Positions 1 to 64,000 of a stretch of DNA of 64,000 nt are shown here, piece after piece. A program made the position numbers and the translations under genes. Numbering within the stretch: the first letter of the stretch is position 1; every line of letters starts with the position of its first letter. The notes beneath the pieces were generated by a model. It had not been told where the DNA came from, did no database searches, and was given only the letters and a program-made list of their open reading frames with translations. Origin of the DNA: Elusimicrobiota bacterium (GTDB taxonomy: Bacteria > Elusimicrobiota > Elusimicrobia > UBA1565 > UBA9628); NCBI GenBank assembly GCA_016209035.1, contig JACQWX010000076.1, positions 1 to 64,000 on the forward strand, in the 5' to 3' direction.

Positions 1-143
1 TGCGCCGCGAGCTTTGGTGGCTGCCTGCGGAGTGGGTCAAGAGGGGCAGCCGCAACATCCTGTGGCTTCCAGCCAGATATCCCCGCCAGGACTTGTGGCG
101 GAAAATCCAAATGAAGGCTTGCCAGGCCAAGCCGCTGATCTGA
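1..143 (+). CDS. C-terminal end of an unidentified protein (cut by window edge)
   Basis: Reading from base 3, about 46 codons stay open to a TGA at 141-143. The peptide is rich in Trp, Arg and Lys (for example ELWWLPAEWVKRGSRN and NILWLPARYPRQ), so it looks like a real protein tail rather than random frame. I do not recognise the family. The gene must start upstream of the window. The 88 bases after it, before the tdk promoter, hold no gene. Confidence 0.4.
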   Translation, partial: RRELWWLPAEWVKRGSRNILWLPARYPRQDLWRKIQMKACQAKPLI

Positions 144-231
144 CCAATCTTGCAACACTTTTGACGAATCGTCTCGTCGGGGACTCATGAAAGATAGCCG
201 TTATTCAGGATATAAGGAAACATAATTCATC

Positions 232-259
232 TTGACAACCCTGCGCCGGACCTGATAAC
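232..259 (+). promoter_or_regulatory. Probable tdk promoter
   Basis: A perfect TTGACA at 232-237 is followed, 16 bases on, by GATAAC at 254-259. Transcription would start about 5 bases before the tdk ATG at 271, giving a very short or absent leader. No Shine-Dalgarno sequence lies before that ATG, which agrees. Confidence 0.6.
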
Positions 260-270
260 CTGACCACGCT

Positions 271-852
271 ATGGCGAAACTCTACTTCTACTACTCCGCG
301 ATGAACGCGGGGAAGAGCACCCTGCTCCTCCAATCCTCGTACAACTACCAGGAGCGCGGCATGGAGACGCTCGCCTTCGTCCCCAGGATCGACGCCCGCT
401 ACGGCACGGGCAAGGTGACGAGCCGCACGGGCTTGAGCGGCGCCGCCGTCCCGTTTCATGACCGCTTCGACTTCTTCTCCCACGTCGCCAAGGCCAGGAA
501 GAAGAACCGCAAGCTCCGCTGCGTGCTCATCGACGAGGCGCAGTTCCTCAAGAAGGAGCAGGTCCTCCAGCTCAAGCGCGTCACGGTGGAGCTCAAGCTC
601 CCGGTGCTGGCCTACGGCCTGCGCACCGACTTCATGGGCGAGCCCTTCGAGGGGAGCAAGTACCTTTTGGCGTGGGCCGAGGAGCTCTCCGAGATCAAGA
701 CCATCTGCCATTGCGGCCGCAAGGCCATCATGACCCTGCGCATCGACGGGCACGGCCGCGTCCTGCGCTCGGGAGAGCAGGTCCAGATCGGCGGCAACGA
801 GTCCTACGTCTCCGTCTGCAGCGAGCACTTCCTGAAAGGCAAGCCGCGCTAG
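271..852 (+). CDS. tdk: Thymidine kinase
   Basis: Phosphorylates thymidine to dTMP with ATP in the pyrimidine salvage pathway (cytosolic, type II TK). The 193-residue length matches the family. Visible motifs are the P-loop SAMNAGKST (about residues 9-17), the Walker B motif VLIDEAQF (about 85-92), the lasso region with [15 protein letters not shown], and structural zinc ligands in ICHCGRKA and SVCSEHF. The latter two closely resemble E. coli Tdk, so this is the Tdk type. It stands alone under its own promoter. Its stop overlaps by 4 bases the convergent end of the glutamate-synthase-like gene. Confidence 0.97.
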
Positions 853-2199
853 CTGTTGAGGATGCGCTCCGCCTCTTCCTTGTCGTACTCCATGATGTAG
901 GGGATGCCGCTGATGCGGGCGCCCTCCTCGGTGATGGCCACGATGTCGTCGCGCGTGATGTGGTCCAGCGTGAACTTCCGGGCGCCGGCCATGAGCTGCC
1001 TCATGCCCTGGGCCAGGCGCTGGTGGTACGAGTACACGCCGATGGCCCCGGGCGGGACCTTCTCGAAGTCCTTGCCGAGCCGCTCCTTGAGCTCGCCCGC
1101 GCACACGAACACCTCCTCGAGGGAGTTGCCGAACCGCCCGATGTAGACCGGCATGTCGCCCTGGCTGATGCGCTTGCCGATGGTCTTGCCGACCATGGCC
1201 GCCGTGAGCGGCGCGCGGGCCATCTCGATGCACTTGAAGTACGGCGCGCCCAGCGCCAGGGCCTTGAACATCTGGTCCTCGAAGGCGAGTCCTCCCGCCA
1301 CCGCGATGCCGGGCAGGTATTCGCCCTGCTTGGCGAGCCGGTCGCAGTACTGGTAGAGCAGCGAGTAGAGCTCGATGGGGGGCACGCCCCACTCGTTCAT
1401 CATGCGCCACGGGCTCATGCCCGTGCCCCCGCCCGCGGCGTCGACGGTCAGGAAGTCGATCTTCGCCTTGGAGCAGAACTTAAGGGCGCGGGCGAGGTCC
1501 GCGGGCCGGTAGGCGCCGGTCTTGAGGAACACGTGCTTGGCGCCGGCGTCGCGCAGCTCCTTGACCCGCTTCATGAAGCCTTCCTCGGTCACCATGCCGA
1601 CGCGGGAATGGCGCTCGAACTCCTTGAAGGCGCCCTTGTCGAAGGCCTTGATGATGCGCGGGGAAGCCGGGTCCGGCAGGACCACGTAGCCGCGCTCCTT
1701 CAAGCGCTGGGCCTTCTTGAGGTTGTGGATCTTGACCTCGCCGCCGATGTTCTTGGCGCCCTGGCCCCACTTGAGCTCCACGACCTCGACGCCGAGCTTC
1801 TGGATGGCGTATTCCTGGACGCCCAGGCGGGTGTCCTCGACGTTGGCCTGAACCACCACGGCCCCGTAGCCGTCGTACCAGTCCTTGAAGAGCCTCACCC
1901 GCCGTTCCAGCTCGGGGGAGCGGACCACGCGGCCCTTGGAGATCTCCGACTCCATGTCCATGCCGCAGACGTTCTCGCCCACGGTCAAGACGACGCCGGA
2001 AAGGGCCGCGCCGATGGCCAGCCCCTCCCAGTTCTTGGCGGCGATGTCCGTCGAGCCGAGGCCCCCGTAGAGGACGGGGTGACGCAGCTTGATCCCCGGG
2101 GCCTGGCCGATCTTGGTCGCCGCTGCCCGGAACGATGGACCCGACCGTGCGGTTCTTGGTCAGGGTTGCCGCTGTTGCGTTGTATTTGCTGTATGACAT
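849..2199 (-). CDS. FMN-binding glutamate-synthase-like protein, broken by deletion and frameshift near the N-terminus
   Basis: The last 380 codons (1988 down to 849) encode the FMN/Fe-S TIM-barrel domain of glutamate synthase, with motifs such as [29 protein letters not shown] and [21 protein letters not shown]. There is no glutaminase domain. The expected N-terminus [20 protein letters not shown] starts at ATG 2199 behind a good AGGAGG. It lies in another frame, and the two parts meet near 2110-2135. Relatives as I recall them carry about 75-80 more residues here, including a Cys-rich motif, so roughly 230 bases look missing. This is the last gene of the NuoE/NuoF-like operon, so its electron donor is probably that complex. 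Either a decaying gene or an assembly error. Confidence 0.8.
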
Positions 2200-2972
2200 A
2201 GTTCCTTGTCTCCTCCTGATCCCTCCACCTTCTTACCTTCGCTCACGCAGGTCCCGCATACGCCGGTCGGGCCTAGGTAGCACATATAGTCGTCGAACTT
2301 CTCGATGCAGGTCGGCTCCATGCAGACGCACGACCCGCACACGTCCGTCGGGGCGCTGGGCCCCTGACAGCGCAGAGTGCAGACCGGGCAGATGTACATG
2401 CAGCCGCCGCAGGTCCGGCACAGCTCGGATTTCTTGTCGAAGGGCGTGGTGATGCGCCTCTTCTGGCCGCGGCCCACGAAGTCGATGGCCCCGGACATCA
2501 TCTGTTCCTGGCACATGCGCACGCAGAGCCCGCAGAGGATGCAGTCCTCGTACTTGGGCTTGAAACGGCATTTCTGCACGCCGAAGCGGGCGGCCAGGTC
2601 CTGGATGACCTTGGACGACGGCGCGATGGACACGAGCAGCTCGATGAGCATCTTCCGTGTGCGCACCACCCTCTTGGTGTTGGTCCGCGCCACCAGACCG
2701 TCCTCGGCCGGGTAGGTGCAGGAACTGACCAGCCTGGCCTTGTCGCCCTTCCCGATCTCGACGACGCAGAGCCGGCAGCCCCCGTAGGCCGAAAGACCGT
2801 CGACGTGGCAGAGGGTCGGTATCTCCAGGCCCAGGAAGCGCGCGGCCTCGAGAACGCTGGTCCCCGCGTCGACCGTCACGTCAAGTCCGTCGATCTTCAA
2901 GCGGACCCCCCCACGGGGGGTCTGCTGAGGTTCGGGGGAGCGGAGCTGTTTCATGGAGCCTTCCTTGTTCAT
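2160..2972 (-). CDS. NuoG/HoxU-like iron-sulfur protein
   Basis: A protein of about 270 residues. The N-terminal plant-type [2Fe-2S] ferredoxin domain has the pattern TLCHVDGLSAYGGCRLC followed by a fourth Cys in SSCTYPAEDG. After it come two Cys-rich cluster-binding stretches, YEDCILCGLCVRMCQE and CRTCGGCMYICPVC, and a Cys-rich tail (DVCGSCVCMEPTC). It matches the N-terminal electron-wire part of NuoG or HoxU and lacks any hydrogenase H-cluster or molybdopterin domain. The start is ATG 2972, which overlaps the NuoF-like stop as ATGA. It overlaps the next gene by 40 bases. Likely carries electrons from the NuoF-like flavoprotein to the glutamate-synthase-like subunit. Confidence 0.85.
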   Translation of the reverse strand: MNKEGSMKQLRSPEPQQTPRGGVRLKIDGLDVTVDAGTSVLEAARFLGLEIPTLCHVDGLSAYGGCRLCVVEIGKGDKARLVSSCTYPAEDGLVARTNTKRVVRTRKMLIELLVSIAPSSKVIQDLAARFGVQKCRFKPKYEDCILCGLCVRMCQEQMMSGAIDFVGRGQKRRITTPFDKKSELCRTCGGCMYICPVCTLRCQGPSAPTDVCGSCVCMEPTCIEKFDDYMCYLGPTGVCGTCVSEGKKVEGSGGDKELCHTANTTQQRQP

Positions 2973-4825
2973 ACCACGAATACCGCCTTCGGCTTGCACA
3001 CGTCGACGCAGACGCCGCAGCGGATGCACTTGTCCGAGTCGATCTTGTGAGGCTTCTTGATCTCGCCCGTGACCGCTTGGACCGGGCACTGCTTGAGGCA
3101 GATCAGGCACCCGATGCACTTCTCGGCATCGATCACGTACTGGATGAGGGCCTTGCAGACCCCGGCGGGGCACCGCTTGTCCTTGATGTGGGCCTCGTAT
3201 TCCCTGCGGAAGTACCGCAGGGTGCTCAGGACCGGGTTCGGGGCGGTCTGGCCGAGCCCGCAGAGCGACGCGTCCTTGACGACATGGGCGAGCTCCTCGA
3301 TCAGATCGAGGTCGCCCTCGGAGCCCTTGCCCTCGCTGATCCTCTCCACGATCTCGTAGAGCCTAGCAGTGCCCTCGCGGCAGGAGAGGCACCTGCCGCA
3401 GGACTCGTCCCGCAGGAAGTTGAGGAAGTATTTGGACACGTCCACCATGCAGGTGGCGTCGTCCATCACGATCATGCCCCCCGACCCCATGATCGAGCCG
3501 GCCTTGCTCAAGCTCTCATAGTCGATGGGAAGATCCAGAAGATGCCTCGGGATGCATCCCCCGCTCGGGCCCCCGGTCTGGATGGCCTTGAAGTCCCCTC
3601 CTCCCTTGATCCCTCCGCCGATATCGTACACGATCTCCCTGAGGGTGGCTCCCATGGGGACCTCGACTAGGCCGGTGTTGTTGACCTTCCCCACGAGAGA
3701 GAATATCTTGGTCCCCTTGCTCCCCTCGGTCCCGATCTTGGAATACCAGCTGGCTCCCCTATTGACGATCAATGGGATGTTGGCCCAGGTTTCGACGTTG
3801 TTGATGTTGGTGGGCTTTCCCCACAGGCCCTTCGAGGTCGGGAAGGGAGGGCGCTGCCTGGGCTCGCCCTTCCTCCCTTCGACGGAGGCGATAAGACCCG
3901 TTTCCTCGCCGCAGACGAAGGCCCCGGCCCCCCTCTCGATCTCGATATCGAAGGAGAACTTCGACCCGAGGATGTTCTTTCCGAGAATCCCGCGCTGCCT
4001 GGCCTGGTCCAAGGCGATCCTCAGATTGCCGACCGCCAAAGGATACTCGGTTCTCACGTAGACGAATCCCCTCCGGGCTCCGATGGCGTACGCCCCGATC
4101 ATCATGCCCTCGATGACGGAATGGGGGTTGCCCTCGAGGACGCTCCTATCCATGTACGCGCCGGGGTCTCCTTCGTCCCCGTTGCAGATTATGTGCTTGT
4201 CGTCGCCCTTGGCCCTGCGGCAGAACTCCCACTTGAATCCCGTGGGGAAGCCCGCTCCTCCGCGCCCCCGAAGCCCCGATTTCTTCACCTCCTCGATCAC
4301 CGCCTCCGGGGTCATCTGCGTCAAGGCCTTGACCAGGGCCCCGTAGCCTTCGAGAGCGATGTAGTCGCCTATCCGCGTGGGATCGATCAGCCTGTTCTGG
4401 GCCAGAATCCTGCGGCGCTGCTTCTTATAGAACGGGATTTCGCCCTCGCTGAGTATCTTGTCCCCGCTCATCAGATCCGCGTAGAGAAGACGATCGAGGA
4501 TGTTGTTCTTGATGACGGTCTCACCGACGATCTCCGCCGCGTCGGAGGGCTTCACCCTCTCGTAAAAGATCTCCTTGGGGGTGACCACGACGACCGGCCC
4601 GTGCTCGCAAAAGCCGTGGCACCCGGTCGCCTTGACATCGACCTTCCCTTTGAGCCCCTGCTTGGCGACTTCAGACTCCATGGCCTCTATCAGGAGCGCG
4701 GATTCGGAAGCCCGGCAGCCCGTGCCGCCGCAAACGCTGATGCAGATCCTCTTTGGGTCCCGTTCGGCCAGTAGGGATACCTTCAGTTTCGCCAAGTCGG
4801 CTGGGTTCTTGAGCGCCTTGATCAT
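2969..4825 (-). CDS. NuoF/HydB-like NAD(P)H-oxidising flavoprotein with ferredoxin tail
   Basis: 618 residues in three parts. First is a thioredoxin-like [2Fe-2S] domain (ICISVCGGTGC and TGCHGFCEHGP). Next is the NuoF core with the NADH/FMN site (GRGGAGFPTGFKWEF and GDEGDPGAYMDRS) and the N3-type cluster motif ESCGRCLSCREGT. Last is a 2x[4Fe-4S] ferredoxin tail (CIGCLICLKQCP and CIRCGVCVDVC). This N- and C-terminal decoration is typical of HydB of bifurcating hydrogenases and of related transhydrogenases, not of the NuoF of complex I. No hydrogenase subunit is nearby. Starts 3 bases after the zinc-ribbon gene and overlaps the Fe-S gene as ATGA. Confidence 0.93.
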   Translation of the reverse strand: MIKALKNPADLAKLKVSLLAERDPKRICISVCGGTGCRASESALLIEAMESEVAKQGLKGKVDVKATGCHGFCEHGPVVVVTPKEIFYERVKPSDAAEIVGETVIKNNILDRLLYADLMSGDKILSEGEIPFYKKQRRRILAQNRLIDPTRIGDYIALEGYGALVKALTQMTPEAVIEEVKKSGLRGRGGAGFPTGFKWEFCRRAKGDDKHIICNGDEGDPGAYMDRSVLEGNPHSVIEGMMIGAYAIGARRGFVYVRTEYPLAVGNLRIALDQARQRGILGKNILGSKFSFDIEIERGAGAFVCGEETGLIASVEGRKGEPRQRPPFPTSKGLWGKPTNINNVETWANIPLIVNRGASWYSKIGTEGSKGTKIFSLVGKVNNTGLVEVPMGATLREIVYDIGGGIKGGGDFKAIQTGGPSGGCIPRHLLDLPIDYESLSKAGSIMGSGGMIVMDDATCMVDVSKYFLNFLRDESCGRCLSCREGTARLYEIVERISEGKGSEGDLDLIEELAHVVKDASLCGLGQTAPNPVLSTLRYFRREYEAHIKDKRCPAGVCKALIQYVIDAEKCIGCLICLKQCPVQAVTGEIKKPHKIDSDKCIRCGVCVDVCKPKAVFVV

Positions 4826-4828
4826 GGT

Positions 4829-5233
4829 TTATGGTTTAAAGAACACGGAATACCTTTCATAGAATGTCCGGACCTCGAGTTCCGGATCCTCGAACTCGAT
4901 GAGATGCTTCTTACAACCGCGCCGTGAGCAGATCTGGATCGTGCCTCCCTCCTTGAAAGAGAAAGCCACCATGGGAGCCTTGCACACCTCGCACATGCGG
5001 CTCGCCTTGAGATCACACTTGCAGTGGGGGCAGAAGAAGCGCGAGATCTTGCCCACGGGGCACGGCACCTTGATGTCGATGTTGTAGCTGCCGTAGAGCG
5101 AGCTCAGCCGCAGGGGCCCCCGCTTCTTGCCGTAGGAGATCTCGACCGCGATGGACGGGCAGTTGTCGACCTTGTGCTCTTCGTCCATCAAGGACTTCCC
5201 GCAGACCGGGCACTGCACGTGGACTTGGATCAT
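4829..5233 (-). CDS. Zinc-ribbon-like protein of unknown function inside the redox operon
   Basis: 134 residues with at least five Cys pairs or Cys-rich knots: CPVCGK near the start, then PCP, FCPHCKCDLKASRMCEVC, and ICSRRGCKKH near the end. The spacing suggests zinc ribbons rather than Fe-S ferredoxin clusters. The rest is beta-rich and has no membrane segment. I do not recognise a named family. It overlaps the NuoE-like stop as ATGA and precedes the NuoF-like start by 3 bases, so it is co-translated with them. It may be a structural or assembly subunit; that role is inferred from position only. Confidence 0.75.
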   Translation of the reverse strand: MIQVHVQCPVCGKSLMDEEHKVDNCPSIAVEISYGKKRGPLRLSSLYGSYNIDIKVPCPVGKISRFFCPHCKCDLKASRMCEVCKAPMVAFSFKEGGTIQICSRRGCKKHLIEFEDPELEVRTFYERYSVFFKP

Positions 5234-5736
5234 GACTTGACGACCTCTTTGACATTAGGCTGCGCCTTGACCAGCTTCCTGGCGCTCTGCGACGTGACCT
5301 GGCCGTGGTACTGCCCGTCCATGACGACAACGGGGCCAATCGCGCAACACCCGAGACAGTTGACAGTATCGAGGGAATATTCGCCGTCCGGAGTCGTCTG
5401 CCCGGGCTCGATCCCGAGCGTGCGGCCGATCTCCTCCACGACGCGGGTCACCCCGCGCACATGGCAGGCGGTGCCTATGCATGCCGTGATGGTGTGCTTG
5501 CCGGGGCGCCCAAGCCGGAACATCCGGTAGAAGGTAGCCACCCCGAAGATGTCCGGCAGGGGGACATCCAGGAAAACGGCGGTCTTCTTCAAGGCCTCCT
5601 CCGGGAGGAACCCGTATTCGTCCTGGATGTCCTGGAGGATGGAGATCATCTCGCGGGCCCGGCCCTTGTAGGACTTGAAGATCTTGTCCAGCCGAGGCTC
5701 GCCGGTCCCGTTGCGCTTCGCAGTCGATTTTTTCAT
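5230..5736 (-). CDS. NuoE/HydC-like [2Fe-2S] subunit
   Basis: 168 residues of the thioredoxin-like [2Fe-2S] family. The helical N-terminus (MISILQDIQDEYGFLPEEAL) is followed by FGVATFYRMFRLGRPGKHTI. The four cluster ligands are in CIGTACHVRG and VNCLGCCAIGPVV. It is the partner of the NuoF-like protein and first gene of the leftward operon (NuoE, zinc ribbon, NuoF, Fe-S protein, glutamate-synthase-like). The ATG at 5736 is the only good start. The 79 bases upstream are shared with the divergent cupin gene. Confidence 0.93.
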   Translation of the reverse strand: MKKSTAKRNGTGEPRLDKIFKSYKGRAREMISILQDIQDEYGFLPEEALKKTAVFLDVPLPDIFGVATFYRMFRLGRPGKHTITACIGTACHVRGVTRVVEEIGRTLGIEPGQTTPDGEYSLDTVNCLGCCAIGPVVVMDGQYHGQVTSQSARKLVKAQPNVKEVVKS

Positions 5737-5815
5737 GTCGTTGGTTCGCTCTCACGCGCACTCGCGTTGACTTGAATTCTCGCAACAAAACGGCCCAATA
5801 TTGCATAATCTCAAC
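5737..5815. promoter_or_regulatory. Divergent promoter region; leaderless-type -10 for the cupin gene
   Basis: This AT-richer gap separates the leftward redox operon from the rightward cupin gene. On the plus strand CATAAT at 5804-5809 lies exactly six bases before the ATG at 5816, the same arrangement seen at four other genes in this window. A clear promoter for the leftward operon could not be picked out. Confidence 0.45.
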
Positions 5816-6256
5816 ATGATCAGAGCCCATGTGATCGCCGTGCTGGCCGTCCTCGCGGCCGCCGTAGGCTGGAGCCAGACCGCTCCCGGCTTCGTCGTCG
5901 CCGACTACAAGACCTTCGACTGGAAGACCTCCGGCACCCTGCCGCCCGGGGCGGAATACCACCTCCTCTACGAGGAGCCAAAGACCCACGCGGTCCAGCT
6001 CATGGCGCGCTTCAAGGCGCGGTACTCGCTGCCGCTCCATCACCACAGCCACGACGAGACGATCGTGGTCGTCCGCGGGAGACTCGGCATCACGGCCAAC
6101 GACAAGGAGGACGTCCTCGGTCCAGGCTCCTACGCGAGGATCCCCGCGAAGACGCGGCACGCGCTGCGCGCCGCGGGATTGGGCCGAACCGAGTTCCTGG
6201 TCCTCATGACCGGGCCCTACGACGTGCTGGGCCTTGAGTCGCCGAAGGCGAAGTAG
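5816..6256 (+). CDS. Exported cupin-domain protein
   Basis: About 146 residues. It begins with a signal-peptide-like MIRAHVIAVLAVLAAAVG ending near WSQTAPG. A single cupin fold follows, with the metal-binding motif LPLHHHSHDETIVVVRGR (His, His, His and Glu ligands) and the second motif LGPGSYARIPAKTRHALRA. It probably sits in the periplasm; the substrate cannot be told. The ATG at 5816 was chosen over one at 5801 because it leaves a clean signal peptide and matches the TATAAT-N6-ATG pattern. Monocistronic. Confidence 0.82.
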   Translation: MIRAHVIAVLAVLAAAVGWSQTAPGFVVADYKTFDWKTSGTLPPGAEYHLLYEEPKTHAVQLMARFKARYSLPLHHHSHDETIVVVRGRLGITANDKEDVLGPGSYARIPAKTRHALRAAGLGRTEFLVLMTGPYDVLGLESPKAK

Positions 6257-6271
6257 CAAAGCGCGGACGGC

Positions 6272-6393
6272 CGGGAGTCGATTCGACCTGCTTCGTGGTC
6301 ATGGAGCGCCAAGGCATGGAGGCGGCCTTCGGCTTCGACCGGCACTTCGCCCAGAGGGGTTTTAGTATAATGCCGCGATGCTCAAGGTTCTGA
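6272..6393 (+). pseudogene. Remnant of a VapC-type PIN toxin (C-terminal end only)
   Basis: Between the cupin stop and the next gene one frame reads VDSTCFVVMERQGMEAAFGF, followed by DRHFAQRGFSIMPR, and ends at TGA 6391-6393. This matches the conserved C-terminus of VapC PIN-domain toxins: the acidic Asp before a CxxFVxM helix, then the FDRHFxxxGF box. There is no N-terminal half, start codon or antitoxin upstream. The fragment now carries the -10 element of the following gene. It is a decayed toxin gene, seen only by reading frames. Confidence 0.6.
6366..6371 (+). promoter_or_regulatory. TATAAT box six bases before the ATG (leaderless promoter)
   Basis: A consensus TATAAT is followed by six bases and the ATG at 6378. 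Transcription starting about seven bases after the box would begin at the ATG itself. No Shine-Dalgarno sequence is present. Confidence 0.55.
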
Positions 6394-7022
6394 CCCCGAA
6401 CCCCGAGACCGATTCCGACCGGCCGGCGACCCCTGAAGCCCTCAAGAAGGAGTTGTTCCGCAAGACATTCCACCTCTGCACCCTGCTGTATCTTGGGGCC
6501 TTCCTCGTCCTGGGGCCGGACCGCGTCATGGCGCCGATGCTGGCCTGGATGGCCGTGGTGCTGGCGTTCGAGGCCGTCCGGTTCCATACCGCCCGGGGCA
6601 GGGCCTGGGCGCAACGGCTCTTCGGGTTCATGATCCGCGGCAAGGAAGAAGCGCACTACACGGGCTTCTTCTACACGTCCCTAGGGGCGCTGCTGGTCTT
6701 CGCCATGTTCCGCAGTCACCCGGACGTCGTCCAGGCCTCGCTCCTCTACCTCGCGCTCGGGGACTCCGCCTCAGCGCTCGTGGGCCTGGCGTGGGGCCGC
6801 CACCCCTACTGGATCTTGGGCCGCAAGAGGACCTGGGAAGGCTCCGCGGCCGGCTTCGCGGTGGCGCTGGCCGTGGGTCTGGTGAGCGGTCTCTCTCCTG
6901 GGCTGACCCTGGCCGGCGCCTTGGCCTTCAGCGTGGCGGACAGCGTGCCTCTGCCGCCGGACGACAATGTCTGGATCCCGGTCCTGCCGGGAGCGATCCT
7001 CTTGGGGGCGATCCAATGGTGA
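6378..7022 (+). CDS. CTP-dependent lipid kinase-like membrane protein (dolichol/phytol/diacylglycerol kinase family)
   Basis: 214 residues with about six hydrophobic segments. The family signature reads YLALGDSASALVG, then GRKRTWEGSAAGF, then FSVADSVPLPPDDNVWIPV. This is the cytidylyltransferase-like fold of dolichol kinase, phytol kinase and yeast diacylglycerol kinase, which use CTP to phosphorylate a membrane alcohol or diacylglycerol. The exact lipid cannot be read from sequence. The stop overlaps the start of the thioredoxin-like gene (ATGGTGA), so the two are co-translated. Confidence 0.8.
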   Translation: MLKVLTPNPETDSDRPATPEALKKELFRKTFHLCTLLYLGAFLVLGPDRVMAPMLAWMAVVLAFEAVRFHTARGRAWAQRLFGFMIRGKEEAHYTGFFYTSLGALLVFAMFRSHPDVVQASLLYLALGDSASALVGLAWGRHPYWILGRKRTWEGSAAGFAVALAVGLVSGLSPGLTLAGALAFSVADSVPLPPDDNVWIPVLPGAILLGAIQW

Positions 7023-7561
7023 ACGAATCGAGCGGCCGGAAGTCGGACAGCAGGAACTGGGCATGGCTGGTCACGTGCTTCTTCCTGGGAGCGGCCGCCG
7101 GCGTGCTGGGTTACTCCCTCCTGGGACGCCCCGCCTCCTCTCCTGGGGCGTCCGGCGACCGGATGCCCGACATCCGCCTCCAGACCCTGTCCCTGCAGAC
7201 CGGCCCGTCTCTGGCGGCGTGCCCGACTGAGCGCTGCCTCACCGTGTACGTGGCCCCGTGGTGCGGCTACTGCCGCAGGGGCACGCCCCTCATTATCGCC
7301 TTGAAGAGGCTCCTCGAGAGGAACGGCGTCGCCACCCGCATCATCGTGGGCATGGACGCCATGGAGGCCGTGCGCGAATACGCATCGGAGTTCGGCCCGG
7401 ACACGCTCCTCGATCCGGACAGCAGCTTCAGGGTGAGCGGCGTCCCGCATTTCATCATCTCCGACGCGTCGGGCTCGGTCGCGAAGAAGGTCCCGGGATT
7501 GCCGCCGTACGACGACCCGGCCGGCGTGGCCGCCTACCTTGGCCTGCCCCACGCCCCTTGA
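7016..7561 (+). CDS. Membrane-anchored thioredoxin-like protein
   Basis: 181 residues. A single N-terminal membrane segment (WLVTCFFLGAAAGVLGYSLL) anchors a thioredoxin-fold domain that would face the periplasm. The active-site motif is VAPWCGYCRRG (CxxC), and the cis-Pro loop is SGVPHFIISD. A role in thiol-disulfide exchange in the envelope is likely; a dedicated partner is not evident. Starts at ATG 7016, overlapping the lipid-kinase stop. Convergent with the amylase gene, leaving 16 bases between. Confidence 0.82.
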   Translation: MVNESSGRKSDSRNWAWLVTCFFLGAAAGVLGYSLLGRPASSPGASGDRMPDIRLQTLSLQTGPSLAACPTERCLTVYVAPWCGYCRRGTPLIIALKRLLERNGVATRIIVGMDAMEAVREYASEFGPDTLLDPDSSFRVSGVPHFIISDASGSVAKKVPGLPPYDDPAGVAAYLGLPHAP

Positions 7562-7577
7562 TCGAGCTTGAGAAAGG

Positions 7578-8849
7578 CTACCTGGTCCAGACCGCGTAGT
7601 CCTTGGCGTAGAGCGCCAGGACCCAGCCGGCCCCGGGAGACCAATCCGCGGGGCCGATCTTCACGGCCACCTTGCCGTCGATGACCGCGGCGTAACGGCC
7701 GTTGTCCGCGGCCGCGATGGACACGGCGCTGGTCGATCCGATGCCGGCCTCTTTCCTGATGCGGATGAGGGCCCGGATATGGTCCCTCAAGCCCCAATCG
7801 AAGTAGTGCGGCCAGTACACGCAAGGGATGCCGGGGTGCGTGAGGATGTAGGCATAGCCCTGCATGACCTTGTCGCCCGGGAAGGGCCAGTGGTTCTGGC
7901 CGCCTCCGCCGCCGGTGCTCGCGCCCGTGTCGTGGTTGTCCACGAAGGTCACGGCATTCTCGGGCCGCCAGCCGATGAGTCCCGGCGGCTTGCCTGAGCC
8001 GTCCCTCAGGCGCCAGTACTCCCTGGCTCCGACCGCGTGCTGGAGGATGCCCTTGGTCGTGAAGTCGAAGACGTTGATCCTGCCTGCCACGGAGTCGAGC
8101 CAGTCGCAGAGGGCCTGACGGTGGCGGTCCGAGTTGTTGACGTCCAGGTCGTCCCAGATCTCTCCGACCGCGAAGGAGGGCGAGGTAGCCTCGACGTACA
8201 TCTGGAAGTACTCTGGCGCCACGCCGCGCACATAGTCGAACCTCCAGCCGTCGTACCCGATGTCCGAGCGCAGCCACCGCATCCAGCCCTTGATGCTCTC
8301 CTGCACGTAGACCTTGGTGTGGTCGATGTCCCGCGCCGCGTGGTAGCCTTTGCCCGTGTCCGGGGCCCCCCGCGCGCCGGCCCACTCGTCGTCCGACGCC
8401 ACGGCGTCTGGCCCCCACTGCGGGTCGGTGAAGTCGGCCCAATCCTTGGTCCCCACCCGGTGGTTGATGACCACGTCGGCCACGGCCTTGACGCCCTTGG
8501 CGCGCAGGGAGGCGACGGCGTTTTTGAGCTGGGCCTGGCTGCCGTAGGCCGAGTCCTGGACCAAGAGCCTGTTGGGAAGATACCCTTCGTCGCTCATGGC
8601 CGCCGAGGAGGGGGGGAACCACACCAGGTCGAAGCGAGCTCCGGCGATCTCGGAGGCCTTGGCCGCCAGGACGTCCCACCAGGGCTGGGCCAGATGCGAT
8701 TCCCAATGGAAGCCCTGGAGCATGACAGCGCCGCTCCCCTTGGGACGGGCCGAGGGCCTCTCCAAAGCCTGGCCTGACCAAGCCCCCTCCGACGAGAGGA
8801 AGGCGGCGAGAACCGGCAGGCAACAGAGGAAAGCGCGCGACCGGCGCAT
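7578..8849 (-). CDS. Secreted plant-type alpha-amylase (GH13, subfamily 6-like)
   Basis: 423 residues with an N-terminal signal peptide (MRRSRAFLCCLPVLAAFLSS). The GH13 regions are all present: DVVINHR (125-131), GWRFDYVRG with nucleophile Asp205, VGEIWDDL with acid/base Glu230, and FVDNHDTG with Asp307. The C-terminal small beta domain (VAVKIGPADWSP and YAKDYAVWTR) resembles the barley amylase tail, which points to the plant-type subfamily. Hydrolyses alpha-1,4-glucans outside the cytoplasm. It has its own promoter with a TATAAT box six bases before the ATG and repeated AGGCC motifs upstream. Confidence 0.95.
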   Translation of the reverse strand: MRRSRAFLCCLPVLAAFLSSEGAWSGQALERPSARPKGSGAVMLQGFHWESHLAQPWWDVLAAKASEIAGARFDLVWFPPSSAAMSDEGYLPNRLLVQDSAYGSQAQLKNAVASLRAKGVKAVADVVINHRVGTKDWADFTDPQWGPDAVASDDEWAGARGAPDTGKGYHAARDIDHTKVYVQESIKGWMRWLRSDIGYDGWRFDYVRGVAPEYFQMYVEATSPSFAVGEIWDDLDVNNSDRHRQALCDWLDSVAGRINVFDFTTKGILQHAVGAREYWRLRDGSGKPPGLIGWRPENAVTFVDNHDTGASTGGGGGQNHWPFPGDKVMQGYAYILTHPGIPCVYWPHYFDWGLRDHIRALIRIRKEAGIGSTSAVSIAAADNGRYAAVIDGKVAVKIGPADWSPGAGWVLALYAKDYAVWTR

Positions 8850-8855
8850 GGCGAT

Positions 8856-8914
8856 ATTATACGGCCTTTAGGCCCAGGCGCGAGGGCCCACGGGCCTACG
8901 CCGCTGATGGGCCT
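8856..8914 (-). promoter_or_regulatory. Amylase promoter: TATAAT-N6-ATG preceded by iterated AGGCC motifs
   Basis: On the minus strand TATAAT (8861-8856) is six bases from the amylase ATG. Upstream are AGGCC copies in AAAGGCC (8869-8863), TAGGCCC (ends 8893-8897) and AAAGGCCC (8910-8914), plus two TGGGCC variants. The far copies overlap the end of the CPBP gene. No TTGACA-like -35 is visible, so the GC-rich iterons may replace it. Confidence 0.45.
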
Positions 8915-10428
8915 TTGGTCCTATGGGGGAGCCAGCCGGACCTGAGCACGAGCAACGCCACGCCGAGCACCGCCGCCGCGACCACCCCGGCCAGGGGAAG
9001 ACCGGCCAAGGCGGCGATGAACGGAGTGAACACGGAGACGAGGATGTTGTAGGCGCTGTGCGCCGCGGCCGGGGCGGCGAGGTTCCCGGTCTTGAGGTAG
9101 AGCAGGGACAAGACCACGCCGAGCACCAGCTTCAGCACGAAGAGGTCCATGGTGAAGCTGTGGACCGGCAGGTGCATGAGGCTGAACATGGCGGACGAGA
9201 GGAGGACCGCCAGGGGAACGGCCCAGCGCCAGCCCCGGGCCTCGAAGCGCCTCTTGAGCCAGGGTAGGACCCCGGCCCGGAACATGACCTCCTCCCCGGT
9301 CGCCAGGACCGTCGTGGAGAGCAGGCTCAGAAGGATGAGCGCTGGAACGGAGTGCAGGATGACGCCGTAGAACGCGGTCGCTAGAAGCGCCCCCGCGGCC
9401 AGGAAGAGGGGCAGCCTGGGCATGGTGGGGGAGAGGCTCTTCAACCCTTTCTTGACGGCCAGGTAACCCAGCAGCGGGACGAACAGGCCGAAGGCCGACC
9501 AGAAAAAGGCGAACGGCACGCCGAAGGCGGGGACCGCCTCGGTCAGGTACTTGAGGAGCGGGAACGCCTGCAGGCCCAAGGCCTTGTCCAGAGGGTCGAG
9601 CGCGAAGGAACTGGCGATCGGGGTGACGAGCAGGACCATGCCGTAGAACGCCCCCCGCGCGAGGTTGCGGAGGTTGGTCCAAGTCGACGGAGGCTCAGCC
9701 CGAGTCTCCTGCGAAGCGGCGGGCCGGGCAGGCTCCTTCGCCGGCTTCGCCTCGGCCCCGCGCCATCGCGACGGCCTGAGCCTGCCCAACAGGCTCCCCC
9801 TGACCGGGATCTCCCGGCCGGCGATCGCGAGGACGGCGCCCCCTGGGCCGACGCCCAGGCGGGAATCGAGTTCGCCGTCCCGGCCGGCAACGCCATTGCC
9901 AAGGTCGTCCGGGACGGCGCCCTGCCGGGAATCGAGTTCGCCGAACTGAGTCCCGGCGAGCGTCTTGGCGGCCTCGTTCGTGGAGGTCCTCTCCAAGCCC
10001 GTGCCCAGCTCCCCGGCGGCTGACAACTCCTGGACAGCGACTCCGCGCGCCTCCTTCTCCTCGGGCCGGGCAGTCTCCTGGCCGTCCTGCGGCGAGGCGG
10101 CCGTCTGGGTCTTGGCATGGAGCGCTCCAGGGGCCTCTGCCTGGAACGGGACCACCTCTCCTGTCAGGCCCGGGACTTCTAAGGACTCGGCCGCAGCCTG
10201 TTCCAGCGACACGGCCGGGGCAGAAGGCAGGGAGGCGCCGGAGAAGGGGGAGAGGGTCAGGCTCAGAGAAACCGCCGGAGACACGGCCCGCGACGGGACC
10301 ACGGGGTTCCCCACGACCGGGACGCCGGAGCCGACCCGCACGACACGCCCCACGGTCTGGCCGAAGCCAGTTGCCTGCAAACCCGTCAGGCACAACGACA
10401 AGCAAACGGCTGCGAGGATTCGCGGCAT
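8896..10428 (-). CDS. CPBP-family intramembrane metalloprotease with long exported leader region
   Basis: 510 residues. A signal peptide (MPRILAAVCLSLCLTGLQA) and about 230 residues of low-complexity Ser/Pro/Ala/Glu-rich sequence precede a C-terminal multi-pass CPBP (Abi/Rce1-like) domain. Its motifs are EEVMFRAG (EExxxR), MFSLMHLP (FxxxH) and AHSAYN (HxxxN). The family cleaves substrates within the membrane. The start ATG 10428 was chosen over a longer frame because GGAGG lies 8 bases before it and the signal peptide begins there. Substrate unknown; it ends the metalloprotease/lipoprotein gene group. Confidence 0.85.
   Translation of the reverse strand: MPRILAAVCLSLCLTGLQATGFGQTVGRVVRVGSGVPVVGNPVVPSRAVSPAVSLSLTLSPFSGASLPSAPAVSLEQAAAESLEVPGLTGEVVPFQAEAPGALHAKTQTAASPQDGQETARPEEKEARGVAVQELSAAGELGTGLERTSTNEAAKTLAGTQFGELDSRQGAVPDDLGNGVAGRDGELDSRLGVGPGGAVLAIAGREIPVRGSLLGRLRPSRWRGAEAKPAKEPARPAASQETRAEPPSTWTNLRNLARGAFYGMVLLVTPIASSFALDPLDKALGLQAFPLLKYLTEAVPAFGVPFAFFWSAFGLFVPLLGYLAVKKGLKSLSPTMPRLPLFLAAGALLATAFYGVILHSVPALILLSLLSTTVLATGEEVMFRAGVLPWLKRRFEARGWRWAVPLAVLLSSAMFSLMHLPVHSFTMDLFVLKLVLGVVLSLLYLKTGNLAAPAAAHSAYNILVSVFTPFIAALAGLPLAGVVAAAVLGVALLVLRSGWLPHRTKGPSAA
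9861..9943 (-). repeat. Tandem 22-residue duplication in the CPBP leader
   Basis: GGGAATCGAGTTCGCCG occurs at 9861-9877 and again at 9927-9943, 66 bases apart. On the coding strand this gives two 22-residue units that each begin GELDSR and end AGR. The unit contains an internal CGTCCCGG/CCGGGACG palindrome. A duplication within a low-complexity region. Confidence 0.65.
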
Positions 10429-10432
10429 GCTG

Positions 10433-12112
10433 CTACCTCCGTTTCCGCAACCGGTCCAGTATCTCATCCAGCGTCGGCACCTTGATCCGGTCCGGCTCCC
10501 GCCACCCGGGGTCCTGACCGGGCGCCGCGCCGCCTCCCGAAGAAGGAGGCGGCGGGTACTTCGCGGCCACTTCCTCGGCAGCCTCGTTGCACATCTTGAC
10601 CGTGAGCGATGAACCGGACCCTCCCAGCCACCGCAAGACCAGCCATCTGGAGACCAGCGCCCTCTGGCATCCGGACAAGCCTTGCGGCACGGCTACGAAG
10701 ATGTCGACCTTGGCATCGACTCGCTCCTGATATTCCTCGAACCATTGGTAATACACCCGGAGGTTGTCCACCTCCAGTTCGCTCATCCTTCCGGGGGCGG
10801 AACATTCCCTGCCGGCCAGGTTCGCGATGTAGCTGCGCCCGGCGGCGAATGACCGGCGCACCTCCTCCATGTAGAGGAACTCTTTCTTGATGGACTCGAT
10901 GATCCGATCCTCAACCTCCTCCCTGAGCCGCATGATCTCCCCGTCGAGCCACGCGGCGTCAAGCCTGCCGGCCCACGCAAGCCGCTCGATCACCTTCTCC
11001 CACAAACGGTCACCGCAGAAAGTCGCGCCGGGCGCGACCGGCTGGCCGCGCAACTCGCGGTAGTCCTTGACGTCGAGGTAGTCCAGCCGGTCAAGCTCAG
11101 CCTGGCTCGGCGTCGGCCCGGCGATGCAGGAAGAGTCAAGCATACTGCGCACCTCATCCACGTGCTGCCTGACCCGCACCCGTTTCTTCAGCAGAGCTTG
11201 CTGCTCCCGCACCCTGGAAAGCTCCCCTTGCCATTTCCAGTAACCCTTCTCGTTGTCTTCCAGGTCTTTCGGCAACGGGAACGCCGGCGACAGCTTGGAA
11301 CGGTCTCCCCTTGCGTCATGGACAGCCTTGGCGTGACGCTTGAAGGTATCCCTGATGGCCCTGTACTCCTCCGGCGTGCTCGTTTCAGTGATCCCCAGCC
11401 CGGCCGCGGCCTTCAACTCGGCCTCCCAAGCATGGGCTTCGGCCTCTTCGTGGGAAAGCCAGCCGGCGCCGATCAGTTCTTGATGATGGACATGTTCATG
11501 GTAGAGGGTCAAAGCCAACTGGCGGACGTAGCACGCCTCTTTGCGGGCGCCGGGGATGCGGACTTTCGGGCTGTCGCAATACTGGAAGGCCCCCAGCCGG
11601 ACCATCACCCTTCCATCCTCCCATGTCGCTCCCATCGTGTCCTTGATCCTGGACTTCAAGTAACGAGGTTCCTCCTTCGCGTCCAAGACGACGCGGTACT
11701 CGTCCTCCGAAAAGACGGGATTGAAAAACGCAGCCAGCCCCTTCATGAGGCCGTTGGCCACCGTTCCCGGAATGCCCGACCACTCGGCTTCTGTCGGGAT
11801 GCCATATGCCCTCAAGGCCAAGTCGATGGCGGCATTGAAATAGCCGTCCCTGAGCCTCTTGGCTGCCTCGGCTTCGTTGAACGCGTCCAGCCAGGCATCC
11901 TGTAGAGCTGAGTCATGGATCGAGGTCTCGGAAACGAACAAGGCGGCCAGCCTAAGTTTCTCGTTCTTATCCTCATCGGCGTATACCTTCTGAGCAGCCA
12001 GCCCCTTCTTGATGAACTCCGTGATTTCCTTCCGGGATGTCTCGCTAGCATTGTGGAATTCGGCCCGCGACGGTACGGCAAGGCACAATGCCACGACGAC
12101 CAGGAAGTTCAT
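10433..12112 (-). CDS. Putative exported zinc metallopeptidase, unknown family
   Basis: 559 residues with a short signal peptide (MNFLVVVALCLAVPSRAEF). The striking feature is LTLYHEHVHHQEL, an HExxH zinc motif at residues 205-209. Glu222 and Glu223 (SHEEAEAHAWE) about 15 residues on could be a third ligand, as in gluzincins. The rest is helical with scattered Cys and a Pro/Gly-rich stretch (KYPPPPSSGGGAAPG) before the last 35 residues. I do not recognise the family. It overlaps the upstream lipoprotein gene as ATGA and lies 4 bases before the CPBP start. Function as a protease is inferred from the motif only. Confidence 0.7.
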   Translation of the reverse strand: MNFLVVVALCLAVPSRAEFHNASETSRKEITEFIKKGLAAQKVYADEDKNEKLRLAALFVSETSIHDSALQDAWLDAFNEAEAAKRLRDGYFNAAIDLALRAYGIPTEAEWSGIPGTVANGLMKGLAAFFNPVFSEDEYRVVLDAKEEPRYLKSRIKDTMGATWEDGRVMVRLGAFQYCDSPKVRIPGARKEACYVRQLALTLYHEHVHHQELIGAGWLSHEEAEAHAWEAELKAAAGLGITETSTPEEYRAIRDTFKRHAKAVHDARGDRSKLSPAFPLPKDLEDNEKGYWKWQGELSRVREQQALLKKRVRVRQHVDEVRSMLDSSCIAGPTPSQAELDRLDYLDVKDYRELRGQPVAPGATFCGDRLWEKVIERLAWAGRLDAAWLDGEIMRLREEVEDRIIESIKKEFLYMEEVRRSFAAGRSYIANLAGRECSAPGRMSELEVDNLRVYYQWFEEYQERVDAKVDIFVAVPQGLSGCQRALVSRWLVLRWLGGSGSSLTVKMCNEAAEEVAAKYPPPPSSGGGAAPGQDPGWREPDRIKVPTLDEILDRLRKRR

Positions 12113-13128
12113 GGGACCACCTCCAGTCTCACCACGTTGGAATCCATAGACGCCATCTTCTCCATGGTGAATACGAGTCCCAAGTGGGCAAAGCGCCGAT
12201 CAGGAACACCGATTGATCCGGGCACCCACACAACTTTGACCTCATACGTCCCAGGCTTGTCGAAGTACCTCTCGCTCTCCGGGAACTCCCGGAACTCCCC
12301 TGGAATCGGCGCGTCAGGGTCCTGGCCGCGAGCCTCCATGCGGCAAACCTCAGGATAGCCGTAGTACTTCCAAGGCCTGGTGACCAGAAGCTCCCCGGGG
12401 TTGAGCGTGACGTCCAGCCCGGCCGCCAGCTTGGTCATGAACTCCATCCTCCGCATGATTTCACGGCCGCGTTCCTCGGGAACGCCGCGCAAGTCAGTGA
12501 TTTCATGCGAAGGGCAATGCATCCCGCGTATCCCCTGCATGCCTTCCTCCGTGCCGTCAGGGCGAGTCAGAATAAGACCCCATTCGCCCCAGGCGTTGCC
12601 TGACTTGAAGAAGGACCAATTCAAATCCATGATGCTGATCGGGTCAGGACCTATGTTCTGAAGCTCCACCCGGTACCAGAAGGCCTCGCCCACCCTGAGC
12701 GTCGTCTTCTTCGGAATCAGCATGACCCCGACCCTCTTGCCGGACTTGGAAGGCTTGAAGCCAGGAGGCGCTGATCTCACCAGATCCGCTCGGTCCTTGG
12801 CCTTCTGCGCCTGCTCGTAAGGCCTCTGCCAGGCAGTCTCGGCCAGCCGTTGAGCCATGGCCAGCACCGTAGCCTGGCGTTCGGGAGGGAGCTTGTCAAA
12901 GTCCTTGGGTATCCAGTGCAGCGGATTGTTGATGTCGCTGGCCGGCAGAGGTTTCGGCTTGGGCGGAGGCTCTCGTTTCCTGCATGAAGGAAACGCCATG
13001 ACGAGCATCACAAGCAGACTCAATTTGCCAAGCTCGGACAAGGCGCTGGCGAATAGACGATTCCAGTTTCGCGCTGGCAGAGGAAGCCAAATTCGAAACA
13101 ACTCCATCTGTAAAGACAATGATAACAT
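12109..13128 (-). CDS. Putative lipoprotein, unknown function
   Basis: About 339 residues. The hydrophobic run LSLLVMLVMAFPSCRKREPP looks like a lipoprotein signal with Cys in the lipobox, followed by a Pro/Lys-rich linker. The mature part is beta-rich (LRVGEAFWYRVELQNIGPDP and YFDKPGTYEVKVVWVPG), reminiscent of Ig-like envelope domains. The start is uncertain: ATG 13128 gives an unusually long N-terminal region before the hydrophobic run, and no Shine-Dalgarno sequence marks an alternative. Its stop overlaps the metallopeptidase start, so the two are co-expressed. Confidence 0.65.
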   Translation of the reverse strand: MLSLSLQMELFRIWLPLPARNWNRLFASALSELGKLSLLVMLVMAFPSCRKREPPPKPKPLPASDINNPLHWIPKDFDKLPPERQATVLAMAQRLAETAWQRPYEQAQKAKDRADLVRSAPPGFKPSKSGKRVGVMLIPKKTTLRVGEAFWYRVELQNIGPDPISIMDLNWSFFKSGNAWGEWGLILTRPDGTEEGMQGIRGMHCPSHEITDLRGVPEERGREIMRRMEFMTKLAAGLDVTLNPGELLVTRPWKYYGYPEVCRMEARGQDPDAPIPGEFREFPESERYFDKPGTYEVKVVWVPGSIGVPDRRFAHLGLVFTMEKMASMDSNVVRLEVVP

Positions 13129-13210
13129 GGCGCGCACCCGCCAGCATGAACCGTTCGACCCAAAGCTTGATCGGCAATGGACCTAGACGGAATTGATGGA
13201 CGGATGCGTC

Positions 13211-13633
13211 TCAGCGGCCTTGGTCCGACAGGATGGCTTCAAGGACCAGAAAAAGTTCGTCGGGGCGCTGGGACTTGACCACGAAGTGGTCGGGGCTCCC
13301 CTCGGCCACGGCCTGGAGCATGGCGCCGGCCATGGCCGTGAGCAGGATGACCGGGACGGCCTTCAAGCCGGGATGGGATTTGACGGCGGCGCAGACCTCG
13401 GACCCCTTCATGTCCCCGAGGTCGTAATCCAGGATGAAGCAGTCGGGGAGGTCTTGCTGCGCCAAAGGGATGACCTCGGCGCCCTTCGAAGCCTTGATCA
13501 CGCGGTGCCCCTGGCTCGTCAGCCAGAAGGAGATGAGCGAGAGCCATTCCTCCTGGTCGTCCGCGACCAGGAACCTGGCCTTCCTCGGCGCGGCCGGACC
13601 CGTTCCACTTCCGGCCGCGCAGGCCTCAGGCAT
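13211..13633 (-). CDS. Stand-alone response-regulator receiver
   Basis: 140 residues and a single CheY-like domain. The acidic pair is in LVADDQEEW, the phospho-acceptor Asp in CFILDYDLGDM, the conserved Thr in VILLTAM and the Lys in FVVKSQ. No output domain and no histidine kinase are nearby, so it probably acts by protein contact. It starts inside the last codons of the TPR gene (8-base overlap) and ends the leftward ABC/TPR operon. The 70 bases beyond it hold no gene. Confidence 0.85.
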   Translation of the reverse strand: MPEACAAGSGTGPAAPRKARFLVADDQEEWLSLISFWLTSQGHRVIKASKGAEVIPLAQQDLPDCFILDYDLGDMKGSEVCAAVKSHPGLKAVPVILLTAMAGAMLQAVAEGSPDHFVVKSQRPDELFLVLEAILSDQGR

Positions 13634-14384
13634 CGAGCCTCCTGAGCATGCGCTCCGCGAGGCCCCTGTAGGACGGGTCCCTGGATTCCTCGAGTATCTG
13701 GCGGTAGACCCGGATGGCCTTGGCCTTCTGCCCGTTCTTGAAATATAGGAAGCCCAGCATGTTCTTGATCATGGTGGGGCATTCGGGATCCAGGACGACC
13801 GTCTCCAGGATGCCGATGACCCCCTTGGGAGTGCCCTTGCGGTGGGCGCCGACGGCCGCGACATACTGGTGGTAGCGGAGGTTCCCGGGGTCGCGCTTCA
13901 TGGCGTAGTCCAGCACCCAGAGAGCCTCTTGAGGCCGGTTCAGGTTGAACGCCAGGGCCCCGGCGGCGAAGAGAGCCGGATAGGAGTAGCTTGGATCGAG
14001 GTCGAGGATGCGCATGGCCATGGGCCCGAGCCTGGGGTAGCGGCCTCCGCCGAAGGGGCGCTCAGGATGGCCCGGATCGTAATGGCTGGAGCGCCCATGC
14101 CGGTGCTCATGACCGTGCCCATGGCCGTGCGCCTGGGAGCCCGCAGGCTCAACCGGCGCCTCGCCGGGCATCTCCTCCTCCGCCCCCCCGTAGTAGAGCA
14201 GCATCCGGATCAGGCCCAGGTCCGAGGCCAGACGTCTCATGCCCATGCCGAAGAGAAACGCCGTCTCGAGCGCGCCCGATTCCTCCAGTTGGAGACCCAC
14301 GGGATCGGCGGGGACCGGCGGCCGGCGCAAGGAGAAGACCCCGTTGAGGAGGACGCAGAGGACGCACCCCAAGGGAAGCGCCAC
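13626..14384 (-). CDS. Membrane-anchored TPR protein with His-rich linker
   Basis: 252 residues from a GTG start (14384), with AAGGAG 5 bases upstream. One N-terminal hydrophobic segment (MALPLGCVLCVLLNGVFSL) is followed by a His-rich run (GHGHGHEHRHGRSSHYDPGH), which could bind metal. About four TPR-like helical pairs come next (PALFAAGALAFNLNRPQEAL and LGFLYFKNGQKAKAIRVYRQ). It starts directly after the ABC permease stop, so it probably works with that exporter as an accessory protein. The cargo is unknown. Confidence 0.75.
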   Translation of the reverse strand: MALPLGCVLCVLLNGVFSLRRPPVPADPVGLQLEESGALETAFLFGMGMRRLASDLGLIRMLLYYGGAEEEMPGEAPVEPAGSQAHGHGHGHEHRHGRSSHYDPGHPERPFGGGRYPRLGPMAMRILDLDPSYSYPALFAAGALAFNLNRPQEALWVLDYAMKRDPGNLRYHQYVAAVGAHRKGTPKGVIGILETVVLDPECPTMIKNMLGFLYFKNGQKAKAIRVYRQILEESRDPSYRGLAERMLRRLDA

Positions 14385-15161
14385 CTAGAACTCCTTCCTT
14401 CGGAACAGGACCGCCGCCATGGCCAGCCACACCGCGCAGTAGCATCCGGCGTAGAGGAGCCAGGAACCCGCCGGCACGCCCGAGGACAGGTGGGCCGGGA
14501 GGTCCAGCTTGTCGCGAAGGTTGAAGAGCTGGAGGTCGGGGATGACCCACGAGACGGCCTTGAGCGGAGCCATGACCGCCGCCGAGTCGCTGCCGAAACG
14601 CCGCACCATTAGGCGGATCTCGGGCAGGAAATGACCGAGGCTCCATAGGATCATGGTGATGCTGAGCGCCGAGAGGGCCGAGGTGGCCAACAGCGCGAGG
14701 AACATGGCCAAAGACGCCGTCACCAGCACCTTGAGGAATACCCCGAGCAGCGCCCAGAGGTAGACGGTCCTGAAGTCCCAGCCCTTGAGGAGCAGGATCA
14801 TCAGGTGCGCCGCGGACATGATCAGCATGGCCGCTCCCGCGGACAGCATGAGCCCCAGGAACCGGCCGAGCAGGTAGCGGGTCCGGTCCACCGGCCGGGT
14901 GAGGATCATGTACACCGTCTTGGTCTCCATCTCGCGCAGGACCACGGTCGCGGCGCAGTAGACGGCCCCGACCAGGCCCATGAGCTCGATCAGGCCGAGC
15001 CCGAAATCGAGGAGCACCCGCACCTCCTGGTCGCAGGCCAGCAGGCCCAGGAGCATGCTCAGATAGAGCACCACGCCGGCGAACGCCAGGGTCAGCGCGA
15101 AGAACCGGTTGCGCAGATTCTCGACCCACGAGTTGAGCGCCAGCACCAGGACGGGGCTCAT
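14385..15161 (-). CDS. ABC-2 type transporter permease
   Basis: 258 residues with six predicted membrane helices, for example FFALTLAFAGVVLYLSMLLG and VYCAATVVLREMETKTVYMI. The ETKT(V/I) loop between helices is typical of ABC-2 exporters of the NosY/YhgE-like group. Starts at ATG 15161, overlapping the ATPase stop as ATGA; an upstream in-frame start was rejected because it would lie well inside the ATPase gene. With the ATPase it forms an exporter of unknown substrate. Confidence 0.85.
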   Translation of the reverse strand: MSPVLVLALNSWVENLRNRFFALTLAFAGVVLYLSMLLGLLACDQEVRVLLDFGLGLIELMGLVGAVYCAATVVLREMETKTVYMILTRPVDRTRYLLGRFLGLMLSAGAAMLIMSAAHLMILLLKGWDFRTVYLWALLGVFLKVLVTASLAMFLALLATSALSALSITMILWSLGHFLPEIRLMVRRFGSDSAAVMAPLKAVSWVIPDLQLFNLRDKLDLPAHLSSGVPAGSWLLYAGCYCAVWLAMAAVLFRRKEF

Positions 15162-15910
15162 GGGGCGCCTCCCGGCCGCACGGTCTCGATGAACTTTTCT
15201 TCCAAGCCCCCGCTCCATTCGTCACGCCCGAGCACGCGCGCGAGGCGGCCTTCCTTGAGGATCCCGACCCGGTGACAGAGCTTCTCGAGCTCCGAGATGG
15301 AGTGGGACGAGATCAGGATGGTCTTGCCCCGGCCGTTCAAGTCCTGGAGGAGGTCGCGGAAGTCCTTGATGGCCAGGGGATCGAGGCCGCTCACCGGCTC
15401 GTCGAGGATGACGAGCGACGGGTCGTGCAGGATCGCCTGGGCCAGCCCCACGCGCTGGACCATGCCCTTGGAGAACTCTCCCATCCTGCGGCCCGATGAG
15501 GCCGAAAGGCCCACCAGCTTGAGCACGGCCTCGACGCGATCCCGAAGCCCGGCCTCGGGCAGGCCCGAGAGCCCGCCGTAGAACCCGAGGATCTCGGCGG
15601 GCGTCATGAACCCGGGGAAGTACGGGAGTTCCGGCAGGAAGCCCAGTTCGGCGAGCGCCCTCGGTTCGCTCGGCGGCAGGCCGAGGACCCGCACGGCCCC
15701 CGAGGTGGGCTTGAGCAGCCCCAAGGCCAGCTTGAAGGTCGTGGTCTTGCCGCTGCCGTTCAAGCCCAGCAGGCCGAAGACCTCGCCCGGCCGAACCTCG
15801 AGGTCCAGGTCCGAGACCCCCCGCGAGACCGTCTTCCTCCCCAGGTGGGAGCTGACGTAGACCTTGGTCACGGCCGTCAAGCTCAACACGGCTTCGAGGC
15901 CGGGGGGCAT
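15158..15910 (-). CDS. ABC transporter ATP-binding protein
   Basis: 250 residues, a single nucleotide-binding domain. Walker A is GLNGSGKTTTFKL, the Q-loop region is LGFLPELPYFPG, the signature is EFSKGMVQRVGLAQA, Walker B is SLVILDEPVSGLDP, and the switch His is in SSHSISE. It energises the ABC-2 permease encoded next. Starts at ATG 15910, 14 bases after the aminotransferase stop, within the long leftward operon. Confidence 0.93.
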   Translation of the reverse strand: MPPGLEAVLSLTAVTKVYVSSHLGRKTVSRGVSDLDLEVRPGEVFGLLGLNGSGKTTTFKLALGLLKPTSGAVRVLGLPPSEPRALAELGFLPELPYFPGFMTPAEILGFYGGLSGLPEAGLRDRVEAVLKLVGLSASSGRRMGEFSKGMVQRVGLAQAILHDPSLVILDEPVSGLDPLAIKDFRDLLQDLNGRGKTILISSHSISELEKLCHRVGILKEGRLARVLGRDEWSGGLEEKFIETVRPGGAP

Positions 15911-15924
15911 GGCGATCCTGGAGT

Positions 15925-17019
15925 CTACCGGGGCTTCCGGGCCCCCGAGGGGATCCTCTTGGAGAGAGCCTCGAAACCGGCGTCGAGGTCGGGTTTGCGG
16001 ATGTGACCCATGTGGGCGACGCGGATGATCCTGCCCTTCAACGGGCCCTGCCCGCCGGCGATGGAGATCCTACCTTCCCGCAGGATGTCCTTGACGAGCT
16101 TGTTGCCGTCAAGACCCGCCGGCAGGCGGAAGGCCGAGAGGATGTTGCAGGGATCCTTCGGATAAAGCTCCAAGCCCAACTCCCGGCCTCGCTCGCGGGC
16201 GTAGCGCGCGAGCCCGGCAGTTCGCTTCCACACGTTCTCGATGCCTTCCGCGCGGATCAATCCGAGGGCCTCCACCTGAGCGGCCACGAGCGCGACGGCC
16301 GGGGTGAAGGGTGTTTCGCGCTCCGGCACGGAGCGCGCCATCATCCTCCAGTCAAAGTAGTATCGGGGGAGGGTCGCCGTCTCCACCAGCCTCCAAGCCC
16401 GGTCCGAGACCGCCATGAAGGCGAGGCCTGGAGCGTTCATCAGCGCCTTCTGGGAGGCCGATAGCACCACGTCGAGCCCCCAGGAGTCGGTCTCCAAAGG
16501 CTCCCCGCCGAGGCCCGAGATGGCGTCGACCACCAGGATGGCGTCGGACTCGGCGCGCACCACGCAGGAGAGGGACTGGAGGTCGTTGACGATCCCCGTG
16601 GAGGTGTCGGCGTGCTGGAGCAGGACGACCTTGGCGTCGGGGTGGGCCTTGAGCGCAGCCCCGAGCTTCTCCGGGGATGCGGCATGGCCCCACTCCTCGC
16701 CGATCACGACCGGGGAGAGGCCGTAGGCCCGCACGATCTCGGCGAACCGGTCGCCGAAGAGGCCGGCGGCGTGCACGACGGCCTTGTCGCCGGGAGACAG
16801 GAGGTTGGCGACCGCGGACTCCATGGCGCCCGTGCCCGACGATGTCAGGATCAGCACCCGGTTCTTGGTGCGCAGCGCGTACCGGAGGTCCTCCAGCAGG
16901 GTCTCGAAGAGCCGGCCGAACTCCTCGGTCCGGTGGTGAATGATCGGGCGCGCCAGCGCCCGAAGAACCTCATCCGGAATGGGCGTGGGACCCGGCGTGA
17001 GCAGGATGTAAGGCTTCAA
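15925..17019 (-). CDS. Class V aminotransferase (alanine/serine-glyoxylate type)
   Basis: 364 residues, PLP-dependent. It opens with LLTPGPTPIPDEVLRAL, a family hallmark. The PLP-contacting Ser/Thr are in LTSSGTGAMESAVANL, the Asp in LVVDAISGLGGEPL and the Schiff-base Lys in LSASQKALMNAPG. The relatives are serine-glyoxylate, alanine-glyoxylate and the soluble-hydrogenase 42-kDa protein; the substrate pair cannot be set from sequence. The start is TTG 17019, which overlaps the Lon stop as TTGA; no ATG fits the family start. Confidence 0.85.
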   Translation of the reverse strand: MKPYILLTPGPTPIPDEVLRALARPIIHHRTEEFGRLFETLLEDLRYALRTKNRVLILTSSGTGAMESAVANLLSPGDKAVVHAAGLFGDRFAEIVRAYGLSPVVIGEEWGHAASPEKLGAALKAHPDAKVVLLQHADTSTGIVNDLQSLSCVVRAESDAILVVDAISGLGGEPLETDSWGLDVVLSASQKALMNAPGLAFMAVSDRAWRLVETATLPRYYFDWRMMARSVPERETPFTPAVALVAAQVEALGLIRAEGIENVWKRTAGLARYARERGRELGLELYPKDPCNILSAFRLPAGLDGNKLVKDILREGRISIAGGQGPLKGRIIRVAHMGHIRKPDLDAGFEALSKRIPSGARKPR

Positions 17020-19451
17020 GAAGGCATTCCTTCGCCGGATTTCTTGGCGTGCAGACTCGGCCCCATTGCCGGAGGCTCGGGCTTGTAGGTGAGGGTCTGG
17101 GCGGGGCTCTCCGCGACCCCCTTCGCCGGCTCCAGGGAGATCTCCAGCACTTCGTCGATGGTCTGGACCGGAACCAGCTTGATGTCGGCGAAGATCTCGG
17201 GGGGGATGTCCTCGAGGTCCTTCTTGTTCCCCTCGGGGCAGAGCACCGTGTGGACGCCCTCGCGGTGCGCCGCCAGGACCTTCTCCTTGAGGCCTCCGAT
17301 TGCCAGGACCCTGCCCATGAGGGTGATCTCTCCCGTCATGGCGAGGCCGGCCTTCACCGGCCTGCCCGTCACCAGGCTGGCCACCGCGGCCGCGATGGCG
17401 ATGCCCGCCGACGGGCCGTCCTTGGGCGTCGCCCCCTCCGGGACGTGGATGTGGTAGTCCGTGTCCTTGAAGGCCTCCGGCCCGGCGCCGAGGCGCGCCG
17501 CGATGGACTTGACGTGCGAGAGCGCGGCCTGCGCCGACTCCGACATCACGGTCCCGAGCTTGCCAGTGAGCCGGAGCTCGCCCTTCCCCGGCACGGAGAC
17601 GACCTCGATGGCCATGGTGACGCCGCCGACCTCGGTCCAAGCCAGGCCGGTCGAGACGCCGACCGCGTTGAAGGAGTTGCGCTCCTTGTGGAACTTCGGG
17701 ATGCCGAGGAACTCCTGGAGGTTCTCCGCCGTGACCTTGATCCCGGGCGGACCATCATCCACGAGCTTCCTCGCGGACCTGCGCGCCACCGAGGCCATCT
17801 CCCGCTCGAGGCTGCGCACCCCGGCCTCGCGGGTGTACTCCTCGATGGCGCGGTCGATCGCCGCGTCGTCTAAGACGACGCGGTCTCCATGGAGGCCGTG
17901 CTCCTTCAGCTGTTTAGGCCAGAGATACGTCTTTGCTATGAGCCGCTTCTCCTCATGGGTGTACCCCGAGAAGCGCAGGGTCTCGAGCCGGTCCTGCAGG
18001 CTCACCGGGATGCCCTCGAGCGTGTTGGCCGTGCAGATGAACATGACCTGCGACAGGTCGAACTCGACGTCGAGGTAGTGGTCCATGAAGGTGTGGTTCT
18101 GCTCCGGGTCGAGCACCTCGAGCAGCGCCGCGGCGGGGTCGCCGCGCCAGTCCATGCCCATCTTGTCGATCTCGTCGAGCAGGAAGAGCGGGTTCCTGCT
18201 CCCGGCCTTGCGCAGGGACTGGATGATGCGGCCGGGCAGGGACCCGATGTAGGTCCGCCGGTGCCCGCGGATCTCCGCCTCGTCGCGCACCCCGCCCAGC
18301 GACATCCGGACGAACCGGCGGCCCACGGCGCGGGCGATGGAGCGGCCCAAGCTCGTCTTGCCCACGCCGGGGGGCCCCACGAAGCAGAGGATGGGCCCCT
18401 TGAGCTTCTTGGTCAGCTTGCACACCGCCAGGTACTCGAGGATGCGGTCCTTGGCCTTCCTGAGGTTGTAATGGTCCGCCTCCAGGATCTCGTGGGCGCG
18501 CTTCAGGTCCAGGTTGTCCCGGGTGCGCTTGGCCCAGGGGAGGTGGATCATCCAGTCCAGGTAGGTCCTGGCCACCGTGGCCTCGGGAGAGTACGGCATC
18601 ATCTTCTCGAGCCGGCCGGCCTCCTTCAAGGAAGCCTCGTCGGCCTCCTTGGGCATGGAGGCCTCCTTGATGGACTTGCGCAGGTCCTCGATCTCCTTGG
18701 CGAAATCGTCCTTCTGGCGGAGCTCCTTCTGGATGGCCTTCATCTGCTCCGTCAGGTAGTACTCCTTCTGGCTCTTCTCGATCTGGGTCTTGACCCTGGT
18801 GTGGATCTTCCGCTCCAGGTTCATGATCTCGATCTCGCCCTTGAGGAGCTCGCCGATCTTCGAGAGCCTCGCCACGCAGTCGATGGTCTCAAGCACGCTC
18901 TGCCGGTCGGAGGTCTTCACCAGGGAGTTCGCGGCGATGAGGTCGGCCAGGCGCGAGGGGTCCTCGATCTGATAGAGGTTGGAGAGGCCCTCCAGGTTCG
19001 CCTTGCGCGAAAGCTTGACATGCTCATCGAAGAGCTCGATGGAATGGCGCATGAGCGCCTTGATCTCGGTGGTCGGAGCGGGCGGGGGAGGCTCGGGATA
19101 CTCGAGGTCGGCCTCCCAGTACCCCTTCGTCTCCGAGAACTCCATCTTCGCCGCGGCCGCGCGCCGATGCCCCTGCAGGAAGACCTTGAGGGTCGAGTCC
19201 GGCATCCTCATGTACTGCACGACCTCGGCCAGGACCCCGACCGCGAAGAGGTCGCAGGCCCCCGGGTCCTCGATGTGGCTGGCCTTCTGCGCCACGACCC
19301 CCAGGAGCTTGGTCTGGGCCATGGCGGCCTCGAGCGCCTTGATGGACTTGGGCCTCCCCACGGAGAGCGGCAGGACCATGTGGGGGAAGACCACGACGTC
19401 CCTCACCGCCAACAAGGGCAGGCGGGCCGGCCGGGGAGGGTCGGTGCTCAC
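17016..19451 (-). CDS. lon: ATP-dependent protease Lon
   Basis: 811 residues in the usual order. An N-terminal LON domain ([20 protein letters not shown]) and coiled coil are followed by an AAA+ domain with Walker A ([14 protein letters not shown]) and Walker B ([10 protein letters not shown]). The C-terminal protease domain has catalytic Ser in [12 protein letters not shown] and Lys in [10 protein letters not shown]. Degrades misfolded and regulatory proteins in the cytosol. The start is GTG 19451, two bases after the clpP stop; a longer frame upstream only overlaps clpP. Part of the tig-clpP-lon group, where clpX is missing. Confidence 0.96.
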
Positions 19452-19453
19452 CT

Positions 19454-20059
19454 TTAGGCCTTCGACGGCTGCAGGACGTGGTCGACGATGCCGTAGGCTT
19501 TCGCCTCGTCCGCGGACATGTAGTAGTTGCGCTCCATGTCGGACCGGAGCCTGTCCTCGGGCTGGCCCGTGTGCAGGGAGAGGACCCCGTTCAACCGTTC
19601 CTTGAGAAGCTGCATCTCGGCGGCCTCGATGGCGATGTCGCTCGCCTGGCCCGAGAGGTCGCCGCGGATGGCGGGCTGGTGGATCATGACCCGGGCGTGC
19701 GGGAGGATGAAGCGCTTGCCCTTCGAGCCCGCGGCCAGGAGCACCGCGCCGAAGGACATGGCCATGCCCATGCACATCGTGCGGATGGGGGCCTTGATGA
19801 ACTGCATCGTGTCATAGACGGCCAGGCCCGCCGACACCATGCCGCCGGGCGAGTTGATGTACAGGCTGATGTCCTTCTCGGGGTCCTCCGCGTCGAGGTA
19901 CAGGAGTTGGGAGATGATGAGGTTGGCCGAATCCGTGGTGACCGCGCCCTCCCAGCCCCCCGCGAAGACGATCCTCTCCTTGAGAAGGCGGGAATAGATG
20001 TCGTAGGCGATGGCCGAGCCCTGGTTCCAGGTCTCGAGGATGGTCGGTAGTATCATCAT
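19454..20059 (-). CDS. clpP: ATP-dependent Clp protease proteolytic subunit
   Basis: About 201 residues. The catalytic triad is Ser in [15 protein letters not shown], His in [12 protein letters not shown] and Asp near the C-terminus ([21 protein letters not shown] region). It forms the serine-protease barrel that works with a Clp ATPase, which is not encoded nearby. The start ATG 20059 gives the family-like MMILPTILE opening and lies six bases after a TATAAT box. A TTG at 20074 with AAGGAG upstream is an alternative. Follows tig by 7 bases. Confidence 0.95.
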
Positions 20060-20065
20060 GGTCGC

Positions 20066-20071
20066 ATTATA
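20066..20071 (-). promoter_or_regulatory. TATAAT box six bases before clpP ATG
   Basis: On the minus strand TATAAT at 20071-20066 overlaps the tig stop codon. It is followed by six bases and the clpP ATG at 20059. It could give clpP-lon its own leaderless transcript in addition to read-through from tig. Confidence 0.45.
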
Positions 20072-21317
20072 CAAATAACGCCTTCTCCTTGAGGAAGGCG
20101 ATGGTCTTGCGGTCCCGGATGATGCCCGCGATGGTGTCCTTGCGCTCCTCGAAGAGCTTGCGCAGCTCCTCCTTATGGGCTTCGTCGCGCGCCGCGCCGA
20201 GGGACTTCTCCATCTCGGCCTTGATCTCTTCGTCCAAGGCCGAGAGTTTCTCGCGGTCCGCGATGGACTGGAGGATGTAGGAGAGCCGGAGCTCCTTCTC
20301 CGCCTGGGGGGCTAGCCTGGGCTTGAGCTTCTCCGCCTCGCCGGCGGGCCAAGGCCTCTCGCCGAGGTACTGCTTCCTGAGCCGCTCGACCATGGACTCC
20401 ACCTGGGCCTCGACCAGGGAGGGGGGAAGCGGGATCTGGTTCGCCTTGAGCAGCGCCTCTTCGATCTGGGCGACGACCTCGCGTTCGGAACGCTCCCTGC
20501 CCTCTTTCTCGATGACCTCCTTGAGCGCGGCCCGGAGCTCTTCCAGGGTCTGGAAGCCCAGGTCCTTGGCGAAATCGCCGTCCAGGGGCGGCAGGACCTT
20601 CTTCTTGATCTCGCGCGCCGTCACGGTCAGGACGGCGTCCTTCTTGCGGAGCTTGACCGGGATGTCCCGCGTCTCGCCCCGGGCCTGGCCCTCGAGCCCC
20701 TTGGAGAGCCCCTCCAGGTTCTCGTCCGACGACATGTCCACCAGGACGCCGGATCCGGCCAGGCCCTGCCGGCCGACATAGTCCACCACGACATAGTGGC
20801 TCTTCCCGACGACCGCCGCGTCATCGAGCTCGAGCCGCGCATGGCTCTCGCGGAGGTCCTCGAGGCGCGAGGCTAGCGCCTCGTCGGTCGCGGGGTAGGA
20901 ACTCAGCCGCACCGGGATCTTGGCGTAGGCCTTGGGCGCCACCTCCGGCGCGACCTCGGCCACGACCGTGAGCCTCAAGGGCTCGCCGGGCTTGCGGGCG
21001 ACGTCCGATATCCTCGGCGGGGCGACCGGGCCGATCTGGAGCTCGCGCAGCGCGGCCGGGACGTATTTCTTGATCATGTCCTCGACGGCGAGCTCCATGG
21101 CGCGGTCCGAGAAGTTCCTCTGGATGAGCTCCATGGGAGCCTTGCCGGGCCTGAACCCGGGCAGATGGGCGTGGGATTGGATCCGCAGGAGGCCGTTGTG
21201 CGCCTCGGCGTCGACCTCATCCGCGGGGACCTCCACGGAGAAAGTCACGAGGCATCCGTCCTCCTTCACCTTTTTGAAACGAGGCTGGTTCGGCGATTGT
21301 CTGGTGAATAGACCCAT
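20067..21317 (-). CDS. tig: Trigger factor
   Basis: 416 residues, in the usual range for this ribosome-bound chaperone. The ribosome-docking signature is [15 protein letters not shown] (canonical GFRxGKxP). A central PPIase-like segment follows, then a long helical C-terminal arm ([20 protein letters not shown]). Starts at ATG 21317 with AAGGAG 6 bases upstream; frames running further upstream cross a tRNA. It follows tRNA-Lys and tRNA-Leu and heads the tig-clpP-lon proteostasis genes. Confidence 0.94.
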
Positions 21318-21330
21318 GAAAGACTCCTTA

Positions 21331-21412
21331 TGGGCGGGGGGGGAGTTGAACCCCCAAGCCTTTCGGCACACGGTCCTAAGCCGTGCGCGTCTGCCAGTTC
21401 CGCCACCCGCCC
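21331..21412 (-). tRNA. tRNA-Leu (anticodon TAG)
   Basis: On the minus strand the acceptor stem GGGCGGG pairs with CCCGCCC. The T arm GGGGG-TTCAACT-CCCCC is perfect. The anticodon loop reads CTTAGGA (TAG), and there is a long variable arm typical of tRNA-Leu. The discriminator is A and CCA is not encoded. Lies 13 bases upstream of tig. Confidence 0.93.
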
Positions 21413-21424
21413 CTGAAAAACATT

Positions 21425-21450
21425 CCAATGGCCGCCGACGCGGTCATTGG
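21425..21450. other. Hairpin between the two tRNA genes
   Basis: CCAATG(G/A)CCGC arms of 11 bases with one mismatch flank a 4-base loop, between tRNA-Lys and tRNA-Leu on their shared leftward transcript. Possibly a processing or pausing element; no U-tract follows. Confidence 0.4.
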
Positions 21451-21456
21451 AAAACA

Positions 21457-21529
21457 TGGGCTATACAGGAATCGAACCTGTAACCTTGCGCTTAAGAGGC
21501 GCCTGCTCTACCAATTGAGCTAATAGCCC
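21457..21529 (-). tRNA. tRNA-Lys (anticodon CTT)
   Basis: On the minus strand the acceptor GGGCTAT pairs with ATAGCCC. The D arm is GCTCAATTGGTAGAGC, the anticodon loop CTCTTAA (CTT) and the T arm ACAGG-TTCGATT-CCTGT. The outermost anticodon-stem pair is a G-A mismatch. The discriminator is A and CCA is not encoded. First gene of the leftward tRNA-tig operon. Confidence 0.93.
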
Positions 21530-21554
21530 CCTGCGGTGTTCGAAGCACCGCAGG
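21530..21554. other. Perfect 9-bp hairpin abutting the 5' end of tRNA-Lys
   Basis: CCTGCGGTG and CACCGCAGG flank a 7-base loop and touch the mature 5' end of tRNA-Lys. On the leftward transcript this would be the leader next to the RNase P cut. It lies between the divergent promoters. Confidence 0.4.
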
Positions 21555-21573
21555 CATTGTAACAAATTGGATA

Positions 21574-21601
21574 TTGAAATTGTAGGAGGTCCTGCTATAA
21601 T
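21574..21601 (+). promoter_or_regulatory. Promoter of the GYF/coiled-coil gene (extended -10)
   Basis: TTGAAA at 21574-21579, 16 bases, then TATAAT at 21596-21601 preceded by TG (TGCTATAAT, an extended -10). Transcription would start near 21608, directly at the foot of the hairpin that precedes the ATG at 21641. Confidence 0.65.
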
Positions 21602-21608
21602 CTCGACT

Positions 21609-21635
21609 GCTTCCCTCCCCGCGGGGGAGGGAAGC
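21609..21635 (+). promoter_or_regulatory. RBS-burying hairpin in the leader of the GYF/coiled-coil gene
   Basis: A perfect 12-3-12 palindrome: GCTTCCCTCCCC, loop GCG, GGGGAGGGAAGC. The 3' arm holds the only Shine-Dalgarno-like sequence (GGGGAGG), and the ATG follows 5 bases after the stem. Folded, it would hide the ribosome site. Confidence 0.6.
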
Positions 21636-21640
21636 GACAC

Positions 21641-23638
21641 ATGAGATACTGGATCTTCCAGAACAACCAGGTGCTCGGGCCCCACGAGACCGACGATATC
21701 TCGCAGCTCCCGTATTTCTCGGCTGAGTCTCTGGTGTGCCCCGAAGGCCGCAAGGGCACGAGCATGGGGGATTGGCAGCGGGCGGGCCTCGTCCCGGAAC
21801 TCTCCCTCTCGCTGGTCAAGGCTTCGCAGCTTTCCGTCACATCGAGACCCGGGGATTCCCCGCGGGTCATCGCGGGGCTCCCCCCGGAGCCGACCCTGAG
21901 GGACCTGGCCGCCCTGGGAAGCCTCCAGGAGAAGGTGAGCTTCCTGGAAAACGCCCTCTCCCTTCTGCAGGGAGAGCTGCGCATGAAGGACACGGAACTC
22001 TCCACCCTGCACATCCAGTTCGAGGAGAGGGGCGTCCAGGCCTCGGACCTCAAGAAGAAGCTCGACTCCCTGGAGGCCAAGCTCGCCGAGATGGGCGAGG
22101 CCTTCAAGGAGAACATCCAGAAGGCGGTGGAGGAGGAGCGGGGCACGGCCACCAGCGTGGAGAACCAGCGCAAGACCATCGAGGGGCTCTCCACGGACCT
22201 GGCCAAGCTCCAGGGCGAGCTGCGCGAGATCGAGAAGCCCGTCGGCGAGATCGAGAGGATCAAGGAGGAGATCCAGCAGATCGGCAAGCCCGCCGGCGAG
22301 ATCGAGAAGCTGAAGGAGGAACTCCACAACATCGAGAAGCCCGTCGGCGAGATCGAGAAGCTGAAGGAAGAGCTCCATGAGATCGAGAAGAAGGTGGAGG
22401 CCGCGGCCGCCGCCCCGGCCCCTGGGCCTTCGGCCCAGGCCCAGCCCGCAGCCACTCCCGGTTTCGAGCCGATCATCGGCTCGCCTCCCGCAGGGGCCCC
22501 CCCGGCCGAGCCCGTCCCTGGCTTCGCCTCGCCTCCTTTTGTCGCGCCTTCTCCCGACCAGGGCGTTGCCGGGTTCGTAGGGGGAGTCCCTGACGCTGCG
22601 GCGAAGCCCGCCGTGATCCCCCCGGTCGCCGACGCGTCCCCCCCGGCCAAGCCGAAGAAGACGAAGCTCCTCATCTTCGCGGTGGTCGGCGTCGCCCTGG
22701 CGACAGTGAGCGCCTATTTCCTGGGAGTGATCCCGACCGGCAAGAAGGCTGCGCCCCCAGAACCCGTTCAAGAGGCCCCGCCGCCGGCCCCCCCGCCTCC
22801 GGCCGAGCCTCCTCCCGAGGTGGTCGAGGCCCAGCGCAAGATCCTGGCCCTGGAGATCCTCCGGGCATGGCCCTTGCCCAGCGGCAAGACGGTGGCCATG
22901 GAGCTGGAAGGCGGCGCGGCCGTGCCAGCGCCCCCCGGGCCTTCGGCCCAGGCCGCGGGAGCGCAGGATCCGGCGGCCTCCGCCGGGCTCACTCCCTGGA
23001 TGGTGGAGAAGACCAAGGACGGCGTCTACCAAGCGAATTTCTACCCCGCGAAGGATTCGCCCCTGGGGGCCGAGGTCCTGGCCTTCGAGATCACGCTGGA
23101 GACCAAGGCGGTGAAGGGGCTCAACAAGCCGGCGGAGAATATCCTGGCAGGCAAGCCGGCGAAGGAACCGCCGCCCAAGCCCAAGAAGACGGCCATCAAG
23201 CCCAAGAAGACCGCCGATGCGGACGCCGAGGCGCTGTTCGGGGTTGATCCAGAGTCGGCAAAGCCCGCCGACCTTTCTGAAGTGGACGAGCTCTTCGGCG
23301 CCCCGGCCGACGGCGCGCCGGCCGAGGCCTCGGCGAGACCCAAGCCCAAAGCTTCGGCGCGGCCCCCCGGCCGCAGGAGATCCGCGGCCCAGCCCGCGGC
23401 CGAGGCAGGCTCGGAGCCGAGCCTCGACGACCTGCTCGCGCCCGAGCCGAGGAAGGCCGACCCCAAGGCCGCGCCCGCTCCCCCCCGTCCCGCCGGGACG
23501 TCCAAGAAGGCGTCCCATTCCCATCACTCACAGGAAGGGACTGTCCCGCAAGGCGGGACGCCCGCGCCCCATGCGCCTACGGCGCAGGAGTCCGAGGCCG
23601 ACGACGCCAAGCTGCTCGACGACCTGCTCGGACAGTAG
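21641..23638 (+). CDS. GYF-like / coiled-coil / single-membrane-segment protein, function unknown
   Basis: 665 residues. The N-terminal 60 resemble a bacterial GYF_2 domain (MRYWIFQNNQVLGPHETDDI). A coiled coil of about 160 residues follows, including three 17-residue repeats of the type IEKPVGEIEKLKEELHE. After a Pro/Ala-rich linker there is one membrane helix (LLIFAVVGVALATVSAYFLG, about residue 345). The rest is a Pro/Ala/Lys-rich region with short acidic motifs (EVDELFGAPAD and SLDDLLAPEP). Probably a cell-envelope scaffold; no enzyme motif is visible. Expressed from its own promoter with an RBS hairpin. Confidence 0.75.
   Translation: MRYWIFQNNQVLGPHETDDISQLPYFSAESLVCPEGRKGTSMGDWQRAGLVPELSLSLVKASQLSVTSRPGDSPRVIAGLPPEPTLRDLAALGSLQEKVSFLENALSLLQGELRMKDTELSTLHIQFEERGVQASDLKKKLDSLEAKLAEMGEAFKENIQKAVEEERGTATSVENQRKTIEGLSTDLAKLQGELREIEKPVGEIERIKEEIQQIGKPAGEIEKLKEELHNIEKPVGEIEKLKEELHEIEKKVEAAAAAPAPGPSAQAQPAATPGFEPIIGSPPAGAPPAEPVPGFASPPFVAPSPDQGVAGFVGGVPDAAAKPAVIPPVADASPPAKPKKTKLLIFAVVGVALATVSAYFLGVIPTGKKAAPPEPVQEAPPPAPPPPAEPPPEVVEAQRKILALEILRAWPLPSGKTVAMELEGGAAVPAPPGPSAQAAGAQDPAASAGLTPWMVEKTKDGVYQANFYPAKDSPLGAEVLAFEITLETKAVKGLNKPAENILAGKPAKEPPPKPKKTAIKPKKTADADAEALFGVDPESAKPADLSEVDELFGAPADGAPAEASARPKPKASARPPGRRRSAAQPAAEAGSEPSLDDLLAPEPRKADPKAAPAPPRPAGTSKKASHSHHSQEGTVPQGGTPAPHAPTAQESEADDAKLLDDLLGQ
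22229..22381 (+). repeat. Three tandem 51-bp repeats in the coiled coil
   Basis: Three in-frame 17-codon units encode IEKPVGEIERIKEEIQQ, IGKPAGEIEKLKEELHN and IEKPVGEIEKLKEELHE, then a partial fourth (IEKKV). The high DNA identity indicates recent tandem duplication. Confidence 0.8.
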
Positions 23639-23680
23639 CCCCCGCACTTGAGCGCCGGAAGATAAACTGATACATTCCTT

Positions 23681-24244
23681 ATGTATCGCAGGCAGGAGAG
23701 GATCAGCGGCATGGAACAAGAAAGGCTCCTCAATCTGGGCGAAGAACGATTCACCGAGTTCACGGACAAGGTCCAGGGCATGACCGCCCGGGCCGAAGAC
23801 CTCCTCTTCCGGGCCCAGCGCTGGGCCAACGCCGTCAAGAACAAAACGGCCTACAAGGACAACCTCTTCGCGGACGACCTCCAGATACTGCGGCGGCATG
23901 TCCGGTCCTTCATCCAGGACAGCACCTCGCTGGCCGGTCTCATGGAGTGGATAGACCGCGAATGTCACTTCGACCCGGACACGAGGGCCCTGGACAAGGC
24001 CCGCTCCCTCCTCAAGATGGTGAGCCAGTTCGAGAAGGACCTCGCCAACCTCAACGAACAGCTCCGCCATCTGCACCATTTGGTCCCTGAGACCGACCTC
24101 AAGGTGGAGGCCTGGTACATGGTCCAAGACGTCGAAGTCCTTTACGACAAGGCGAAGGGCTATCCCTTCTTGATCTCCTCCAGGGTCATGCTCAAGATAT
24201 CCACCCCGGAGAACGGGACGCAGGACAGTGGACCTCCTGCTTAG
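23681..24244 (+). CDS. Helical hypothetical protein
   Basis: 187 residues, predicted almost wholly alpha-helical and soluble, with no signal or membrane segment. I recognise no family. Examples of its sequence are LLFRAQRWANAVKNKTAYKD and LRHLHHLVPETDLKVEAWYM. The ATG at 23681 follows GATACA by six bases (a weak leaderless-type box). An internal ATG at 23711, with AGGAGAGG upstream, is an equal candidate. It overlaps the next small membrane-protein gene by 17 bases and starts the operon leading to the SpoIID-like protein and GT4. Confidence 0.65.
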   Translation: MYRRQERISGMEQERLLNLGEERFTEFTDKVQGMTARAEDLLFRAQRWANAVKNKTAYKDNLFADDLQILRRHVRSFIQDSTSLAGLMEWIDRECHFDPDTRALDKARSLLKMVSQFEKDLANLNEQLRHLHHLVPETDLKVEAWYMVQDVEVLYDKAKGYPFLISSRVMLKISTPENGTQDSGPPA

Positions 24245-24638
24245 GCTCACCAGCGCCAAGACCCTGCTCGTCTTGCTCGTTGCGTTCGGCGGCCTGGTCC
24301 TCGCCGTGCGCTACAGGGCCTATCCCATAGCCAAATTCAACGAGTGGCGCTACCCTGCGCAGAAGGGATCGAGCCCCCTGGGGGCCGAGATTCTCCGGGA
24401 CCTGGACAACAAGGAGCACAACAGGATCGAGTCCCTCTACCGCAGCGTCCTGGCGGACTTGGCGAAGGCCAAGAGCGAAGGCTTCGAGGTCGCGGACCTG
24501 GAAACCCGGGCGGACACCGCCCGCTCTTTCAACGCGGCGCCCACCCGGGCCGACGCCGACCGGCTGCTCAACGAGGTGCGCCGCGACATCCCCATCAAGG
24601 CTTCCGAGACCGTCGACCTGCGAGGCTCTCCCCCATGA
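24228..24638 (+). CDS. Small single-pass membrane protein, unknown function
   Basis: 136 residues from a GTG start. One N-terminal membrane helix (LLVLLVAFGGLVLAVRYRAY) is followed by a charged helical domain (KEHNRIESLYRSVLADLAKA). No motif is recognised. It overlaps the preceding gene by 17 bases and the SpoIID-like gene as ATGA, so it is probably an accessory of that envelope module. Confidence 0.65.
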   Translation: MDLLLRLTSAKTLLVLLVAFGGLVLAVRYRAYPIAKFNEWRYPAQKGSSPLGAEILRDLDNKEHNRIESLYRSVLADLAKAKSEGFEVADLETRADTARSFNAAPTRADADRLLNEVRRDIPIKASETVDLRGSPP

Positions 24639-26857
24639 CCGCCCGGCCGCGGATCCTGTCGGGCTTCCTGCCGCTCGCCTCCATCGCCGCGCTGGCCGCC
24701 TCGGCGCCCGAACTGCCCCTCTCGGACGTGGCGGAGTCCCTGGCCCTGGGGAACCGGGCGTTCATGGAAGGCCGGCTGGAGGAATCCCGCAAGCACTATC
24801 GCTATCTCTCGACGCTGGGCATCAAGGCGCCGAACCCCGAGCCGGGCCTCGCCCTCATCCTCAGGGACATGGCCCAGCCCGACGCGGCCCTCCCGGTCTG
24901 GACCAAGGCGTCGCTCCCCGAGGAAGCGGACGGCTTCATCTGGAACCAGCGCGGCTGGGCCTACCTGGCCCTGGGCGACTGCAGGGAGGCGGCGACGGCC
25001 TTCCGCAGGGTCCTCGACGTCTCCACCACCACCGCCTCGCAGGCCGAGGCCAATCTCGGGTTGGCCCTGGCGGCCATCCGGGACGACCACCCCAAGGCGG
25101 CCCTGCCGCCCCTGCGGGAGGCGTGGCTCCAGGGCCCCTATGTCATCCCGATGGCGGCCTACCTGACGGCCTTGGCGAAGCTCGCCGTCGACGACGAGCA
25201 CGCCGCCCTGGAGTACTTCAGGCAGAGCATCGACCGCGACCCCCTGAATGTCGAGGCCATCAAGGACCTCTCCCGGCTCGAGGCCCGCGTCGGCGAGAAC
25301 CTCAAGGCATGGCATTACCTTCAGACGATCCTGAGGCTCGACCCGGACGACGAGGACGCGTCCTCCCGGGCCAAGAAGGCCTCCAAGCACATCCTGGGCG
25401 ACCCGACGCGGGCGATCCCGGAGCGCCGGCTCTCGCGGCCGTTCCTCGACCCGGCCGGCCAGGGGAGGCCGGCGCCGTCAGGCTCGGCGGCTACGCTGCG
25501 CGTCGCTCTCTTCTCCGCGGAGGACGGGGAGCCCGCCCACATCCTGCGGCTCTACTTCATGGCCAACGCGCCCTTCCAGCTCATCGCGCGTCAAGGCGAG
25601 GTCGTCCGGGAGGACCCCACGGGCATGGTCCAGTGGGAGATCGTCTTTCGCGACGAGGACAACATCGTGGAGGTCCGCGACACGGCCCATAACCTCCAAT
25701 ACTACAGCAAGCAGCCGTTCCGGATCGTTCCCTTGTCAAGGTTCGGGTCGGTCCTCATCAAGAGCGCCGAGCTGCGCGGCGCCGCCATCCTCGACCCCGG
25801 CGACCGGGAGCTCCGGGGGGCCATCGAGGTCGTGCCCACGCCCTACGGCTTCGTGCTCGTCAATGAGCTGCCCCTGGAGGATTACCTCTACGGCGCCGTG
25901 TCGGCCGCCCTGCCGCCGGGCTCCCCGCTCGAGGCCTACAAGGCTCAGGCGGTGGTCGCCAGGACCAAGGCGCTCTGGGCCAAGGCCCACCCGGTACCGG
26001 GGCCGTTCCCGCACGACCTGAGCGACTCGTCGCGCCGCCAAAGGTACGTGGGCTTGAACACCGAGACAGCGTCCGCGACTAAGGCCGTCGCGGAGACGGA
26101 AGGCGCATACCTGCGCCACCTCGACGGCAGGCTCGCCGAGGCCCGCGAGCACGCCCACTGCGGCGGGGTGACCGAGCAGGGCTCAGGTTCCCTCGCGCAT
26201 CTGCGCTCCGTCTCGGACGGGCCGCTTCCCATGTCAAGCGGAGGCGGCACGTCCGCGCCAGGAACGCCGGGCGCGGACAGGCCGGGCCCCGCGCCCCGGT
26301 TGGATAGCCCCGAAGCCTTGGAGCGCTGGCTCCACGCCGCTCCCAACCCCGACCGGTACTGCGACCAGGGAGGCCTCACCGCCCAGGCCGAGGCGCGCTG
26401 GATCCGCCTTCTCGACGCCAAGGAGCTCAGCCGCAGGGCCCGGCGGCTCCGGGCGATCGGAGGCATCCGGCACATCCGGGCGCTCAAGCGCTCGTCGGGC
26501 GGGAGGATCCTCTCCCTTGAGGTCGCCGGCTCGGCGGACTCATTCGTCCTCAACGGGGCCGAGGCCATCGGAGCCTTCCTGTCGCCCGGGTCGCTGCGCT
26601 CGACCCTCTTCACCATCCAGCCGCTCTACTCGGGCAAGACCCCGACGCACTTCCTCCTCTGGGGCGCGGGCACCGGCGAGGGCCTGGGGCTGTGCATAGC
26701 TGGCGCCATCGGGCAGGCCAGCGTCGGCAGGAAGTACGGCCAGATCCTCATGCATTACTTCCCCGGGCTCGTGATCTGGAGCCCGCGGGCTCGCGAGCAC
26801 AAGCCGCAAGGCCCCCCCGGGAAGAGGAAATCCCGCAAGTCCAGGCAGAAGAAGTAG
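24635..26857 (+). CDS. TPR plus SpoIID/LytB-domain protein
   Basis: 740 residues with an N-terminal hydrophobic segment (LSGFLPLASIAALAASAPEL). About 230 residues of TPR-like helices follow (WNQRGWAYLALGDCREAATA), then the SpoIID domain. Its hallmark is LVNELPLEDYLYGAVSAALP followed by EAYKAQAVVARTKALW, later CGGVTEQ in place of the usual SGG-T-E box, and a C-terminal LCIAGAIGQA. SpoIID proteins are lytic transglycosylases or amidase activators acting on peptidoglycan. Here it is likely a cell-wall remodelling factor. The C-terminus is Lys/Arg-rich. Overlaps both neighbours by 1-4 bases. Confidence 0.85.
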   Translation: MTARPRILSGFLPLASIAALAASAPELPLSDVAESLALGNRAFMEGRLEESRKHYRYLSTLGIKAPNPEPGLALILRDMAQPDAALPVWTKASLPEEADGFIWNQRGWAYLALGDCREAATAFRRVLDVSTTTASQAEANLGLALAAIRDDHPKAALPPLREAWLQGPYVIPMAAYLTALAKLAVDDEHAALEYFRQSIDRDPLNVEAIKDLSRLEARVGENLKAWHYLQTILRLDPDDEDASSRAKKASKHILGDPTRAIPERRLSRPFLDPAGQGRPAPSGSAATLRVALFSAEDGEPAHILRLYFMANAPFQLIARQGEVVREDPTGMVQWEIVFRDEDNIVEVRDTAHNLQYYSKQPFRIVPLSRFGSVLIKSAELRGAAILDPGDRELRGAIEVVPTPYGFVLVNELPLEDYLYGAVSAALPPGSPLEAYKAQAVVARTKALWAKAHPVPGPFPHDLSDSSRRQRYVGLNTETASATKAVAETEGAYLRHLDGRLAEAREHAHCGGVTEQGSGSLAHLRSVSDGPLPMSSGGGTSAPGTPGADRPGPAPRLDSPEALERWLHAAPNPDRYCDQGGLTAQAEARWIRLLDAKELSRRARRLRAIGGIRHIRALKRSSGGRILSLEVAGSADSFVLNGAEAIGAFLSPGSLRSTLFTIQPLYSGKTPTHFLLWGAGTGEGLGLCIAGAIGQASVGRKYGQILMHYFPGLVIWSPRAREHKPQGPPGKRKSRKSRQKK

Positions 26858-28005
26858 TGGGCAGGCTCAAGGTCGTCCATGTCATCACCCGCATGGACCT
26901 CGGCGGCGCCCAGGGCAACACCCTGTACACGGCCAGGCACCTCGACCCTGCGAAGTTCGACTGCGTCGTCGCCGTCGGCCCGGGCGGAGTCCTCGACGAG
27001 GACTTGCTCTCGCGCGCCCCGCCCAGGACGGTCTTCGTCCCGGGCCTGGTGCGCGAGATCCGACCCTTGCGCGACCTCGGGGCCATCTGGCGGCTCTGGC
27101 GGCTCTTCCGCGCCGAGCGCCCGGACATCGTGCATACGCACAGCTCCAAGGCCGGCATCCTGGGCAGGGTCGCGGCCCGGCTTGCCGGCGTCCGGGCGGT
27201 CGTCCACACCTACCACGGCTTCGGCTTCCACGACCTCATGCCTGCCTGGCGCAAGTGGCTCTATGTCCAGGCCGAGCGGCTGGCATGCCGCCTGACCCAC
27301 CGCGTGGTCTTCGTGTCGAACGCCAACGTCGACTACGCCCGGCGCCACGGGCTCATCAAGCACGGCCGGGAAACCCTCATACGCTCTGGTGTCAAGCTGG
27401 GGGACTTTCCAGCAAGGCTTGCCGACCGGCAAGCCTTGCTTTCTTCGGTCGGTCTTCCCGGGAAGAAGCTCCTTGTCACTTCCATCGGGAACCTCAAGCC
27501 CCAGAAGAACCCTCATGACTTCCTCTCCCTCGCGAGCAGGCTCGCGAGGGAGTTCAAGGACGCCGGGTTCCTTTTCGTCGGCGAAGGCCCGCTGCGCCCG
27601 GAGCTGGACCAGCGCGTCGGCGACGCCCCCGGCTCCTTGTCCCTGCCCGGCTGGCGGTTGGATGTCCCGCAGATCCTGGCCGCGAGCGACGTCTTCGTCC
27701 TGACCTCGCTGTGGGAAGGCCTGCCGCGGACCCTGGTCGAGGCCATGGCCACGGGGCTGGCCTGCGCGTGCTACGAGACCGACGGCGTCAAGGACCTCCT
27801 GCGGGACGCCGAGAACGGCTGCCTCGTCCCCAAAGGCAGCCTGCCCTTGCTGATCGAGCGGGTGCGAGGGCTCCTTCAGGACGCGGATTCAAGACGCCGC
27901 TTGGGGGAGAACGCCCGCCGCAGCGTCTCGACCGAGTTCGACATAGACCTCATGGTGCGCCGGCAGGAAGAGCTCTACTGCGAGCTGTTGCGGCCCAGCC
28001 GATAA
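26857..28005 (+). CDS. GT4-family glycosyltransferase
   Basis: 382 residues, GT-B fold. The N-terminal acceptor domain has VHVITRMDLGGAQGNTL and DIVHTHSSKAGILGRVAARL. The C-terminal nucleotide-sugar domain has TSIGNLKPQKNPHDFL, VGEGPLRPEL and the EX7E-like SLWEGLPRTLVEAMATG. It transfers a sugar during polysaccharide or glycoconjugate synthesis at the inner membrane; the sugar is not predictable. The start is GTG 26857, one base inside the SpoIID stop. Two perfect palindromes lie within the gene (27411-27440 and 27525-27552). Confidence 0.9.
   Translation: MGRLKVVHVITRMDLGGAQGNTLYTARHLDPAKFDCVVAVGPGGVLDEDLLSRAPPRTVFVPGLVREIRPLRDLGAIWRLWRLFRAERPDIVHTHSSKAGILGRVAARLAGVRAVVHTYHGFGFHDLMPAWRKWLYVQAERLACRLTHRVVFVSNANVDYARRHGLIKHGRETLIRSGVKLGDFPARLADRQALLSSVGLPGKKLLVTSIGNLKPQKNPHDFLSLASRLAREFKDAGFLFVGEGPLRPELDQRVGDAPGSLSLPGWRLDVPQILAASDVFVLTSLWEGLPRTLVEAMATGLACACYETDGVKDLLRDAENGCLVPKGSLPLLIERVRGLLQDADSRRRLGENARRSVSTEFDIDLMVRRQEELYCELLRPSR
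27411..27440 (+). repeat. Intragenic perfect palindrome (13-4-13)
   Basis: AGCAAGGCTTGCC, 4-base loop, GGCAAGCCTTGCT inside the GT4 gene. The arm carries the same GCAAGG/CCTTGC theme as the intergenic hairpins at 28038 and 35623. Confidence 0.75.
27525..27552 (+). repeat. Intragenic perfect palindrome (13-2-13)
   Basis: CTCCCTCGCGAGC, 2-base loop, GCTCGCGAGGGAG, 84 bases after the first palindrome in the GT4 gene. Confidence 0.75.
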
Positions 28006-28037
28006 AGGAGCGCGCAAGCCTGCTGGCGGCAACGACA

Positions 28038-28066
28038 GCGCGGCAAGGGGAGACCCCTTGCCGCGC
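28038..28066 (+). terminator. Strong hairpin after the GT4 operon
   Basis: A perfect 13-bp stem (GCGCGGCAAGGGG / CCCCTTGCCGCGC) with 3-base loop AGA, 33 bases after the GT4 stop. The sequence after it (TCGCCTTTCT) is only weakly T-rich. It marks the end of the high-GC operon; the low-GC island starts just after. Positions 28067-28166 hold no gene. Confidence 0.6.
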
Positions 28067-28166
28067 TCGCCTTTCTGGCAGCCCCAAACCTGTTTCATGG
28101 CAAGCTGGCGCTGGAATTCCTCGACCGCTCGAGAAAATATGAGGATGTAATTTCTGACGCATTCAC

Positions 28167-28874
28167 ATGCGCTTTCCCCGATTCCTGGAGTGGCGATTGG
28201 ATAGGCGGAGGGAACTTTTCGAGGTGGTCAATCGTATACTAGGTATGCTATCCTCTCTTCCAGAGATGGCCCGCCGCCCCAACCAGACTTTCAGGGAAGA
28301 AGTCTTCAACGTCACTCTAGCTGAGTTGCTCTCAGCCTATGGCCTTGAGGCCAGTCCCGAAACCATCTGGAGAGAAGGCCGCCCAGATGTCTTGGTCAAC
28401 ATGGGCGGCATCAAGGTCGTGCTCGAAGGCCGTTTCTCAAATCTAGATGACTTGCTCAAGACGACGCGTGAACGGGTGAACGAAGGGCTCGCCGACATTG
28501 GAATGGCCGTCGTCTATCCACCGGATTTGCAGGATGCCAGGACACTGGAGCAGATCAGGGACAAGTTCAAGCGCGTCAAGTTCAGCGGGGCTCTGTGCAA
28601 TATCGGCCATGGTTCGAAAACCGAGAGTTTTGAGAATGCCGGCATCGCCGACTTGGTGCAGCTGATCAATTCGACCTTGTCGTTGATGGTCAAGGACGCG
28701 ACCATCAAGGAGGCCGTTTCGTGCACAGAGTCTTCCCTCAAGCGCATTGTGCATAGGGCGTCCACGACAGGCCTCTTCTTCCGGTCCGACGTATTGGTAC
28801 ATCGCCTTAGACGCACTCTTGGGATATCCGATGCCGACCAAGGCAGCAAGACCTCCAACGACAGAGAAGACTGA
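28167..28874 (+). CDS. PD-(D/E)xK-like nuclease-fold protein of the restriction-modification island
   Basis: 235 residues. After a helical N-terminus, WREGRPDVLVNMGGIKVVLE followed by GRFS fits the PD-(D/E)xK pattern: Asp in GRPDVLV and Glu-x-Arg in LEGRF, with Arg where Lys is usual. The segment RERVNEGLADIGMAVVYPPD follows. Base composition is clearly lower in GC than the flanks. It overlaps the methyltransferase gene by 44 bases. It is probably the first subunit of a restriction-type defence system. The catalytic assignment is tentative because of the Arg. Confidence 0.6.
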   Translation: MRFPRFLEWRLDRRRELFEVVNRILGMLSSLPEMARRPNQTFREEVFNVTLAELLSAYGLEASPETIWREGRPDVLVNMGGIKVVLEGRFSNLDDLLKTTRERVNEGLADIGMAVVYPPDLQDARTLEQIRDKFKRVKFSGALCNIGHGSKTESFENAGIADLVQLINSTLSLMVKDATIKEAVSCTESSLKRIVHRASTTGLFFRSDVLVHRLRRTLGISDADQGSKTSNDRED

Positions 28875-31107
28875 TCCGGAGCTTCTGCGCGTCGCCACCT
28901 TCATCATTTTCGACGCGCTGATCTTCCACCAATCGCTCTCCGCGGCGAACGCGAGAGTCGCCCCGCTGTCCCGCCTGCGGGCTCCCTATCGCCGCGCACT
29001 CCTGTCGGAATGGGAAAACATCCTTAGAATCGACTATCGGGAAGTCTTCCAGATTGCCCGGGAAATACTGAGTGACTTTCCTGCCGCGCCCGAGACCGAG
29101 GAAATCCTCAAGGAAATCATCATTGCGGCCGATGACATCGTGTCATCTGGCATTCTTCGCAAACACGATTTTCTTGGCCGCATCTACCACAAGCTGCTCC
29201 TAAGAACGACTGGACACTTCTACGCCACATACTACACCAGCATCCCTGCGGCCTGGCTGCTGGCGCAGCTGGCTATTCGAACGGAGCATCCCGAGTGGCG
29301 ATTTGAAAGCATCGATCGATTGGCAGACTTCCGGATATTGGACCCCGCGTGCGGGTCGGGCACGTTGCTTTCCGCGAGCTATATGGCCCTGAGAGACAAT
29401 CTAATTCTCGCGGGCCCCAAAGCGCTTGACACCAGAGCCTTCCACAGATGGGCGATTGAGAAAGTGATTCATGGATGGGACGTTTTGGACTTTGCGGCAC
29501 ACTTATCTCTCACCACGCTGGCATTGCATCATCACGCGGAGTTTGGGCAATCCAATTTTCACGTCATGATTGCCGGCATAGACGAACATGGCGAGGTTCG
29601 TCTGGGGAGTCTGGACCACCTTTCTTCGCAGATTGCGCTGGTGGGCAGAAGCCTGGATTTTGGCGATGTCGCCTTGCGAACCGGGCTCGAGGTTCGGGAA
29701 CAAGCGCGCCTGGACTGCATAAAGGTGGACCTTGTTATCATGAATCCGCCTTTTTCACGAAGCGCTAACCCCAACGTCAAGTTTGGGTATAGCGATGCCA
29801 CCGCAAGGAAAAGGATGGTGGCAGCCCTCAAGAACATCACCAGGGACTTGGGGCTGGAAGGCATTGGACATGCGGGGCTAGGAGCTTACTTTGTCGTGCT
29901 CGCCGACAAGCTCCTCAAGGCCGGCGGCAGAATGGCCTTCGTTCTCCCAAGGGCACTGCTATCGGGCGTGTCCTGGGGCAAGATTCGGGAATTGCTGCGA
30001 GACAATTACGCCATCGAGTATGTCGTTTCTAATTACGATCCGGGGGAGAAGGAATCCGGAATCGAGCCTTGGAATTGGAGTGAGAATACCGATTTGGCGG
30101 AAGTGCTAGTCGTCGCCAGGAAGCTGCGTGATTCAAACGAGATCAAGTCGCCGCAGGGAGCGGTAGACAATTTGGTGACATATGTGGGACTTTGGAACAA
30201 GCCCCGGAACGAGGTCGAGAGCCTGCTGATCTCCCAACAGGTTCAGCAAAAGCGCAAGCGAATGGCGGAGGAGGACGCAGACCTGCTTCGGATTGCCGGG
30301 AAGAACATCGGCCATGTACTAAGGATTGGGCAGGACAAATTGCGGCTTAATTGGCTTTACCCATCGATCTTTGCCAATCCGACTCTGAATCTGCTCCTGA
30401 TCCGCCTGCTTAACGGAAGTCTGCATGCGGTGAGGATGCGCGATCTTGCGAGCAGCACCGGCACAGACATCAAACAAATCAAGGACGCCTTCAAGCACGC
30501 GTCCTCGGCAACCCCGCATCGCTTGTTGTGGGGGCAACAGGCGTCCATGGCAACGCTTTTTCTCGCTAAGGATGCTATTGGCTTCGGACTTGCACAGCAA
30601 GGAACGAAGTCCGAACTGCTGCACAGGTCGAGGAAATCTAGTGTCCTGATTTCTGAACGCCCGCACCTCAGCAACGACTGTGTCATCGCCGTGGAAACTG
30701 AGATTCCCGTCCTGGCAACCGCCTTTTGGGAAATTCAGCTCAATGATGAAAAGATCAAGCCAGTGGTCTTGACATGGCTTAACTCAACGCCGGGATTGCT
30801 GTGCTACTTGGGAATCAGCACCAACAGTATGGGAGAGATCTTCAAGACCAAGAAAGACCAGCTTGACCATCTGCTGATTCCCAATCCCGACACACTAGAT
30901 TTGGATGAATGGAGACATTTCTACGGCCGGATTAAGAGTCAACCGCTGCTGCAATTCCCCGCTGAGTTCGAGCTTGCGGCGTCGGGCAACGGCCTGCGCA
31001 TGCAGATTGATGACTTTGTGTTGAAATCATTGGGTCTGAGGATGGATATTGCTTCATATTATGCTCTACTGGCAAAGGAACCAGTCTTCTCTCTGCAGCG
31101 GCTCTAG
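28831..31107 (+). CDS. N6-adenine DNA methyltransferase of type I/IIG style
   Basis: 758 residues. SAM-binding motif I is DFRILDPACGSGTLLSASYM and the catalytic motif IV is LVIMNPPFSR (NPPF, adenine-N6 class). GHAGLGAYFVVLADKLLKAGG followed by MAFVLPRALLSG is typical of HsdM/IIG enzymes. The 350-residue C-terminal part resembles a target-recognition module (VLTWLNSTPGLLCYLGIS). No helicase domain. The start ATG 28831 was chosen over an upstream TTG. The lower GC of this gene and its neighbours suggests horizontal transfer. Confidence 0.88.
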   Translation: MPTKAARPPTTEKTDPELLRVATFIIFDALIFHQSLSAANARVAPLSRLRAPYRRALLSEWENILRIDYREVFQIAREILSDFPAAPETEEILKEIIIAADDIVSSGILRKHDFLGRIYHKLLLRTTGHFYATYYTSIPAAWLLAQLAIRTEHPEWRFESIDRLADFRILDPACGSGTLLSASYMALRDNLILAGPKALDTRAFHRWAIEKVIHGWDVLDFAAHLSLTTLALHHHAEFGQSNFHVMIAGIDEHGEVRLGSLDHLSSQIALVGRSLDFGDVALRTGLEVREQARLDCIKVDLVIMNPPFSRSANPNVKFGYSDATARKRMVAALKNITRDLGLEGIGHAGLGAYFVVLADKLLKAGGRMAFVLPRALLSGVSWGKIRELLRDNYAIEYVVSNYDPGEKESGIEPWNWSENTDLAEVLVVARKLRDSNEIKSPQGAVDNLVTYVGLWNKPRNEVESLLISQQVQQKRKRMAEEDADLLRIAGKNIGHVLRIGQDKLRLNWLYPSIFANPTLNLLLIRLLNGSLHAVRMRDLASSTGTDIKQIKDAFKHASSATPHRLLWGQQASMATLFLAKDAIGFGLAQQGTKSELLHRSRKSSVLISERPHLSNDCVIAVETEIPVLATAFWEIQLNDEKIKPVVLTWLNSTPGLLCYLGISTNSMGEIFKTKKDQLDHLLIPNPDTLDLDEWRHFYGRIKSQPLLQFPAEFELAASGNGLRMQIDDFVLKSLGLRMDIASYYALLAKEPVFSLQRL

Positions 31108-31136
31108 AGCTGTCCCCAGGTCTTCCTAGGTCCAGC

Positions 31137-32126
31137 ATGGGCACTTGGATTCCGGGACCGGCCCTCTCGCTGCTCAGACAGGTGGGGCTAAGTGCCTCGG
31201 AAGTCTACATTGCAACGGCATTCTACTCCGCGAGTCCTCTAGCTTGGCTGGGCCGCGAAATAGCAGCTCGGAAGGTCACCATAGGCGTACGCCTGGATTT
31301 TCATGACCAGGCAGACTGGATTCGCGGTTACATCGATCCGCCCGCTCTGACATCGTTTGTTCGCGGGCTGCAAGATCGAGGCGTCATCGTAAACCTTTAC
31401 ACATCACCCGAGGCTCACGCCAAGGTCTTTGTCGGAAATCGAGGGGCAATCATCGGTAGCGCTAATTTGACGACCCGGGGGTTTGGGGCAGGAGCAGAGA
31501 TGGTGTGTCTTGTTGGCGCAGATCAGGTATCGCTTGCCCGATCGGCCGTAAAGCGATATCTCCGCAACCTAAGGAAGACGAGTCTGACGGAAATCGAGAC
31601 CTTCGTGCTGAAACATTGGGATGCAGTACGCCGCGCCCGGAAGGCTGCGCATGGGGAGCGACGTCCCGCGGGAGAAGACCGCCTTCCCAAAGCACGTTTC
31701 GGCGGACGGCATTTGATGGCCGGGGACTATGACGATTTCTTGCGTTGGCTGCGCAGACAGCGAGTTCGGGCTGCCCATGTCATTCTAGCACGGGCAAGAG
31801 GAGAAGGGAATCTGCAAGGCCATATTCGCAGGAACTTCTCCGGACTACGGCAATTCTTGATTGCGAGCCCCGGACGGCAATTCGCTTTGCGGGGGGAAGA
31901 CCCGGATGCATTTCGACTCTTCTCGGATAGCGAACTGACGCGGGACATGCTTCACTTTGTCAGGGACAACGCCGCCGACGAAACGGACTTCGTTCTCGAC
32001 ATTTGGAGGACCTACTTGCCAATCGAGTGCGGCGGTAGGGCTCGCAAGCGGGGAGGGACGATCGGGAATCTTAATCGCATGTTGCCCCTCATGGCCAGAT
32101 ATTTGAGTTCCCGGGGATCGGTGTAG
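31137..32126 (+). CDS. Phospholipase-D-like nuclease
   Basis: 329 residues. One HKD-type half-site is visible: EAHAKVFVGNRGAIIGSANL followed by TTRGF, with the usual Asp after HxK replaced by Asn. A single half-site implies that a dimer forms the active centre, as in BfiI and Nuc. The N-terminus (VYIATAFYSASPLAWLGREI) also fits PLD nucleases. The C-terminal half has no family I recognise. It lies 29 bases after the methyltransferase and shares its lower GC, so it is the third part of the island. It ends 8 bases before the GT2 gene. Confidence 0.8.
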   Translation: MGTWIPGPALSLLRQVGLSASEVYIATAFYSASPLAWLGREIAARKVTIGVRLDFHDQADWIRGYIDPPALTSFVRGLQDRGVIVNLYTSPEAHAKVFVGNRGAIIGSANLTTRGFGAGAEMVCLVGADQVSLARSAVKRYLRNLRKTSLTEIETFVLKHWDAVRRARKAAHGERRPAGEDRLPKARFGGRHLMAGDYDDFLRWLRRQRVRAAHVILARARGEGNLQGHIRRNFSGLRQFLIASPGRQFALRGEDPDAFRLFSDSELTRDMLHFVRDNAADETDFVLDIWRTYLPIECGGRARKRGGTIGNLNRMLPLMARYLSSRGSV

Positions 32127-32134
32127 ACAAGGCA

Positions 32135-33109
32135 ATGGCGGAACATCCATCACCCTGCAGGCTCAGCGTCATCGTTCCGGTCTACAACGAGGAGGACTGC
32201 CTCGACCGGCTCTCCGACGAGATATCGGCCGCCCTCGAAGGGGTGGAAGGGACCCACGAGGTCATCCTAATCGACGACGGGTCCACGGACCGCTCCTTCG
32301 ACATCGTCGCCGAGCTGGCGAACAGCCGTCCCGGCTTCGTGGGCCTCCGCCTGGGACGGAACGCCGGGCAGACCGCGGCCTTGTCCGCAGGCATCGCCGA
32401 GGCCAGGGGGGAGTTCATCGTCTGCCTCGACGCCGACCTCCAGAACGACCCGCGGGACATCAAGACCCTGCTAGACAAGATGTCCGAGGGCTACGATGTG
32501 GTCAGCGGCTGGCGCAAGGACCGGCAGGACCCCTGGCTCACGCGCCGCCTGCCCTCTCAGACTGCGAACTGGCTCATCTCCCGGATCACCGGGGTGCGCC
32601 TGCACGACTACGGGTGCACCCTGAAGGCCTATCGCAGCTCCTATCTCAAGCCCTTGCGCCTCTACGGCGAGATGCACCGGTTCATCCCGGCCCTGGCGGG
32701 TTTCCTGGGCGCGAGGATCGCGGAGGTCCCGGTGCGCCACCACGCCCGGACCCTCGGGCGGTCCAAGTACGGACTCTCCAGGACCTTCAAGGTCCTGCTC
32801 GACCTTCTGACCGTCAAGTTCATGTCCGCGTACATGGCGAAACCCATCTACCTCTTCGGGGGATGGGGATTGGCGGCGGGGCTCCTGGGACTGGCCCTGG
32901 CATCCTATACCCTCTACAAGAAGTTGTTCCTTGGCGTGTTCGTCAAGGACCAGCCCCTGTTCCAGGTCTCCATCTTCCTTGGCCTGGTCGGGGTCCAGAT
33001 GATCCTGATGGGCCTGCTCGCGGAGATCCTCATCCGGGTGTACTTCGACATCAAGGACAAGAAGGCCTATTTCGTCAAAGACCTGGTCGGCCGTCCTCCC
33101 TTGACTTAA
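32135..33109 (+). CDS. GT2 glycosyltransferase (polyprenyl-phosphate sugar transferase type)
   Basis: 324 residues. The GT-A domain has SVIVPVYNEEDCLDRLSDEI, the acidic VILIDDGSTDRSF and the DxD-like CLDADLQNDP, followed by HRFIPALAGFLGARIAEVPV. Two C-terminal membrane helices follow (LFGGWGLAAGLLGLALASYT and FLGLVGVQMILMGLLAEILI). This is the DPM1/ArnC/GtrB architecture, which loads a sugar onto undecaprenyl phosphate. High GC returns here, so it belongs to the native chromosome, as does the GT4 gene on the other side of the island. Confidence 0.92.
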   Translation: MAEHPSPCRLSVIVPVYNEEDCLDRLSDEISAALEGVEGTHEVILIDDGSTDRSFDIVAELANSRPGFVGLRLGRNAGQTAALSAGIAEARGEFIVCLDADLQNDPRDIKTLLDKMSEGYDVVSGWRKDRQDPWLTRRLPSQTANWLISRITGVRLHDYGCTLKAYRSSYLKPLRLYGEMHRFIPALAGFLGARIAEVPVRHHARTLGRSKYGLSRTFKVLLDLLTVKFMSAYMAKPIYLFGGWGLAAGLLGLALASYTLYKKLFLGVFVKDQPLFQVSIFLGLVGVQMILMGLLAEILIRVYFDIKDKKAYFVKDLVGRPPLT

Positions 33110-33129
33110 TCAAGCCAACAAAATAGAAT
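33101..33129 (+). promoter_or_regulatory. Promoter of the rpmF-plsX-fabG-acpP-rnc operon
   Basis: TTGACT (33101-33106), exactly 17 bases, TAGAAT (33124-33129). It overlaps the last codons of the GT2 gene. Transcription from about 33136 leaves a short leader with GAAGGAAAG before the rpmF ATG. Confidence 0.7.
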
Positions 33130-33156
33130 TCTGGACGCTATTAGCGAAGGAAAGAT

Positions 33157-33414
33157 ATGCCCAATCCCAAAAGAAAACATACTCGGTCGCGCCGCGACAG
33201 CCGCAGGGCCTCCAATTGGAGGCTCGATCCCTTGCCCTTGAGCGCCTGCACGAACCCGGAATGCGTGAAGAAAGGGACGCTGGTGCGCCCCCACACCGTG
33301 TGCCCGGAGTGCGGCTGGTACAACGGCAAGCTCGTCATCGCGCCCCGGCGGAAGAAGAGCAAGCGCGGCGAAGGCGGGGCTCAACAGGGGACTCAGGAGG
33401 AAGGGAAAAAGTAG
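33157..33414 (+). CDS. rpmF: 50S ribosomal protein L32
   Basis: 85 residues. MPNPKRKHTRSRRDSRRA is the classic L32 start. Four Cys (CTNPECVKKG and TVCPECGWYNG) form the zinc-binding form of L32. The C-terminal 20 residues (Lys/Gly/Glu-rich) extend beyond many homologues. First gene of an operon with phospholipid and fatty-acid genes, a conserved arrangement across bacteria; plsX starts 4 bases after it. Confidence 0.96.
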   Translation: MPNPKRKHTRSRRDSRRASNWRLDPLPLSACTNPECVKKGTLVRPHTVCPECGWYNGKLVIAPRRKKSKRGEGGAQQGTQEEGKK

Positions 33415-33418
33415 GAAG

Positions 33419-34444
33419 ATGAAAATCGCGCTCGACGCCGCGGCGGGCGACATCGGCCTCGCCCCCAACATCGAGGGCGCCATCGCCGCGGCGGACTCCT
33501 GGGGGGTCGAGGTCATCCTCGTCGGGCCGGTGCATGAGGTGGCATCCGCCCTGGAGTCCAGCGGAGTGCCCGCGGGCGACAAGCGCTTCGAGATCGTAGA
33601 CTCCCGCGAGCTGGTGACGATGGGCGAGGACCCGTCCACGGCCTGCCGGAACAAGCCGCACGCCTCCATCCTGGTCTGCGCCGAGCTCGTAGCCTCTGGC
33701 AAGGCTGCGGCCATGGTCTCGGCCGGCAACTCCGGCGCCGCCATGGTGGCGTCGCTGTGGCACTTGAAGCGCATGCCCGACGTGCTCCGGCCCGCCATCG
33801 CGGTGCCCGTCCCCACGGGCCGGGGGACCAGCGTCCTCATCGATGGCGGGGCCAACACGGAATGCAAGCCGTGGCACCTCCTGCAGTTCGGCATGATGGG
33901 CACGGTCTACGCCCGGCATGTCCTCGGCGTGTCCGAGCCGACGGTGGGCATCCTCTCCAACGGGGAGGAGGATTCCAAGGGCGACGACCTGGTGCGCGAG
34001 GCCGTCCCCCTGCTCAAGTCCAGCGGGCTGAGGTTCTACGGCCCCATCGAAGGCCGGGACATCACGGCCGGCACCGTGGACGTGGTGGTGTGCGACGGGT
34101 TTACCGGCAACATAGTCGTCAAGGTCATCGAAGGGACCGCGGCCACCATCCTGTCGCTCCTGAAGGGCTCCATCACCGGCTCCCTTCACAAGCTCGGCGC
34201 CCTGCTGCTCAAGGGAGCCTTCTCGGCCCTCAAGAAGAAGATGAGCTACGACGAGTACGGCGGCGCGCCGCTCCTGGGCGTCAACGGCATCGTCGTCATC
34301 TGCCACGGCAAGTCCAACGCCAAGGCGATCTCCAACGCCCTGCGCGCGGCCAAGTCCCTCGTGGAGGGCGGCGCGCTCTCGCAGATCACCCAGTCCCTCG
34401 AGGAGATGAAGAAGAGCCTCGAGCCCGACCAGATCAAGGCCTGA
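33419..34444 (+). CDS. plsX: Phosphate acyltransferase PlsX
   Basis: 341 residues. Converts acyl-ACP and phosphate to acyl phosphate, the donor for glycerol-3-phosphate acylation. Family motifs are MKIALDAAAGDIG, VSAGNSGAAMVASLWHLKRM, DGGANTECKPWHLLQFG, GILSNGEEDSKGDDLV and VVVCDGFTGNIVVK. The start ATG 33419 follows AGGAAGGG within the rpmF tail. No plsY is seen in the window. Confidence 0.96.
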   Translation: MKIALDAAAGDIGLAPNIEGAIAAADSWGVEVILVGPVHEVASALESSGVPAGDKRFEIVDSRELVTMGEDPSTACRNKPHASILVCAELVASGKAAAMVSAGNSGAAMVASLWHLKRMPDVLRPAIAVPVPTGRGTSVLIDGGANTECKPWHLLQFGMMGTVYARHVLGVSEPTVGILSNGEEDSKGDDLVREAVPLLKSSGLRFYGPIEGRDITAGTVDVVVCDGFTGNIVVKVIEGTAATILSLLKGSITGSLHKLGALLLKGAFSALKKKMSYDEYGGAPLLGVNGIVVICHGKSNAKAISNALRAAKSLVEGGALSQITQSLEEMKKSLEPDQIKA

Positions 34445-34445
34445 C

Positions 34446-35282
34446 ATGACAACCCCTGACCAGACGCCGCCCGAGAACATCCAGGGGGACGCCGCCCCGG
34501 ACGCCCCCCGCGCTTCGAGCGCAGGAGCCGCGGGCGGCCGGGGACGCCTTGCGGGCAGGGCCGCCATCGTCAGCGGCGCGGCCCAAGGCATCGGCCTGGC
34601 CACGACCGGGGTCTTCTGCCAAGAAGGCGCGCGGGTCGTGATGGTGGACGTGGACGAGGCGGCCCTGGCCGCCGGAGCGGCGTCTTTGTCCGGGAAAGCG
34701 CTTGAGGTTCTCCCGTGCAAGGCCGACATCACGAAGTTCGAGGAATGCGAACACGCGGTCAAGCTGTGCGTCGAGAAGTTCGGCAGGCTCGACATCCTGG
34801 TGAACAACGCGGGCGTCACCAAGGACGGGCTCCTCATCCGCATGTCGGAGGCCGACTGGGACTTCGTCCTCGACGTGAACCTCAAGGGCGCCTTCCACCT
34901 CACGAAGGCGGCCGTGCGGCCCATGATGAAGGCCCATTGGGGCCGCATCATCAACGTCTCGTCGCTGGTCGGGCAGGAAGGGAACGCCGGCCAGGCGAAC
35001 TACTCGGCCTCCAAGGGGGGGCTGATCGCCTTCTCCAAATCCTGCGCCCGGGAACTTGCGTCCCGCAACATCCTGGTCAACGCCGTCACCCCCGGGTTCG
35101 TCCATACCAGGATGACCGAGCATCTTCCCGACCCGGTGCGAAAGTACTTCCTGGACAAGATCCCCCTGGGCCGCATCTGCGAGCCCGTGGAGATCGCGCG
35201 CGCGATCCTTTTCCTGGCGAGCGAGGACGCCTCCTACATCACCGGCGCGGTCCTGCCGGTGAACGGCGGAGGCTACACCTAA
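34446..35282 (+). CDS. fabG: 3-oxoacyl-ACP reductase FabG
   Basis: 278 residues, short-chain dehydrogenase fold. It has the NADPH motif [14 protein letters not shown] in [14 protein letters not shown], catalytic Ser in [16 protein letters not shown], the YSASK motif (NYSASKGGL) and a C-terminal [13 protein letters not shown]. Reduces beta-ketoacyl-ACP in fatty-acid elongation. About 35 extra Pro/Ala/Gly-rich residues precede the fold, which is unusual; a later start cannot be excluded. Starts one base after the plsX stop. fabH, fabD and fabF, often found here, are absent. Confidence 0.94.
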
Positions 35283-35299
35283 GAGCATATGAGGAGAGC

Positions 35300-35545
35300 A
35301 TGACTGACAACAACGTCGCAGACCGCGTGAAGAAGATCATCGTCGAGCAGCTGGGCGTGGACGCCGCCGAAGTGACGTCGCAGGCCCACTTCGTCAACGA
35401 CCTCGGCGCAGACTCCCTCGACACCGTGGAGCTGGTGATGGCCCTCGAGGAAGAGTTCGACATGGAGATCCCGGACGAACAGGCCGAGAAGATCCAGACC
35501 GTCGGCCAGGCCATCGAGTACATCGCGGCCCACGCGAAGAAATAA
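35300..35545 (+). CDS. acpP: Acyl carrier protein
   Basis: 81 residues, acidic, helical. The phosphopantetheine site is Ser in [20 protein letters not shown]. Carries acyl chains for FabG and PlsX encoded just upstream. GAGGAG lies before the ATG. The gene runs in a different frame from the end of fabG, 17 bases downstream. Confidence 0.97.
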
Positions 35546-35547
35546 CC

Positions 35548-35649
35548 TGCACGCCAAGGGATTCCGGCTGCCGCCCCTGCGCCAGGCGCAGGCGCCGGAA
35601 TCCCTTGGCGTGCAAGGCCTCAGGATCCCTTGCCGTCGGCAAGGGATCC
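35548..35649 (+). promoter_or_regulatory. Two long perfect hairpins between acpP and rnc
   Basis: The first hairpin has perfect 21-base arms (35548-35568 and 35594-35614) around a 25-base loop that itself contains CTGCG/CGCAG. The second, 35623-35649, is a perfect 12-3-12 stem (GGATCCCTTGCC / GGCAAGGGATCC) whose 3' arm holds the only Shine-Dalgarno-like AAGGG of rnc. Such long duplexes are good RNase III substrates, so self-regulation by the product of rnc is plausible. Confidence 0.65.
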
Positions 35650-35656
35650 GCGCGCC

Positions 35657-36316
35657 ATGACCAAGCCATTCGAAGAGGCGATCGGGTACCATTTCAAGGA
35701 CCCAGGACTCCTCCGGGAGGCCTTATCCCACCGGTCCTACGCCTCGGAATCGAGGACGGACCTCTACAACGAGCGGCTGGAGTTCCTGGGGGACAGCATC
35801 CTCTCCGCCGTCGTCGCGCACCACTGCTACCTGATCTTCCCCGACGAACGCGAAGGGACCCTGTCCAAGATCCGTTCCCAGCTGGTCTCGCGGGGCAGCC
35901 TCGCCCAATGGGCGAAGAAGGTGGACCTGGGGGCGCACCTTCTCCTCGGGGTGGGCGAGGAGAGCTCCGGCGGCCGCGGCAGGGCGAGCGTGCTCGCCAA
36001 CGCGCTCGAAGCCCTCATCGGCGCCATCTTCCTCGACGGAGGGTATGCCGCCGCCACCGGCTTCATCAAGCGCTGGGGCCTCTCGGGCTTGGGCGAGCTG
36101 GTGGAGACGGACTACAAGAGCAGGCTGCAGGAGGTCCTGCAGAGGAAGCACAAGCAGACTCCGACCTATGAACTCCTGGAGTCGGTCGGCCCCGACCACG
36201 ACCGGACGTTCTCGGTGGTCGTCCGGCTTGGCCACCGGGTCCTCGGCCGGGGGATGGGGAAGAGCAAGAAGGAAGCCGAGCAGGCCGCCGCGCGCGAAGC
36301 CCTGGAGGGATACTAG
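35657..36316 (+). CDS. rnc: Ribonuclease III
   Basis: 219 residues. The RNase III signature is NERLEFLGDSILSAVVAHHC (ERLEFLGD). Downstream catalytic acids lie in VLANALEALIGAIFLDGGYA. A C-terminal dsRNA-binding domain follows (YKSRLQEVLQRKHKQTPTYE and GKSKKEAEQAAAREAL). Processes rRNA and structured mRNA. The start ATG 35657 was chosen over a TTG inside the hairpin. The acyl-CoA dehydrogenase starts directly at its stop codon. Confidence 0.96.
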   Translation: MTKPFEEAIGYHFKDPGLLREALSHRSYASESRTDLYNERLEFLGDSILSAVVAHHCYLIFPDEREGTLSKIRSQLVSRGSLAQWAKKVDLGAHLLLGVGEESSGGRGRASVLANALEALIGAIFLDGGYAAATGFIKRWGLSGLGELVETDYKSRLQEVLQRKHKQTPTYELLESVGPDHDRTFSVVVRLGHRVLGRGMGKSKKEAEQAAAREALEGY

Positions 36317-37543
36317 ATGGACTATGAACTGACCGAAACCCAGCAGATGATCGTGGACCTCTGCCGGCGGATCGCGGAGGAGAAGATCAAGCCGGTCCGG
36401 GCGCATTACGACGAGGCCGAGGAATTCCCCTGGCCCATCGTCGATGAACTGCGCCGGGCCGACATCTTCGGCGTCTACCTCCCCGAGAGATACGGGGGCC
36501 TGGGCGGATTCAACTTCGAGCAGGCCCTGGCCTTCGAGACCCTCTCGCGCGCCTGCGGCGCCATCGCCCTCTCGACGGGGGCGTCGGGCCTCTGCGGCAT
36601 CCCCATCATGCTCTTCGGCACCGCCGAACAGCGCGAGAAATACCTCCCGGACATGGCCAAAGGCTCGCGCCTCGGCGCTTTCTCCCTGACCGAGCCGGAG
36701 GCGGGCTCGGACGCGACCGCCGTCAAGTGCTCCGCCAAACTCGACGGCGGCCACTACGTGCTCAACGGCATCAAGAACTTCTGCTCGGGGGGCGAGGTCT
36801 CCGAGATCTACACCGTCTTCGGGACCACGAACCCCGTCAGGGGGGCCCGGGGCGTCACCGCGTTCATCGTGGAGAAGGGAACGCCGGGCTTCACCTTCGG
36901 CAAGAAAGAGGTGAAGATGGGCATCCGGGCCAACCCCACCTACGAGCTCGTGTTCAAGGACTGCCGCATCCCCAAGGCCAACGTCCTATACAAGGAAGGC
37001 TACGGGCTCCACGTGGCACAGGTGACCTTCGACAATTCCCGGACCGGAGTCGCGGCCCAGGCCGTCGGCATCGCGCAAGGCGCTTTAGACGAGACCCTGG
37101 CCTACATCCGGGTGCGCAAGCAGTTCGGCCAGACCATCGCGAGCTTCCAGGCCATCCAGCACATGCTGGCGGACTGCGGCACCGCCATCGAGGCCGCGCG
37201 GGCCCTGCTCTACTCCACCACCCGCGCCATGGACCGGGCCCTCAAGCCCGCGGTGGACAAGGGGGTCGAGAGAGGGACCATCGTCTACGACGAGATGAAC
37301 GCCCTCAAGACCAAGCGCTGGACCAAGGAATCGGCCATGTGCAAGGTCTTCTGCTCCGACACGGCCATGAAGGTCACGCTGGACTGTCTCCAGATGTGCG
37401 GCGGCATCGGCTACATGCGGGACTTCCCCGTGGAGAAGTTCGTCCGCGACGCCAAGATCACCCAGATCTACGAGGGCACCAACCAGATCCAGCGCAACGA
37501 GATCGGCATGATGATGGTGAGGGAAGCCGCGTCACGGAAATAG
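36317..37543 (+). CDS. Acyl-CoA dehydrogenase
   Basis: 408 residues of the FAD-dependent ACAD family. Motifs are GAFSLTEPEAGSDATAVKCS (substrate and flavin loop), RKQFGQTIASFQAIQHMLAD, and IYEGTNQIQRNEIG with the catalytic Glu of short-chain enzymes. A 20-25 residue insertion (ALKPAVDKGVERGTIVYDEM) lies between helices of the C-terminal domain. Oxidises a short acyl-CoA to enoyl-CoA; no electron-transfer flavoprotein genes are nearby. Starts at the rnc stop and is convergent, with 4 bases to spare, with the outer-membrane-protein gene. Confidence 0.94.
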   Translation: MDYELTETQQMIVDLCRRIAEEKIKPVRAHYDEAEEFPWPIVDELRRADIFGVYLPERYGGLGGFNFEQALAFETLSRACGAIALSTGASGLCGIPIMLFGTAEQREKYLPDMAKGSRLGAFSLTEPEAGSDATAVKCSAKLDGGHYVLNGIKNFCSGGEVSEIYTVFGTTNPVRGARGVTAFIVEKGTPGFTFGKKEVKMGIRANPTYELVFKDCRIPKANVLYKEGYGLHVAQVTFDNSRTGVAAQAVGIAQGALDETLAYIRVRKQFGQTIASFQAIQHMLADCGTAIEAARALLYSTTRAMDRALKPAVDKGVERGTIVYDEMNALKTKRWTKESAMCKVFCSDTAMKVTLDCLQMCGGIGYMRDFPVEKFVRDAKITQIYEGTNQIQRNEIGMMMVREAASRK

Positions 37544-37547
37544 GCGC

Positions 37548-38666
37548 CTAAAAGCGGTAGCCGAGGCTCACCTTGTAGTGGACGCCGAACTCCGCCATCG
37601 GCTGGATGGCCACGTCGAGCTTCGCCCTGTACATGGTGAAACCCACCCCCGCCGTGACCCCGGTGACAGGGTCCAGGTCGTCGAAGGTGCGGGACTTGTA
37701 GCCGAACCTCAAGGCGGCCCCGAGGTTCTTGGTCACCGGCATGGAGTACTCCATGCCGAAGCGCCCCTCAGGAGCGCCGAAATACGGCAGGCCGACCCCG
37801 ACAGCGGTCAATAGGCGCGAGCGCTTGAGCGGCCAATCGTAGGCGGCGCCGGCGTCGAGTTCCACGGGGTTGAGCTGCCCCGTGTTGATGAACTTCATCT
37901 TCTCGCCCGCGTTCCTGAAGGCGAAGCCCAAGGTCAGCCCCTTGAGATAGTCGGGCCTGAAGATGACCCCGCCGTCGAACACGAAGGCGGTGGCGTTGCG
38001 GATGTAGAAGTTCTCGCGCACGACTTTGACCGCGAGCCCGAGCATCACGGCGCCGGCCCATGGTTCGAAGCTCCGGCCCATGGGCCGGTCCACGCCGGGA
38101 ACGTTCCAGTACTCGCCGAAGTACTCCCTGGCCGAACGGAACTCCCCGGACTGGAACTTCGTGGCGTAGGCCAAGGCGAGCGACTCCGAGTGCGGGTTGA
38201 ACCTGCCGACCACCAGGTTCGTGTTCGTGATGATGGGCAGGGAGTCCTGCACGAGATAGGTGAGCGAGATGCCCAGCGTCCCCTTGAGGGCTGAGACCGG
38301 GTGCGCGTAGACGCCGTAATCGTGGCGCATGGAGCCCGCGATCTCGGAGCGGGTGTAGGCGAACGCGGGCCTCTTCATGCCCGATAGGCCGGCGGGGTTC
38401 CAGTAGAGGGCGTCCGGGCCCTCGGCCACGGCGCAGAAGGCGTCTCCCATCCCGAGAGACCTGGCGCCGGCCCCGATCTGCAGGAACTGGCCGGCCGAGC
38501 CTCCGGTGTTGTCCAGGAACGCCCAGGCAAGCCTGGGCGTCAACAGACAGGCCGCCGACAGACCGATAAGGAAGGCTCTGTAGGAACGCAAACCTGACGG
38601 CAAGGAAGCCTCTCCGCGACCTGAGGCACACATTGCGTCCGCCTTCCTTGCCGAGTTCCTTCTCAT
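37548..38666 (-). CDS. PorV/PorQ-family outer-membrane beta-barrel protein
   Basis: 372 residues. The signal peptide (FLIGLSAACLLTPRLAWA) is followed by the family opening AGQFLQIGAGARSLGMGDAF and CAVAEGPDALYWNPAGLSGM. Many alternating beta strands follow, ending in an aromatic KVSLGYRF, typical of outer-membrane barrels. The family is related to FadL and includes PorV, the shuttle of the type IX secretion system. Starts at ATG 38666, overlapping the stop of the giant protease gene as ATGA, so it may help to export or anchor that protease. Start could be a few codons later. Confidence 0.85.
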   Translation of the reverse strand: MRRNSARKADAMCASGRGEASLPSGLRSYRAFLIGLSAACLLTPRLAWAFLDNTGGSAGQFLQIGAGARSLGMGDAFCAVAEGPDALYWNPAGLSGMKRPAFAYTRSEIAGSMRHDYGVYAHPVSALKGTLGISLTYLVQDSLPIITNTNLVVGRFNPHSESLALAYATKFQSGEFRSAREYFGEYWNVPGVDRPMGRSFEPWAGAVMLGLAVKVVRENFYIRNATAFVFDGGVIFRPDYLKGLTLGFAFRNAGEKMKFINTGQLNPVELDAGAAYDWPLKRSRLLTAVGVGLPYFGAPEGRFGMEYSMPVTKNLGAALRFGYKSRTFDDLDPVTGVTAGVGFTMYRAKLDVAIQPMAEFGVHYKVSLGYRF

Positions 38667-41600
38667 CTTATCAGGACAATCCTTCTGACATCCTTGCCCC
38701 CGCCCCACTCGAGCATGACCAGATAGGTCCCGGTGCCCGCCCTTCGGCCGCGGGTGTTCCTGCCGTCCCAGTGCAGCACGCCGGAAGCGCCCGCGGTCCC
38801 CTCGTCCACCAGCTCGCCCATGATGGTGTAGACGCGCACCTTGGCCAGGGCGGGGAGCTTCGCCACGGTGAGGACGGCCCCGCCGTGGAGGATGTTGCCG
38901 GACTCGGGCTCCCACGGGATGGGGTAGATCTCCACCCCGGAGAGGCCCGAGCCGGGCTGGACGATGACCGGAGCGAAGAAGGAGAAATGGTCGGTCAGGC
39001 CCGTGAGGGTCTTGGCGCCCTTGTCCACCGAGGACGGCAGCGGCACCCAATGGCGCGACATCTCGTCGTAGCGGGCCAGCATCAGCAGGTCGGCGTCGAC
39101 GCCCGCGGGGAGGTCATAGCCCAGCGTGATCGGCACCGGCCTCTGGGGCTGGAGCCCTCCGGCGTCGAGCCAGAACCCCGCCCCCGGCCCCAGGAACGAC
39201 AGGTCGGTCTGGGCCCCCAAGGAGGGGAGTCCGTCCTCGACCGAGGCGTCGAGCTCGACCGGCGTGCCCACCGCGAAGGCCTTCTCCGGGATGCTGACGC
39301 GCAGCATCGTGACCTCCGGATAGGTCGGCACCACCACCAGCTCGGTCGAGCCCAGGATCGCGCCGGACGAGATCCGCGGCACGAGGGTCCTCGTGGAACC
39401 CATCGAGGTGTACGCGGCATTGCCGTCCGCGTTCATGGCTCCGACTCGGAGGTAGTAGGTGGTCGAGTGCTGCAGGCCCTTCAGCGCGCCGACCGTGGCG
39501 GCGGCGCCGGCCACCTCGGCCGCGTACACCGTGCCGGAGAAATCCGCCGTCCTGGCCAGCTCGATGCGGTAGCCGGAGCAGGTGGCGGTAGGCGGCGCCG
39601 GAGGCCGGGCGAGCCAGCGCACCGTCGCGCTAGTCAAGGTCACCGAGACGAAGGCGCCGGCCGGATCCGCGCTCGGCGGCTCGGGCAGGGTGAAGCGGGA
39701 GGGCAGGTCCGCGTAGACGCTGTCCGGGTTGTCCGGCTCCAGGGAGCGGGCGCGCGCCCGGAGGTAGTACACGGTGTTCGACGACAGGTCGACCGTGGTA
39801 GAGGAAAGGGACGTCGTCTGACCGGCGTTGGGCGACGCGAAGTCAGGGTCGTCGTCGACCAGCACGTCGTACTGCGTGCCCGCGCGGTTGCCGCCGCTCG
39901 ACCACCGGAATGTGATGGAGGTGAAGTAGACCGTGAACGGCGTCGCGGACGCCGCGGGGATGGCCGCCAAGGTCGCCGTGCTCTGAGCCGCCGGGGTGAA
40001 GGCCGTCGGGGTCTGGGTGACGTTCAAGGCCGCGGTCTGGAGGTAGAGCCTCCGGTTGGACTCGAGCCCCGTGAAGAGCACGGCGTTGACGCCCGAGACC
40101 ATAACGCCCGTCACCTGGGCATGGACGGCCGAGAAGTCGGCCGCCGTCGACAACCGGGCGATGTAGCCGGTCCCGGCCGGATTGGTCCCGCTGTCGAAGA
40201 GGGCCGTGAGGCTCGAAACCCGCACCGACTGGAAGTAGGGGTCGACCGGCGCGATGGTCTGGGCCAGCGTGCCCGTGGACGAGAGGCTCCGGTACTCGAG
40301 CGGCATCGGCTGCCCCCCGTGGCTGATCGCCCTCACCCGGGCGTAGTAGAGGCTGTTGGGGGTGAGGGTCCCGAAGGCGGCGTAGCTGTTGCGAGTGAAG
40401 GACGACACCACGGGCATGGTGAAGAAGTCGGCCGCGCGGGAGACCTGGGACTCGTAGAGCGTGTCCGCGGGGTTGCCGTTCGGGGTCCAATTCACGGTGA
40501 ACCCCTGGGCCGCGACGCCCTGGAAGAGAGGGGTCGCCGTGGCGGGAGACAGGGCGTAGGTCGCAACCGGCCCGGTGCTCCAGGCGGGGCCGCCCGTCGC
40601 CCAGACGCGGAAGTAGTAGCTCGTGTTGACCTGGAGCCCGGCGAAGAGGTTCGAGAACATGTCGGCGCCGGCCGCGCTCGACACCGTGCCGGTGAAATCG
40701 GACGCGGTCGAGGCCTGCGCCGTGTAATTGAGCCCTCCGGGGTTGGAGCCCGCGGTCCAGCTCATCCGGACCTGCCGGTAGCCGAAGTCCCGGAAGGCGC
40801 CCGGGCCGGGCGCGGTGATGGAAGTCAAGGTGTAGACCTGGCTGCCGTAGGTCGTCAGGACCTGGGCGCCGAGCTGGTTCAAGACCGCGACCCGCAGGTA
40901 GTAGCTGGTCAAGGGCGAGAGGCCCGGAACCGTCAGCCGGCTCGACGCGGGATTAGCCGAGCCCGAAGAGAAGATCGTGCCGGTGAAGTCCGAGGCCGTT
41001 GACGCGTCGACGCGGTAGCCCGAGTTCGATGCGACGGTGTTGAAATCCGCCGTGACGCTCGACACGAAGGGAACGGCCGCCGTGACGGCGCTCGCCGGCG
41101 CGTAGGTCGCGGTGCTCGGGCCGATGGCCGGCGTGCCCTCGCCGTGCCCGTTCAACCCCCGCACCACGACCCCGGTGTAGGTGTTGGCCGTCAAGTCCGT
41201 CCTCGAGAACGAGGTGGCGGCCGTGTTGCCCAGCAGCGTCGCGGTGTTGGACGCCACGTAGACATTGTAGGAGAGCGCGTCCGAGACCGCGTTCCAGGAC
41301 CAGGTGATCTGGCTGGTCCCGGACACGGCCGCCGTCAGCCCGGATGGCGCCGCGACCGGAAGGGCGTTGAGCTCGACGTAGATGTCGCCACCGTTGACGG
41401 TGTTCTTGGGCACGTCGGCCGAGGCCCTCACCCCGGTGGAGGGAATCTCGATGCTCATGGAGGTGATCACCCCGACGTCGACCGTCGGGTTGTCGTCCGC
41501 CACCCCGAGCCAGTTGTCCCGGTAGGGGTTGACGTCTTCGTCGGTGAGGTCCGCCACGATGTTCTGGTCCACGGGGAAGTCGCCGCCCGCGTAGTACAGG

Positions 41601-42724
41601 ACGTCGACCAACCAATCCTCGTTGGGGGAAACGGGGTTGTCACCGCCGATGAACTGGACCCAGAGGTCGCCGCGCTTCTGGTGGGTCACGCCGAACACGC
41701 CGAACTTCGTGGGGGTGTAGCCGGCGCGGTCGACCATGGTGACGGCCGTGTGGTCGTCCGGGATGTTGTCGCGCACGTAGGCGTAGGCGATCCAGAGGAA
41801 CCCGCTCGACGCCATGTCCGAGTCGTACACTCCCCAGTTGCCCCCCCAGGAGTTGACGGCGTAGAACGCGCCGGTCTTGGGGCTGCCGTCGTTGTAGGCC
41901 TTGTTGTCGTCGTAGCCGATGAGCGTCACGGCATGCGCGCCCAGATAGGCGCCGTTGTCGTCATACAGGACGCCGTTGTTGATCCCGGCCGCGTTATTGG
42001 GATAGTTGGAATAGAAGGTCTGGTGGACATGGATCCCGATGGTCACGAGGTCCCCGTTGGCAAGGTCCTGCTTGAGCGAGTCGATCCCGCTCGGGTTTGC
42101 GGCGCCGACGATGTACTCCGCGGCGCTCTGGGCCCTGTACGGGAGAGCGGCCCGGAAAGCGGACTCGGAAGGCCAGGTCCAGTAGTCGTTGACGTCGTAC
42201 GGCATGTACTGCAGGGTCGCGCTGCCGCGCTCGGCCACCATCTGCGCGATCCACAGCCGGTTGCTCCCGTCGTCGGTCCCCTCGTTCATGAGGTTGTAAC
42301 AGAAGGCCGGGCTCATGATCCTGTCCGGATAGTTCAGCGGGTTAGGCCGATTCCAGCCGCGCTCCTTGGCCTCCTGGTAGGTCTTCTGGTAGTAGCAGGT
42401 GGTCCATCCGGTGCAGCTGTTCTGGGATCCCTGATTCCCGACGTCCGGCAGGTACTGCCAGTTCTTGACCGATGGGGCCAGGCCCTCCTTCACCCCAAGC
42501 GCCGCGGCCCTCATCGTGGACTGCTTGTTGGGCAGGACCTTGTCGATCTTGAGGACCTTGCCCTTGAGGTACGCCTGCTGCCGCGGAGTCAGGGGCTTCT
42601 CCCCGTCCTTGAAGGGGAACGGAGGCTCTCCGAAGGACACGGCCGGCGCCAGGGCGAGGACGAACGCGGCGGCTGCGCCGACGCAGATGGACCGGACTTG
42701 GGCTCGGATGTCCCTGAAAAGCAT
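38663..42724 (-). CDS. Giant secreted papain-family (C1A) protease with fibronectin III repeats and FlgD-like tail
   Basis: 1353 residues. After the signal peptide (SICVGAAAAFVLALAPAVSF), the papain-like domain has the active-site Cys104 in VGNQGSQNSCTGWTTCYY, His in GAHAVTLIGYDDNK and Asn in FYAVNSWGGNWG. About seven fibronectin-III-like repeats follow, many with the STASDFTGTV strand and TTYYLRV. The C-terminus is a FlgD-like Ig domain ending MEWGGGKDVRRIVLIR, similar to sorting tails of secreted proteins. It is probably displayed on the cell surface. Overlaps the PorV-like gene; transcribed from a promoter near 42762. Confidence 0.9.
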   Translation of the reverse strand: MLFRDIRAQVRSICVGAAAAFVLALAPAVSFGEPPFPFKDGEKPLTPRQQAYLKGKVLKIDKVLPNKQSTMRAAALGVKEGLAPSVKNWQYLPDVGNQGSQNSCTGWTTCYYQKTYQEAKERGWNRPNPLNYPDRIMSPAFCYNLMNEGTDDGSNRLWIAQMVAERGSATLQYMPYDVNDYWTWPSESAFRAALPYRAQSAAEYIVGAANPSGIDSLKQDLANGDLVTIGIHVHQTFYSNYPNNAAGINNGVLYDDNGAYLGAHAVTLIGYDDNKAYNDGSPKTGAFYAVNSWGGNWGVYDSDMASSGFLWIAYAYVRDNIPDDHTAVTMVDRAGYTPTKFGVFGVTHQKRGDLWVQFIGGDNPVSPNEDWLVDVLYYAGGDFPVDQNIVADLTDEDVNPYRDNWLGVADDNPTVDVGVITSMSIEIPSTGVRASADVPKNTVNGGDIYVELNALPVAAPSGLTAAVSGTSQITWSWNAVSDALSYNVYVASNTATLLGNTAATSFSRTDLTANTYTGVVVRGLNGHGEGTPAIGPSTATYAPASAVTAAVPFVSSVTADFNTVASNSGYRVDASTASDFTGTIFSSGSANPASSRLTVPGLSPLTSYYLRVAVLNQLGAQVLTTYGSQVYTLTSITAPGPGAFRDFGYRQVRMSWTAGSNPGGLNYTAQASTASDFTGTVSSAAGADMFSNLFAGLQVNTSYYFRVWATGGPAWSTGPVATYALSPATATPLFQGVAAQGFTVNWTPNGNPADTLYESQVSRAADFFTMPVVSSFTRNSYAAFGTLTPNSLYYARVRAISHGGQPMPLEYRSLSSTGTLAQTIAPVDPYFQSVRVSSLTALFDSGTNPAGTGYIARLSTAADFSAVHAQVTGVMVSGVNAVLFTGLESNRRLYLQTAALNVTQTPTAFTPAAQSTATLAAIPAASATPFTVYFTSITFRWSSGGNRAGTQYDVLVDDDPDFASPNAGQTTSLSSTTVDLSSNTVYYLRARARSLEPDNPDSVYADLPSRFTLPEPPSADPAGAFVSVTLTSATVRWLARPPAPPTATCSGYRIELARTADFSGTVYAAEVAGAAATVGALKGLQHSTTYYLRVGAMNADGNAAYTSMGSTRTLVPRISSGAILGSTELVVVPTYPEVTMLRVSIPEKAFAVGTPVELDASVEDGLPSLGAQTDLSFLGPGAGFWLDAGGLQPQRPVPITLGYDLPAGVDADLLMLARYDEMSRHWVPLPSSVDKGAKTLTGLTDHFSFFAPVIVQPGSGLSGVEIYPIPWEPESGNILHGGAVLTVAKLPALAKVRVYTIMGELVDEGTAGASGVLHWDGRNTRGRRAGTGTYLVMLEWGGGKDVRRIVLIR

Positions 42725-42761
42725 GGGCGTGGCGAGTCGGAAAGGCTCGCTCTATAGAGAA

Positions 42762-42770
42762 AGTATAACA
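42762..42770 (-). promoter_or_regulatory. Extended -10 promoter of the giant-protease operon
   Basis: On the minus strand TGTTATACT (TG, one base, TATACT) at 42770-42762, about 37 bases before the ATG at 42724. A -35 element is not obvious. No Shine-Dalgarno sequence stands out before the ATG. Confidence 0.45.
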
Positions 42771-42808
42771 GGAGAGAGAATGGAAGAAATTACGGGAATG
42801 TTACGACG

Positions 42809-43483
42809 CTAGTGAGGCTCCTCCGGGGAGATGAGGCCCATGTCGATGCCCTTGACCACGGCCTCGGTGCGGTTGGAGACGCCCAGCTTCTGGAAGATGC
42901 TGTTCAGATGGTTCTTGATGGTCTTGACGCTGCACTCGAGCTTGGAGGCGATCTCCTTGTTGGAGTTGCCGCGGCCGAGCAGGGCCAGCACCTTGATCTC
43001 GGTCTTGGTCAGCGCCACGAGCGACGCCTCGGCGTTGACGTTGCCCATCTGGCGAAGGCCGTCGATGAGCTTGTTCATGACCGGCTGGGGGATCATGACG
43101 CCCTTGTCCGCGAATGCCTTGAGCGCGTTGACCAGTTCGGACGCCGGCAGCATCTTGGAGAGGTAGCCGTTGGCTCCGGCCTGGATGGCCTCCATGACAT
43201 GGGACTCGTCTTCGTAGGAGGACAGCATCAGGACATTGGTATGCGGGCACTCCTTGTGGATCAGCCGGGTGGCCGCGATGCCGTCCATGTGGGGGAGCTT
43301 GATGTCCATGAGGATGACGTCGGGCTTGAGCTTCTTGACGAGCCGGATGGCCTCGGGGCCGTCTCCGGCCTCGCCCACGACATCCACCCACCTCTCGTTC
43401 TCTAGCAGGTCCCGGATTCCTTCCCGGAACAGGGTCTGATCGTCCGCCAGAACCACCTTGATCTTCTTCGTCGTGCTTCTCAT
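42809..43483 (-). CDS. NarL/FixJ-family response regulator
   Basis: 224 residues. The receiver domain has the acidic pair in VVLADDQTLFREG, phospho-acceptor Asp in DVILMDIKLPHMDG and Lys in NGYLSKMLP. The LuxR-type helix-turn-helix is TKTEIKVLALLGRGNSNKEI followed by ASKLECSVKTIKNHLNSIF. A cytosolic transcription regulator; its kinase is not in the window. The start ATG 43483 lies six bases after a TATAAC box, implying a leaderless mRNA. Divergent from tRNA-Met. Confidence 0.94.
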   Translation of the reverse strand: MRSTTKKIKVVLADDQTLFREGIRDLLENERWVDVVGEAGDGPEAIRLVKKLKPDVILMDIKLPHMDGIAATRLIHKECPHTNVLMLSSYEDESHVMEAIQAGANGYLSKMLPASELVNALKAFADKGVMIPQPVMNKLIDGLRQMGNVNAEASLVALTKTEIKVLALLGRGNSNKEIASKLECSVKTIKNHLNSIFQKLGVSNRTEAVVKGIDMGLISPEEPH

Positions 43484-43489
43484 GCGCAA

Positions 43490-43495
43490 GTTATA
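43490..43495 (-). promoter_or_regulatory. TGGTATAAC box six bases before the NarL-type regulator ATG
   Basis: On the minus strand the extended -10 TGGTATAAC ends exactly six bases before ATG 43483. It faces the tRNA-Met promoter (TGGTATAAT) 20 bases away, so the two start divergently. Confidence 0.55.
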
Positions 43496-43512
43496 CCATA
43501 TTAATCGAGTTT

Positions 43513-43521
43513 TGGTATAAT
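43513..43521 (+). promoter_or_regulatory. tRNA-Met promoter (extended -10)
   Basis: TGGTATAAT (TG, one base, perfect TATAAT at 43516-43521) lies 23 bases before the mature 5' end of tRNA-Met. No -35 is evident, as expected for an extended -10 promoter. Confidence 0.6.
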
Positions 43522-43544
43522 CTCGTCCCACGACCGGAAACGAC

Positions 43545-43617
43545 GGCGCGGTAGCTCAGAGGTTAGAGCGGGCGTTTCATAAGCGTCAGGCCGGTGGTTC
43601 GATTCCACCCCGCGCCA
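43545..43617 (+). tRNA. tRNA-Met (anticodon CAT)
   Basis: Acceptor GGCGCGG/CCGCGCC, D arm GCTCAGAGGTTAGAGC, anticodon loop TTCATAA, T arm GGTGG-TTCGATT-CCACC, discriminator A, CCA not encoded. The first acceptor pair (G-C) and the lack of GGG/CCC in the anticodon stem argue against the initiator. A CAT anticodon can also be a tRNA-Ile modified by TilS, so elongator Met or Ile2 cannot be separated here. Confidence 0.92.
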
Positions 43618-43654
43618 ATTCTCCGCCGGGGGATCCGACCTCTGGAGGCATCGC

Positions 43655-44476
43655 GTGAGAAGGAATTCTCATAGGGAAGTCGCGGAAAGCGCGTTCCGGG
43701 TTTCCTTCTCATGCCTCATCATGGGAGCCTTCCTCCTCCCCCCCGCGCACGCCCGAACAGCCACGGCCGACGCCCTTGACGGCGCGCCGGACGCCAACGC
43801 CACTCCCAAAGGCGCCCGGCACCGCGGGTCATCCGACCTGGACGCGGAGGGCGTCGCGCTCCTCCTCAAGAACGACTACGCCGGAGCCCTCAAGAAGTTC
43901 GACCAGTCCCTGGCCTTAAACCCCAAGAACGCCCGGGCCCTGGCCAACCGGGCCACCGCGCGCTACAAGCTCGGAGACGACGACGGGGCCATCGCGGACT
44001 TCAAGGCGGCGACCGCGCTAATACCTAAGCTCAAGGCCGCGCTCGCCATTCAGACCAGCGACGCCTACTACCGGAGGGCTTCCAGGCTCGCAGGCCTTGG
44101 GGACAGGGCCAAGGCGACGGAGGACCTCTACGACTCGGTCAGGCTCAACCGCAAGAACGCGCCGGCCTACGCCATGATCGGGGAATCGGCGGTCCTGAAC
44201 GCCGAGTACCGGACCGCCCTCGACTACTTCGACAGGGCAATCTCGCTCGACCGGGACCTCGACGCCGCCTACGCGGGGCGGGCCAGGGCCCTGCTCGAGT
44301 TGGGCAAGGCCAGGCCCGCGCTCTCCGACGTCGACGCGGCCATCCTGCTTGAGCCCTCGCAGCCGGTTTACTTCCTCCTGCGCGCGCGGATCGACCGCGC
44401 CCTGGGCTTGGCCGACCAAGCCCTCAAAGACGAACGGAGGGCCGAGGAACTCAAGGTCAAGAAGCCCGGGCCCTGA
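43655..44476 (+). CDS. Exported TPR-repeat protein
   Basis: 273 residues from a GTG start with TGGAGG upstream. A signal-like segment (SCLIMGAFLLPPAHA) is followed by a disordered stretch carrying the inserted GARHRGSSDLDAEG. About five TPR units come next, for example GALKKFDQSLALNPKNARAL, AIADFKAATALIPKLKAALA and ALDYFDRAISLDRDLDAAYA. A protein-protein scaffold, probably periplasmic; partners unknown. It directly follows tRNA-Met. Confidence 0.82.
   Translation: MRRNSHREVAESAFRVSFSCLIMGAFLLPPAHARTATADALDGAPDANATPKGARHRGSSDLDAEGVALLLKNDYAGALKKFDQSLALNPKNARALANRATARYKLGDDDGAIADFKAATALIPKLKAALAIQTSDAYYRRASRLAGLGDRAKATEDLYDSVRLNRKNAPAYAMIGESAVLNAEYRTALDYFDRAISLDRDLDAAYAGRARALLELGKARPALSDVDAAILLEPSQPVYFLLRARIDRALGLADQALKDERRAEELKVKKPGP
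43811..43846 (+). repeat. 36-bp dispersed repeat, copy in the TPR gene
   Basis: Begins GGCGCCCGGCAC and ends ACCTGGACGCG. It matches 55630-55665 at 32 of 36 bases, in the same strand and the same reading frame (GARHRGSSDLDA here, GARHGGPSGLDA there), although the host genes are unrelated. Confidence 0.7.
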
Positions 44477-44573
44477 CGGCCGCACTTGAACGGGACCGGG
44501 ACATTTTGTTGAATGGGGTCCCTTGGCGCCTTCTGTCGCATCGGCAAGGGTAGAATCCTCACGAGGAGGTCGC

Positions 44574-44753
44574 ATGGCAGAGACATTGGTCGTGGTCAGC
44601 AAAATCAAGGCGATGGTGAAGGCCGCGGGATTGAGGACCGGGGCCGACTACGTCGACGGGCTCTCCAAGAAGGTCGTTGAGCTCGTCCAGGCGTCCATCA
44701 GCAAGGTCAACACCGAAGGCGGCAAGAAGACCCTCGGCGCCGAGGACCTCTAG
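44574..44753 (+). CDS. Bacterial histone-fold protein
   Basis: 59 residues, one histone fold. Helix 1 covers SKIKAMVKAAGLR, then the L1 loop TGADYVDG, helix 2 (LSKKVVELVQASISKVNTEG) and the L2 loop with the hallmark KKTLGAEDL (basic residue, Thr, then Asp-Leu), ending in a very short helix 3. Length and pattern match small bacterial histones such as Bdellovibrio Bd0055. It would bind DNA as a dimer. GAGGAGG precedes the ATG and TAGAAT at 44551-44556 may be its -10. It lies 23 bases upstream of the MidA-type gene. Confidence 0.8.
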   Translation: MAETLVVVSKIKAMVKAAGLRTGADYVDGLSKKVVELVQASISKVNTEGGKKTLGAEDL

Positions 44754-44776
44754 GTCCCGTTTTCACGGCGGGTCCG

Positions 44777-45892
44777 TTGAACTCGGCAGCCGCCAAAGGG
44801 GCGTCGTCGGTCACCTTCAGGGACTTCATGGAGTCCGCCCTCTACGGAGAGGGGGGATTCTACGGGAGACGCGCGCCCAAGGAAGACTTCTACACCGCGC
44901 CCGAGCTGCACCCCGTCTTCGGGGAGACCCTGGCCGGGGAGATCCTCACGCGCCTCGACGACCTCGAGCGCGGCGGGGCGGCCCGTCCCTTCTCCATCGT
45001 CGAGATGGGGTCGGGGTCCGGCCTCCTGGCCGAGCAGATCATCGGGGCCCTCCGGCGGGACCATCCGGGGCGGGTCCAGGGCGTCCGCTACGTCCTGGTC
45101 GAGCGCGAGCGCAAGCTCCTGGTATCGAGCGTGCTGCGGCTCTCCGAGCTGGGCATGAGGATCTCGGGCGCGTCCGACGTCTCGGAACTGCCCCCGACGG
45201 CCGGGGTCTTCTTCTCCAACGAGCTCGTGGACGCCCTCCCTTTCCATCTCCTGGAGAGGCGAGGCGACAAGGTGCACGAAGTCTACGTGGGATCGGATGG
45301 GGCGACGGTCCTCGGGGAGCTCTCGACCCCCGAGCTGGAGGCCTACGCCCGGAGCCTGCCCGAGGCGGCGCAGGGGCTGAGGCACGCCGTGAGCCTCGAG
45401 GCCCTGCGGTGGCTCAGGGCGGTGGCGCGCGGGATGACCGCGGGCTGCCTCATCACCGTGGACTACGGCGCGAGGATGCCCCCCTGCGCCCTCAACCCGC
45501 CCAGGGCCTACTCCAAGCACGCCGAGGACGACCGCCTCACGGCCCCGGGCAGGGACCTCACCGCGAACGTGGACTTCGAGACCCTCATCCAGGAAGGCGC
45601 CAAGCTGGGGCTCGAGATGGAATCCTTCTCCACCCTCGGCCGCTTCCTCCTGGATCGTATAGGCTCTTCCTCGCCGATCCGTCCTGGGCGAAGCCCAGGG
45701 CTCGATCGGGCGGTCACGCCGGCCCCTGCGCCGGGGGCGCAGGCCGCGGCCGACGCGATCTCACTGCTCAGGATCAAGACCCTCATCCATCCGGACGGCA
45801 TGGGGGAAACCCACAAGGTGCTCATACAAAGGAAAGAAACGGCGACTAGCCCCCTCCGGCTACTTGCCCTCCCCGTGGGGGAGGGCAAGTGA
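44777..45892 (+). CDS. MidA/NDUFAF7-family SAM-dependent methyltransferase
   Basis: 371 residues of the COG1565 family. The opening [20 protein letters not shown] fits the family start (FxxFMExALY). SAM motif I is [17 protein letters not shown], followed by [11 protein letters not shown], the [20 protein letters not shown] motif and [11 protein letters not shown]. In eukaryotes NDUFAF7 methylates an Arg of NDUFS2 (NuoD) during complex I assembly. Here the stop overlaps nuoA as GTGA, and NuoD keeps the target-like HRG motif. The start is TTG 44777. A Pro/Gly linker near the C-terminus holds a CCTGGGC palindrome. Confidence 0.88.
45863..45889 (+). promoter_or_regulatory. RBS-burying hairpin at the nuoA start
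   Basis: A perfect 12-3-12 stem: CTTGCCCTCCCC, loop GTG, GGGGAGGGCAAG. The last G of the stem is the first base of the nuoA GTG codon, and the Shine-Dalgarno GGGGAGG is inside the 3' arm. A ribosome finishing the methyltransferase gene would open it, which couples the two. Confidence 0.6.
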
Positions 45893-46233
45893 ACGCCGTC
45901 CTCGCCCTCTTCGTGCTGGCGCTCCTGTTCGCGGCCGGGGCGCTCGTGACCGCCTGGCTGCTGCGCCCGGCCCTGGGCTACGCCAGGAAGCTCACGGTCT
46001 ACGAGTGCGGCATGCCGACCGTCGGCACGACCCAGGTCAAGCTGAACATCCGCTTCTACGTCTTCGCCCTGCTGTTCCTGGTCTTCGACGTGGAGACCCT
46101 CTTCGTCTTCCCCTGGGCGGTCGTCTGCCGGGAGCTCGGGCGCGTGGCTTTAGCCGAGATGGCCGTCTTCCTGGCCATCCTGTTCCTCGGCCTGATCTAC
46201 GCCTGGCGCAAGGGGGCCCTCGAATGGGAGTGA
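45889..46233 (+). CDS. nuoA: NADH-quinone oxidoreductase subunit A
   Basis: 114 residues with three membrane helices. The family core is [10 protein letters not shown] and [20 protein letters not shown] followed by FVFPWA, with the conserved acidic residue in the second helix (FDVE). Part of the membrane arm of complex I next to the quinone site. Start GTG 45889, coupled to the methyltransferase gene; overlaps nuoB by 10 bases. Confidence 0.96.
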
Positions 46234-46775
46234 TCCTGGAGAGGCTCCCCGGGGCCGTGAAAGGCGTGCCCGGCGCCGGGGTGGTCCTGACCACGGCCGA
46301 CGTCTTCATCGACTGGTCCAGGAAGTACTCCCTGTGGCCCGTGACCTTCGGCCTGGCCTGCTGCGCCATCGAGATGATGGCGGCCTACGCCTCGCGGTTC
46401 GACTTCGACCGCATGGGCGTCATGCCCCGGCCGAGCCCCCGCCAGGCCGACGTCATGATCATCGCGGGCACGGTCGTCAAGAAGATGGCCGAGCCCATCA
46501 TCCGGATCTACCACCAGATGCCCGAGCCCCGCTTCGTCATCTCCATGGGCAGCTGCGCCAACTGCGGCGGCCCCTACTACGACTCCTATTCCGTGGTGAA
46601 GGGCGTCGACCGCATCATCCCGGTGGACGTCTACGTCGCCGGGTGCCCGCCGCGTCCCGAGGCCCTCTTCTACGCCGTGCTCAAGCTCCAGGAGAAGGTC
46701 CAGAAGATGAGGATCTCCAAGGGCGCGGGAGCCACGCCGCAGGCCGAGAAGGGCCCCAGGAACGTCGCGGCATGA
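46224..46775 (+). CDS. nuoB: NADH-quinone oxidoreductase subunit B
   Basis: 183 residues. Carries the N2 [4Fe-4S] cluster; the ligands are the double Cys in [11 protein letters not shown], one Cys in [13 protein letters not shown] and one in [12 protein letters not shown]. It passes electrons to quinone. The start ATG 46224 lies inside the end of nuoA; a longer frame upstream overlaps nuoA entirely and was rejected. The C-terminal 25 residues are variable. Confidence 0.97.
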
Positions 46776-47344
46776 ACATCGAGTCCCTCGTCGCCGACCT
46801 CGCCGCGAAGGTCCCGGGCGTGGTCCTGGCCGCCGATCCCAGCTATGTCAAGTCCTATCCGACGATGAGGCTCTCCTCGGCCGCGTACCTGCTGCCGGCC
46901 GCCTCTTTCCTCAAGGAGCGCGGGTTCGACTATCTCGAGATCATCACGGCCGTGGACTGGCTCGGGCCCGTCAGCCCGGAGGGCTACACCCGGGGAGGGA
47001 GGAACCCGCATCCGTTCTCGGCCCCGGAGGCGCCCGCGCTCGTGGCCGTGAAGAATCCCGCGGCGGCCTACAAGCCGGCGTTCGACATGCTGTGGTGCCT
47101 GGCCAACATCCCGGCGAGGGCACGGCTGTTACTGCGCCTGGAGATCCCCCGGGAGGACCCTGCCGTTCCCAGCCTGACCGGCCTCTTCAAGGCCGCGGAC
47201 TGGCAGGAACGCGAGGTCTTCGACCTGCTGGGGGTCCGGTTCGAAGGGCATCCCAATCTGAAGAAGATCCTGACGCCGGATTTCCTGCAGGGGCATCCGC
47301 TGAGAAAAGATTACGTCCATGTGAAGGACAGGTACGATGAGTAA
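46772..47344 (+). CDS. nuoC: NADH-quinone oxidoreductase subunit C
   Basis: 190 residues of the 30-kDa subunit. The core motif is [20 protein letters not shown] followed by [12 protein letters not shown], ending with GHPLRKDYV. It is separate from NuoD, not fused. Starts at ATG 46772, overlapping nuoB as ATGA, and overlaps nuoD by 8 bases. Confidence 0.95.
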
Positions 47345-48461
47345 AGTGGACGCTTTCCCGGGCGGAAAGTTCGACCAGCTGTTCGTCAACCTGGGTCCCC
47401 AGCACCCGTCGACCCACGGGGTCCTGCGCGTCGGCCTGACCCTGGAAGGGGAGGTCATCACCAAGGCCGAGCCGGACATCGGCTACCTGCACCGGGGCAC
47501 CTCCAAGCTCGCCGAAGCCCGGGGCTACCACCAATGCGTGGCGCTGACCGACCGCTGGGATTACGTCTCGGCCATGCCCAACAACCTGGCCCTGTGCCTC
47601 GCGGCCGAGAAGCTCCTCGGAGTCGAGATCCCTCCCCGGGCCCAGCACCTGCGGGTCGTCATGTGCGAGCTCAACCGCATCGCGAGCCACCTCCTCTTCC
47701 TCGGCACCTACGGGATCGACCTGGGCGCATTCACCCCGTTCCTCCATGCCTTCCGCGAGCGCGAGATGATCCTGGACCTCTACGAGATGCTCTGCGGCGC
47801 GCGGCTCACCTATAACTACATCAGGATCGGCGGCGTGATGGCCGACATCTCGCCGGAGTGGGCCTCCAAGACGGGTGAGTTCCTGGGCTTTTTCAAGCCC
47901 AGGATGAAGGAATACGACGACCTCCTCTCCTTCAACCCCATCTTCCTCGCGAGGACGCAAGGGGTGGGCCTCATCTCCAAGGAGGCCGCGGTGGACTGGG
48001 GACTCTCCGGCCCGAACCTGCGCGGCTCCGGCGTCGACTACGACGTGCGCAAGTCCGACCCCTATTCAGGGTACGACCGGTTCGACTTTTCGGTGCCCCT
48101 GGGCAAGGCGGGCTCGTGCTGGGACCGATACTACTGCCGCGCCCTCGAGATGCGCCAATCCGTGCGCATCGTCGAGGCGGCCCTGGCGGGCCTTCCCGAG
48201 GGCGACATCGTGGCCAAGGGCGTGGCGAAGACCGTGAAGCCGCCGCCGGGCGAGGCCTACGCCCACGTCGAGGCATCCCGGGGCGACCTCGGCATCTACC
48301 TGGTCTCGGACGGCGGGCCCTCGCCCTACCGCCTGCACGTCCGCGCCCCCTCCTTCGTCAACCTCGCCATCCTCCAGGAGATGCTCGTCGGCTGCAAGGT
48401 AGCCGACGTGGTCGCGATCCTGGGGTCCATCGACATCGTCCTGGGAGAGACCGACCGGTGA
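47337..48461 (+). CDS. nuoD: NADH-quinone oxidoreductase subunit D
   Basis: 374 residues of the 49-kDa quinone-site subunit. Motifs are NLGPQHPSTHGVLRVGLTLE, PDIGYLHRGTSKLAE with Arg53, and the conserved C-terminal VADVVAILGSIDIVLGETDR. The Cys ligands of the NiFe-hydrogenase ancestor are absent, as expected. The HRG Arg aligns, from my knowledge of the family, with the residue methylated by NDUFAF7 in mitochondria, and a NDUFAF7-type gene starts this operon. Confidence 0.97.
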   Translation: MSKVDAFPGGKFDQLFVNLGPQHPSTHGVLRVGLTLEGEVITKAEPDIGYLHRGTSKLAEARGYHQCVALTDRWDYVSAMPNNLALCLAAEKLLGVEIPPRAQHLRVVMCELNRIASHLLFLGTYGIDLGAFTPFLHAFREREMILDLYEMLCGARLTYNYIRIGGVMADISPEWASKTGEFLGFFKPRMKEYDDLLSFNPIFLARTQGVGLISKEAAVDWGLSGPNLRGSGVDYDVRKSDPYSGYDRFDFSVPLGKAGSCWDRYYCRALEMRQSVRIVEAALAGLPEGDIVAKGVAKTVKPPPGEAYAHVEASRGDLGIYLVSDGGPSPYRLHVRAPSFVNLAILQEMLVGCKVADVVAILGSIDIVLGETDR

Positions 48462-49741
48462 GCGAGCTCTACCCGAAACCGGTCTTCAGCAAGAAGGCGG
48501 GCAGGCTCCTGAAGACCAGGCTCTGGCCCACCGAGCGATGGGCCAGCCCCTGGTCCCAGCCGCAATACAGGAGGTCCGCCGGCATGCTGGCGGGCATCAT
48601 CTTCGGCATCCTCCTGGTCGGCGTCGTCGTGGGCGAGCTCTCGAAGTGGGGCGACCTCCTCTATCGGCTCCTCCTGACCGGCACGGCCTGGCTCCACCAG
48701 ACCCTCCCGGCCTACGGCGCGCCGGCCGGGTTCCTCGGGGACGCCGCGGACATCACGTGGATCTCCTTCAAGGTGATCGTGATCGTGGCCGTCATCAACC
48801 TCAACGGCCTCTGGGCGGTCTGGTGGGAGCGCAAGCTCTCGGCCCACATGCAGTCGCGCCTGGGGCCGATGTACGCGGGGGGGTTCCACGGATGGGCGCA
48901 GACCGCTTTAGACGCCGTCAAGCTCCTGCTCAAGGAGGACGCCCGGCCGGCCGACGCGGACGGCGCCGTGCACAGGCTTGCGCCGGTCGTCGTCATCGTC
49001 CCGGCTGTCCTGGCCTTCGCCCCGGTGCTCTTCGGCAAGGAACTGGCCGCAGCGAAGCTCGACGTCGGAGCCCTCTACGTCCTCGCCGTCTCCGGCGTCT
49101 CGGTCATCGGCATCGTCATGGCCGGGTGGGCCTCGAACAACAAGTTCTCCCTTCTGGGCGGCCTGCGCTCCGCCGCCCAGGTCGTCAGCTACGAGATCCC
49201 GCGCATCTTCGCGGTCGTCCCGGTCCTGATGTTCGTGGGCTCCCTTGACCTGGCCGTCATCGACCAGGCGCAGCAGGGCTACTGGTGGGGCTTCTTCCCA
49301 CGGTGGTTCGTCTTCTGGTTCCCCGCCGGTCCCCTGGCGTTCCTCCTGTTCCTCATCGCTTCCTTGGCCGAGACAAACCGCGTCCCCTTCGACATCCCGG
49401 AGGCCGAGTCCGAGCTGGTGGCCGGGTTCATGACCGAGTACTCCGGCATGAAGTGGGCGCTGTTCTTCCTGGCCGAGTACGCCTACGTGCTCCTGGCCTG
49501 TTTCATGCTCTCGGTCTTCTTCCTCGGCGGAGGGGCCGCGCCCCTGCCTTTCCTGGCCATCGTGCCGAGCTGGATCTGGATGCTGGCCAAGGCCTTGGCC
49601 ATGATGTTCCTCTTCATGTGGCTGCGCTGGACCCTGCCGAGGTTCCGGGTCGACCAACTCATGGACTTCAACTGGAAGTTCCTGCTGCCGTGGAGCTTCG
49701 CCTGCGTCGGGCTGGCGGGAATCATGCTGCTGTGGATATGA
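48458..49741 (+). CDS. nuoH: NADH-quinone oxidoreductase subunit H
   Basis: 427 residues, about eight or nine membrane helices. Signatures are WERKLSAHMQSRLGPMYAGG, followed by the KLLLKEDARPADAD loop that lines the quinone channel, and AETNRVPFDIPEAESELVAG. About 60 N-terminal residues (KPVFSKKAGRLLKTRLWPTE) precede the first helix and exceed most homologues. Start GTG 48458, overlapping the nuoD stop as GTGA. Confidence 0.96.
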   Translation: MSELYPKPVFSKKAGRLLKTRLWPTERWASPWSQPQYRRSAGMLAGIIFGILLVGVVVGELSKWGDLLYRLLLTGTAWLHQTLPAYGAPAGFLGDAADITWISFKVIVIVAVINLNGLWAVWWERKLSAHMQSRLGPMYAGGFHGWAQTALDAVKLLLKEDARPADADGAVHRLAPVVVIVPAVLAFAPVLFGKELAAAKLDVGALYVLAVSGVSVIGIVMAGWASNNKFSLLGGLRSAAQVVSYEIPRIFAVVPVLMFVGSLDLAVIDQAQQGYWWGFFPRWFVFWFPAGPLAFLLFLIASLAETNRVPFDIPEAESELVAGFMTEYSGMKWALFFLAEYAYVLLACFMLSVFFLGGGAAPLPFLAIVPSWIWMLAKALAMMFLFMWLRWTLPRFRVDQLMDFNWKFLLPWSFACVGLAGIMLLWI

Positions 49742-49742
49742 C

Positions 49743-50276
49743 ATGACCGGCTACTTCCATCGGATCGCCCGGGACTCCTGGGCCGTGTGCAAGGGGATGT
49801 GGGTGACGCTTCGCACCCTGGTCAAGCCCTCCATCACGGTCCAGTACCCGACGGAGAAGCTCACGCCCGAGCCCATGTTCCGCGGCGTCCTGCTCTACGA
49901 CGTCGAGCGCTGCACCGCCTGCGGGCTGTGCGCGAAGGCCTGCCCCTCGAACTGCATCTCCCTCCAGAACCAGGTCAACGAGGCGGGCAAGAGGGCGCCC
50001 AAGGCCGCCTGGTACGCCATCGACCTGGGCCGGTGCAGCTGGTGCCGCCTCTGCGAGGAATCGTGCCCGTTCAAGCCCAAGGTCGTCTGGCACTCCATCG
50101 ACTACGAGCTCGTCTTCTGGTCGCGCGACGAGATGGTCCGCTGCTGGAAGCCGGGGACCCCGCTGGCAGGCTGGGTCCACGACCCCAAGAAGGACGCCTT
50201 CCGCGACCCGTCAGGGCAGGTCGTCATCCAGGAAGTGCCGGCGCGCCACGACGAAAAGGGGCCCAAGCATGATTGA
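49743..50276 (+). CDS. nuoI: NADH-quinone oxidoreductase subunit I
   Basis: 177 residues with two [4Fe-4S] motifs, ERCTACGLCAKACPSNCI and GRCSWCRLCEESCPFKPKVV, for clusters N6a and N6b. Amphipathic N-terminus (TLVKPSITVQYPTEKL). It connects the electron-input end to NuoB. Since NuoE, NuoF and NuoG are not in the operon, NuoI may receive electrons from ferredoxin or another donor. Starts one base after nuoH. Confidence 0.96.
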   Translation: MTGYFHRIARDSWAVCKGMWVTLRTLVKPSITVQYPTEKLTPEPMFRGVLLYDVERCTACGLCAKACPSNCISLQNQVNEAGKRAPKAAWYAIDLGRCSWCRLCEESCPFKPKVVWHSIDYELVFWSRDEMVRCWKPGTPLAGWVHDPKKDAFRDPSGQVVIQEVPARHDEKGPKHD

Positions 50277-50820
50277 GGTTGCCGTCTTCTGCTCGATGGC
50301 CGCCGTGGCCCTGGTCTCGGCGGTCCTGGTCGTGACCCTGCGCAACACCGTGCACTGCGCGCTCTTCCTGGGGCTCTCGCTCGCCGGCGTGGCCGGCGTG
50401 TTCGGGACCCTGGCTGCCGACTTCCTCTTTGTCAGCCAGATTCTCATCTACGTGGGCGGGATCGCGGTCCTGATGATCTTCGCGGTCATGCTCATGGGCA
50501 GGACCTCCGACCTCACCCTCAGGCAGGTCAACCAGGAATGGCTGGCGGGCCTGCTGGTCTGCGCCATCACGGCCGCGGGCCTCCTGCGCCAAGCCAAGGG
50601 CTTCCTCGGGAAGGCCGCGGACGCGCCCGCCCGTGCGCTGGCGGCGCAGGCGGCGACCAAGCCCCTGGGCAGGCTCATGCTGGGCGACTTCGCCGTCCCC
50701 TTCGAGCTCATCTCCCTGGTGCTCATGGCGGCCCTGCTCGGCGCGATTTTCTTCACACGGAAAGAAGACGAACCCAAATCAACGGAAAACGGCAAGCCAG
50801 GCCGTGGGGGAGGCACGTAG
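50269..50820 (+). CDS. nuoJ: NADH-quinone oxidoreductase subunit J
   Basis: 183 residues with five membrane helices. The family core is TLRNTVHCALFLGLSLAGVA and LFVSQILIYVGGIAVLMIFA followed by VMLMG. The extra-long loop between helices 4 and 5 (AKGFLGKAADAPARALAAQA) is Ala-rich. Overlaps nuoI by 8 bases; nuoK starts one base after its stop. Confidence 0.95.
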   Translation: MIEVAVFCSMAAVALVSAVLVVTLRNTVHCALFLGLSLAGVAGVFGTLAADFLFVSQILIYVGGIAVLMIFAVMLMGRTSDLTLRQVNQEWLAGLLVCAITAAGLLRQAKGFLGKAADAPARALAAQAATKPLGRLMLGDFAVPFELISLVLMAALLGAIFFTRKEDEPKSTENGKPGRGGGT

Positions 50821-50821
50821 C

Positions 50822-51127
50822 ATGACCCTCTCCCACTACGTCGCCCTCGGGTCGATCCTTTTCATCATCGGCGTCTTCGGGGCCCTCACCCGGCGCAGCG
50901 TCATCGGGATCCTGATGTCCGTCGAGCTGATGTTCAACGCGGCCAACATCAACCTGGCAGCCTTCAACCGCTACCTCCACCCGACCGGGGTGACGGGCCA
51001 GGCCTTCGCGCTCTTCATCATGACGGTCGCGGCCGCCGAGGTGGTGGTGGGGCTGGCGCTGGTGCTGGCGATCTACAGAAGAAGGGACAAGATCTACATG
51101 GAAGACATCAACCTCATGAGAGGCTAA
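50822..51127 (+). CDS. nuoK: NADH-quinone oxidoreductase subunit K
   Basis: 101 residues with three membrane helices. Motif GILMSVELMFNAANINLAAF holds the conserved membrane Glu, and TVAAAEVVVGLALVLAIYRR the second. MrpC-like proton-channel subunit. Its TAA shares a base with the nuoL ATG. Confidence 0.96.
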   Translation: MTLSHYVALGSILFIIGVFGALTRRSVIGILMSVELMFNAANINLAAFNRYLHPTGVTGQAFALFIMTVAAAEVVVGLALVLAIYRRRDKIYMEDINLMRG

Positions 51128-53136
51128 TGATCTCCCGCGCCTGGCTGATCCCGATCCTGCCGCTGGCCGCGTCGCTCGTCATCCTTTTCTTCGGCCGGGA
51201 GCGGGAGGACTCGCCGCTGCCGTTCGTCGGCATCGCGGCGATCGGGGCCTCCCTCTGGATCGCCCTGCGCATCCTCTTCGACGTCGCCCTGGGGACCCTG
51301 GCCCTTCCCTACGAGAATGACTGGTCGTGGTTCTCCTTCGCGGCTGACCTCAAGGGGCACCCCTTCATCCTCGACATGCGCGCGGGCGTCCTCGTCGACG
51401 GAGCGGCGGCGGCCATGCTCGCGGTGGTCTGCCTGGTGAGCCTGCTGGTGCAGGTCTATTCGCTGGGCTACATGCGCGGCGACGCCAAGTTCAAGCGCTA
51501 CTTCGCCTACATGTCCTTCTTCACGGCCTCGATGCTGGGCCTAGTCGTCTCCAACAACCTCCTCGTGACCTTCGGCTGCTGGGAACTGGTCGGGGTGTCG
51601 AGCTACCTCCTCATCGGGTTCTGGTTCGAGAGGGAGGCTCCTGCCTACGCGGCCAAGAAGGCGTTCATCACCACCAAGCTGGGGGACCTGGGCTTCTTCC
51701 TGGCCCTGCTCCTGACCTTCCTCTACGCCGGCAGCTTCAACATCGTCCGCGTCAAGGACGTCGTCGAGATGGGCTACATGCCTCCCTTCGTCGTGACCCT
51801 CATCGGCCTGGGGCTCCTGAGCGGAGCCGCGGGCAAGTCCGCTCAGGCGCCGCTCTTCATCTGGCTGCCGGACGCCATGGAAGGCCCCACCCCGGTCTCG
51901 GCCCTCATCCACGCCGCCACCATGGTGGCGGCCGGCATCTACCTGGTGGCCCGGTGCTACTTCGTGTTCGCGGCGAGCCCCCTGGCCATGGAGACCGTGG
52001 CCTGGGCGGGGCTCGTCACGGCCTTCCTCGCGGCGACCATGGCCCTGGTCCCCTACGACATCAAGCGGGTGCTCGCATTCTCCACGGTGAGCCAGCTCGG
52101 GTTCATGATGTGCGCCCTGGGGGTGGGAGGCTACACCGCCGGGCTTTTCCACTTGACCACGCACGCCTTCTTCAAGGCCCTGCTTTTCTTGTGCGCCGGC
52201 TCCGTCATCCACGCGGTCCACACCAACGACATGCGCTCCATGGGGGGGTTGTCCAAACGGATGCCCCTGACCTTCCTCACCATGGTGGTGGGAGCCGCCG
52301 CCATCTCGGGCATCCCTCCCCTGGCCGGGTTCTACTCCAAGGACCTCATCCTCGAGAAGGTCTTCGAGCACAGCCCGGCCATGTTCGGGGTCCTGGCCCT
52401 CACCGCGTGCCTCACGGCTTTCTACACCTTCCGGATGCTGTTCCTGACCTTCTGGGGCGACGGCCGCAACAACGAGCGGGTCAGCCGCGCGGAGGAATCC
52501 CAGGCCGTGATGACCATCCCTCTCCTCATCCTGGCCGCGCTCTCCCTGGTCTCGGGCTGGGCCCTGGAGCATGCCTGGGCCGCAAGCCCAGGGGCCGCAG
52601 GCCCAGGCGCCTTCGCCTCCCTCGTGGGACCCGGGGTCGCCGCAGCCGAGCACGGTGCGACGGGCGCGGCGCGCCACGTCAATCCCACGGTCCTGGCGGC
52701 CTCCGTCACCGCCGGCGCGTGCTGCTTCATCGCGCTCGCTTACTCGCTCTACTGCGGCCCGGACCTCGGGGCCGCGGAGCGGCTCAAGGCCAGGTTCCTG
52801 CCGGTCTTCAAGCTGCTGGAGAACCGCTGGGGGTTCGACGCCTTCTTCCTCGCGCTGGTCGACATCGCCGACAGGGTCGCGGACCTAGCCAAGTGGGTCG
52901 ACACCGAGGTCATCGACAAGGTCTTCGTGGACGGCTGGGGGGTGCTCACTCGCATCGCCGCGGAGATCAGCCACCTTTTCGACGCCCTGTTCGTGGACCA
53001 GGCCGTGGACGGCTGCGGGTACTTGAGCCGCGACTGGGTCGGGGCCGGCCTGCGCGGCCTCATCGCGCGCGGCCAGGTCCAGGAATACCTGCTCTACCTC
53101 GCGGTCGGAGTGAGCCTCTTCGCGATCATGAAATAG
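51127..53136 (+). CDS. nuoL: NADH-quinone oxidoreductase subunit L
   Basis: 669 residues, antiporter-like subunit with the long lateral helix. Core motifs are TFGCWELVGVSSYLLIGFWF, GKSAQAPLFIWLPDAMEGPT followed by PVSALIHAATMVAAG, and STVSQLGFMMCALGVGGYTA. The C-terminal amphipathic region (LKARFLPVFKLLENRWGFDA) is present. An Ala/Gly/Pro-rich insert near 52574-52592 contains a CCTGGGC palindrome. One of the three proton-pumping subunits. Confidence 0.96.
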   Translation: MISRAWLIPILPLAASLVILFFGREREDSPLPFVGIAAIGASLWIALRILFDVALGTLALPYENDWSWFSFAADLKGHPFILDMRAGVLVDGAAAAMLAVVCLVSLLVQVYSLGYMRGDAKFKRYFAYMSFFTASMLGLVVSNNLLVTFGCWELVGVSSYLLIGFWFEREAPAYAAKKAFITTKLGDLGFFLALLLTFLYAGSFNIVRVKDVVEMGYMPPFVVTLIGLGLLSGAAGKSAQAPLFIWLPDAMEGPTPVSALIHAATMVAAGIYLVARCYFVFAASPLAMETVAWAGLVTAFLAATMALVPYDIKRVLAFSTVSQLGFMMCALGVGGYTAGLFHLTTHAFFKALLFLCAGSVIHAVHTNDMRSMGGLSKRMPLTFLTMVVGAAAISGIPPLAGFYSKDLILEKVFEHSPAMFGVLALTACLTAFYTFRMLFLTFWGDGRNNERVSRAEESQAVMTIPLLILAALSLVSGWALEHAWAASPGAAGPGAFASLVGPGVAAAEHGATGAARHVNPTVLAASVTAGACCFIALAYSLYCGPDLGAAERLKARFLPVFKLLENRWGFDAFFLALVDIADRVADLAKWVDTEVIDKVFVDGWGVLTRIAAEISHLFDALFVDQAVDGCGYLSRDWVGAGLRGLIARGQVQEYLLYLAVGVSLFAIMK

Positions 53137-53145
53137 GACTTCACC

Positions 53146-54618
53146 ATGGAACTTCCACTTCTGTCGTTGATCACCTTCATCCCCCTGGCCGGGGCCTTGG
53201 CGGTGCTGTGCCTGCCCAAGGACCTCCGGCGCGCCATCGAAGGGGTGTCTTTGGCCGCGGCCGCGGTCCCCTTCGCGCTCTCGGCGTGGCTCTACTTCGC
53301 CTTCGACCGGTCCACCGCCGCCATGCAGTTCGTCGAGCGCCACGGCTGGATCTCTTCGTCCGCCGTGCGCATCGACTACTACCTGGGCGTCGACGGCCTC
53401 TCGGCGCCTTTGGTCATGCTGACGGCGCTCATGTCCCTGGTCGCGCTCATCGCGAGCTTGGGCATCAAGGAGCGGTTCAAGGAGTACGCCTTCTGGTTTT
53501 TGATCCTCGAGGTCGGGATGCTCGGCGTGTTCGAGTCGCTCGACTTCTTCCTGTTCTACGTCTTCTGGGAGATCACCCTGGTCCCCATGTACTTCCTCAT
53601 CGGCATCTGGGGAGGGCCGCAGAAGGAGTACGCGGCCATCAAGTTCTTCCTCTACACGCTCACCGGGTCCGTCTTCATGCTGCTTGGCATCCTGGCCATG
53701 TACTTCAAGGCCACGCCGCACACCTTCGACATGCTCGAGCTCATGAAGATCCACGGGGCCTTGAGCTTCAAGTTCCAGGCCCTCGTGTTCCTGGCATTCT
53801 ACTTCGGCTTCGCCGTCAAGGTGCCGGCCTTCCCGTTCCATACCTGGCTCCCGCTGGCCCACGTCGAAGCTCCGACCGCGATCTCGGTCATCCTGGCGGC
53901 CGTGCTCCTCAAGATGGGCGTCTACGGCATCATGAGGGTCTCCTACCCCATGCTCCCGCTGGGGTTCGAGTGGTTCCTGCCCTACCTCGTGGTCATCGCG
54001 GTCATCAACATCGTCTACGGGGCGCTCTGCGCCATGGCCCAGAACGACATGAAGAAGATGGTCGCCTATTCCTCCATCAACCACATGGGCTACTGCCTCC
54101 TGGCCATCGCGGGGGTCACGGCCACGGGCTTCTCCGGCGCTGCCTTCCAGATGGTCAACCACGGCATCATCACCGGGGCGCTGTTCCTTCTCGTCGGCGT
54201 CATCTACGACCGGGCCCACACCCGCGACATCGGGGCCTTCGGCGGCCTGGCCACCAAGGTGCCGGTCTACGCGGGCCTGATGTCCTTGGCGTGCTTCGCG
54301 TCCCTGGGCCTGCCCGGCATGGCGGGGTTCGTGAGCGAATTCCTCTGCTTCCTGGGCGCCTTCCCGCGCTGGAAGATCTACACGGCCATCTCCGTCCTCG
54401 GCATCCTCACGACCGCGGCCTTCTTCCTGCGCATGCTCGAGAAGGTCTTCCTGGGCCCTCTCAACAACCGCTGGGCGGATCTCACGGACATGAACGCGCG
54501 GGAACTGGTCTCGCTCGTGCCCCTGGCGGTGCTGATGGTCGTGCTGGGGATCTGGCCCAGGCTTGCGCTCGACATGATGAACGCGACCATGGTGAACCTG
54601 GCGGGATTGTTCAAATAG
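53146..54618 (+). CDS. nuoM: NADH-quinone oxidoreductase subunit M
   Basis: 490 residues, antiporter-like with about 14 helices. Motifs are GVDGLSAPLVMLTALMSLVA, LFYVFWEITLVPMYFLIGIW with the key Glu, KVPAFPFHTWLPLAHVEAPT and AYSSINHMGYCLLAIAGVTA. Proton-pumping subunit between NuoL and NuoN. Starts 9 bases after nuoL; nuoN begins one base after its stop. Confidence 0.96.
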   Translation: MELPLLSLITFIPLAGALAVLCLPKDLRRAIEGVSLAAAAVPFALSAWLYFAFDRSTAAMQFVERHGWISSSAVRIDYYLGVDGLSAPLVMLTALMSLVALIASLGIKERFKEYAFWFLILEVGMLGVFESLDFFLFYVFWEITLVPMYFLIGIWGGPQKEYAAIKFFLYTLTGSVFMLLGILAMYFKATPHTFDMLELMKIHGALSFKFQALVFLAFYFGFAVKVPAFPFHTWLPLAHVEAPTAISVILAAVLLKMGVYGIMRVSYPMLPLGFEWFLPYLVVIAVINIVYGALCAMAQNDMKKMVAYSSINHMGYCLLAIAGVTATGFSGAAFQMVNHGIITGALFLLVGVIYDRAHTRDIGAFGGLATKVPVYAGLMSLACFASLGLPGMAGFVSEFLCFLGAFPRWKIYTAISVLGILTTAAFFLRMLEKVFLGPLNNRWADLTDMNARELVSLVPLAVLMVVLGIWPRLALDMMNATMVNLAGLFK

Positions 54619-54619
54619 C

Positions 54620-56058
54620 ATGAACGGACTGGGGCTCCTCCTCGCCGACCTGGCCGCGCCCCCCCGCCGAAAGCGGCTCCTCTACGGCTTGACGCTGCTC
54701 TCAGGCGCGGCCGTGATGGTCCTGCTGGTCCTGCCGCTCCAGGGGCCGAAGCCCTTGTGGGGCCTCGGGCCGTAGACCCCTTCAGCCTGTTCCTGAAGAT
54801 GGTCGTGCTGGGCTCGGCGGTCCTAGCCCTGCTCCTCACCCTCGACGACTCCAGCATCCCGGAGCCTGCTTCGGGGAGCTTCAGCTGCCTCATCCTCCTC
54901 TCCACGGTCGGCATGATGTTCCTGGTGTCGGCCACGGACCTCCTCCTCGTCTTCGTCTCCCTGGAGCTGGTCTCCATCTCCTCCTTCATCCTCGCCGGCT
55001 ACGAGCGCGCCAACCCCAAGTCCAACGAAGGCTCGCTCAAGTACTTCATCTTCGGCGCCTTCTCCTCGGCCGTGATGGCCTACGGCATCTCGCTCTTCTA
55101 CGGCGCCACCGGGGGGACGACCCTCATCGCGGTGCGGGCCTTGGGTCCCTTGGCGCTCACCGGGCTTCTCTTCATCCTGGTGGGATTCGGCTTCAAGGCG
55201 GCCCTGGCCCCCATGCACTTCTGGGTGCCCGACGCCTACGAAGGCGCCCCCACCCCGGTCACCGCCTTCCTCTCCGTGGCTCCCAAGATCGCGGCGTTGG
55301 GCGCCTTGGCCAGGCTCCTGGCGGCGCTCATCCCGGCGGCTTCCGTGGACCTGGGCAACCTCCTCTCCATCCTGTGCTGCCTCACCATGACGGTCGGCAA
55401 CTTCGTCGCCCTGTTCCAGCGCAACGTGAAGAGACTCCTGGCCTACTCCTCCATCGCGCAGGCGGGGTACATCGTGATCGGCGTCGTGACCGGCGACGCC
55501 ATGGGCATCCAAGGCATCCTGATCTACTCCTTCGTCTATGTCGCCATGAACATCGGCGCCTTCGCCGTCGCCATCGCGCTCGCCAACGACCGCCGCGGCG
55601 CCTCGCCGAGCGCCCACGCCCGCCTTGACGGCGCCCGGCACGGCGGGCCATCCGGCCTGGACGCCGCCGACCCCTACGACCTCGACTCCTTCGACGGGCT
55701 GGCCTCCCGGTCGCTCCCCGCGGCCCTGGCCATGACCTTCTTCCTGCTCTCCCTGGCCGGCATCCCGCCGCTCGCGGGCTTCTTCGGCAAGTTCTACCTC
55801 ATCGGCTCCGCGGTCGGGACGGCCCATTACGGCCTGGCCGTGGCGGCGGTGGTCAACAGCGTGGTGTCCGTGTACTACTACATGTCCATCTCGTACCGGA
55901 TGTTCTTCGTGTCTCCGAGGAAGGGGGCTCGCGCCCCGCGCATCGGGATCTGTCTCTACGCGACGGCGGCCCTGGCCCTGGCCGTCACCCTCTTCTTCGG
56001 CATCCTGCCGCACCGCCTGGCCGCCTGGGCCCAGCTCTCGGCGAAGTTCCTGCCGTAG
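54620..56058 (+). CDS. nuoN: NADH-quinone oxidoreductase subunit N, with frameshift near codon 50
   Basis: ATG 54620 opens a frame (MNGLGLLLADLAAPPRRKRL...) that hits TAG at 54773-54775. The rest of NuoN (AVDPFSLFLKMVVLGSAVLA onward, about 430 codons) is in another frame from about 54757. Joined, they match NuoN with a short first helix. Motifs are KAALAPMHFWVPDAYEGAPT and AYSSIAQAGYIVIGVVTGDA. A loop of about 25 residues containing LDGARHGGPSGLDA is inserted relative to the family and matches a dispersed repeat. The frameshift may be an assembly error, because all other nuo genes are intact. Confidence 0.85.
55630..55665 (+). repeat. 36-bp dispersed repeat, copy in nuoN
   Basis: 32 of 36 bases match 43811-43846 in the TPR gene, and both are read in the same frame. 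It lies in a cytoplasmic or periplasmic loop of NuoN, where homologues have no such insert. Confidence 0.7.
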
Positions 56059-56112
56059 GCCGCATTTCAATATTCCCCCAACCGCCAGCAAAGCCCAGCC
56101 CCCGATGCCCCC

Positions 56113-56146
56113 TTGACATTGGCATATAATTGATGCATAATTATAT
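56113..56146 (+). promoter_or_regulatory. vapBC promoter with overlapping operator palindrome
   Basis: TTGACA at 56113-56118, exactly 17 bases, CATAAT at 56136-56141, seven bases before the antitoxin ATG. A 9-7-9 inverted repeat (CATATAATT at 56123-56131, AATTATATG at 56139-56147) covers the -10, an ideal site for the VapB-VapC repressor. Confidence 0.7.
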
Positions 56147-56148
56147 GT

Positions 56149-56334
56149 ATGAGAACCACATTGATTATTAGGGACGACGTATTGAAGCGTGCCGCTCAGT
56201 TGACCGGCTTACATGAAAAGACCGCATTGGTCCATGCCGGTCTTGAGGCCTTGATTGAAAAGAAGGCCCGCGAGCGGCTCATAGCCCTGGGTGGCTCGGC
56301 GCCTCATTTTCGTGCTGGGCGCAGACGCCGATGA
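56149..56334 (+). CDS. vapB: VapB-type antitoxin (ribbon-helix-helix)
   Basis: 61 residues. The N-terminal strand RTTLIIRDDVLKRAAQLTGL and the following helix EKTALVHAGLEALIEKKARE fit the VapB/type II antitoxin RHH fold. The basic C-terminus (HFRAGRRRR) would wrap the toxin. It neutralises VapC and represses its own promoter, whose operator lies just upstream. Overlaps vapC as ATGA. The pair has lower GC than the flanks, a sign of transfer. Confidence 0.85.
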   Translation: MRTTLIIRDDVLKRAAQLTGLHEKTALVHAGLEALIEKKARERLIALGGSAPHFRAGRRRR

Positions 56335-56702
56335 TCCTCGTCGACACATCTGTCTGGGCCGACCATCTGCGGGAGGCAGAGTCCGGCTTAGTCACACTAT
56401 TGAATGAGGGGTCTGTTTTGATCCATCCATTCGTCATCGAGGAAATCGCCTGCGGCAATCTCCCAGACCGCGAGGAGACCTTGGAACTATTACATTCTCT
56501 TCCAGAGGCTCCGCTAGTGGAGCATTCGGAGGTTCTTGATCTGATCACAAACGCGCGTCTTTACGGCACGGGGCTCGGCTCTGTCGATATGCATCTTATT
56601 GCCTCGGCGAGGCTTGCTGGCGCCAAGATATGGAGCAAAGACAAAGCTCTTTCCCGCGAAGCGAAACGATTGGGCGTGCTTGGCGGGCCATTGCCTGCCT
56701 AA
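56331..56702 (+). CDS. vapC: VapC-type PIN-domain ribonuclease toxin
   Basis: 123 residues. The PIN acidic residues are Asp5 in ILVDTSVWADHLR, Glu in FVIEEIACGNL, Asp in GSVDMHLIASA and the late Asp in IWSKDKALSREAKRLG. It cuts tRNA or rRNA when released from VapB. The 126 bases after its stop hold no convincing gene; one frame (GRALATGIYILRIVPRKELE) may be a scrap of another protein. Confidence 0.92.
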   Translation: MILVDTSVWADHLREAESGLVTLLNEGSVLIHPFVIEEIACGNLPDREETLELLHSLPEAPLVEHSEVLDLITNARLYGTGLGSVDMHLIASARLAGAKIWSKDKALSREAKRLGVLGGPLPA

Positions 56703-56828
56703 CCCTGGATTGAGCGGACGGGCGCTTGCAACGGGGATCTATATTCTCAGAATCGTTCCAAGGAAAGAGCTCGAGCGAGTGCTATCCGGACTCTGGGCAT
56801 AAGAATTCCCCAACTCGGAAGCGGTCAA

Positions 56829-58352
56829 TCAGGCGTACCCGACGACCCTTCCCTCGATCTTCTGGACGGTCTGCTTGCGCTTGGGGAAGAAGACCCAGGA
56901 GCCGGCGTAGAGGACGGCGACGCCGAGCCACCGCCAGAGGCCCTGCGAGGAGAGGAAGGAGCGGCCTTCGCGGACGGCTAGGTCCTTCAACCCCGGCCAC
57001 CACAGGTCCCCCTGCCCCGAGAGCCTCAAGGACGCCCCGCCCAGGGCGAGCGAGACGACCGCCAGGGCCAGGAGCCACAAGGCGAGCTCGAGGCTGCGGC
57101 TCTCCTCGTCGAAGACCCCTTCCCACAGCGAGCCCGCGCCCGCCGCCGCGCCCAAGCCCAGAAGGATCAGGACCTCGATGGACGGGGCCCTTGACGGGAC
57201 CCAATCCAAGGAGCCGGGAAGCCCGAACTTATAGAACGATGCGATCATGCACAGGAGCGCGGCCGCGGCGGGGAGCTTCCTCCGCCAGCCCTCCCTTTCG
57301 CCCAGGTAGAAGGGCAGCAGGAGGCTCGCGGAGGCAAAGCCTGCCGCCATCCAGTCGGCCTGGACCGCGGAGGCCCACGCCCTGCAGAACGCCACGGACA
57401 CCAGACCCAGGAAGATGGCCTGGGAGAGCGCGGTCGGCGAGACGCTTGGCAGCGGCACGGCGGGCGGTCCGGGAGGCAGGGGCGCGCCTGCATGGAGCCC
57501 ATCATCCATGCGCGCGGCCTGGCTCTCCATGAGCATCTCCGGGGAGTCGAGGGCCTTGATCACCTCGTCGGCGCTGCTGGGCCTCTCATCGGGGGTCTTG
57601 GCCATGAGACGCGCGATCAGGCAAGAGGTGAAGCGAGTGAGGCTGGGATCGGCGTCCCGCACGCAGGGGATGGGAGCGTCGCGGTGCTTGAGGATCGCCT
57701 CGTTAGTGCTGGAGGCCGGGTAGGGGAACTTGCCGGTCAGCATGAGGTAATACATCGCTCCGAAGGCATAGAGGTCCGTGCGCGGGTCGGGCTTGCCGCC
57801 GTAGGCCTGCTCAGGCGCCATGAAATCCACGGACCCCGCCGCCTGGGGGTCGGACCCCACCGGCGCCGCGATGCCGAAATCCATGATGCGGACCTGGCCG
57901 GCCTCGTCGATCATGACGTTGCCGGGCTTGACGTCGCGGTGCACGATGCCCAGGCGGTGGGCCACGGCCAGGGCGGCGGCGACCTCGCGCATGATCTTGA
58001 GCGCCTCCGGGGGGTTGAGGAACCTCCTGCGCACGAGCATGCGTTCGAGGGTCTCGCCCCGCATGAGCTGCATGATGATGTAGCAGTAGGGGCCCTGCTG
58101 GCCGACGTCGTAGACCTGCACGATCCGAGGGTCTTCGAGCTTGGCGGCCGCGCGAGCCTCCCTGAGGACCGCCTGGACCACGGCCTCGCCGTTGACCACA
58201 GGCGGCTCGATGATCTTGATCGCGACCTCGCGGTCTAAAGCCAGGTGCCGGCCGCGGTAGACGTTCCCCATCCCCCCGCGGCTCAAGTACTCATCGATGC
58301 GGCAAGGGCCGACGACCTTGCCGATCAGAGGATCCGACGCCGGGGAACCCAT
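56829..58352 (-). CDS. Ser/Thr protein kinase with multi-pass membrane C-terminus
   Basis: 507 residues. The Hanks-type kinase domain has a Gly loop in YLSRGGMGNVYRGRHL, Lys in VAIKIIE, HRDVKPGNVMIDEAGQ with the catalytic Asp, DFG in IMDFGIAAP and APE in FMAPEQAYGG. After a Pro-rich linker there are about six membrane helices (FCRAWASAVQADWMAAGFAS, LALWLLALAVVSLALGGASL). No extracellular PASTA or sensor domain. TATAAT at 58369-58364 lies 11 bases before its ATG. Divergent from the DUF6624-like gene; substrate unknown. Confidence 0.93.
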   Translation of the reverse strand: MGSPASDPLIGKVVGPCRIDEYLSRGGMGNVYRGRHLALDREVAIKIIEPPVVNGEAVVQAVLREARAAAKLEDPRIVQVYDVGQQGPYCYIIMQLMRGETLERMLVRRRFLNPPEALKIMREVAAALAVAHRLGIVHRDVKPGNVMIDEAGQVRIMDFGIAAPVGSDPQAAGSVDFMAPEQAYGGKPDPRTDLYAFGAMYYLMLTGKFPYPASSTNEAILKHRDAPIPCVRDADPSLTRFTSCLIARLMAKTPDERPSSADEVIKALDSPEMLMESQAARMDDGLHAGAPLPPGPPAVPLPSVSPTALSQAIFLGLVSVAFCRAWASAVQADWMAAGFASASLLLPFYLGEREGWRRKLPAAAALLCMIASFYKFGLPGSLDWVPSRAPSIEVLILLGLGAAAGAGSLWEGVFDEESRSLELALWLLALAVVSLALGGASLRLSGQGDLWWPGLKDLAVREGRSFLSSQGLWRWLGVAVLYAGSWVFFPKRKQTVQKIEGRVVGYA

Positions 58353-58441
58353 AAGCAGGGTCTATTATACAAGACGGACGGACACTTGGCGAGGAAGGCC
58401 GAAAACTGATATATAGTCAGGCATCTGACACCGACACCGAC

Positions 58442-58942
58442 ATGGACAGCGACAGCCGGCTCCACGAGCTCTATCTCGGGGACCAGAAGGACAGGGAGCA
58501 GGTCTACCACAGCAAGGCCAGGGTGGACGACCTCGCGGCCCGGGACAAGCTCCGGCGCGACCTGGTCCATGAGATGATGTCCCAGGGGGCGGTCAAGACC
58601 CCGGTCGACCTCTACCACGCCGCGGTCGTCCTCCAGCACGGCTCCGAGCCCAAGGACTTCCTCGCCGCGCACCGGCTCGCCGTGCTCTCGGCCGTCGGCG
58701 GGCACCGCCCGGCGCGGTGGCTCCTGGCCGCCTCCCTCGACAGGTTCCTGATGTCGGCGGGCCTCGCCCAGGCCTACGGCACCCAGTTCGAGTTCGACGA
58801 AGGCGAGAACAAGTACCGTCTCAAGCTCCCCATCGAGGACGGCTCCGTCATGCCCACGGAAAAAGGCATGCTCGACGTGCCTTCCGTGGCCGAACGCCTC
58901 GACCAGCTCAACAGCCGCATCCGGGACGAGAGGCATGGCTGA
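58442..58942 (+). CDS. DUF6624-like protein
   Basis: 166 residues. The pattern DLYHAAVVLQHGSEPKDFLA, then ALARWLLAASLDRFL-type helix (HRPARWLLAASLDRFLMSAG), then AYGTQFEFDEGENKYRLKLP and a closing DVPSVAERLDQLN is that of the DUF6624 group, whose function is unknown. No signal or membrane segment. It overlaps the dihydropyrimidinase start by 8 bases, so they are co-translated, but no metabolic link is evident. Confidence 0.7.
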   Translation: MDSDSRLHELYLGDQKDREQVYHSKARVDDLAARDKLRRDLVHEMMSQGAVKTPVDLYHAAVVLQHGSEPKDFLAAHRLAVLSAVGGHRPARWLLAASLDRFLMSAGLAQAYGTQFEFDEGENKYRLKLPIEDGSVMPTEKGMLDVPSVAERLDQLNSRIRDERHG

Positions 58943-60308
58943 GCGTTGGGACCTCGTGGTCCAGGGGGGGACGGTCATCACCACCTCCGAGAGCTTCGTC
59001 GCCGATGTGGCGGTGTCGCAGGGGAGGGTCGCCGCCCTCGGCCGGCTCGAAGGCCTGGCCGCGGCCCAAGGCGCCCAGGTCGTCGACGCCGAAGGCATGG
59101 TCGTAGTGCCGGGCGGGGTCGACTGCCACGTCCATCTCGACATGCCCTATGGCGGCTCCACCAACTCCGACGATTTCGCCTCGGGCTCCGTTGCCGCGCT
59201 CTTCGGCGGCACCACCACCATCATCGACTTCGCGACCCCCGGGAAGGGGGAGGCCCTCGAACTGGGCTTCGAGGCCCGGCGCCGGAAGGCCGACGGCCGA
59301 TGCTCGACGGACTACGGCTTCCATATGGTGATGACGCGCGTCTGCGACAAAACCCTGCGGGAGATGGACCGCATGGTCCGGCAGGGCGTCACCTCCTTCA
59401 AGCTCTTCACGAGCAATCCGCAACGGCTCATGTCCGACGACGGGGCCATCTTCAGAGCCATGCGGCGCACCCGGGACAACGGGGGCCTCGTCTGCATGCA
59501 CGCCGAGAACGGCCGGGTCATCGAAGAGCTCATCCGCGAGGCCCTTGCCGCTGGGAACACCGGGCCCCGGTTCCATCCCCTGACCAGGCCGATGGAGGCG
59601 GAGGCCGAGGCCACGGCCAGGGTGATCGCCTTAGCCGAGATGGCCGGCGCCCCGGTCTATGTCATGCACCTGAGCGCCGCCCGGGCTTTAGACGAGGTCC
59701 GCCGGGGCCGCAAGAGGGGCGTCAAGGTCCTCTCCGAGACCTGCCCCCAGTACCTCTTCCTCACCGCGGACGAATACGAACGGCCGGGCTTCGAGGCCGC
59801 GAAGTTCGTGTCGTCCCCGCCCTTGAGGCCCCGGGGCAACGAGACCCGGCTCTGGCAGGCCCTCAGGGACGGCGAGCTCCAGGCGGTCTCGACCGACCAC
59901 TGCTCGTTCTCCATGAGATCCAAGGGCGGCAAGCCGCGCGGCGCCCCCGGCATCGGGACAAGGATGCTCCTCATGTGGGACGCGGCGCAGAGAGGGAGGA
60001 TCTCGCCCCAGCGCTTCGTGGAGGTCGTAGCCTCCGCCCCGGCCAGGATCTTCGGGCTCTACCCGCGCAAGGGGCACCTCGCGCCCGGGGCCGACGCGGA
60101 CATCGTCGTGATCGACCCCAGGAAGACCCATGCCTTCGGCGTCGCAAGCCATCATCTGAGAGTGGACTACGAGCCCTACGAAGGCAGGACCGCGCACGGC
60201 GTCATCAGGGAGGTGTTCCTGCGGGGCCGGCGCATGGTCAGCCACGGCCGGTTCGTGGGCAAGCCCGGAGGAGGCGCGTTCCTCCGGCGGGCCCCCAGAG
60301 ACTTCTGA
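58935..60308 (+). CDS. Dihydropyrimidinase / D-hydantoinase family
   Basis: 457 residues of the amidohydrolase superfamily. Metal ligands are seen in GGVDCHVHLDMPYGG (HxH), the carboxylated Lys in VTSFKLFTSN, His in LVCMHAENGRV, His in VYVMHLSAARAL and Asp in AVSTDHCSFS. The C-terminal GADADIVVIDPRKTHAF closes the beta domain. It opens dihydropyrimidine or hydantoin rings; the substrate loop (FTSNPQRLMSDDG) differs from the FMAYP of typical dihydropyrimidinases, so the exact substrate is uncertain. No dihydropyrimidine dehydrogenase is nearby. Confidence 0.92.
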   Translation: MAERWDLVVQGGTVITTSESFVADVAVSQGRVAALGRLEGLAAAQGAQVVDAEGMVVVPGGVDCHVHLDMPYGGSTNSDDFASGSVAALFGGTTTIIDFATPGKGEALELGFEARRRKADGRCSTDYGFHMVMTRVCDKTLREMDRMVRQGVTSFKLFTSNPQRLMSDDGAIFRAMRRTRDNGGLVCMHAENGRVIEELIREALAAGNTGPRFHPLTRPMEAEAEATARVIALAEMAGAPVYVMHLSAARALDEVRRGRKRGVKVLSETCPQYLFLTADEYERPGFEAAKFVSSPPLRPRGNETRLWQALRDGELQAVSTDHCSFSMRSKGGKPRGAPGIGTRMLLMWDAAQRGRISPQRFVEVVASAPARIFGLYPRKGHLAPGADADIVVIDPRKTHAFGVASHHLRVDYEPYEGRTAHGVIREVFLRGRRMVSHGRFVGKPGGGAFLRRAPRDF

Positions 60309-60319
60309 GATGGGACTTT

Positions 60320-60379
60320 AGGCCTATTCTCGTCCAGGCCCTTAGGCCGTTGCCTTCTAGGCCCTTTTCCGCGTACAAT
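60320..60379 (+). promoter_or_regulatory. Promoter region with iterated AGGCC motifs before the HEAT-repeat gene
   Basis: AGGCC occurs at 60320, 60336, 60344 and 60359 (spacings 16, 8 and 15), followed by TACAAT at 60374-60379. The same layout precedes the amylase. The resulting leader of about 70 bases ends in GGAGG before the GTG at 60457. Confidence 0.45.
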
Positions 60380-60456
60380 GCTTGCGTCCGCCGCCCATGA
60401 GAACGCAACCCCTCGTAGAAGCTCCGGCCGCTGGACGACCCCTGGAGGACCATCCC

Positions 60457-61401
60457 GTGAGAACCCCTAAGTCCGCGCTGTTCGTCGTCTTCGCCCTCTT
60501 GGCCCCCGCGCTCGCGGCTGCCGGCCTCGAGCAATCCCTCGTCTCGGGCGCCGCCGCCTTCGAATCCGCTCTCCAGACCCCGCCCAAGCTCGCCGTCGCG
60601 GCCTTGAAGGACTTCCGGGCCTATTCGGACGAGGACCGGCTCATCGACCTGCTCGACGATCCCGACCCGCTGGTCCGCGCCGAGGCGGCCAAGTCCCTGC
60701 GCCGCTACGCGCTCACGAGCTACCGCGCCGAGCGCGCCCTGCTTTCGGCGCTCGACCGCTCCGGCGAGGCCGTCTCCGTCAAGAAGGCGGCCGCCAAGAG
60801 CCTGGCCTGGGCCGCCCAGCACGACGGCACCAAGCGCGAACTCCTCGACCTCGCCGCCAGCCGCGGCGCCGACGCGTCCCTGCGCGCCGTGGCCTTCAAG
60901 TCCCTCTACGTGGCGGCCCCCCGGGAGTACGACGTCCAGCGGGCGCTCAAGGAGGCCCTGAACGACTCCAACGAGCCTCTCGCGGTGCGAGAGGCCGCCG
61001 CCTGGACCCTGTGGGCCGCCCACAACGACTACTCCATCCGCCGCGCTCTCATGGACGCCGTCCGCGAGTCCCGCGAGCCGGTGAGCCTGCGCGTCGAGGC
61101 GGCGAAGAGCCTCTTCGGCGTCATGAACGAGTACGACGTGAAGAACCTGATGAAGGACATCGCGCGCGACTCCAACGCGCCCGAGGCCCTGCGCGAGGTC
61201 GCCATCCTGGACCACCTCATCCTCAACAACGACTACTCGACCAAGTCCATGCTGGAGGACATGTCGCGCGACCGAAGCCTCAGCGTGATCCTGCGCAGCG
61301 CGGCCATCAAGGCCCTGGGCGAGTTCAGCCTGGAGGCGGCCCAGTACTTCCACCTCTCGCACTACCAGGGGAAGTTCATCGACCCGCTCCAGGACCAGTA
61401 A
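60457..61401 (+). CDS. Exported HEAT-repeat protein
   Basis: 314 residues. A signal peptide (KSALFVVFALLAPALAAAG) precedes about seven HEAT-like repeats of 40 residues. They repeat motifs such as DPLVRAEAAKSLRRYAL, EPLAVREAAAWTLWAAHNDY and EPVSLRVEAAKSLFGVMNEY. Such solenoids are binding scaffolds. The start GTG 60457 was chosen because GGAGG lies 8 bases before it and the signal peptide begins there. It ends 4 bases before the convergent fusion gene. Confidence 0.85.
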   Translation: MRTPKSALFVVFALLAPALAAAGLEQSLVSGAAAFESALQTPPKLAVAALKDFRAYSDEDRLIDLLDDPDPLVRAEAAKSLRRYALTSYRAERALLSALDRSGEAVSVKKAAAKSLAWAAQHDGTKRELLDLAASRGADASLRAVAFKSLYVAAPREYDVQRALKEALNDSNEPLAVREAAAWTLWAAHNDYSIRRALMDAVRESREPVSLRVEAAKSLFGVMNEYDVKNLMKDIARDSNAPEALREVAILDHLILNNDYSTKSMLEDMSRDRSLSVILRSAAIKALGEFSLEAAQYFHLSHYQGKFIDPLQDQ

Positions 61402-61405
61402 GCCG

Positions 61406-64000
61406 TCATTCCTGGAGGAGCGCGGCCAGGGCCCGAGGGTCGCGGAGCCTGGGCAGGACGGCCTGCTGGACCCGGCCGAACCCGAGCGCCTGGACCCCGT
61501 AGGTCTCAGACCACCGCCTCTTCCTGCCCCAGCCAGGGTCGTCTTGCCCCGGAAGGGGGAAGGCATGCGGCCACCAGTTGAAGAGGCTCACGCCGTCGGC
61601 CCCGTCCTCATAGCTCCGCAGGGCCTCCTGGATGATGAAATCCCGGTGGCGCCGCCTCGTCCGGTCGTCGTCCGGCAGGCGCGCGGGCGCGCCGTCATGC
61701 GCCCAGCCAGGCACATAGGATAAAGTCGGGTACACTCCGACCCCCGTCCCAACGGCGAGCCGCGCGAATTCCCTGGTCTTGGGCAGGCCCATGGGCTCGA
61801 AGAGCGCGGGGCTGACATAGTCGATGAGCCGGCGAGCGATCCAGGCCTTGACGTCGAGGCCCAGGCCGCGGCAGGATCGGTTCTGGGGCTCGCCGTAGTA
61901 GACGCCCGGGAAATCCTCCTTTCGGAACCTCCCCTCCAGCATCGGGCCGACGCGCGCGCCGAGGAGGAGCCTCCGCGGCACGCCCTTTCGCCGGGCGGTT
62001 TCGTCGAGCATCCTGCGGACGTCGGCCACCAGCCTGGTCAGGACGACATGGTTCCTCTCGGGATCGGAGACCATGTGGAACCAGCGGCGGAAGTCCAGCT
62101 CGATGCCGTCGATGTCGTAGGAGCCGGCGACCTCGGTGAAGACCGCCATGAGGTGACGGTAGACCTCGGGCTGGGCCGGGTCGAGGCAGTTCGCGCCGGG
62201 AATGCGCAGGTGCGGGTGGCGCCTGCCGAAATCGCTCGTGTCGAGCTGCCGGCCGTAGAAATCCTCCGCGTTCATGCGGAAGCTGGCCACCACCCGGACG
62301 CCCCGCCGCCGGCAGGCCTTGACGGTGATGGCCAACGGGTCCGTGCCCAGCTCCAGGAGCCGCCGCATCGCCGACGCCTCGCGGCCGGCATCTTCATCCG
62401 TCATCGAAGGCCAGACCGCCTTGAAGGCATCGGCGGTGTAGCGGTCCCAGGTAGTGGCCGCCTTGCTGCGGTAGATGACCGGGTCCGGCATCCCGACGTT
62501 CTGCGCCAGGACCCCGGGGGCAAGCGCCAGGATGCGCTCCACGGCGGCCTCGTACTCCTCGGCCGTGATGTCCGGGCCCGAGCTCCACCCGAGGATGTTG
62601 TTGATGTCGTTGTTGAAGATGGTCCCGAGCCCCTTCCCCGAAGGCGCGCTCAAGGCGGCCCCTCCCTCGGCGGCCTGGGCCAAAGGCCCAGGGGCCGAGG
62701 AGGGAGGGCGCATGGAGCCCTTGATCTCGTAGAGGCCGACGACTCGGCCTTCCGACGCCGCGCCCTCCCATGGGAAGCCGAGGTCATCCGGCTCCGGGCT
62801 GATGCGCTCCTCCAGCATGGCCTCGAGGTCGAAACGCTCGTCCATGAGGCGGCAGGACGGGTCCAGATAGCGCTCCGGCGGCGAGACGTACGGCGCGTGC
62901 CGCCGCGGGACCGGCCGGTGGCATGGCGCCCCTTGGTAGTAGAACAGCCGACCCGGCCCTCCCGGCCCCTGGCCATGGGACAGGAAACGCTTGATCCCGA
63001 TCACGCGGCGGGAACCGTCCGTCTTGGCCAGGAACCGCTGAAGGTAGTCGCGCTCCAGATGATGGGTCTCGACCGCGACGCCGGCGGGCGCGTCCTCATC
63101 GGAAAGGCACACCACCGTGCTCCCGGGAGGGATGGCGGCGTGGGCTTTCTCCAGCAGCAGGTACTCGACCTGCCCCGGGTAGAGGCGTCCGAGCAACGCC
63201 GCGTGCGGACGGTAGCTGACGACGAAGAGCGCCGCGTTGGCCGCGATGCACCAGCCGAGGGCAGGCCTGCTCCTCCGGCACCGTCCCAGCAGCTCCGCCA
63301 GGCCGTAGCCCGCCACCGCGACGTACAGGAAATCGGTCATCAGGCTGACTCGCGTGTAGGTGGAGCGGTTCTCGTGATACCCGGCATAGAACCAGCCCGC
63401 CAGGACCGCGTTCGCCAGCAGCAGGCCGCACGCGCGCCTGCGGCCGCTCACGGCCGCCGCGATGCCCAGGAGGAGGTACGCGGGGTAGATGAGCGGGGTG
63501 TAGGACGGGTTGAAGAAGGCATCCGGGATGCGCGCGTAGCCGAAGGGATGCGGGAAGGGCCAAAGCACGCGCGCGCCTAAGGCGGCCGCGAACCTGGGAT
63601 CGACCGACGAGCGCAGCGAACGCAGGTGGGCCAGCCATGGCAGCGTCAAGACCGCGAAGGCAAGCGCGCAGAGGGCCGCCTTCAAGACCCAGCGCGGCCG
63701 GCGGGCGCCCGCCGCAGGCGGGTCTTCCGCTTCCGGCCGTGCCTGGGGGAACGGCCGAAGGCCGCATGGGGTCCCGAGGCGCGGGCGCCCGGGAAAGCTC
63801 CCTCGGAGCACGAGGACGCAAAGCCCCGCGCTCGCAGGACCCAGGAGCATCCATTCCGCCCTCGTCTGCATGAGGATGAACAATGACAGCAGCCACAGGA
63901 GCAGGAACCTCCAGCCGCCAGCCCTCAGGTAGAGCACCAGGAACATGAGCGAGGTTGCCAGGAAGAACCGGGCCGCGACGAAGTGCACCTCGCTCGCGGC
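61406..64000 (-). CDS. Membrane glycosyltransferase-like / glycoside-hydrolase-like fusion (5' end outside window)
   Basis: At least 864 residues, running off the window at 64000. The frame stays open there, and the first visible codons look internal. The N-terminal half has at least seven membrane helices with short loops, like the C-terminal part of GT39/ArnT-type GT-C enzymes (FVAARFFLATSLMFLVLYLR and PDAFFNPSYTPLIYPAYLLL). After a Pro/Ala linker with a long palindrome (near 62661-62707) comes a TIM-barrel-like domain. It reads GVRVVASFRMNAEDFYGRQL, SYDIDGIELDFRRWFHMVSD and GADGVSLFNWWPHAFPL, resembling family-10-like glycosyl hydrolases. Function unknown. Confidence 0.7.
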   Translation of the reverse strand, partial: AASEVHFVAARFFLATSLMFLVLYLRAGGWRFLLLWLLSLFILMQTRAEWMLLGPASAGLCVLVLRGSFPGRPRLGTPCGLRPFPQARPEAEDPPAAGARRPRWVLKAALCALAFAVLTLPWLAHLRSLRSSVDPRFAAALGARVLWPFPHPFGYARIPDAFFNPSYTPLIYPAYLLLGIAAAVSGRRRACGLLLANAVLAGWFYAGYHENRSTYTRVSLMTDFLYVAVAGYGLAELLGRCRRSRPALGWCIAANAALFVVSYRPHAALLGRLYPGQVEYLLLEKAHAAIPPGSTVVCLSDEDAPAGVAVETHHLERDYLQRFLAKTDGSRRVIGIKRFLSHGQGPGGPGRLFYYQGAPCHRPVPRRHAPYVSPPERYLDPSCRLMDERFDLEAMLEERISPEPDDLGFPWEGAASEGRVVGLYEIKGSMRPPSSAPGPLAQAAEGGAALSAPSGKGLGTIFNNDINNILGWSSGPDITAEEYEAAVERILALAPGVLAQNVGMPDPVIYRSKAATTWDRYTADAFKAVWPSMTDEDAGREASAMRRLLELGTDPLAITVKACRRRGVRVVASFRMNAEDFYGRQLDTSDFGRRHPHLRIPGANCLDPAQPEVYRHLMAVFTEVAGSYDIDGIELDFRRWFHMVSDPERNHVVLTRLVADVRRMLDETARRKGVPRRLLLGARVGPMLEGRFRKEDFPGVYYGEPQNRSCRGLGLDVKAWIARRLIDYVSPALFEPMGLPKTREFARLAVGTGVGVYPTLSYVPGWAHDGAPARLPDDDRTRRRHRDFIIQEALRSYEDGADGVSLFNWWPHAFPLPGQDDPGWGRKRRWSETYGVQALGFGRVQQAVLPRLRDPRALAALLQE
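62674..62692. repeat. Intragenic palindrome CCTGGGCC-AAA-GGCCCAGG
   Basis: A perfect 8-3-8 core within longer imperfect arms (about 62661-62707) in the linker of the fusion gene. The same core with loop TTC lies at 22421-22439 in the coiled-coil gene. Shorter versions lie at 45683-45699 and 52574-52592. Confidence 0.6.

What the first reader, a model, noticed from the sequence alone, without database searches (positions are those of the whole stretch)
28067..32126. Three-gene low-GC island: PD-(D/E)xK-like protein, N6-adenine methyltransferase and PLD nuclease, with no helicase
Seen: three same-strand genes with visibly lower GC sit between two high-GC glycosyltransferase genes. They encode a GRPDVLV...LEGR nuclease-fold protein, an NPPF adenine methyltransferase with a C-terminal recognition-like region, and a single-HKD PLD-family protein. 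Known: PLD nucleases and methyltransferases meet in DISARM and in BfiI-like systems, but DISARM needs DrmA/DrmB helicases and type I systems need HsdR. Inference: a compact restriction-modification-like defence system with two different nuclease folds and no motor, possibly not described.
Basis: partly seen in the sequence, partly recalled or inferred. Interest (0 to 1): 0.75.

Follow-up and report, generated by a model that had tools for sequence, protein, structure and literature searches.

The report
Split Type IIG-like enzyme beside PLD gene
A small imported gene block encodes a two-piece version of a well-known kind of restriction-modification enzyme (a DNA-cutting piece plus an adenine-methylating, site-recognising piece), followed by an apparently unrelated nuclease-like gene; the enzyme pair recurs across many microbes but the three-gene combination was found only here.

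Summary
In detail: three same-strand genes with low GC (GC3 0.60-0.69; flanking genes about 0.89) sit between two glycosyltransferase genes, exactly where two relatives lack them. P1 has a predicted PD-(D/E)xK nuclease fold and conserved motif. P2 is a gamma-class N6-adenine methyltransferase with a C-terminal recognition-like half. P3 has one HKD (PLD) motif. There is no helicase.

P1 and P2 are one system: in most of 92 related loci from bacteria, archaea, phages and plasmids they form one chain of about 950 residues, nuclease-methyltransferase-recognition, the layout of Type IIG restriction-modification enzymes. About 25 relatives split them as here, often with 1-4 nt gene overlaps. Such enzymes need no motor, so the missing helicase is expected.

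The PLD gene was next to none of the 92 loci. No full-length P3 relative turned up in phages, plasmids or about 1,400 genomes. P3 therefore looks like a passenger in the same insertion, or at best a local add-on.

Verdict: a naturally split, Type IIG-like enzyme, a variant of a known kind, plus an unrelated PLD nuclease-like gene. Activity is inferred, and P1 has Arg at the usual catalytic Lys/Glu position. Interest is modest.

The parts
28070..32134 (.). Foreign low-GC block inserted between a conserved hairpin and the GT2 start codon; holds only P1, P2 and P3
   Evidence: GC/GC3; comparison with a same-genus genome and a same-family genome, where GT1 and GT2 flank an isocitrate dehydrogenase gene instead
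28028..28069 (+). Terminator-like hairpin of the host locus marking the left edge of the block; 93% identical stretch directly before GT2 in the same-genus genome
28167..28874 (+). P1: 235-aa PD-(D/E)xK nuclease-fold protein, the separate R subunit. Motif N48, E65, P73-D74, E87-x-R89, R103
   Evidence: 89-sequence alignment; [quoted passage not shown] Foldseek to Hjc resolvases, E 1.9e-4
28831..31107 (+). P2: 758-aa gamma-class N6-adenine methyltransferase (DPACGSG, NPPF) with C-terminal recognition-like region (about residues 440-758), the M~S subunit; its ATG overlaps P1 by 44 nt
   Evidence: AlphaFold2 pLDDT 82.4, pTM 0.86; Foldseek to CamA, BpuSI (Type IIG), PglX/BrxX, M.BseCI, DrdV
31137..32126 (+). 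P3: 329-aa single-HKD phospholipase-D-superfamily protein (HAKVFVGN...GSANLT...E) with unassigned C-terminal half; 29 nt after P2; not a conserved partner
   Evidence: no neighbour of this kind in 92 P1/P2 loci; no full-length relative found

Best explanation
P1 and P2 are the two subunits of a split, Type IIG-like restriction-modification enzyme. Inferred mechanism: P2 binds a specific sequence through its C-terminal region and, with AdoMet, methylates an adenine at N6 on host DNA; P1, the PD-(D/E)xK endonuclease normally fused to P2's N-terminus, docks on P2 and cuts unmethylated DNA near the site, without ATP or a motor. Shown: the folds (predicted), the conserved motifs, the fused homologues, the recurring split pairs with overlapping genes, and acquisition as a foreign block. 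Inferred: docking, methylation, cleavage and defence. P3 is a separate PLD-superfamily (BfiI/DrmC/DpdK-like) nuclease-like gene carried in the same insertion, not a required third subunit.
For: P1+P2 are one polypeptide (947-971 aa) on Aminobacter and Sulfuricystis plasmids, and fused chains occur in 56 of 84 tree rows; 26 are split and 2 unknown. In split relatives P1 lies directly upstream of P2; ten distinct loci have a 4-nt and two a 1-nt overlap. Motif: D74 and E87 in 89/89, N48 and E65 in 88/89, position 89 K in 49 and E in 35. P1 model: PD-(D/E)xK topology; top Foldseek matches Hjc, then SSO0001, lambda exonuclease and RecU. P2 model: gamma-class methyltransferases including Type IIG BpuSI and DrdV. 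The annotated phage relative, Halorubrum virus HSTV-4 gp37, is labelled 'type IIG restriction modification enzyme'. No conserved third neighbour. Type IIG definition: PMC3874165, PMC4081073.
Against: P1 has Arg at the usual catalytic Lys/Glu position, shared only with the nearest relative L028 among 89 sequences. P1's top structural matches have low TM-scores on the query (about 0.3) and moderate ones on the target (about 0.5), and no family HMM hits P1. The two nearest relatives, L028 and L029, are fused, so the split here could be a recent frameshift. No activity, specificity or subunit contact was measured. P3 is 29 nt downstream with similar GC3 and sits in the same insertion, so co-function cannot be excluded.
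Confidence: 0.72

Rival explanations
1. The three genes form one system: P2 marks self DNA and two nucleases of different folds, P1 and P3, attack unmarked DNA without a motor.
For: P3 is co-directional, 29 nt after P2, in the same insertion with similar GC3. PLD nucleases and methyltransferases do co-occur in BfiI, CglI/NgoAVII and DISARM.
Against: No PLD-type ORF at 92 related P1/P2 loci; the family works as one or two genes in every other context seen; the only P3-like hits elsewhere are unlinked to a methyltransferase.
Confidence: 0.12
2. P1 is inactive or only structural, and P2 works as a solitary epigenetic adenine methyltransferase like CamA.
For: Arg replaces the usual Lys/Glu at P1 position 89; the best structural matches of P2 are the orphan methyltransferase CamA.
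Against: D74, E87, N48, E65 and R103 are kept, which would not be expected if selection on the nuclease were lost long ago; L028, with the same Arg, keeps an intact fused chain; P1 is retained as an intact ORF.
Confidence: 0.18
3. P1/P2 is a single fused gene broken by a recent one-base indel (or an assembly error), i.e. a decaying Type IIG gene rather than a true two-gene form.
For: The two nearest relatives are fused; the overlap here is 44 nt, unlike the 1-4 nt overlaps of many split relatives; no obvious ribosome-binding site before ATG 28831 (sequence inspection).
Against: Both ORFs are otherwise intact with the conserved residues; no long homopolymer in the overlap that would favour a sequencing error; recurrent natural splits in the family show two chains are viable.
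Confidence: 0.2

Closest known systems
Type IIG restriction-modification enzymes (BpuSI, Eco57I, MmeI, DrdV; annotated viral relative HSTV-4 gp37)
   Same: Nuclease-methyltransferase-recognition order; gamma-class N6-adenine methyltransferase; no motor or ATPase; P2 model matches BpuSI and DrdV; a homologue is annotated as Type IIG
   Different: The cleavage domain is a separate polypeptide here and in about 25 relatives, whereas the textbook form has it permanently fused at the N-terminus (PMC3874165); P1 matched no Type IIG HMM
HVO_A0006 of Haloferax volcanii (PMC4389544)
   Different: Described as a fragment flanked by transposition genes; here the methyltransferase partner gene is adjacent. 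Homology of P1 to HVO_A0006 itself was not tested
CamA and PglX/BrxX adenine methyltransferases
   Same: Overall fold of P2, gamma-class N6 methyltransferase with C-terminal recognition region
   Different: CamA is an orphan without a nuclease; PglX belongs to multi-gene BREX; P2 scores far below the BREX models
BfiI and CglI/NgoAVII PLD-nuclease restriction systems
   Same: P3 has the single HxK...N...E PLD motif; weak NgoFVII match
   Different: No B3 DNA-binding domain found in P3, no cognate C5 methyltransferase, no DEAD-family N-protein
DISARM
   Same: An N6 methyltransferase and a DrmC-like PLD protein are both present
   Different: DrmA and DrmB absent; DrmMI and DrmC scores are marginal; a separate PD-(D/E)xK protein instead

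Membership tests
Type IIG restriction-modification | DNA-cleavage domain and gamma-class methyltransferase in one protein chain | tested here: not met
   P1 and P2 are separate, overlapping ORFs in the window; fused in 56 of 84 relatives. Filed as a split variant that works like Type IIG, not as a standard member
Type IIG restriction-modification | N-terminal (here upstream) nuclease domain | tested here: met
   PD-(D/E)xK fold and motif in P1
Type IIG restriction-modification | Gamma-class N6-adenine methyltransferase motifs and fold | tested here: met
   PF02384, DPACGSG and NPPF motifs, Foldseek
Type IIG restriction-modification | C-terminal or separate sequence-specificity module | tested here: inconclusive
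   C-terminal region aligned with CamA, M.BseCI and BpuSI structures over most of the length, but no recognition-domain family scored
Type IIG restriction-modification | AdoMet-stimulated cleavage at a fixed distance, no ATP | not testable with these tools
   Needs biochemistry; no motor gene is present in the block
DISARM | DrmA and DrmB proteins (helicase and DUF1998) | tested here: not met
   None in the block; neighbours of related loci show no conserved helicase
CglI/NgoAVII (PLD nuclease + helicase + C5 methyltransferase) | DEAD-family ATPase partner and C5 methyltransferase | tested here: not met
   Absent; P2 is an N6-adenine enzyme
BfiI-like PLD restriction enzymes | PLD HxK catalytic domain plus C-terminal B3 DNA-binding domain | tested here: inconclusive
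   HxK...GSxN...E present in P3; no B3 match for the C-terminal half, and P3's structure was not predicted
BREX (PglX) | PglX full-length model with other brx genes nearby | tested here: not met
   Marginal scores of 11-16 bits against cut-offs of 400-900; no such genes in the block

The most novel reading that the evidence does not exclude
The three genes act as one motorless restriction-modification system in which a split Type IIG-like enzyme has recruited a second, metal-independent PLD nuclease as an extra effector.
Probability: 0.1. Interest if true: 0.6.

Novelty: new variant of a known kind. Interest (0 to 1): 0.33.

Why it matters
[quoted passage not shown] A phylum-spanning family with fused and split forms, the split ones often with overlapping genes, is a natural experiment on how restriction and modification activities come apart and rejoin, which is a proposed step between Type I and Type IIG enzymes (PMC6158711). 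A separate nuclease subunit could be lost, regulated or exchanged independently of methylation. The case also shows that a striking three-gene block can be a known two-part enzyme plus a passenger.

Tried and rejected
DISARM, CglI/NgoAVII, BREX and BfiI memberships: helicase, C5 methyltransferase, B3 or Brx partners absent or undetected. Conserved third partner: neighbour clustering, PADLOC and Pfam tallies of 103 neighbouring proteins, and a PLD-motif scan of 92 loci gave none. L028's downstream gene has a weak Lamassu LmuA match (E 1.2e-5) and L007's downstream gene looked DUF3800-like by eye but matched no Pfam family; neither recurs. P3 relatives: none in phages, plasmids or viral contigs, none in the phylum sample and two other phylum samples; single weak hits in a carrier genome (L144) and one other genome (L156) are lone PLD genes unlinked to a methyltransferase. 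One search was an uninformative pattern search. Flanking direct repeats or a tRNA as an integration signature: none convincing.

Full report
Observation. Window 28167-32126 holds three + strand genes, P1 (235 aa), P2 (758 aa from ATG 28831) and P3 (329 aa), between a GT4 and a GT2 glycosyltransferase gene. GC falls to 0.53-0.58 against 0.61-0.74 around it, and GC3 is 0.69, 0.65 and 0.60 against 0.90 and 0.89 in the flanking genes. In a same-genus and a same-family genome the two glycosyltransferase genes flank an isocitrate dehydrogenase gene instead. In the same-genus genome a hairpin directly precedes the GT2 start codon; in the window the same hairpin (about 28028-28069) is followed by the three genes and then GT2. 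The block is therefore best read as a foreign insertion that contains just these three genes. The isocitrate dehydrogenase gene of this genome lies on another contig, C8.

P1. No family model matches P1 alone. Its homologues, 89 sequences, keep N48 (88), E65 (88), D74 (89), E87 (89) and R103 (88); two residues after E87 they have K (49), E (35), R (2), S (2) or D (1). AlphaFold2 with 54 sequences gave pLDDT 83.8 and the element order helix 44-57, strands 61-64, 75-79 and 82-89, helix 93-105, strand 111-116, which is the PD-(D/E)xK core. Foldseek's best PDB matches are Hjc Holliday-junction resolvases (E 1.9e-4, probability 1.00), followed by SSO0001, tRNA-splicing endonuclease, lambda exonuclease and RecU. 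The D-x12-E-x-K spacing resembles that of Hjc (from memory). The window and its nearest relative L028 have Arg at the third position, which leaves activity uncertain.

P2. Pfam N6_Mtase E 2.6e-9, motifs DPACGSG and NPPF. The model (pLDDT 82.4, pTM 0.86) matches CamA (E 2.9e-16), Type IIG BpuSI (1.5e-15), BrxX/PglX, M.BseCI and DrdV over most of its length: gamma-class methyltransferases with a C-terminal recognition region.

P1 and P2 belong together. On the Aminobacter pUSP4 and Sulfuricystis pSTJ1 plasmids the two are one chain of 947 and 971 residues. One scan of genome contigs and one of viral contigs gave 96 loci. The tree of 84 methyltransferase sequences has 56 fused, 26 split (the window included) and 2 undetermined; it needs 9 changes of the split label, 6 of them forced by well-supported branches. 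In split relatives P1 lies directly upstream of P2; ten distinct loci have a 4-nt and two a 1-nt overlap. The family occurs in Chloroflexota, Pseudomonadota, Acidobacteriota, Bathyarchaeota, Caldisericota and others, on plasmids, and in phage contigs beside terminase or portal-like genes. The annotated virus relative, HSTV-4 gp37, is called a Type IIG restriction modification enzyme.

P3. One H-x-K...GSxN...E motif; PLDc_2 E 2.1e-5 and NgoFVII 0.0069, both below Pfam's cut-offs; DpdK and DrmC PADLOC hits of about 1e-5. A PLD-motif scan found P3 in the window but nothing at 92 other P1/P2 loci. P3 gave no hit in plasmids, phages or viral contigs, none in 248 phylum genomes other than its own, none in samples of 399 and 376 genomes of two other phyla, and one partial hit in 380 genomes of a third; that gene is solitary among phosphate-transport-like genes. 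Among 39 genomes carrying P1/P2 there was one weak, unlinked PLD hit. The searches have limits: single-sequence queries miss divergent relatives, the PLD scan used a fixed motif, and only the 80 best of 347 genome loci were inspected.

Neighbours. Clustering of 815 neighbouring ORFs and PADLOC/Pfam scans of 103 nearest neighbours found no recurring partner, helicase or PLD protein; only 18 of 90 loci have a same-strand gene within 60 nt downstream.

Mechanism. Type IIG enzymes are gamma-class methyltransferases with an N-terminal cleavage domain, both using one recognition module, and they need no motor (PMC3874165, PMC4081073). P1+P2 match that plan in two pieces. The likely working is: P2 recognises a site and methylates adenine; P1 docked on it cuts unmethylated DNA. 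These activities are inferred. Because the nearest relatives are fused and the overlap here is 44 nt, the split in this genome may have arisen by a recent frameshift; in either case the nuclease and methyltransferase are now separate reading frames.

Known precedents. Free-standing Type IIG nuclease fragments are known (HVO_A0006, PMC4389544), and Type I/IIG fusion and fission has been proposed and tested by engineering (PMC6158711). In the reviews read here I found no description of a recurring split form with overlapping genes, but REBASE could not be searched and only parts of the papers were read, so the novelty claim is limited to 'variant of a known kind'.

Noticed in passing
window 28005-32135; G000:C8:24291-25646; L139, L140: In a same-genus and a same-family genome an isocitrate dehydrogenase gene sits between the two glycosyltransferase genes; in this genome it is on another contig while the hairpin remains before the insertion. 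The locus was rearranged as well as invaded.
   Followed up: partly
L007:8282-9052 (Methanothermobacter tenebrarum plasmid pRMAS01): A fused archaeal homologue is followed closely by a gene that looks DUF3800-like (RNase H-like) by eye; no Pfam match was found. It may be a different local add-on.
   Followed up: partly
L028:8412-9314: The nearest relative's fused gene is followed by a protein with a weak match to the Lamassu effector LmuA (E 1.2e-5), and a viperin-like gene lies upstream (4425-5135).
   Followed up: partly
L008, L009, L010, L016: Members of the family sit in phage or prophage contigs next to terminase or portal-like genes, so viruses carry these restriction-modification enzymes themselves.
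   Followed up: no

Follow-up and report, generated by a model that had tools for sequence, protein, structure and literature searches.

The methyltransferase NDUFAF7 is required for the assembly of human complex I and dimethylates Arg85 of the subunit NDUFS2 (PMC3829151). The equivalent arginine is reported to carry symmetric dimethylation in Paracoccus, a mark that E. coli lacks (PMC3750175); Thermus thermophilus has a threonine at the equivalent site (PMC8042128). According to the latter source, dimethylation of this arginine beside cluster N2 is known from mammals, two yeasts and one alphaproteobacterium, and the role of the mark in assembly or catalysis is described there as unconfirmed. 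According to a review, bioinformatic and structural data suggest the same activity for alphaproteobacterial homologues (PMC9006661). The enzyme family is already known, as is methylation at this site in one bacterium, Paracoccus.

The alphaproteobacterial MidA homologues belong to the same family as the enzyme described here, but in the two records seen their gene is located between lgt and pgeF, away from nuo. In the literature searched, we found no MidA-type gene linked to nuoA, which we do not extend to a claim of absence from print.

Organization of the locus

The window, i.e., the whole stretch of 64,000 nucleotides that was analyzed, lies on contig C67 of a 4.2-Mb genome with Elusimicrobiota metagenome-assembled genomes as closest named relatives. 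Between positions 44574 and 56058, a single strand carries a histone-fold gene, the methyltransferase gene and nuoA-B-C-D-H-I-J-K-L-M-N (Table 1). No nuoE, nuoF or nuoG is present in the interval from nuoA to nuoN. The genome contains a single PF02636 gene and two NuoA genes, a high-scoring one at the methyltransferase locus and a low-scoring one on contig C104. The latter is part of a second Nuo-like cluster (G000:C104, which is L158; see also L159 and L160), in which genes for L-, M- and N-type subunits lie ahead of nuoA, nuoB and nuoC. This low-scoring NuoA type also occurs in relatives without the main complex I and without the methyltransferase.

Table 1. Features of the methyltransferase-nuo locus (positions in the window).
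Feature	Positions	Strand	Evidence or remark
59-aa histone-fold protein, heading the conserved histone - methyltransferase - nuo cluster	44574..44753	+	phmmer
MidA/NDUFAF7-superfamily SAM-dependent methyltransferase, 371 aa, TTG start	44777..45892	+	PF02636, PDB sequences, Foldseek, dN/dS
57-bp structured dispersed repeat, in frame within the methyltransferase gene	45648..45704	+	genome copies, alignment
Perfect 13-bp hairpin across the nuoA ribosome site	45862..45890	+	complementary arms, folding
GTGA, shared by the methyltransferase stop and the nuoA start	45889..45892	+	sequence
nuoA	45889..46233	+	PF00507 E 2.4e-34
nuoB	46224..46775	+	PF01058; NuoB models above cut-off
nuoC	46772..47344	+	PF00329
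nuoD, proposed substrate	47337..48461	+	PF00346; TIGR01962 481 bits vs cut-off 459
NuoD Arg53 codon, HRG motif	47493..47495	+	equivalent of NDUFS2 Arg85
nuoH	48458..49741	+	PF00146
nuoI	49743..50276	+	4Fe-4S domains
nuoJ	50269..50820	+	PF00499
nuoK	50822..51127	+	PF00420
nuoL	51127..53136	+	PF00361, PF00662
nuoM	53146..54618	+	TIGR01972 above cut-off
nuoN, start uncertain	54757..56058	+	PF00361 E 5e-66

Family, fold and selection

The gene upstream of nuoA encodes a methyltransferase of the MidA/NDUFAF7 superfamily. The original prediction had assigned it to COG1565, and PF02636 (E 1.8e-34), a PDB profile search and the predicted fold all agree with this assignment. The PF02636 match scores 119.8 bits against a curated cut-off of 23.3 and spans positions 2-246 of the 249 in the profile, i.e., its full length. 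A profile built from 16 relatives recovers only COG1565/MidA chains from the PDB (4f3n, 6.6e-37; 1zkd, 5.5e-23; 5ztz, an NDUFAF7 homologue, 6.2e-21), and the alignment keeps the stretches DFxTAPE, EMGxGxGxL, DALPxH, DYG, PGxxDLTxxVDF and MGxxxKV. Likewise, the first six Foldseek rows are all COG1565/MidA (E 1.9e-19 to 2.6e-18, TMq 0.61-0.63), the next family following at 1.6e-8; the underlying model has a pLDDT of 77, with low confidence for the insert and the termini. Aligned to 5ztz through the profile, the window protein shows the glycine-rich SAM motif as well as the family stretches, and 14 of the 16 aligned relatives retain this motif, L007 and L008 deviating from it. No NCBIfam model matches the protein at E up to 0.001.

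The best matches by both sequence and fold are the COG1565 structures of Burkholderia (4f3n/4g67) and Rhodopseudomonas (1zkd), the titles of which state no function. With NDUFAF7/MidA the window protein shares the PF02636 family, the fold and the family stretches, at 21-22% identity to 5zu0/5ztz in the fold alignment, and a complex I partner is implied by gene order. Unlike the mitochondrial assembly factor, the Elusimicrobiota gene is placed directly before nuoA with a 4-nt overlap. Comparison with the same-genus relative gives a dN of 0.16 and a dS of 0.74; the resulting dN/dS of about 0.22 indicates purifying selection on the methyltransferase gene.

The junction with nuoA

As originally read, the methyltransferase stop overlaps the GTG start codon of nuoA (45889) in the tetranucleotide GTGA. 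A 4-nt overlap recurs in 27 of the 32 Elusimicrobiota junctions having a called start; the other five comprise three overlaps of 7-8 nt, one junction with neither overlap nor gap, and one with a gap of 61 nt. In the six Nitrospirales junctions, the genes are separated by 41-76 nt.

It had further been proposed that the last methyltransferase codons form a hairpin that hides the nuoA ribosome site and serves coupling. The structure itself is present: two perfectly complementary 13-nt arms (45862-45874 and 45878-45890), which include the ribosome site GGGGAGGG, enclose a 3-nt loop, and the 65-nt junction stretch folds at -33.9 kcal/mol, with a mean unpaired probability of 0.20 for the ribosome site. 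A role as the coupling device is not supported in the form proposed. We folded 38 junctions (32 from Elusimicrobiota and 6 from Nitrospirales, after dropping L095 and L107, for which no nuoA start could be called), and only the window junction has the hairpin (z -4.6, the next lowest being -1.9), so that a conserved coupling or attenuation hairpin was rejected. The junction of the same-genus relative L078 has no hairpin (z -0.34). In the alignment, the hairpin falls in a C-terminal extension of the methyltransferase that relatives do not have. The stop/start overlap, and not the hairpin, is the conserved feature of this junction.

Six distinct perfect hairpins (stem of at least 12, loop of 3-8) occur in the window, compared to one in ten shuffles together. 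The junction hairpin is therefore not random, yet it is not peculiar to the junction either; this genome tends to carry such palindromes, and the one before nuoA is a local peculiarity. The six are located at 21609-21635, 27411-27440, 27525-27552, 28037-28067, 35623-35649 and 45862-45890. Two of them share the core CCCTCCCCGNGGGGGAGGG, which is also found on C104; exact copies of the 19-base core of the junction hairpin lie at 21613-21631 and on that contig. The idea that the hairpin as such is a multi-copy repeat was discarded: unlike the core, the 27-mer occurs only once in a search allowing up to 3 mismatches.

The histone-fold neighbor and dispersed repeats

In phmmer searches, the 59-aa protein encoded upstream of the methyltransferase matches solved bacterial histones (9qt0, E 3e-7; 8fvx, 1.3e-5; 8cmp, 1.4e-5), and its sequence is similar to the Bdellovibrio and DUF1931 types. 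Its gene is the conserved first neighbor of the Elusimicrobiota complex I cluster, with or without the methyltransferase in between, and it accompanies the methyltransferase in 36 of the 69 methyltransferase-holding loci examined. No match to such a histone appears at the Nitrospirales loci. One might imagine that the enzyme methylates Arg21 (RTGADY) of this neighbor, a single operon thereby tying chromatin modification to respiration. This residue is invariant in all 46 sequences, from 36 loci with the enzyme and 10 without, so its conservation does not discriminate the histone as a target, and we give the idea almost no credence.

The methyltransferase gene also contains a dispersed repeat that is read in frame and is located, in the alignment, at a stretch of ~25 codons that is missing from the methyltransferase of the same-genus relative. 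Nine further copies with 86-94% identity are found in the genome, on C7, C20, C37, C62, C116, C117, C120, C126 and C132 (L064-L072), and the repeat, about 55 bp long, folds into two stems at -28 kcal/mol. An in-frame repeat of this kind is reminiscent of the Rickettsia palindromic elements in coding genes. Next to it, a second GC-rich inverted-repeat stretch at 45710-45757 is similar to about 30 short sequences of 23-49 bp scattered over the genome, a likeness that may be simple GC-rich similarity.

Gene order and co-occurrence

The original prediction placed a homologue of the assembly factor in a bacterial complex I operon and named an adjacency unique to this contig as the outcome that would speak against it. 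The linkage is borne out across genomes: it is found in relatives and in Nitrospirota. Among 57 relatives, 36 match the methyltransferase. In 33 of them, the gene immediately precedes nuoA, the match ending no more than 135 nt before a NuoA match in the same orientation, which is far beyond chance; the three unlinked cases are G049, G050 and G051. NuoA scores above 100 bits in 41 of the relatives, which include all 36; the five with such a NuoA and no methyltransferase match are G017, G024, G042, G044 and G048. None of the 16 relatives without NuoA above 100 bits matches the methyltransferase; in two of these 16, NuoA is represented by a fragment at the edge of a contig and nothing more. In these 57 genomes, the gene lies beside the high-scoring NuoA and never beside the low-scoring second copy.

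An even sample of 198 Elusimicrobiota genomes, overlapping the set of 57, gives a similar picture. PF02636 scores above cut-off in 18 of them, with four further weak hits below, and all 18 have a NuoA of 108 bits or more; the gene is adjacent to nuoA in 13 and not in 5. Expressed the other way, PF02636 is present in 18 of the 38 genomes with NuoA of at least 96 bits versus 0 of the 160 others.

In Nitrospirota, 87 of 118 genomes contain PF02636, located directly upstream of nuoA in at least 24 of the 87 when adjacency is taken as under 500 nt between the PF02636 and NuoA profile matches. In three others it lies 4-5 kb upstream of nuoA, and in 60 it is elsewhere or was not seen. At least 82 of the 87 genomes with the methyltransferase have NuoA versus at least 27 of the 31 without, and with such similar frequencies presence alone is uninformative in this phylum. 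A scan of named genomes with two peptide patterns, which is not a census, yielded 63 loci, with linkage in 34/37 of Elusimicrobiota type, 7/11 of Nitrospirota and 0/15 of Acidobacteria. Two of the three unlinked Elusimicrobiota-type loci stop at a contig edge (L107, L138), and the third is L112. One of the 23 source genomes of the non-Elusimicrobiota loci has no NuoA match.

Of the 14 control genomes, just Caulobacter, Synechococcus and Haloferax contain PF02636, each together with NuoA; it is absent from E. coli and Thermus composti. Its absence from E. coli, where the arginine is unmethylated, and from Thermus, in which T. thermophilus has threonine at the site, fits a role in arginine methylation. 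Taken together, the methyltransferase-nuoA adjacency is a genuine, conserved and functionally suggestive operon link in two phyla.

Phylogeny, loss and replacement

In a tree of 63 methyltransferase proteins, the linked Elusimicrobiota sequences form one clade (100/99, with L157), the linked Nitrospirales sequences another (100/100), and Acidobacteria together with unlinked Elusimicrobiota proteins a third (92/87). The tree has weak deep branches and meeting long branches, and comprises no eukaryotic sequence. Within these limits, the linked clade stands apart from the alphaproteobacterial references S. meliloti and Azospirillum, and its descent with the alphaproteobacterial/mitochondrial branch was not recovered. 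A single clade of all linked methyltransferases is not rejected (AU p 0.186).

In a NuoD tree made by a quick method, three genomes without detected methyltransferase (G017, G024 and G044) are nested inside the linked clade. Here nuoA begins 101-189 nt after the histone gene, so the methyltransferase appears to have been cleanly lost while the complex I genes were kept. The methyltransferase is dispensable for retention of complex I genes in these three relatives.

This retention after loss would also be expected if the arrangement were merely inherited gene order and the methyltransferase had a target outside complex I, and both the NuoD and the methyltransferase trees make the Elusimicrobiota order look like one inheritance. 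On the other hand, the same order recurs in Nitrospirota with a separate enzyme clade (with the caveat that the data do not reject a single origin), the overlap persists in different families, and the enzyme is missing from every genome of the phylum sample without a high-scoring NuoA. We thus consider a mere neighborhood effect improbable.

In sister families, the position between histone gene and nuoA is occupied by a UbiE-like gene (L051, L052, L059, L151, L152, L153). Like the MidA-type gene, this UbiE/MenG gene encodes a class I methyltransferase directly upstream of nuoA and behind the same histone gene, but it belongs to a different family and accompanies futalosine-pathway genes. Among the 57 relatives, PF01209 reaches 100 bits only in G048-G051, the best score in the window genome being 39.5 bits. 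One could therefore suppose that the enzyme replaced UbiE/MenG as quinone methyltransferase. Against this, family and fold are those of MidA and not UbiE, PF02636 being the one Pfam family detected in the window protein at E up to 0.001, with no PF01209. In addition, PF02621 of the futalosine menaquinone route exceeds 100 bits in G048-G051 only, so that ubiE accompanies this pathway. Moreover, five genomes with ubiE in this position (G049, G051, G148, G169 and G207) hold MidA elsewhere, and G050 has a partial MidA match. A replacement of the quinone methyltransferase is very improbable. The f13 genomes and the sampled distant families (L141-L150) have neither the histone nor the methyltransferase gene before nuoA.

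The candidate target

The HRG motif that had been noted in NuoD reads H52-R53-G54, and the equivalence of Arg53 to NDUFS2 Arg85 is taken from the published peptide KCDPHIGLLHRGTEK (PMC3750175). All 33 linked Elusimicrobiota NuoD sequences have HRG. In NuoD from enzyme-less genomes, 13 of 14 have HRG and one HRN, the arginine thus being present in 14/14, and over the 60 NuoD sequences compared it is found in all (58 HRG, one HRA, one HRN). Since NuoD retains the arginine in genomes that lack the enzyme as well, the presence of the target residue is non-diagnostic, and we rejected HRG as evidence of methylation.

Two of the three loss genomes carry the changes T55V, H65A and W74L near Arg53 of NuoD. 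A compensatory change after enzyme loss was not retained as an explanation, as V55 also occurs in Nitrospirales with a linked enzyme, the choice of residues was post hoc and n is 3. A comparison of L171, L172 and L173 shows that NuoD of G017 resembles G044 in its N-terminal changes near Arg53 and G024 in its C-terminal ones, a pattern that might reflect a mosaic or convergence.

The enzyme could also serve complex I through another target, be it another position in NuoD or one in NuoB, or act as a non-catalytic chaperone. The deep separation of the linked clade from the alphaproteobacterial references, the non-diagnostic arginine and the deviating SAM motif of L007 and L008 are consistent with this. 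However, the one known substrate of the family is this very arginine (PMC3829151, PMC9006661), and the glycine-rich motif in the other 14 relatives argues for catalysis in most of the relatives. We regard another target as unlikely, albeit deserving of some weight.

In our preferred model, the gene product would be a biogenesis factor for the complex encoded by the downstream nuoABCDHIJKLMN. Most likely, it would symmetrically dimethylate Arg53 of NuoD, a residue next to cluster N2, either ahead of the assembly of the quinone-site module or while this proceeds, and the 4-nt stop/start overlap would couple its translation to that of nuoA. The original prediction likewise supposed methylation of this arginine, and suggested that the coupling would supply the factor ahead of the complex.

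Conclusion

Operon linkage in combination with the known role of the family makes an action on complex I likely, with Arg53 as the first candidate. The role in complex I is supported by family and fold, linkage, overlap, co-occurrence with NuoA, purifying selection and the pattern across Paracoccus, E. coli and Thermus. We count against it that the arginine is kept without the enzyme, the losses in G017, G024 and G044, the enzyme-less Nitrospirota with NuoA, the unlinked genes in 60/87 Nitrospirota, 15/15 Acidobacteria loci and 5/18 genomes of the phylum sample, the position of the linked clade outside the alphaproteobacterial branch, and the one of 23 non-Elusimicrobiota source genomes without NuoA. 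On balance, we think it probable, with moderate confidence, that the methyltransferase acts in the biogenesis of the complex I encoded by the 11 nuo genes, most likely via symmetric dimethylation of NuoD Arg53.

New in this work are the operon coupling in two further phyla and the natural knockouts, i.e., the relatives that have complex I without the gene. The cultured Nitrospira strains make the question of arginine methylation testable by mass spectrometry. The location of the gene beside those of complex I suggests that the tagging step may extend further across bacteria than previously shown; if so, the arginine modification, or a methyltransferase dedicated to complex I, would reach well beyond the proteobacterial-mitochondrial line.
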